DNA from: Candidatus Mcinerneyibacteriota bacterium
Lineage (GTDB): Bacteria; AUK180; JAQVHJ01
DNA length: 7,129 nt
Direction of reading: 5' to 3'
Assembly (NCBI GenBank): GCA_030630935.1
Contig: DAOVMD010000152.1
Coordinates: 1-7,129, forward strand
Each line of letters begins with the position of its first letter. The first letter of the stretch is position 1. This document shows positions 1 to 7,129 of the stretch, piece by piece. Made by a program: the position numbers and the translations under genes. The notes beneath the pieces are model-generated. The model was given only the letters and a program-made list of their open reading frames with translations. It made no database searches and had not been told where the DNA came from.

Positions 1-123
1 AAGAGGCAGTACGAATGCTTGGGGCTGAATTTGAGATTAATAAAGACAAGACAAAAAGCATGAACAATCAAGGAAAGATTTCGAGAATAATTTATTCCTG
101 CTTTTCAGATTTGAAATTAAATC

Positions 124-129
124 AGGAGG
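124..129 (+). promoter_or_regulatory. Ribosome binding site that sets the receptor start
   Basis: AGGAGG lies 5 nt before the ATG at 135. It selects this start over the in-frame ATG at 15, which has no Shine-Dalgarno sequence visible in the few bases before it. Confidence 0.85.
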
Positions 130-134
130 ATCTA

Positions 135-2738
135 ATGAGAAAAAGTTTTCTCATATTATTTATTAGTTGTATATTTGTTTTATCTTCCGCTGTGGTTTTT
201 GCTGGAACAATGGGTGGTATTCTCGGATTTATTACTTCCGACGACGGTTCACCTGTTTCCGAAGCAACAATCACAGTTGTTGAGAGGGGGTTGCAAGTTG
301 TTTCAAATGAATTTGGAATGTTTTCAATTCAATCTCTACGACCGGGAATTTATACCCTTGAAATTAAAAAAGCCGGATATGGTTCCGTAATAGTCGAGAA
401 GGTTTCAATCCAGATTAACTTGACCACATCATTTCATATCACATTGCAACAGACAGATGTTAATATTGATCCGATCATTGTAACAGCTTCTAAAATTCTC
501 ATCCACCGGGAACAGACCGGAACCGTTTATCAAGTTGATCATGATGAGATTATTGAGATGTCGTCAAGGGATATTTTCAGGGTTGCACTTGCGATGCCTG
601 GTGTAATCTCCAATGAAGATGGTCAATTTAAAATTAGAGGTTCAAGGTATGACCAGACTTTATTTATGATAGATGGTCTTTCAATTATGGATCCATTCTG
701 GAAAACTTTTGGTGCAACACCAAATGCACTTGGTATCATGGGTGAGATTTCTGTTATCACCGGTGGTTTTGATGCAGAATATGGCGATGCTCTTGGCGGT
801 ATCGTCAATGCAGTTACCCGGAATCCGAATTTAGAAGAGCATCATGGTTCATTTGTTTATAATACTTCTGATATCCCGAATTACCATGGTATGTGGGATA
901 ATTCAATTAAATTGGGTGAAGAGGAGTTCAACCTTGATATGGACGGTCCGATTTTAAAAAACCTCGGTTATGTATTTTCGGCACAAGTATTTTTAGCAGA
1001 TGCTTCAACCACCTCGGGCTATAAAAATTATAAATATGAAGAGTTTCATGATTATCATTTTAAACTTTCTTATAATTTAAGTCCAAAAACAAACTTGATG
1101 TACCATACTAACTATGGTTTTGCCTGGATTAGACTATCAAGTAGTTATGTTGGAACTTGGATGGAAGATGGCTGGCCTATTCAGAAGCAGTTCAATAGAT
1201 GGCATCATTTAATTATTGATACCTATGTCGGGAATGCAACAACAGCTACAATTGCATACGGTTGGTTTTGGTCTGGAATTGATTATGGTGCACATGATGA
1301 AGATGAAGACGGAAATATTCTCTGGAATGAGATTAGACCATTATTAGAACTTCAGCCTGGTGATTATTATGCTAATCAGAGAACCAGAAGTACAACTCAG
1401 GAATTTAAAATTGATATTAAATCCACAATTGATAATCAACACACCTTGAAATATGGTACTGCTTTCCAACATGTTTATCTTGATATGTTCTGGACAGTCT
1501 CATACGGAATGTATTGGTGGGACACCATTGAGTATTGGCCTGCATTTGCATATCTCGAAGATTGGGAAGATAGTTATGATTATACAAGCGCATATGTTCA
1601 GGATAAATTTGCTTTAATTCCTGATAAATTAACTCTTACTACCGGTATAAGGTATGAAGATTGGGGTTTTCTCCTGATAGAGCGTACTAAAATTTCACCA
1701 AGATTCGGTATCTCTTACCAGCTTGATGATTATACGGTAATTAGAACTAATTATTCTCAAATGTATCAAGCACCGAATGTTTCAGCGGTATTGGAATATG
1801 ATTCAGGTGGTATTCAAGATTACTTCTGGGGGGAAATGTCTTGGGGTTCAGATACTATTGTTCCTCAGTCAACTTCAATTATAGAATTTGGCTTACAGCG
1901 TCAGCTTGGGAAGGATTTTATTCTTGAGATTAATGCTTATAATAAACAAATGGATAAGATCCATTGTGTTTGGGAAAATCCTAAGACTTATAAAGTTGAG
2001 TATGTTAATGGTGGTGAAGGCTGGGCGCAGGGTGTTGAGTTTACATTAAGAAAAACATTATCGAAAAACGTCAAAGGTTGGGTAAACTATTCATGGATGA
2101 TTGCAAAAGGTAAGAATATTGCAAGAGATTTTTATAATAGTGATTCTGTTTATGAATATCCTGAGTTATATGATAAAGAATATTATCTTAGTTGGGACCA
2201 GAGACATAATGTAAATGTTAACCTGTTCTATTCCTCAGATAATTTCTTCATAAATGTAATCTGGAGATGGGGCAGTGGTTATCCATATACTCCCCATGAT
2301 AGATATCATGATTGGGGAGTAAATGGAAGGAATGATGATTCCGGAGCCGATGGAATTCCTGATACTTGGGATTCGGGTGAAGGCGATGGTGTTGAAAACT
2401 TTGGTGAAGTTTGGGATTATGGTGAACAAGACGGTGCATATCAAGAAGGTGAGCCTACTTGGGCTTCAAATATTCAAGCAGTATATAATACAAAGAGATA
2501 TCCGTCTTATGACAGAGTTGACGTTATTACCAAATTTAAAATGAAGAACCTTAAGCTGTTGGGAGCAGAATACTGGATTAGCTTAACTGTTAGAAATCTC
2601 TTTGATCACCATAACCTTAGACAAAGAGGTGGAAATGATCCTGCAGATATAAATCCTTATACCGGTGAACCCTGGACAAGGATTCCTACAGGAGGAACAA
2701 CAAGAAGAGTTGTAATGGGTATTGAGGCTACTTGGTAA
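135..2738 (+). CDS. TonB-dependent outer-membrane receptor with N-terminal carboxypeptidase-like regulatory domain
   Basis: An 867-residue outer-membrane active transporter energised by TonB; the substrate is unknown. I start it at 135 because AGGAGG (124-129) sits 5 nt upstream and the protein then opens with a signal peptide (MRK, hydrophobic core, cleavage likely after VFA at residue 23). The ATG at 15 would add 40 residues with no signal and bury the leader. Domains seen: a carboxypeptidase-like regulatory beta-sandwich at about 26-105; DPIIVTAS at 112-119, resembling the BtuB TonB box DTLVVTA; a plug at about 125-232 with the family hallmarks IRGSRYDQTLFMIDG and AEYGDALGGIVNAVTR; then a beta-barrel to the terminal aromatic residue (EATW). 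The barrel contains a perfect EF-hand-type loop (residues 388-399) and an acidic two-unit repeat (744-773). No SusD-like partner is in the window, so a SusC assignment is not supported. The family call is secure; the substrate is not predictable. Confidence 0.95.
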   Translation: MRKSFLILFISCIFVLSSAVVFAGTMGGILGFITSDDGSPVSEATITVVERGLQVVSNEFGMFSIQSLRPGIYTLEIKKAGYGSVIVEKVSIQINLTTSFHITLQQTDVNIDPIIVTASKILIHREQTGTVYQVDHDEIIEMSSRDIFRVALAMPGVISNEDGQFKIRGSRYDQTLFMIDGLSIMDPFWKTFGATPNALGIMGEISVITGGFDAEYGDALGGIVNAVTRNPNLEEHHGSFVYNTSDIPNYHGMWDNSIKLGEEEFNLDMDGPILKNLGYVFSAQVFLADASTTSGYKNYKYEEFHDYHFKLSYNLSPKTNLMYHTNYGFAWIRLSSSYVGTWMEDGWPIQKQFNRWHHLIIDTYVGNATTATIAYGWFWSGIDYGAHDEDEDGNILWNEIRPLLELQPGDYYANQRTRSTTQEFKIDIKSTIDNQHTLKYGTAFQHVYLDMFWTVSYGMYWWDTIEYWPAFAYLEDWEDSYDYTSAYVQDKFALIPDKLTLTTGIRYEDWGFLLIERTKISPRFGISYQLDDYTVIRTNYSQMYQAPNVSAVLEYDSGGIQDYFWGEMSWGSDTIVPQSTSIIEFGLQRQLGKDFILEINAYNKQMDKIHCVWENPKTYKVEYVNGGEGWAQGVEFTLRKTLSKNVKGWVNYSWMIAKGKNIARDFYNSDSVYEYPELYDKEYYLSWDQRHNVNVNLFYSSDNFFINVIWRWGSGYPYTPHDRYHDWGVNGRNDDSGADGIPDTWDSGEGDGVENFGEVWDYGEQDGAYQEGEPTWASNIQAVYNTKRYPSYDRVDVITKFKMKNLKLLGAEYWISLTVRNLFDHHNLRQRGGNDPADINPYTGEPWTRIPTGGTTRRVVMGIEATW

Positions 2739-2757
2739 TAGCTTCGCTTCGCTCTGC

Positions 2758-2799
2758 AAGTAAGAGTGAACAATGAAGAATGAATAATTAAGAATGATT
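2758..2799. repeat. Degenerate heptanucleotide tandem array
   Basis: Six consecutive 7-mers can be read: AAGTAAG, AGTGAAC, AATGAAG, AATGAAT, AATTAAG, AATGATT, with consensus close to AATGAAG. The middle units differ from one another by one or two bases. It begins 20 bp after the receptor stop codon. Short heptameric tandem repeats between genes are known in several bacterial groups, for example cyanobacteria. No function is implied; replication slippage is the simplest origin. Confidence 0.55.
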
Positions 2800-2810
2800 T
2801 TACTTTAGAA

Positions 2811-2851
2811 AATACAATGCACTTGTTTAGAACCTTTGATGCTTAAGGAAA
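2811..2851. repeat. Dispersed intergenic repeat, copy 1 (start of element)
   Basis: These 41 bp match 7089-7129 in the same orientation at 34 of 41 positions by hand alignment; the core 2822-2851 matches 7100-7129 at 26 of 30. Both copies are gene-free, one after the receptor and the other after the sat operon. Copy 1 runs on into the GC-rich block, so the full element is probably longer; copy 2 is cut by the window edge. A dispersed, non-coding, possibly MITE-like or REP-associated repeat is inferred. Confidence 0.6.
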
Positions 2852-2880
2852 CAATTGAATGCTTTTCTAAAAATAGCCGC

Positions 2881-2966
2881 TGACAAGCGAAGCGCAGGCA
2901 TCCCGTATGCCGAAGGCCATCGGGAAGAGAACGTCCCGAAGTGAATCCGGGATAAACTCCGGACGC
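2881..2966. repeat. GC-rich block of overlapping dyads
   Basis: A block much richer in G+C than the surrounding DNA. Dyads seen: GGCAT (2897-2901) with ATGCC (2907-2911); CCCG (2902-2905) with CGGG (2921-2924); CGGGA (2921-2925) with TCCCG (2934-2938); and TCCCG (2934-2938) with CGGGA (2948-2952). Several are mutually exclusive, so alternative folds are possible. The 9-mer AGCGAAGCG (2886-2894) is the reverse complement of 2745-2753, just past the receptor stop. It is followed by an A-rich tract (2969-3050). It looks like the body of an intergenic repeat or a structured RNA; a 79-codon open frame on the minus strand across it looks repeat-derived, not a gene. Confidence 0.45.
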
Positions 2967-3049
2967 AGAGAAAAAATAAAAACCAAAAAAAGAAACCCAA
3001 AAAAGTTAATGTATTCATTCGAAAACAAAAGAATTGTAATCCAAAAAAA

Positions 3050-3072
3050 GTAGGGGTTAAGGGCATTAACCC
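3050..3072 (+). repeat. REP-like hairpin with GTAG foot, plus orientation
   Basis: GTAG (3050-3053) is followed directly by a perfect 7-bp stem, GGGTTAA (3054-3060) with TTAACCC (3066-3072), and loop GGGCA. A GTAG tetranucleotide at the 5' foot of a hairpin is the signature of REP elements recognised by RAYT (TnpA-REP) transposases. Read on the minus strand, the same hairpin is followed after a few bases by a run of seven T, so a minus-strand terminator is an alternative reading. No RAYT gene is in the window. Confidence 0.45.
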
Positions 3073-3152
3073 TGACTAGAAGAATTTAATCCTCCCATAT
3101 GAAACCAAAACCTTTAACCAATAATTAACGGGATACTTGGTTCGTACAATAA

Positions 3153-3176
3153 GGGCGTCCGACCGGAAGCCCCTAC
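3153..3176 (-). repeat. REP-like hairpin with GTAG foot, minus orientation
   Basis: On the minus strand, GTAG (complement of 3173-3176) is followed directly by a hairpin: GGGC (3153-3156) pairs with GCCC (3169-3172), then one G-A mismatch, then TCC (3158-3160) with GGA (3165-3167) around loop GACC. It faces the plus-strand GTAG hairpin at 3050-3072, giving the inverted-pair layout of a BIME. A linked 10-bp inverted repeat, AAGGGCATTA (3059-3068) with TAATGCCCTT (3190-3199), spans the same interval. Confidence 0.45.
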
Positions 3177-3228
3177 TGTATATTCAAGATAATGCCCTTC
3201 TGCTTTTAAGGTTTTTCGTTTAAATTAC

Positions 3229-3257
3229 TTGAAACTCGTATGGACTTATGATATACT
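3229..3257 (+). promoter_or_regulatory. Sigma70-type promoter of the lipoprotein gene
   Basis: TTGAAA (3229-3234), an exact 17-bp spacer, then TATACT (3252-3257) preceded by TGA, which gives an extended -10. The predicted start is near 3264, leaving an 18-nt leader before the ATG at 3282. The spacer ends in ATGA and contains GACTTAT, as does the sat promoter. Confidence 0.7.
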
Positions 3258-3281
3258 ATAAATCAAATAATAAGGATTCGA

Positions 3282-3722
3282 ATGAAGAAAAGATATGTTT
3301 TAAGAAGATTATTTTTTTTGATTGTAAGTGTGCTGATATTTTCATTATTTATAAATGGTTGTACGAGTTCAAACCATTTTTTTAAACAGAAAAAAGAATT
3401 GAAATATCCGGAATGGCCAGGCTTGGATGAATACATTGAACATTGCGAGAGATACATTGATGATCATAATAAACAATTTCCAGATGATCAAATTACGAAC
3501 TTCCATCGAATAGGAGTTAAACCAGAGTATATAAAATGGCATTTAGAATTATATTTCTTTAATGTTAGTCACTTTGATGATTTATATATAAGTAAAATAA
3601 TGAAAATAATTAATACCGGAGATTGTGAAATATACAAGAAATATGGATCATTAGTAGTTTACATAAAATTAAACAATGCAGAAGATTTAAGGAATCATTT
3701 TTTCAAATCACTGGAGCTTTAA
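3282..3722 (+). CDS. Small lipoprotein of unknown function, probably frameshifted near its 3' end
   Basis: A 146-residue protein that I do not recognise. AAGGA (3272-3276) lies 5 nt before the ATG and a good promoter stands upstream. The N-terminus is a lipoprotein leader: MKKRYVLRR, a hydrophobic core, then a relaxed lipobox ING-C with Cys27 as the predicted lipidation site. The mature part (28-146) is soluble, charged and aromatic, with several His and Tyr residues and no recognised motif. Residue +2 is Thr, not Asp, so by the E. coli sorting rule outer-membrane placement would be expected. The frame stops at 3720-3722, but the +1 frame continues in coding-like fashion to 3831, so the native protein may have been about 180 residues. 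It stands alone between two repeat-rich stretches. Confidence 0.75.
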   Translation: MKKRYVLRRLFFLIVSVLIFSLFINGCTSSNHFFKQKKELKYPEWPGLDEYIEHCERYIDDHNKQFPDDQITNFHRIGVKPEYIKWHLELYFFNVSHFDDLYISKIMKIINTGDCEIYKKYGSLVVYIKLNNAEDLRNHFFKSLEL

Positions 3723-3831
3723 AATTTCATCTCATTCAAATAATTTTTCTGAACTTTATATGAAAATTTTTGATGATAAAAGAGTTGGTTATATTTCTTT
3801 CAGTTATCGAGTGAGATTATATGCGAATTAG
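3691..3831 (+). pseudogene. Possible out-of-frame 3' end of the lipoprotein gene
   Basis: The +1 frame relative to the lipoprotein is open from 3691 to the TAG at 3829-3831 and overlaps the end of that gene. Its translation after 3721 (KISSHSNNFSELYMKIFDD, then KRVGYISFSYRVRLYAN) has the alternating polar and aromatic texture of real protein and lacks its own start or RBS. A single-base change in the six-T run at 3698-3703, or near 3717-3724 (CTTTAAAA), would join the two frames. Either a recent inactivating mutation or a sequencing indel could explain it. In AT-rich DNA, 46 open codons can also occur by chance. Confidence 0.4.
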
Positions 3832-3871
3832 TGTGTCATGCTATAGTCCATTACAAGTCTCGTAAAAGTCC

Positions 3872-4078
3872 ATGTTAAAATATTTTTCTTTTTGTTTGTT
3901 TCTTTTTGTTCTCTTAAGTTCTCCCGATATAAAAAATCGGGATCTACTCCCTTTGGTCGCCGACCTGCTGAAGAATTTATTTTTATTTTGTTTTTTTCAT
4001 CCCGTCAATCACGTCCATCCCTGTAAAAAATTTTATCTTTTTTTTATTCTTTTTGTTTGTTTTTGTTTTCTTTCGTAA
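3872..4078. repeat. T-rich intergenic cassette with hairpin and 16-bp direct repeats
   Basis: Strongly T-biased on the plus strand. TTCTTTTTGTTTGTTT occurs at 3886-3901 and again at 4047-4062, 161 bp apart. Between them lies a perfect 7-bp hairpin, TCCCGAT (3922-3928) with ATCGGGA (3936-3942) and loop ATAAAAA, then a compact dyad GGTC/GACC (3955-3958 with 3962-3965). A 68-codon open frame spans it, but its product is a run of F, L and C from T-rich codons with no RBS, so I do not call it a gene. The layout (T-rich tract, GC-rich dyad, T-rich tract) is reminiscent of the minus-strand reading of 2881-3050, though I cannot align them convincingly. Confidence 0.45.
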
Positions 4079-4258
4079 TGAGTGATTAATGGGACTCCCT
4101 TGATAAATTTGGAAAACCTGTTTCTTTAATGACAGAAGAATGTTTTATTAATAATGTAACTAATCCTATTTACAGGATGTCCCAAGTTATCTTCTTTTGT
4201 TTTTTTCTCTGTCTTTCACTATATTCTCTTCTTCTAACAACATTTAAACGTATAAATA

Positions 4259-4272
4259 ACAAGAATTCTTGT
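4259..4272. promoter_or_regulatory. Perfect 14-bp palindrome upstream of the sat promoter
   Basis: ACAAGAATTCTTGT is fully self-complementary and is followed by the overlapping small dyad TCAC-T-GTGA (4272-4280). It sits 48 bp before the -35 of the sat promoter, roughly 85-97 bp upstream of the predicted transcription start, a position that suits an activator site better than a repressor site. No regulator is identified. Confidence 0.35.
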
Positions 4273-4320
4273 CACTGTGATACACAATTCCACTCAAACA
4301 TTGTAAACACCAAAAATCAT

Positions 4321-4349
4321 TTGACATAAGTTGACTTATATGATATACT
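4321..4349 (+). promoter_or_regulatory. Strong sigma70-type promoter of the sat operon
   Basis: Consensus TTGACA (4321-4326), an exact 17-bp spacer and TATACT (4344-4349) with an upstream TGA extended -10. The predicted start near 4356 gives a leader of about 36 nt, too short for a riboswitch. Its -10 and the ATGA before it are identical to those of the lipoprotein promoter. Confidence 0.75.
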
Positions 4350-4391
4350 TATAACTTATTTTTTTATAATATAAAAAAGGAGTTTTGAATT

Positions 4392-5543
4392 ATGATTAAG
4401 CCACATGGTGGAAAATTAGTAAATAAGATAGTAACCGGACCTGAGCGGGAAGAACTATTAAAAAAGGGTTTGGAATTAAAGAAACTTCAGCTTGACATTC
4501 ATCAATTAACAGAGCTTGAGAACATAGCAATAGGTTTATACTCCCCGATTGAAGGTTTCATGGTTCATGATGATTATATCTCCTGTGTAAAAGATATACG
4601 TCTTGAGAATGGAACGATTTGGTCGATCCCAATTGTATTATCATGTTCAAAGAATTTTTCTGACTCGATTAAAGTTGGGGAACAGATCGCATTATGTTCT
4701 GAAGATGATACCATTTACGGTATCTTAGAAGTTGAGGATATTTACACCGTAGACAAGAAATTTGAAGCCCGGAATGTTTATCTCACCGAAGAAGAGGCCC
4801 ATCCCGGAGTCAAGAATGTATACGAAAGGAAGGAAATGCTTTTAGGTGGTGAGATTCAATTATTAAACAGAGTTCAGCACCCGGATTTCAAAGATTACCG
4901 ATTAGACCCGAAGGATACCCGTAAGAAATTTGAAGAGTTAGGTTGGGAAACGATTGTAGGATTTCAAACTCGTAACCCGATTCACAGGGCTCATGAATTT
5001 ATTCAGAAGAGTGCATTACAAATTGTTGATGGTTTATTTTTAAATCCATTAGTAGGCTGGACAAAAGCAGATGATATCCCGGCAAAAACCAGAATGGAAA
5101 GTTATCTTGTGTTATTAGAAAAGTATTATCCTAAGAACCGTGTATTTTTAGCTGTCTATCCTGCAGAGATGCGATATGGCGGGCCACGTGAAGCAATTTT
5201 ACATTCCATGGTACGTAAGAACTTTGGCTGTACACACTTTATTGTTGGTCGTGATCATGCTGGAGTTGGAAGTTATTACGGAACTTATGATGCCCAGCAT
5301 ATTTTTAAACAGTTCACAAAAGAAGAGTTAGGAATAACACCACTTTGTTTTGAGCACGCATTCTACTGTAAAAAATGTGGTGAAATGGGAACTAGTAAAA
5401 CCTGTCCTCATGGCGGAGATGATCATGTTTTCCTTTCAGGAACCAAGGTCCGTGAGATGTTGAAAAATGGTGAGTATCCACCGCCTGAATTCTCAAGGAA
5501 GGAAGTAATTGAAATCTTAATAAACTCAATGAAAGATAAATAA
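4392..5543 (+). CDS. sat: Sulfate adenylyltransferase (ATP sulfurylase)
   Basis: Cytoplasmic enzyme that forms adenosine 5'-phosphosulfate and pyrophosphate from ATP and sulfate, the first step of sulfate activation; it can run in reverse in sulfur oxidisers. At 383 residues it has the usual length of the single-domain Sat/Met3 type, unrelated to CysDN, and lacks a C-terminal APS kinase domain. Visible hallmarks: [11 protein letters not shown] at 192-202 (the QxRNPxHxxH active-site signature), MRYGGPREA, and GRDHAG at 286-291. A zinc site like that of Thermus-type bacterial enzymes is indicated by Cys326, Cys329 and Cys338, with His340 or His345 as the likely fourth ligand. The conserved SGTKVREML follows. 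AGGAG (4378-4382) lies 9 nt before the ATG. It is first in an operon with the hydrolase 16 bp downstream. Sequence alone does not decide between assimilatory, dissimilatory and sulfation roles; no APS reductase or APS kinase is visible. Confidence 0.96.
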
Positions 5544-5559
5544 GGAGAATTTTCAAATA

Positions 5560-6948
5560 ATGTCAAAGAAGAAAGTATTTGTAATAGGGCTTGATTGCGC
5601 CACCCCTCAAATTGTATTTGAAGAGTATCGGGATAAACTGCCAAACTTGAATTCACTAATGACTAAGGGTTGTTTTGCAAAAATGAACAGTACAATTCCT
5701 GCGATCACAGTTCCGGCCTGGTCCAGTATGATGAGCGGTCGTGATCCGGGAGAGTTAGGATTTTATGGTTTCAGGAATCGAAAAGATAGAACTTATGAGA
5801 ACCTGGTTTTTGCAAATTCTTCATTCATCAAATTCAAAAGAGTTTGGGACTACCTCACTTCTGCCGGGAAAAAATCTATTGTACTTGGAGTTCCCCAGAC
5901 ATATCCGCCGTCAAAAATTAACGGTTATATGGTCTCGAGTTTTTTAACTCCTGATATTAACTCTAACTACACATACCCGACTGAATTTAAAGATGAAGTC
6001 AAGGAAGCTACAGATGGGTACATGATAGACGTGGATAATTTCAGAACTGATGAGAAAGAGAGGTTACTTCAGGATATCTTTTTAATGACTGAAAAAAGGT
6101 TTAAACTAGTAAATCATATGCTTGATAAACATGATGATTGGGATTTCTTCATGTTTGTAGAGATGGGAGTTGATAGGATTCATCATGCTTTCTGGAAATA
6201 CTTTGATAAGAACCACCCGAAATTTGAGCCGGGAAATAAATTTGAAAATAGTATCCTGGATTATTATATCTATCTCGATAAAGAAATTGGTCAGCTCTTG
6301 AAAAAGCTTGATGATGATACAACTGTAATTGTCATATCCGATCATGGTGCCCAATCGATGATAGGCGGAATTTGCATCAATGAATGGCTGATAAAAAATG
6401 ATTATTTATCTGTCGAAGATTATCCGTCAGAAGTTACTCGAATAAATCGAATTAAAATTAACTGGAAGAAAACAAAAGCCTGGGGTTTCGGGGGATACTA
6501 TGGAAGGATTTTCCTGAATGTAAAGGGTCGTGAACCGGATGGTGTAATTCCGGAAGTAGATTATGAAAAAGTTAGAGATGAATTAATCGAGAAATTTGAG
6601 AGCATGACTGATGAAGATGGTAAATTATTAGGTACAAAAGTATTTAAACCTGAAGATATTTATCAGAAAGTAAATAATATCGCTCCTGATCTCCTGATTT
6701 ATTTTGGGAATTTAACCTGGCGTTCAGTCGGGAGTTTAGGTTTGAATCAAGTTTATACCTATGAGAACGATACCGGGCCGGATGACGCAAATCATGCACA
6801 GCACGGAATATTTATCGGGTACACTCCCGGGAAGGAAAGCAAAGGAGATATCGATACAATTGATATCCTGGACCTTACTCCCAGTATTTTAAAGATATTC
6901 GGTCTAAAATACCCTGAGAATTTTAAAGGTAAAGCAGTAGAATTTTAA
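5560..6948 (+). CDS. Alkaline phosphatase superfamily hydrolase (type I phosphodiesterase/nucleotide pyrophosphatase-like)
   Basis: A 462-residue metal-dependent hydrolase of the AlkP superfamily, closest in texture to the predicted phosphohydrolase/phosphomutase group (COG3379-like). All expected active-site positions are visible: Asp12 (VIGLDCATP), nucleophile Thr50 (PAITVPAW), Asp205 and His209 (VDRIHHAFW), Asp261 and His262 (SDHGA), and His415 (HAQHGIF). By superfamily precedent these bind two metal ions, usually zinc or manganese. The protein begins directly with the first core beta-strand and has no signal peptide or membrane segment, so it should be cytoplasmic, unlike classical periplasmic phosphatases. 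AAGGAG (5542-5547) overlaps the sat stop codon, 12 nt before the ATG, which implies co-transcription. The substrate is unknown. From context it may act on APS, PAPS or PAP, or on a sulfated or phosphorylated metabolite; a sulfatase role is less likely because there is no C-x-P-x-R signature. Confidence 0.88.
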   Translation: MSKKKVFVIGLDCATPQIVFEEYRDKLPNLNSLMTKGCFAKMNSTIPAITVPAWSSMMSGRDPGELGFYGFRNRKDRTYENLVFANSSFIKFKRVWDYLTSAGKKSIVLGVPQTYPPSKINGYMVSSFLTPDINSNYTYPTEFKDEVKEATDGYMIDVDNFRTDEKERLLQDIFLMTEKRFKLVNHMLDKHDDWDFFMFVEMGVDRIHHAFWKYFDKNHPKFEPGNKFENSILDYYIYLDKEIGQLLKKLDDDTTVIVISDHGAQSMIGGICINEWLIKNDYLSVEDYPSEVTRINRIKINWKKTKAWGFGGYYGRIFLNVKGREPDGVIPEVDYEKVRDELIEKFESMTDEDGKLLGTKVFKPEDIYQKVNNIAPDLLIYFGNLTWRSVGSLGLNQVYTYENDTGPDDANHAQHGIFIGYTPGKESKGDIDTIDILDLTPSILKIFGLKYPENFKGKAVEF

Positions 6949-7088
6949 TTGGTAGTGTGAAAAGTAATATGAAAGAATATGAAAAAGAAAACAGCCCCAA
7001 AAGTAGGTATATGAAGAATTTCATTTATAAGATGATTTAATATAAATCAGTTCTTTTACATATTAAGTTCTATGTTTTTGTATAACAT
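6949..7088. other. Gene-free stretch after the sat operon
   Basis: No convincing gene and no GC-rich terminator hairpin follow the hydrolase. An AT-only inverted repeat, TTAATAT (7037-7043) with ATATTAA (7060-7066), could fold weakly. A 23-codon open frame at 6969-7040 has no RBS. Confidence 0.4.
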
Positions 7089-7129
7089 AATATAATACTC
7101 TTGTTTATAACCTCTGGTGCTTAAAGAAA
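7089..7129. repeat. Dispersed intergenic repeat, copy 2 (cut by window end)
   Basis: Direct-orientation match to 2811-2851 (34 of 41 positions, no gaps). The match is still strong at the last base, so the element must continue beyond the window. Confidence 0.6.

Follow-up and report, generated by a model that had tools for sequence, protein, structure and literature searches.

Organization of the locus

The window, i.e. the whole stretch of 7,129 nucleotides analysed here, is one entire contig (G000:C66) that ends inside a repeat. It belongs to a fragmented metagenome-assembled genome of 3.16 Mb in 471 contigs, about 80% complete, in which genes were called from ORF length and codon score. 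Two repeats lie at the 3' side of genes, as a preliminary description of this DNA had pointed out: the first (family A) begins directly past the stop codon of a TonB-receptor-like gene, and the second (family B) sits in an operon that starts with a sulfate adenylyltransferase-like gene (sat) and continues with a phosphodiesterase-like gene (pde) (Table 1). Searches of the same genome with positions 2740-3290 and 6949-7129 returned about 90 and 52 partial matches, respectively, so both repeats are abundant. Copies were analysed in a sample of contigs totalling 855 kb of the 3.16 Mb, selected because they carry copies.

Table 1. Features of the two repeat-bearing regions of the window
Feature	Position	Strand	Basis
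Family A dispersed repeat, ~125 bp	2739..2863	+	Alignment of 26 near-full copies
Module T, first copy, forming the 3' portion of family A	2799..2862	+	nhmmer, E=1.5e-16
sat (sulfate adenylyltransferase-like), first gene of the interrupted operon	4392..5543	+	ORF; 87% identical relative in L132
pde (phosphodiesterase-like), 462 aa, immediately preceding the insertion	5560..6948	+	ORF; orthologue L132 523-1911
Left copy of the 8-bp target-site duplication TTTTAATT, containing the upstream gene's stop codon	6943..6950	+	Direct reading
Left part of the IS-derived element (family B)	6951..7129	+	Terminal inverted repeats, 8-bp duplication, synteny with L132
Left terminal inverted repeat GGTAGTGTGAAAAGTA	6951..6966	+	Pairs with right end ...TTTCACAGTACC
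boxA-like motif AGTTCTTTTACATA	7049..7062	+	Highest conservation within the left module
Module T, copy 2 (cut by the contig end)	7077..7129	+	nhmmer, E=8.8e-9

Two different repeats share a dispersed module

Positions 2811-2851 and 7089-7129 are identical at 34 of 41 bases without gaps. The preliminary judgement that this is far above chance holds: with the same terminal 41-mer, the best match in 200 first-order Markov resamplings of the window averaged 23.0 and never exceeded 27, while the next-best match in the real window reaches 23. The unit common to both places (2799-2862 and 7077-7129) is larger than the 41 bases originally claimed and corresponds to a module of about 65 bp, module T, whose natural 3' end, ...CAATTGAATGC, lies at 2863. 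The description as a dispersed repeat is likewise borne out, with 106 matches to module T in the 855 kb sampled.

The two places had been taken for copies of one unit, but they represent two distinct larger repeats, family A and an IS-derived element, with module T in common. Family A starts with GCATCGCTTCGCTCTGC, contains 7-bp repeats related to AATGAATAATGAAG and ends in module T (...CAATTGAATGC); where it is the leading module, it often starts at or near a stop codon, and other dispersed modules follow it in variable order. Module T is dispersed as a repeat in its own right and forms an interior part of some copies of the IS-derived element. GTAG palindromes also occur in this genome as separate modules, and three Y1 transposase genes are present.

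The sharing of module T speaks for the reading in which a single mobile or structured element covers about 2811-3200 and recurs at the window end. This is hardly credible and is refuted by the separate distribution of its parts: sub-parts of 2740-3290 are found apart from each other in the genome, and since the modules downstream of family A disperse separately and in variable order, 2811-3200 is a mosaic rather than one element. Copies of the second repeat also continue differently. The region past 7129 had been expected to resemble 2852-2966, but in full copies elsewhere (L089) the equivalent of position 7129 is followed by CAATTGAATGC and then by another module, with nothing like 2864-2966, so the common part stops at about 2863. 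The conserved structure or covariation anticipated for the repeats was found neither in family A (RNAalifold, 26 sequences) nor in the left-end module of family B (28 sequences). A structured RNA was rejected, with no Rfam match and no covarying pairs in either family.

An IS-derived element interrupts the operon

In a relative (L132, MAG STE_202), the operon reads sat, pde, a gap of 22 nt, an APS kinase gene (cysC) and pde2, and this single locus serves as the empty-site comparison. In the window genome, pde is followed by the family B element, which begins at 6951 and runs off the contig end, and cysC lies on another contig (C216; L157), directly preceded by a repeat ending in TTTCACAGTACC. 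The other end of the element occupies positions 1-137 of that contig (L157/L210), ahead of the next gene of the same operon, and is followed by the right copy of TTTTAATT (L157 138-145), which matches window positions 6943-6950 at 8/8. The element ends, GGTAGTGTGAAA.../...TTTCACAGTACC, form 12-bp inverted repeats matching at 11/12. Because TTTTAATT flanks both parts and the ends are inverted, they are the left and right ends of one insertion; the target-site duplication that was to be looked for as a mark of mobile DNA is present on both sides.

The genome holds about 30-45 copies of the element, distributed among its operons, and the sampled contigs contain 28 left ends and 30 right ends. Right-end sequences from 26 copies show 94% identity, and the family therefore spread recently. 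Family B copies share a left module of about 142 bp, followed by at least four different continuations. Complete non-coding copies measure 147 bp (L102, + strand, 7119-7265), 486, 720, 746 and 1,137 bp and have no ORF above 85 aa; in the 147-bp copy, both ends carry a matching change, from GGTA/TACC to GATA/TATC. A single copy of about 1,815 bp (L102, - strand, 2080-3896) encodes a 482-aa ORF (2208-3656), which is antisense to the element and hence to any host operon around it.

Within this genome, the duplication matches at 8/8 in the window and in L050, at 7/8 twice in L102 and at 5/8 in L096; L104 fits a 9-bp duplication at 8/9, and L117 has a longer direct repeat. In a shuffle test over 11 own-genome and Firmicutes sites, 71 positions matched against 30.5 expected (p=5e-5). 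An 8-bp duplication is recorded for the window/C216 insertion, L050, L102 (twice) and four Firmicutes homologues.

Several other identities were considered and dropped. SINE-like retroposition, suggested by A-rich tails and shared 3' ends, found no reverse transcriptase (RVT_1) in the approximately 80% complete assembly. The only IS256-type candidates as mobilisers are two decayed transposase fragments without these ends; for RAYT, Y1 transposases are present, but the ends and the 8-bp duplication of the element do not fit. An integron attC site, considered for the stop-codon adjacency, was set aside given the inverted ends and the duplication, and a promoter reading of TTTGACAT was abandoned as the alternative continuations have no conserved -10 box.

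The encoded transposase is IS6-like

The 482-aa protein matches PF13610 (DDE_Tnp_IS240) with E=1.8e-13 and 51.3 bits, against a cut-off of 27. It scores 86 bits with the NCBIfam IS6 equivalog NF033587, under the cut-off of 125, and was thus not placed in the core IS6 group. The DDE triad D300/D361/E407 is invariant across six homologues, and six CxxC-motif cysteines (C107/C110, C151/C154 and C172/C177) are invariant as well. The element ends start with GG, and GGTACTGTGAAATG agrees with the IS6 consensus GGTTCTGTTGCAAA at 8/14.

The gene is single in its own genome, absent from six class relatives and was not found in the viral contigs scanned; no PDB relative was found by sequence. Full-length homologues, about 31-38% identical, occur on plasmids of Geobacillus, Pediococcus and Levilactobacillus, and no reliable ends were found in IS26-like and more distant IS6 records (L243-L246). 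A long zinc-finger clade of the IS6/IS26 family is designated clade VIII, with ISTet2, ISHahy6 and ISHco2 (Harmer and Hall 2019, PMC6807381), and the corresponding group is clade i (Varani 2021, PMC7986276). Judged from its sequence, the transposase is IS6-like, carries zinc ribbons and resembles this clade in size, zinc finger and duplication.

Insertions keep a fixed distance from the downstream gene

All 22 scorable left ends, i.e. intact ones with an identifiable previous gene, are on the strand of that gene; the distance to its stop codon varies from -9 to 153 nt. On the other side, a same-strand ORF (scored from 70 codons upwards) starts 20-25 nt downstream of the right end in 21 of the 30 cases. 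The best AGGAGG match begins at 13+/-1 past the right end in 26/30 cases, with a standard deviation of 1.0, compared with 2.3 for the distance between Shine-Dalgarno and ATG in this genome, and the sequence GGAG prevails at bases 14-17, with base frequencies of 77%, 87%, 73% and 63%, respectively. Three right ends located in non-genic repeats (L082, L102- and L199) keep GGGA(G) in register; an ATG lies close to 23 nt at these sites as well, so that the mark may include the start codon.

Spacing is thus constant on the right and loose on the left, which places the anchor in the start region of the gene that follows. The insertion preference suspected initially was a good guess, but its target is the start of the next gene and not the 3' end of the previous one. 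A position about 20-25 nt upstream of a start codon is roughly the upstream edge of the initiating ribosome, so insertion there spares the ribosome-binding site.

The same arrangement is found in Firmicutes, where five sites were checked with both ends. Insertions in Geobacillus, Pediococcus and L. brevis have an ATG at 24, 23, 23 and 23 nt in the same orientation, the transposase is likewise antisense to the downstream gene, and the plasmid duplications TAATTATG, TGACATTC, GCCACTAG and GTTTCAGT all match at 8/8. The exceptions among the five are L236, with a start at 18 or 30 nt, and L235, which has no duplication. In Firmicutes, the distance to the start codon is steadier than the position of the Shine-Dalgarno, which leaves the exact anchor uncertain.

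The main rival to targeting is selection acting on random insertions, under which the only surviving copies would be those located past a stop codon but ahead of the following Shine-Dalgarno, in the orientation that leaves operon transcription running. The gaps separating tandem genes in this genome have a median of only 14 nt and force insertions close to the previous stop codon. Short operon gaps and the loss of harmful insertions could give part of the placement; a boxA or another orientation-dependent signal would explain the loss of the opposite orientation. However, seven of 22 left ends are more than 20 nt past the stop codon, where room was available, and yet no scored right end is more than 25 nt from a start. 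In a rough simulation of uniform placement, about 14 of the 22 fall within 25 nt, and in no run does the whole set do so. Moreover, the gene-less sites still show the GGGA register, and Firmicutes elements without boxA have the same placement. Random insertion followed by selection is thus an unlikely explanation.

A boxA-like motif marks the left module

The left module ends in the consensus AGTTCTTTGACATA, from which the window copy departs at one conserved base, having TTCTTTTAC. This boxA-like part, noticed after the fact, is the most conserved of the module (identity 0.957 vs 0.844 in the middle, permutation p=5e-5). The 16S leader of a class relative (G004, GTTCTTTGAC) contains a boxA with the identical core, TTCTTTGAC, and two other class relatives have the leader boxA sequences CTCTTTGAC and CTCTTTAAC; no 16S rRNA was found in the assembly of the window genome. 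The position that varies among element copies, C or T after GA, also varies among known boxA sequences. The motif is absent from the Firmicutes elements. The conserved motif may limit polarity, and antitermination through NusB/S10 would explain how an untranslated insert of 0.5-1.8 kb can reside within an operon.

Together with the consistent strand and the position after stop codons, the motif could also point to non-mobile DNA of the host, namely regulatory or antitermination elements in 3' untranslated regions. This is very improbable, and as a whole explanation it is refuted by the inverted ends, the target duplications, the empty site and the full copy with a transposase. A regulatory role of the element after insertion is possible.

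Proposed mode of insertion

The window-end repeat is probably the left end of a non-autonomous derivative of an IS6-like element that inserts in a targeted manner at translation-initiation sites. The near-constant placement, about 23 bases ahead of the start codon and in one direction, suggests that the element aims for the places where ribosomes start. The transposase would select initiation sites by the G-rich Shine-Dalgarno, probably together with the start codon, and insertion at the upstream edge of the site in a fixed orientation would leave operon genes with their ribosome-binding sites. More speculatively, the boxA-like motif near the left end might recruit NusB/S10, transcription could thereby pass through the untranslated element without being terminated by Rho, and RNA antisense to the transposase might arise from host transcription.

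Tentatively, and with somewhat less than even confidence, we extend this to an IS clade present in at least two phyla that recognises translation-initiation sites in DNA and inserts at a fixed distance of about 23 bp upstream of start codons in one orientation, and that here also carries a boxA antiterminator, living in operons without breaking them. In the literature searched, which omits most subscription papers, no report was found of an insertion sequence that targets ribosome-binding sites or carries a boxA. Few places are as hazardous for mobile DNA as the gaps within operons. The ribosome-binding site as a landing mark would, if true, be a new form of safe-haven targeting with a logic like that of tRNA-gene or terminator transposons, and the selection of such sites by a DDE transposase, as well as the escape of untranslated insertions from Rho-dependent polarity, would become directly testable. 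The 2019 review states that no experimental data were found for long bacterial IS6 members (PMC6807381), so that even basic tests of this clade would be new.

Comparison with known systems

The GTAG palindromes and the three Y1 transposase genes recall GTAG-type REP/RAYT systems, but the palindromes are separate modules here, and the element has DDE-type ends and an 8-bp duplication. The core TTCTTTGAC is shared with an rRNA-leader boxA (that of G004), whereas the motif described here lies inside a mobile element between protein genes and its function is putative. Like MITEs, the 147-bp copy and the copies of 486-1,137 bp are non-coding and carry the ends of the autonomous element, with target duplications as in the 147-bp copy; in contrast to MITEs, most copies are 486-1,137 bp long with interiors built of other dispersed repeats, and orientation and operon position are fixed.

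The long IS6/IS26 clade shares with the present element the IS240/IS6-type DDE domain, the preceding CxxC motifs, the extra N-terminal part, the 8-bp target duplication and the ends beginning with GG. Sizes are 1,815 bp and 482 aa here against 1,713-1,761 bp and 453-454 aa in that clade. The placement ahead of translation starts goes unmentioned in the consulted portions of PMC6807381 and PMC7986276. The present element further differs from that clade by its ends, GGTA(C/G)TGTGAAA instead of GGTTCTGTTGCAAA, by a host outside Firmicutes, by its dozens of non-autonomous copies and by the boxA-like motif.

Gene cluster and intergenic repeats

The four-gene cluster around sat and the APS kinase gene (see table) is also kept in the related MAG STE_202; it would tie the activation of sulfate to putative hydrolases. 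Genome-wide, at least 15 dispersed modules make up a patchwork of intergenic DNA, exemplified by window positions 2864-3281 and by record L050 of the same genome (5830-6965), many of these modules consisting of units 7-10 bp in length with A-rich tails (CACTGAACACACTGATCACACTG, GACGCAGAG, GAGAACTAAC, CATGAAGAA). The GTAG-type palindromes of the window are similar to REP elements; the genome encodes three Y1 (RAYT-like) transposases (L133-L135).

Features of the window and of contig C216 (L157)
Feature	Position	Sequence
sat - phosphodiesterase/phosphatase-like - APS kinase - second phosphodiesterase-like gene	window 4392-6948 + L157 161-2117	
GTAG-type palindrome	window 3047-3076	AGTAGGGGTTAAGGGCATTAACCC
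GTAG-type palindrome	window 3146-3181	AATAAGGGCGTCCGACCGGAAGCCCCTACTGTA

IS6-like insertions

Elsewhere in the genome (L095 3398-3554), a single gene is preceded by two right ends of the IS6-like element, separated by ~100 bp, as if the element had probably inserted twice, the second time very close to the start site used before. On a Cetobacterium somerae plasmid (L244), no reliable ends were found around a shorter IS6-type transposase gene, which, like the element's transposase, lies antisense between two co-directional flanking genes.
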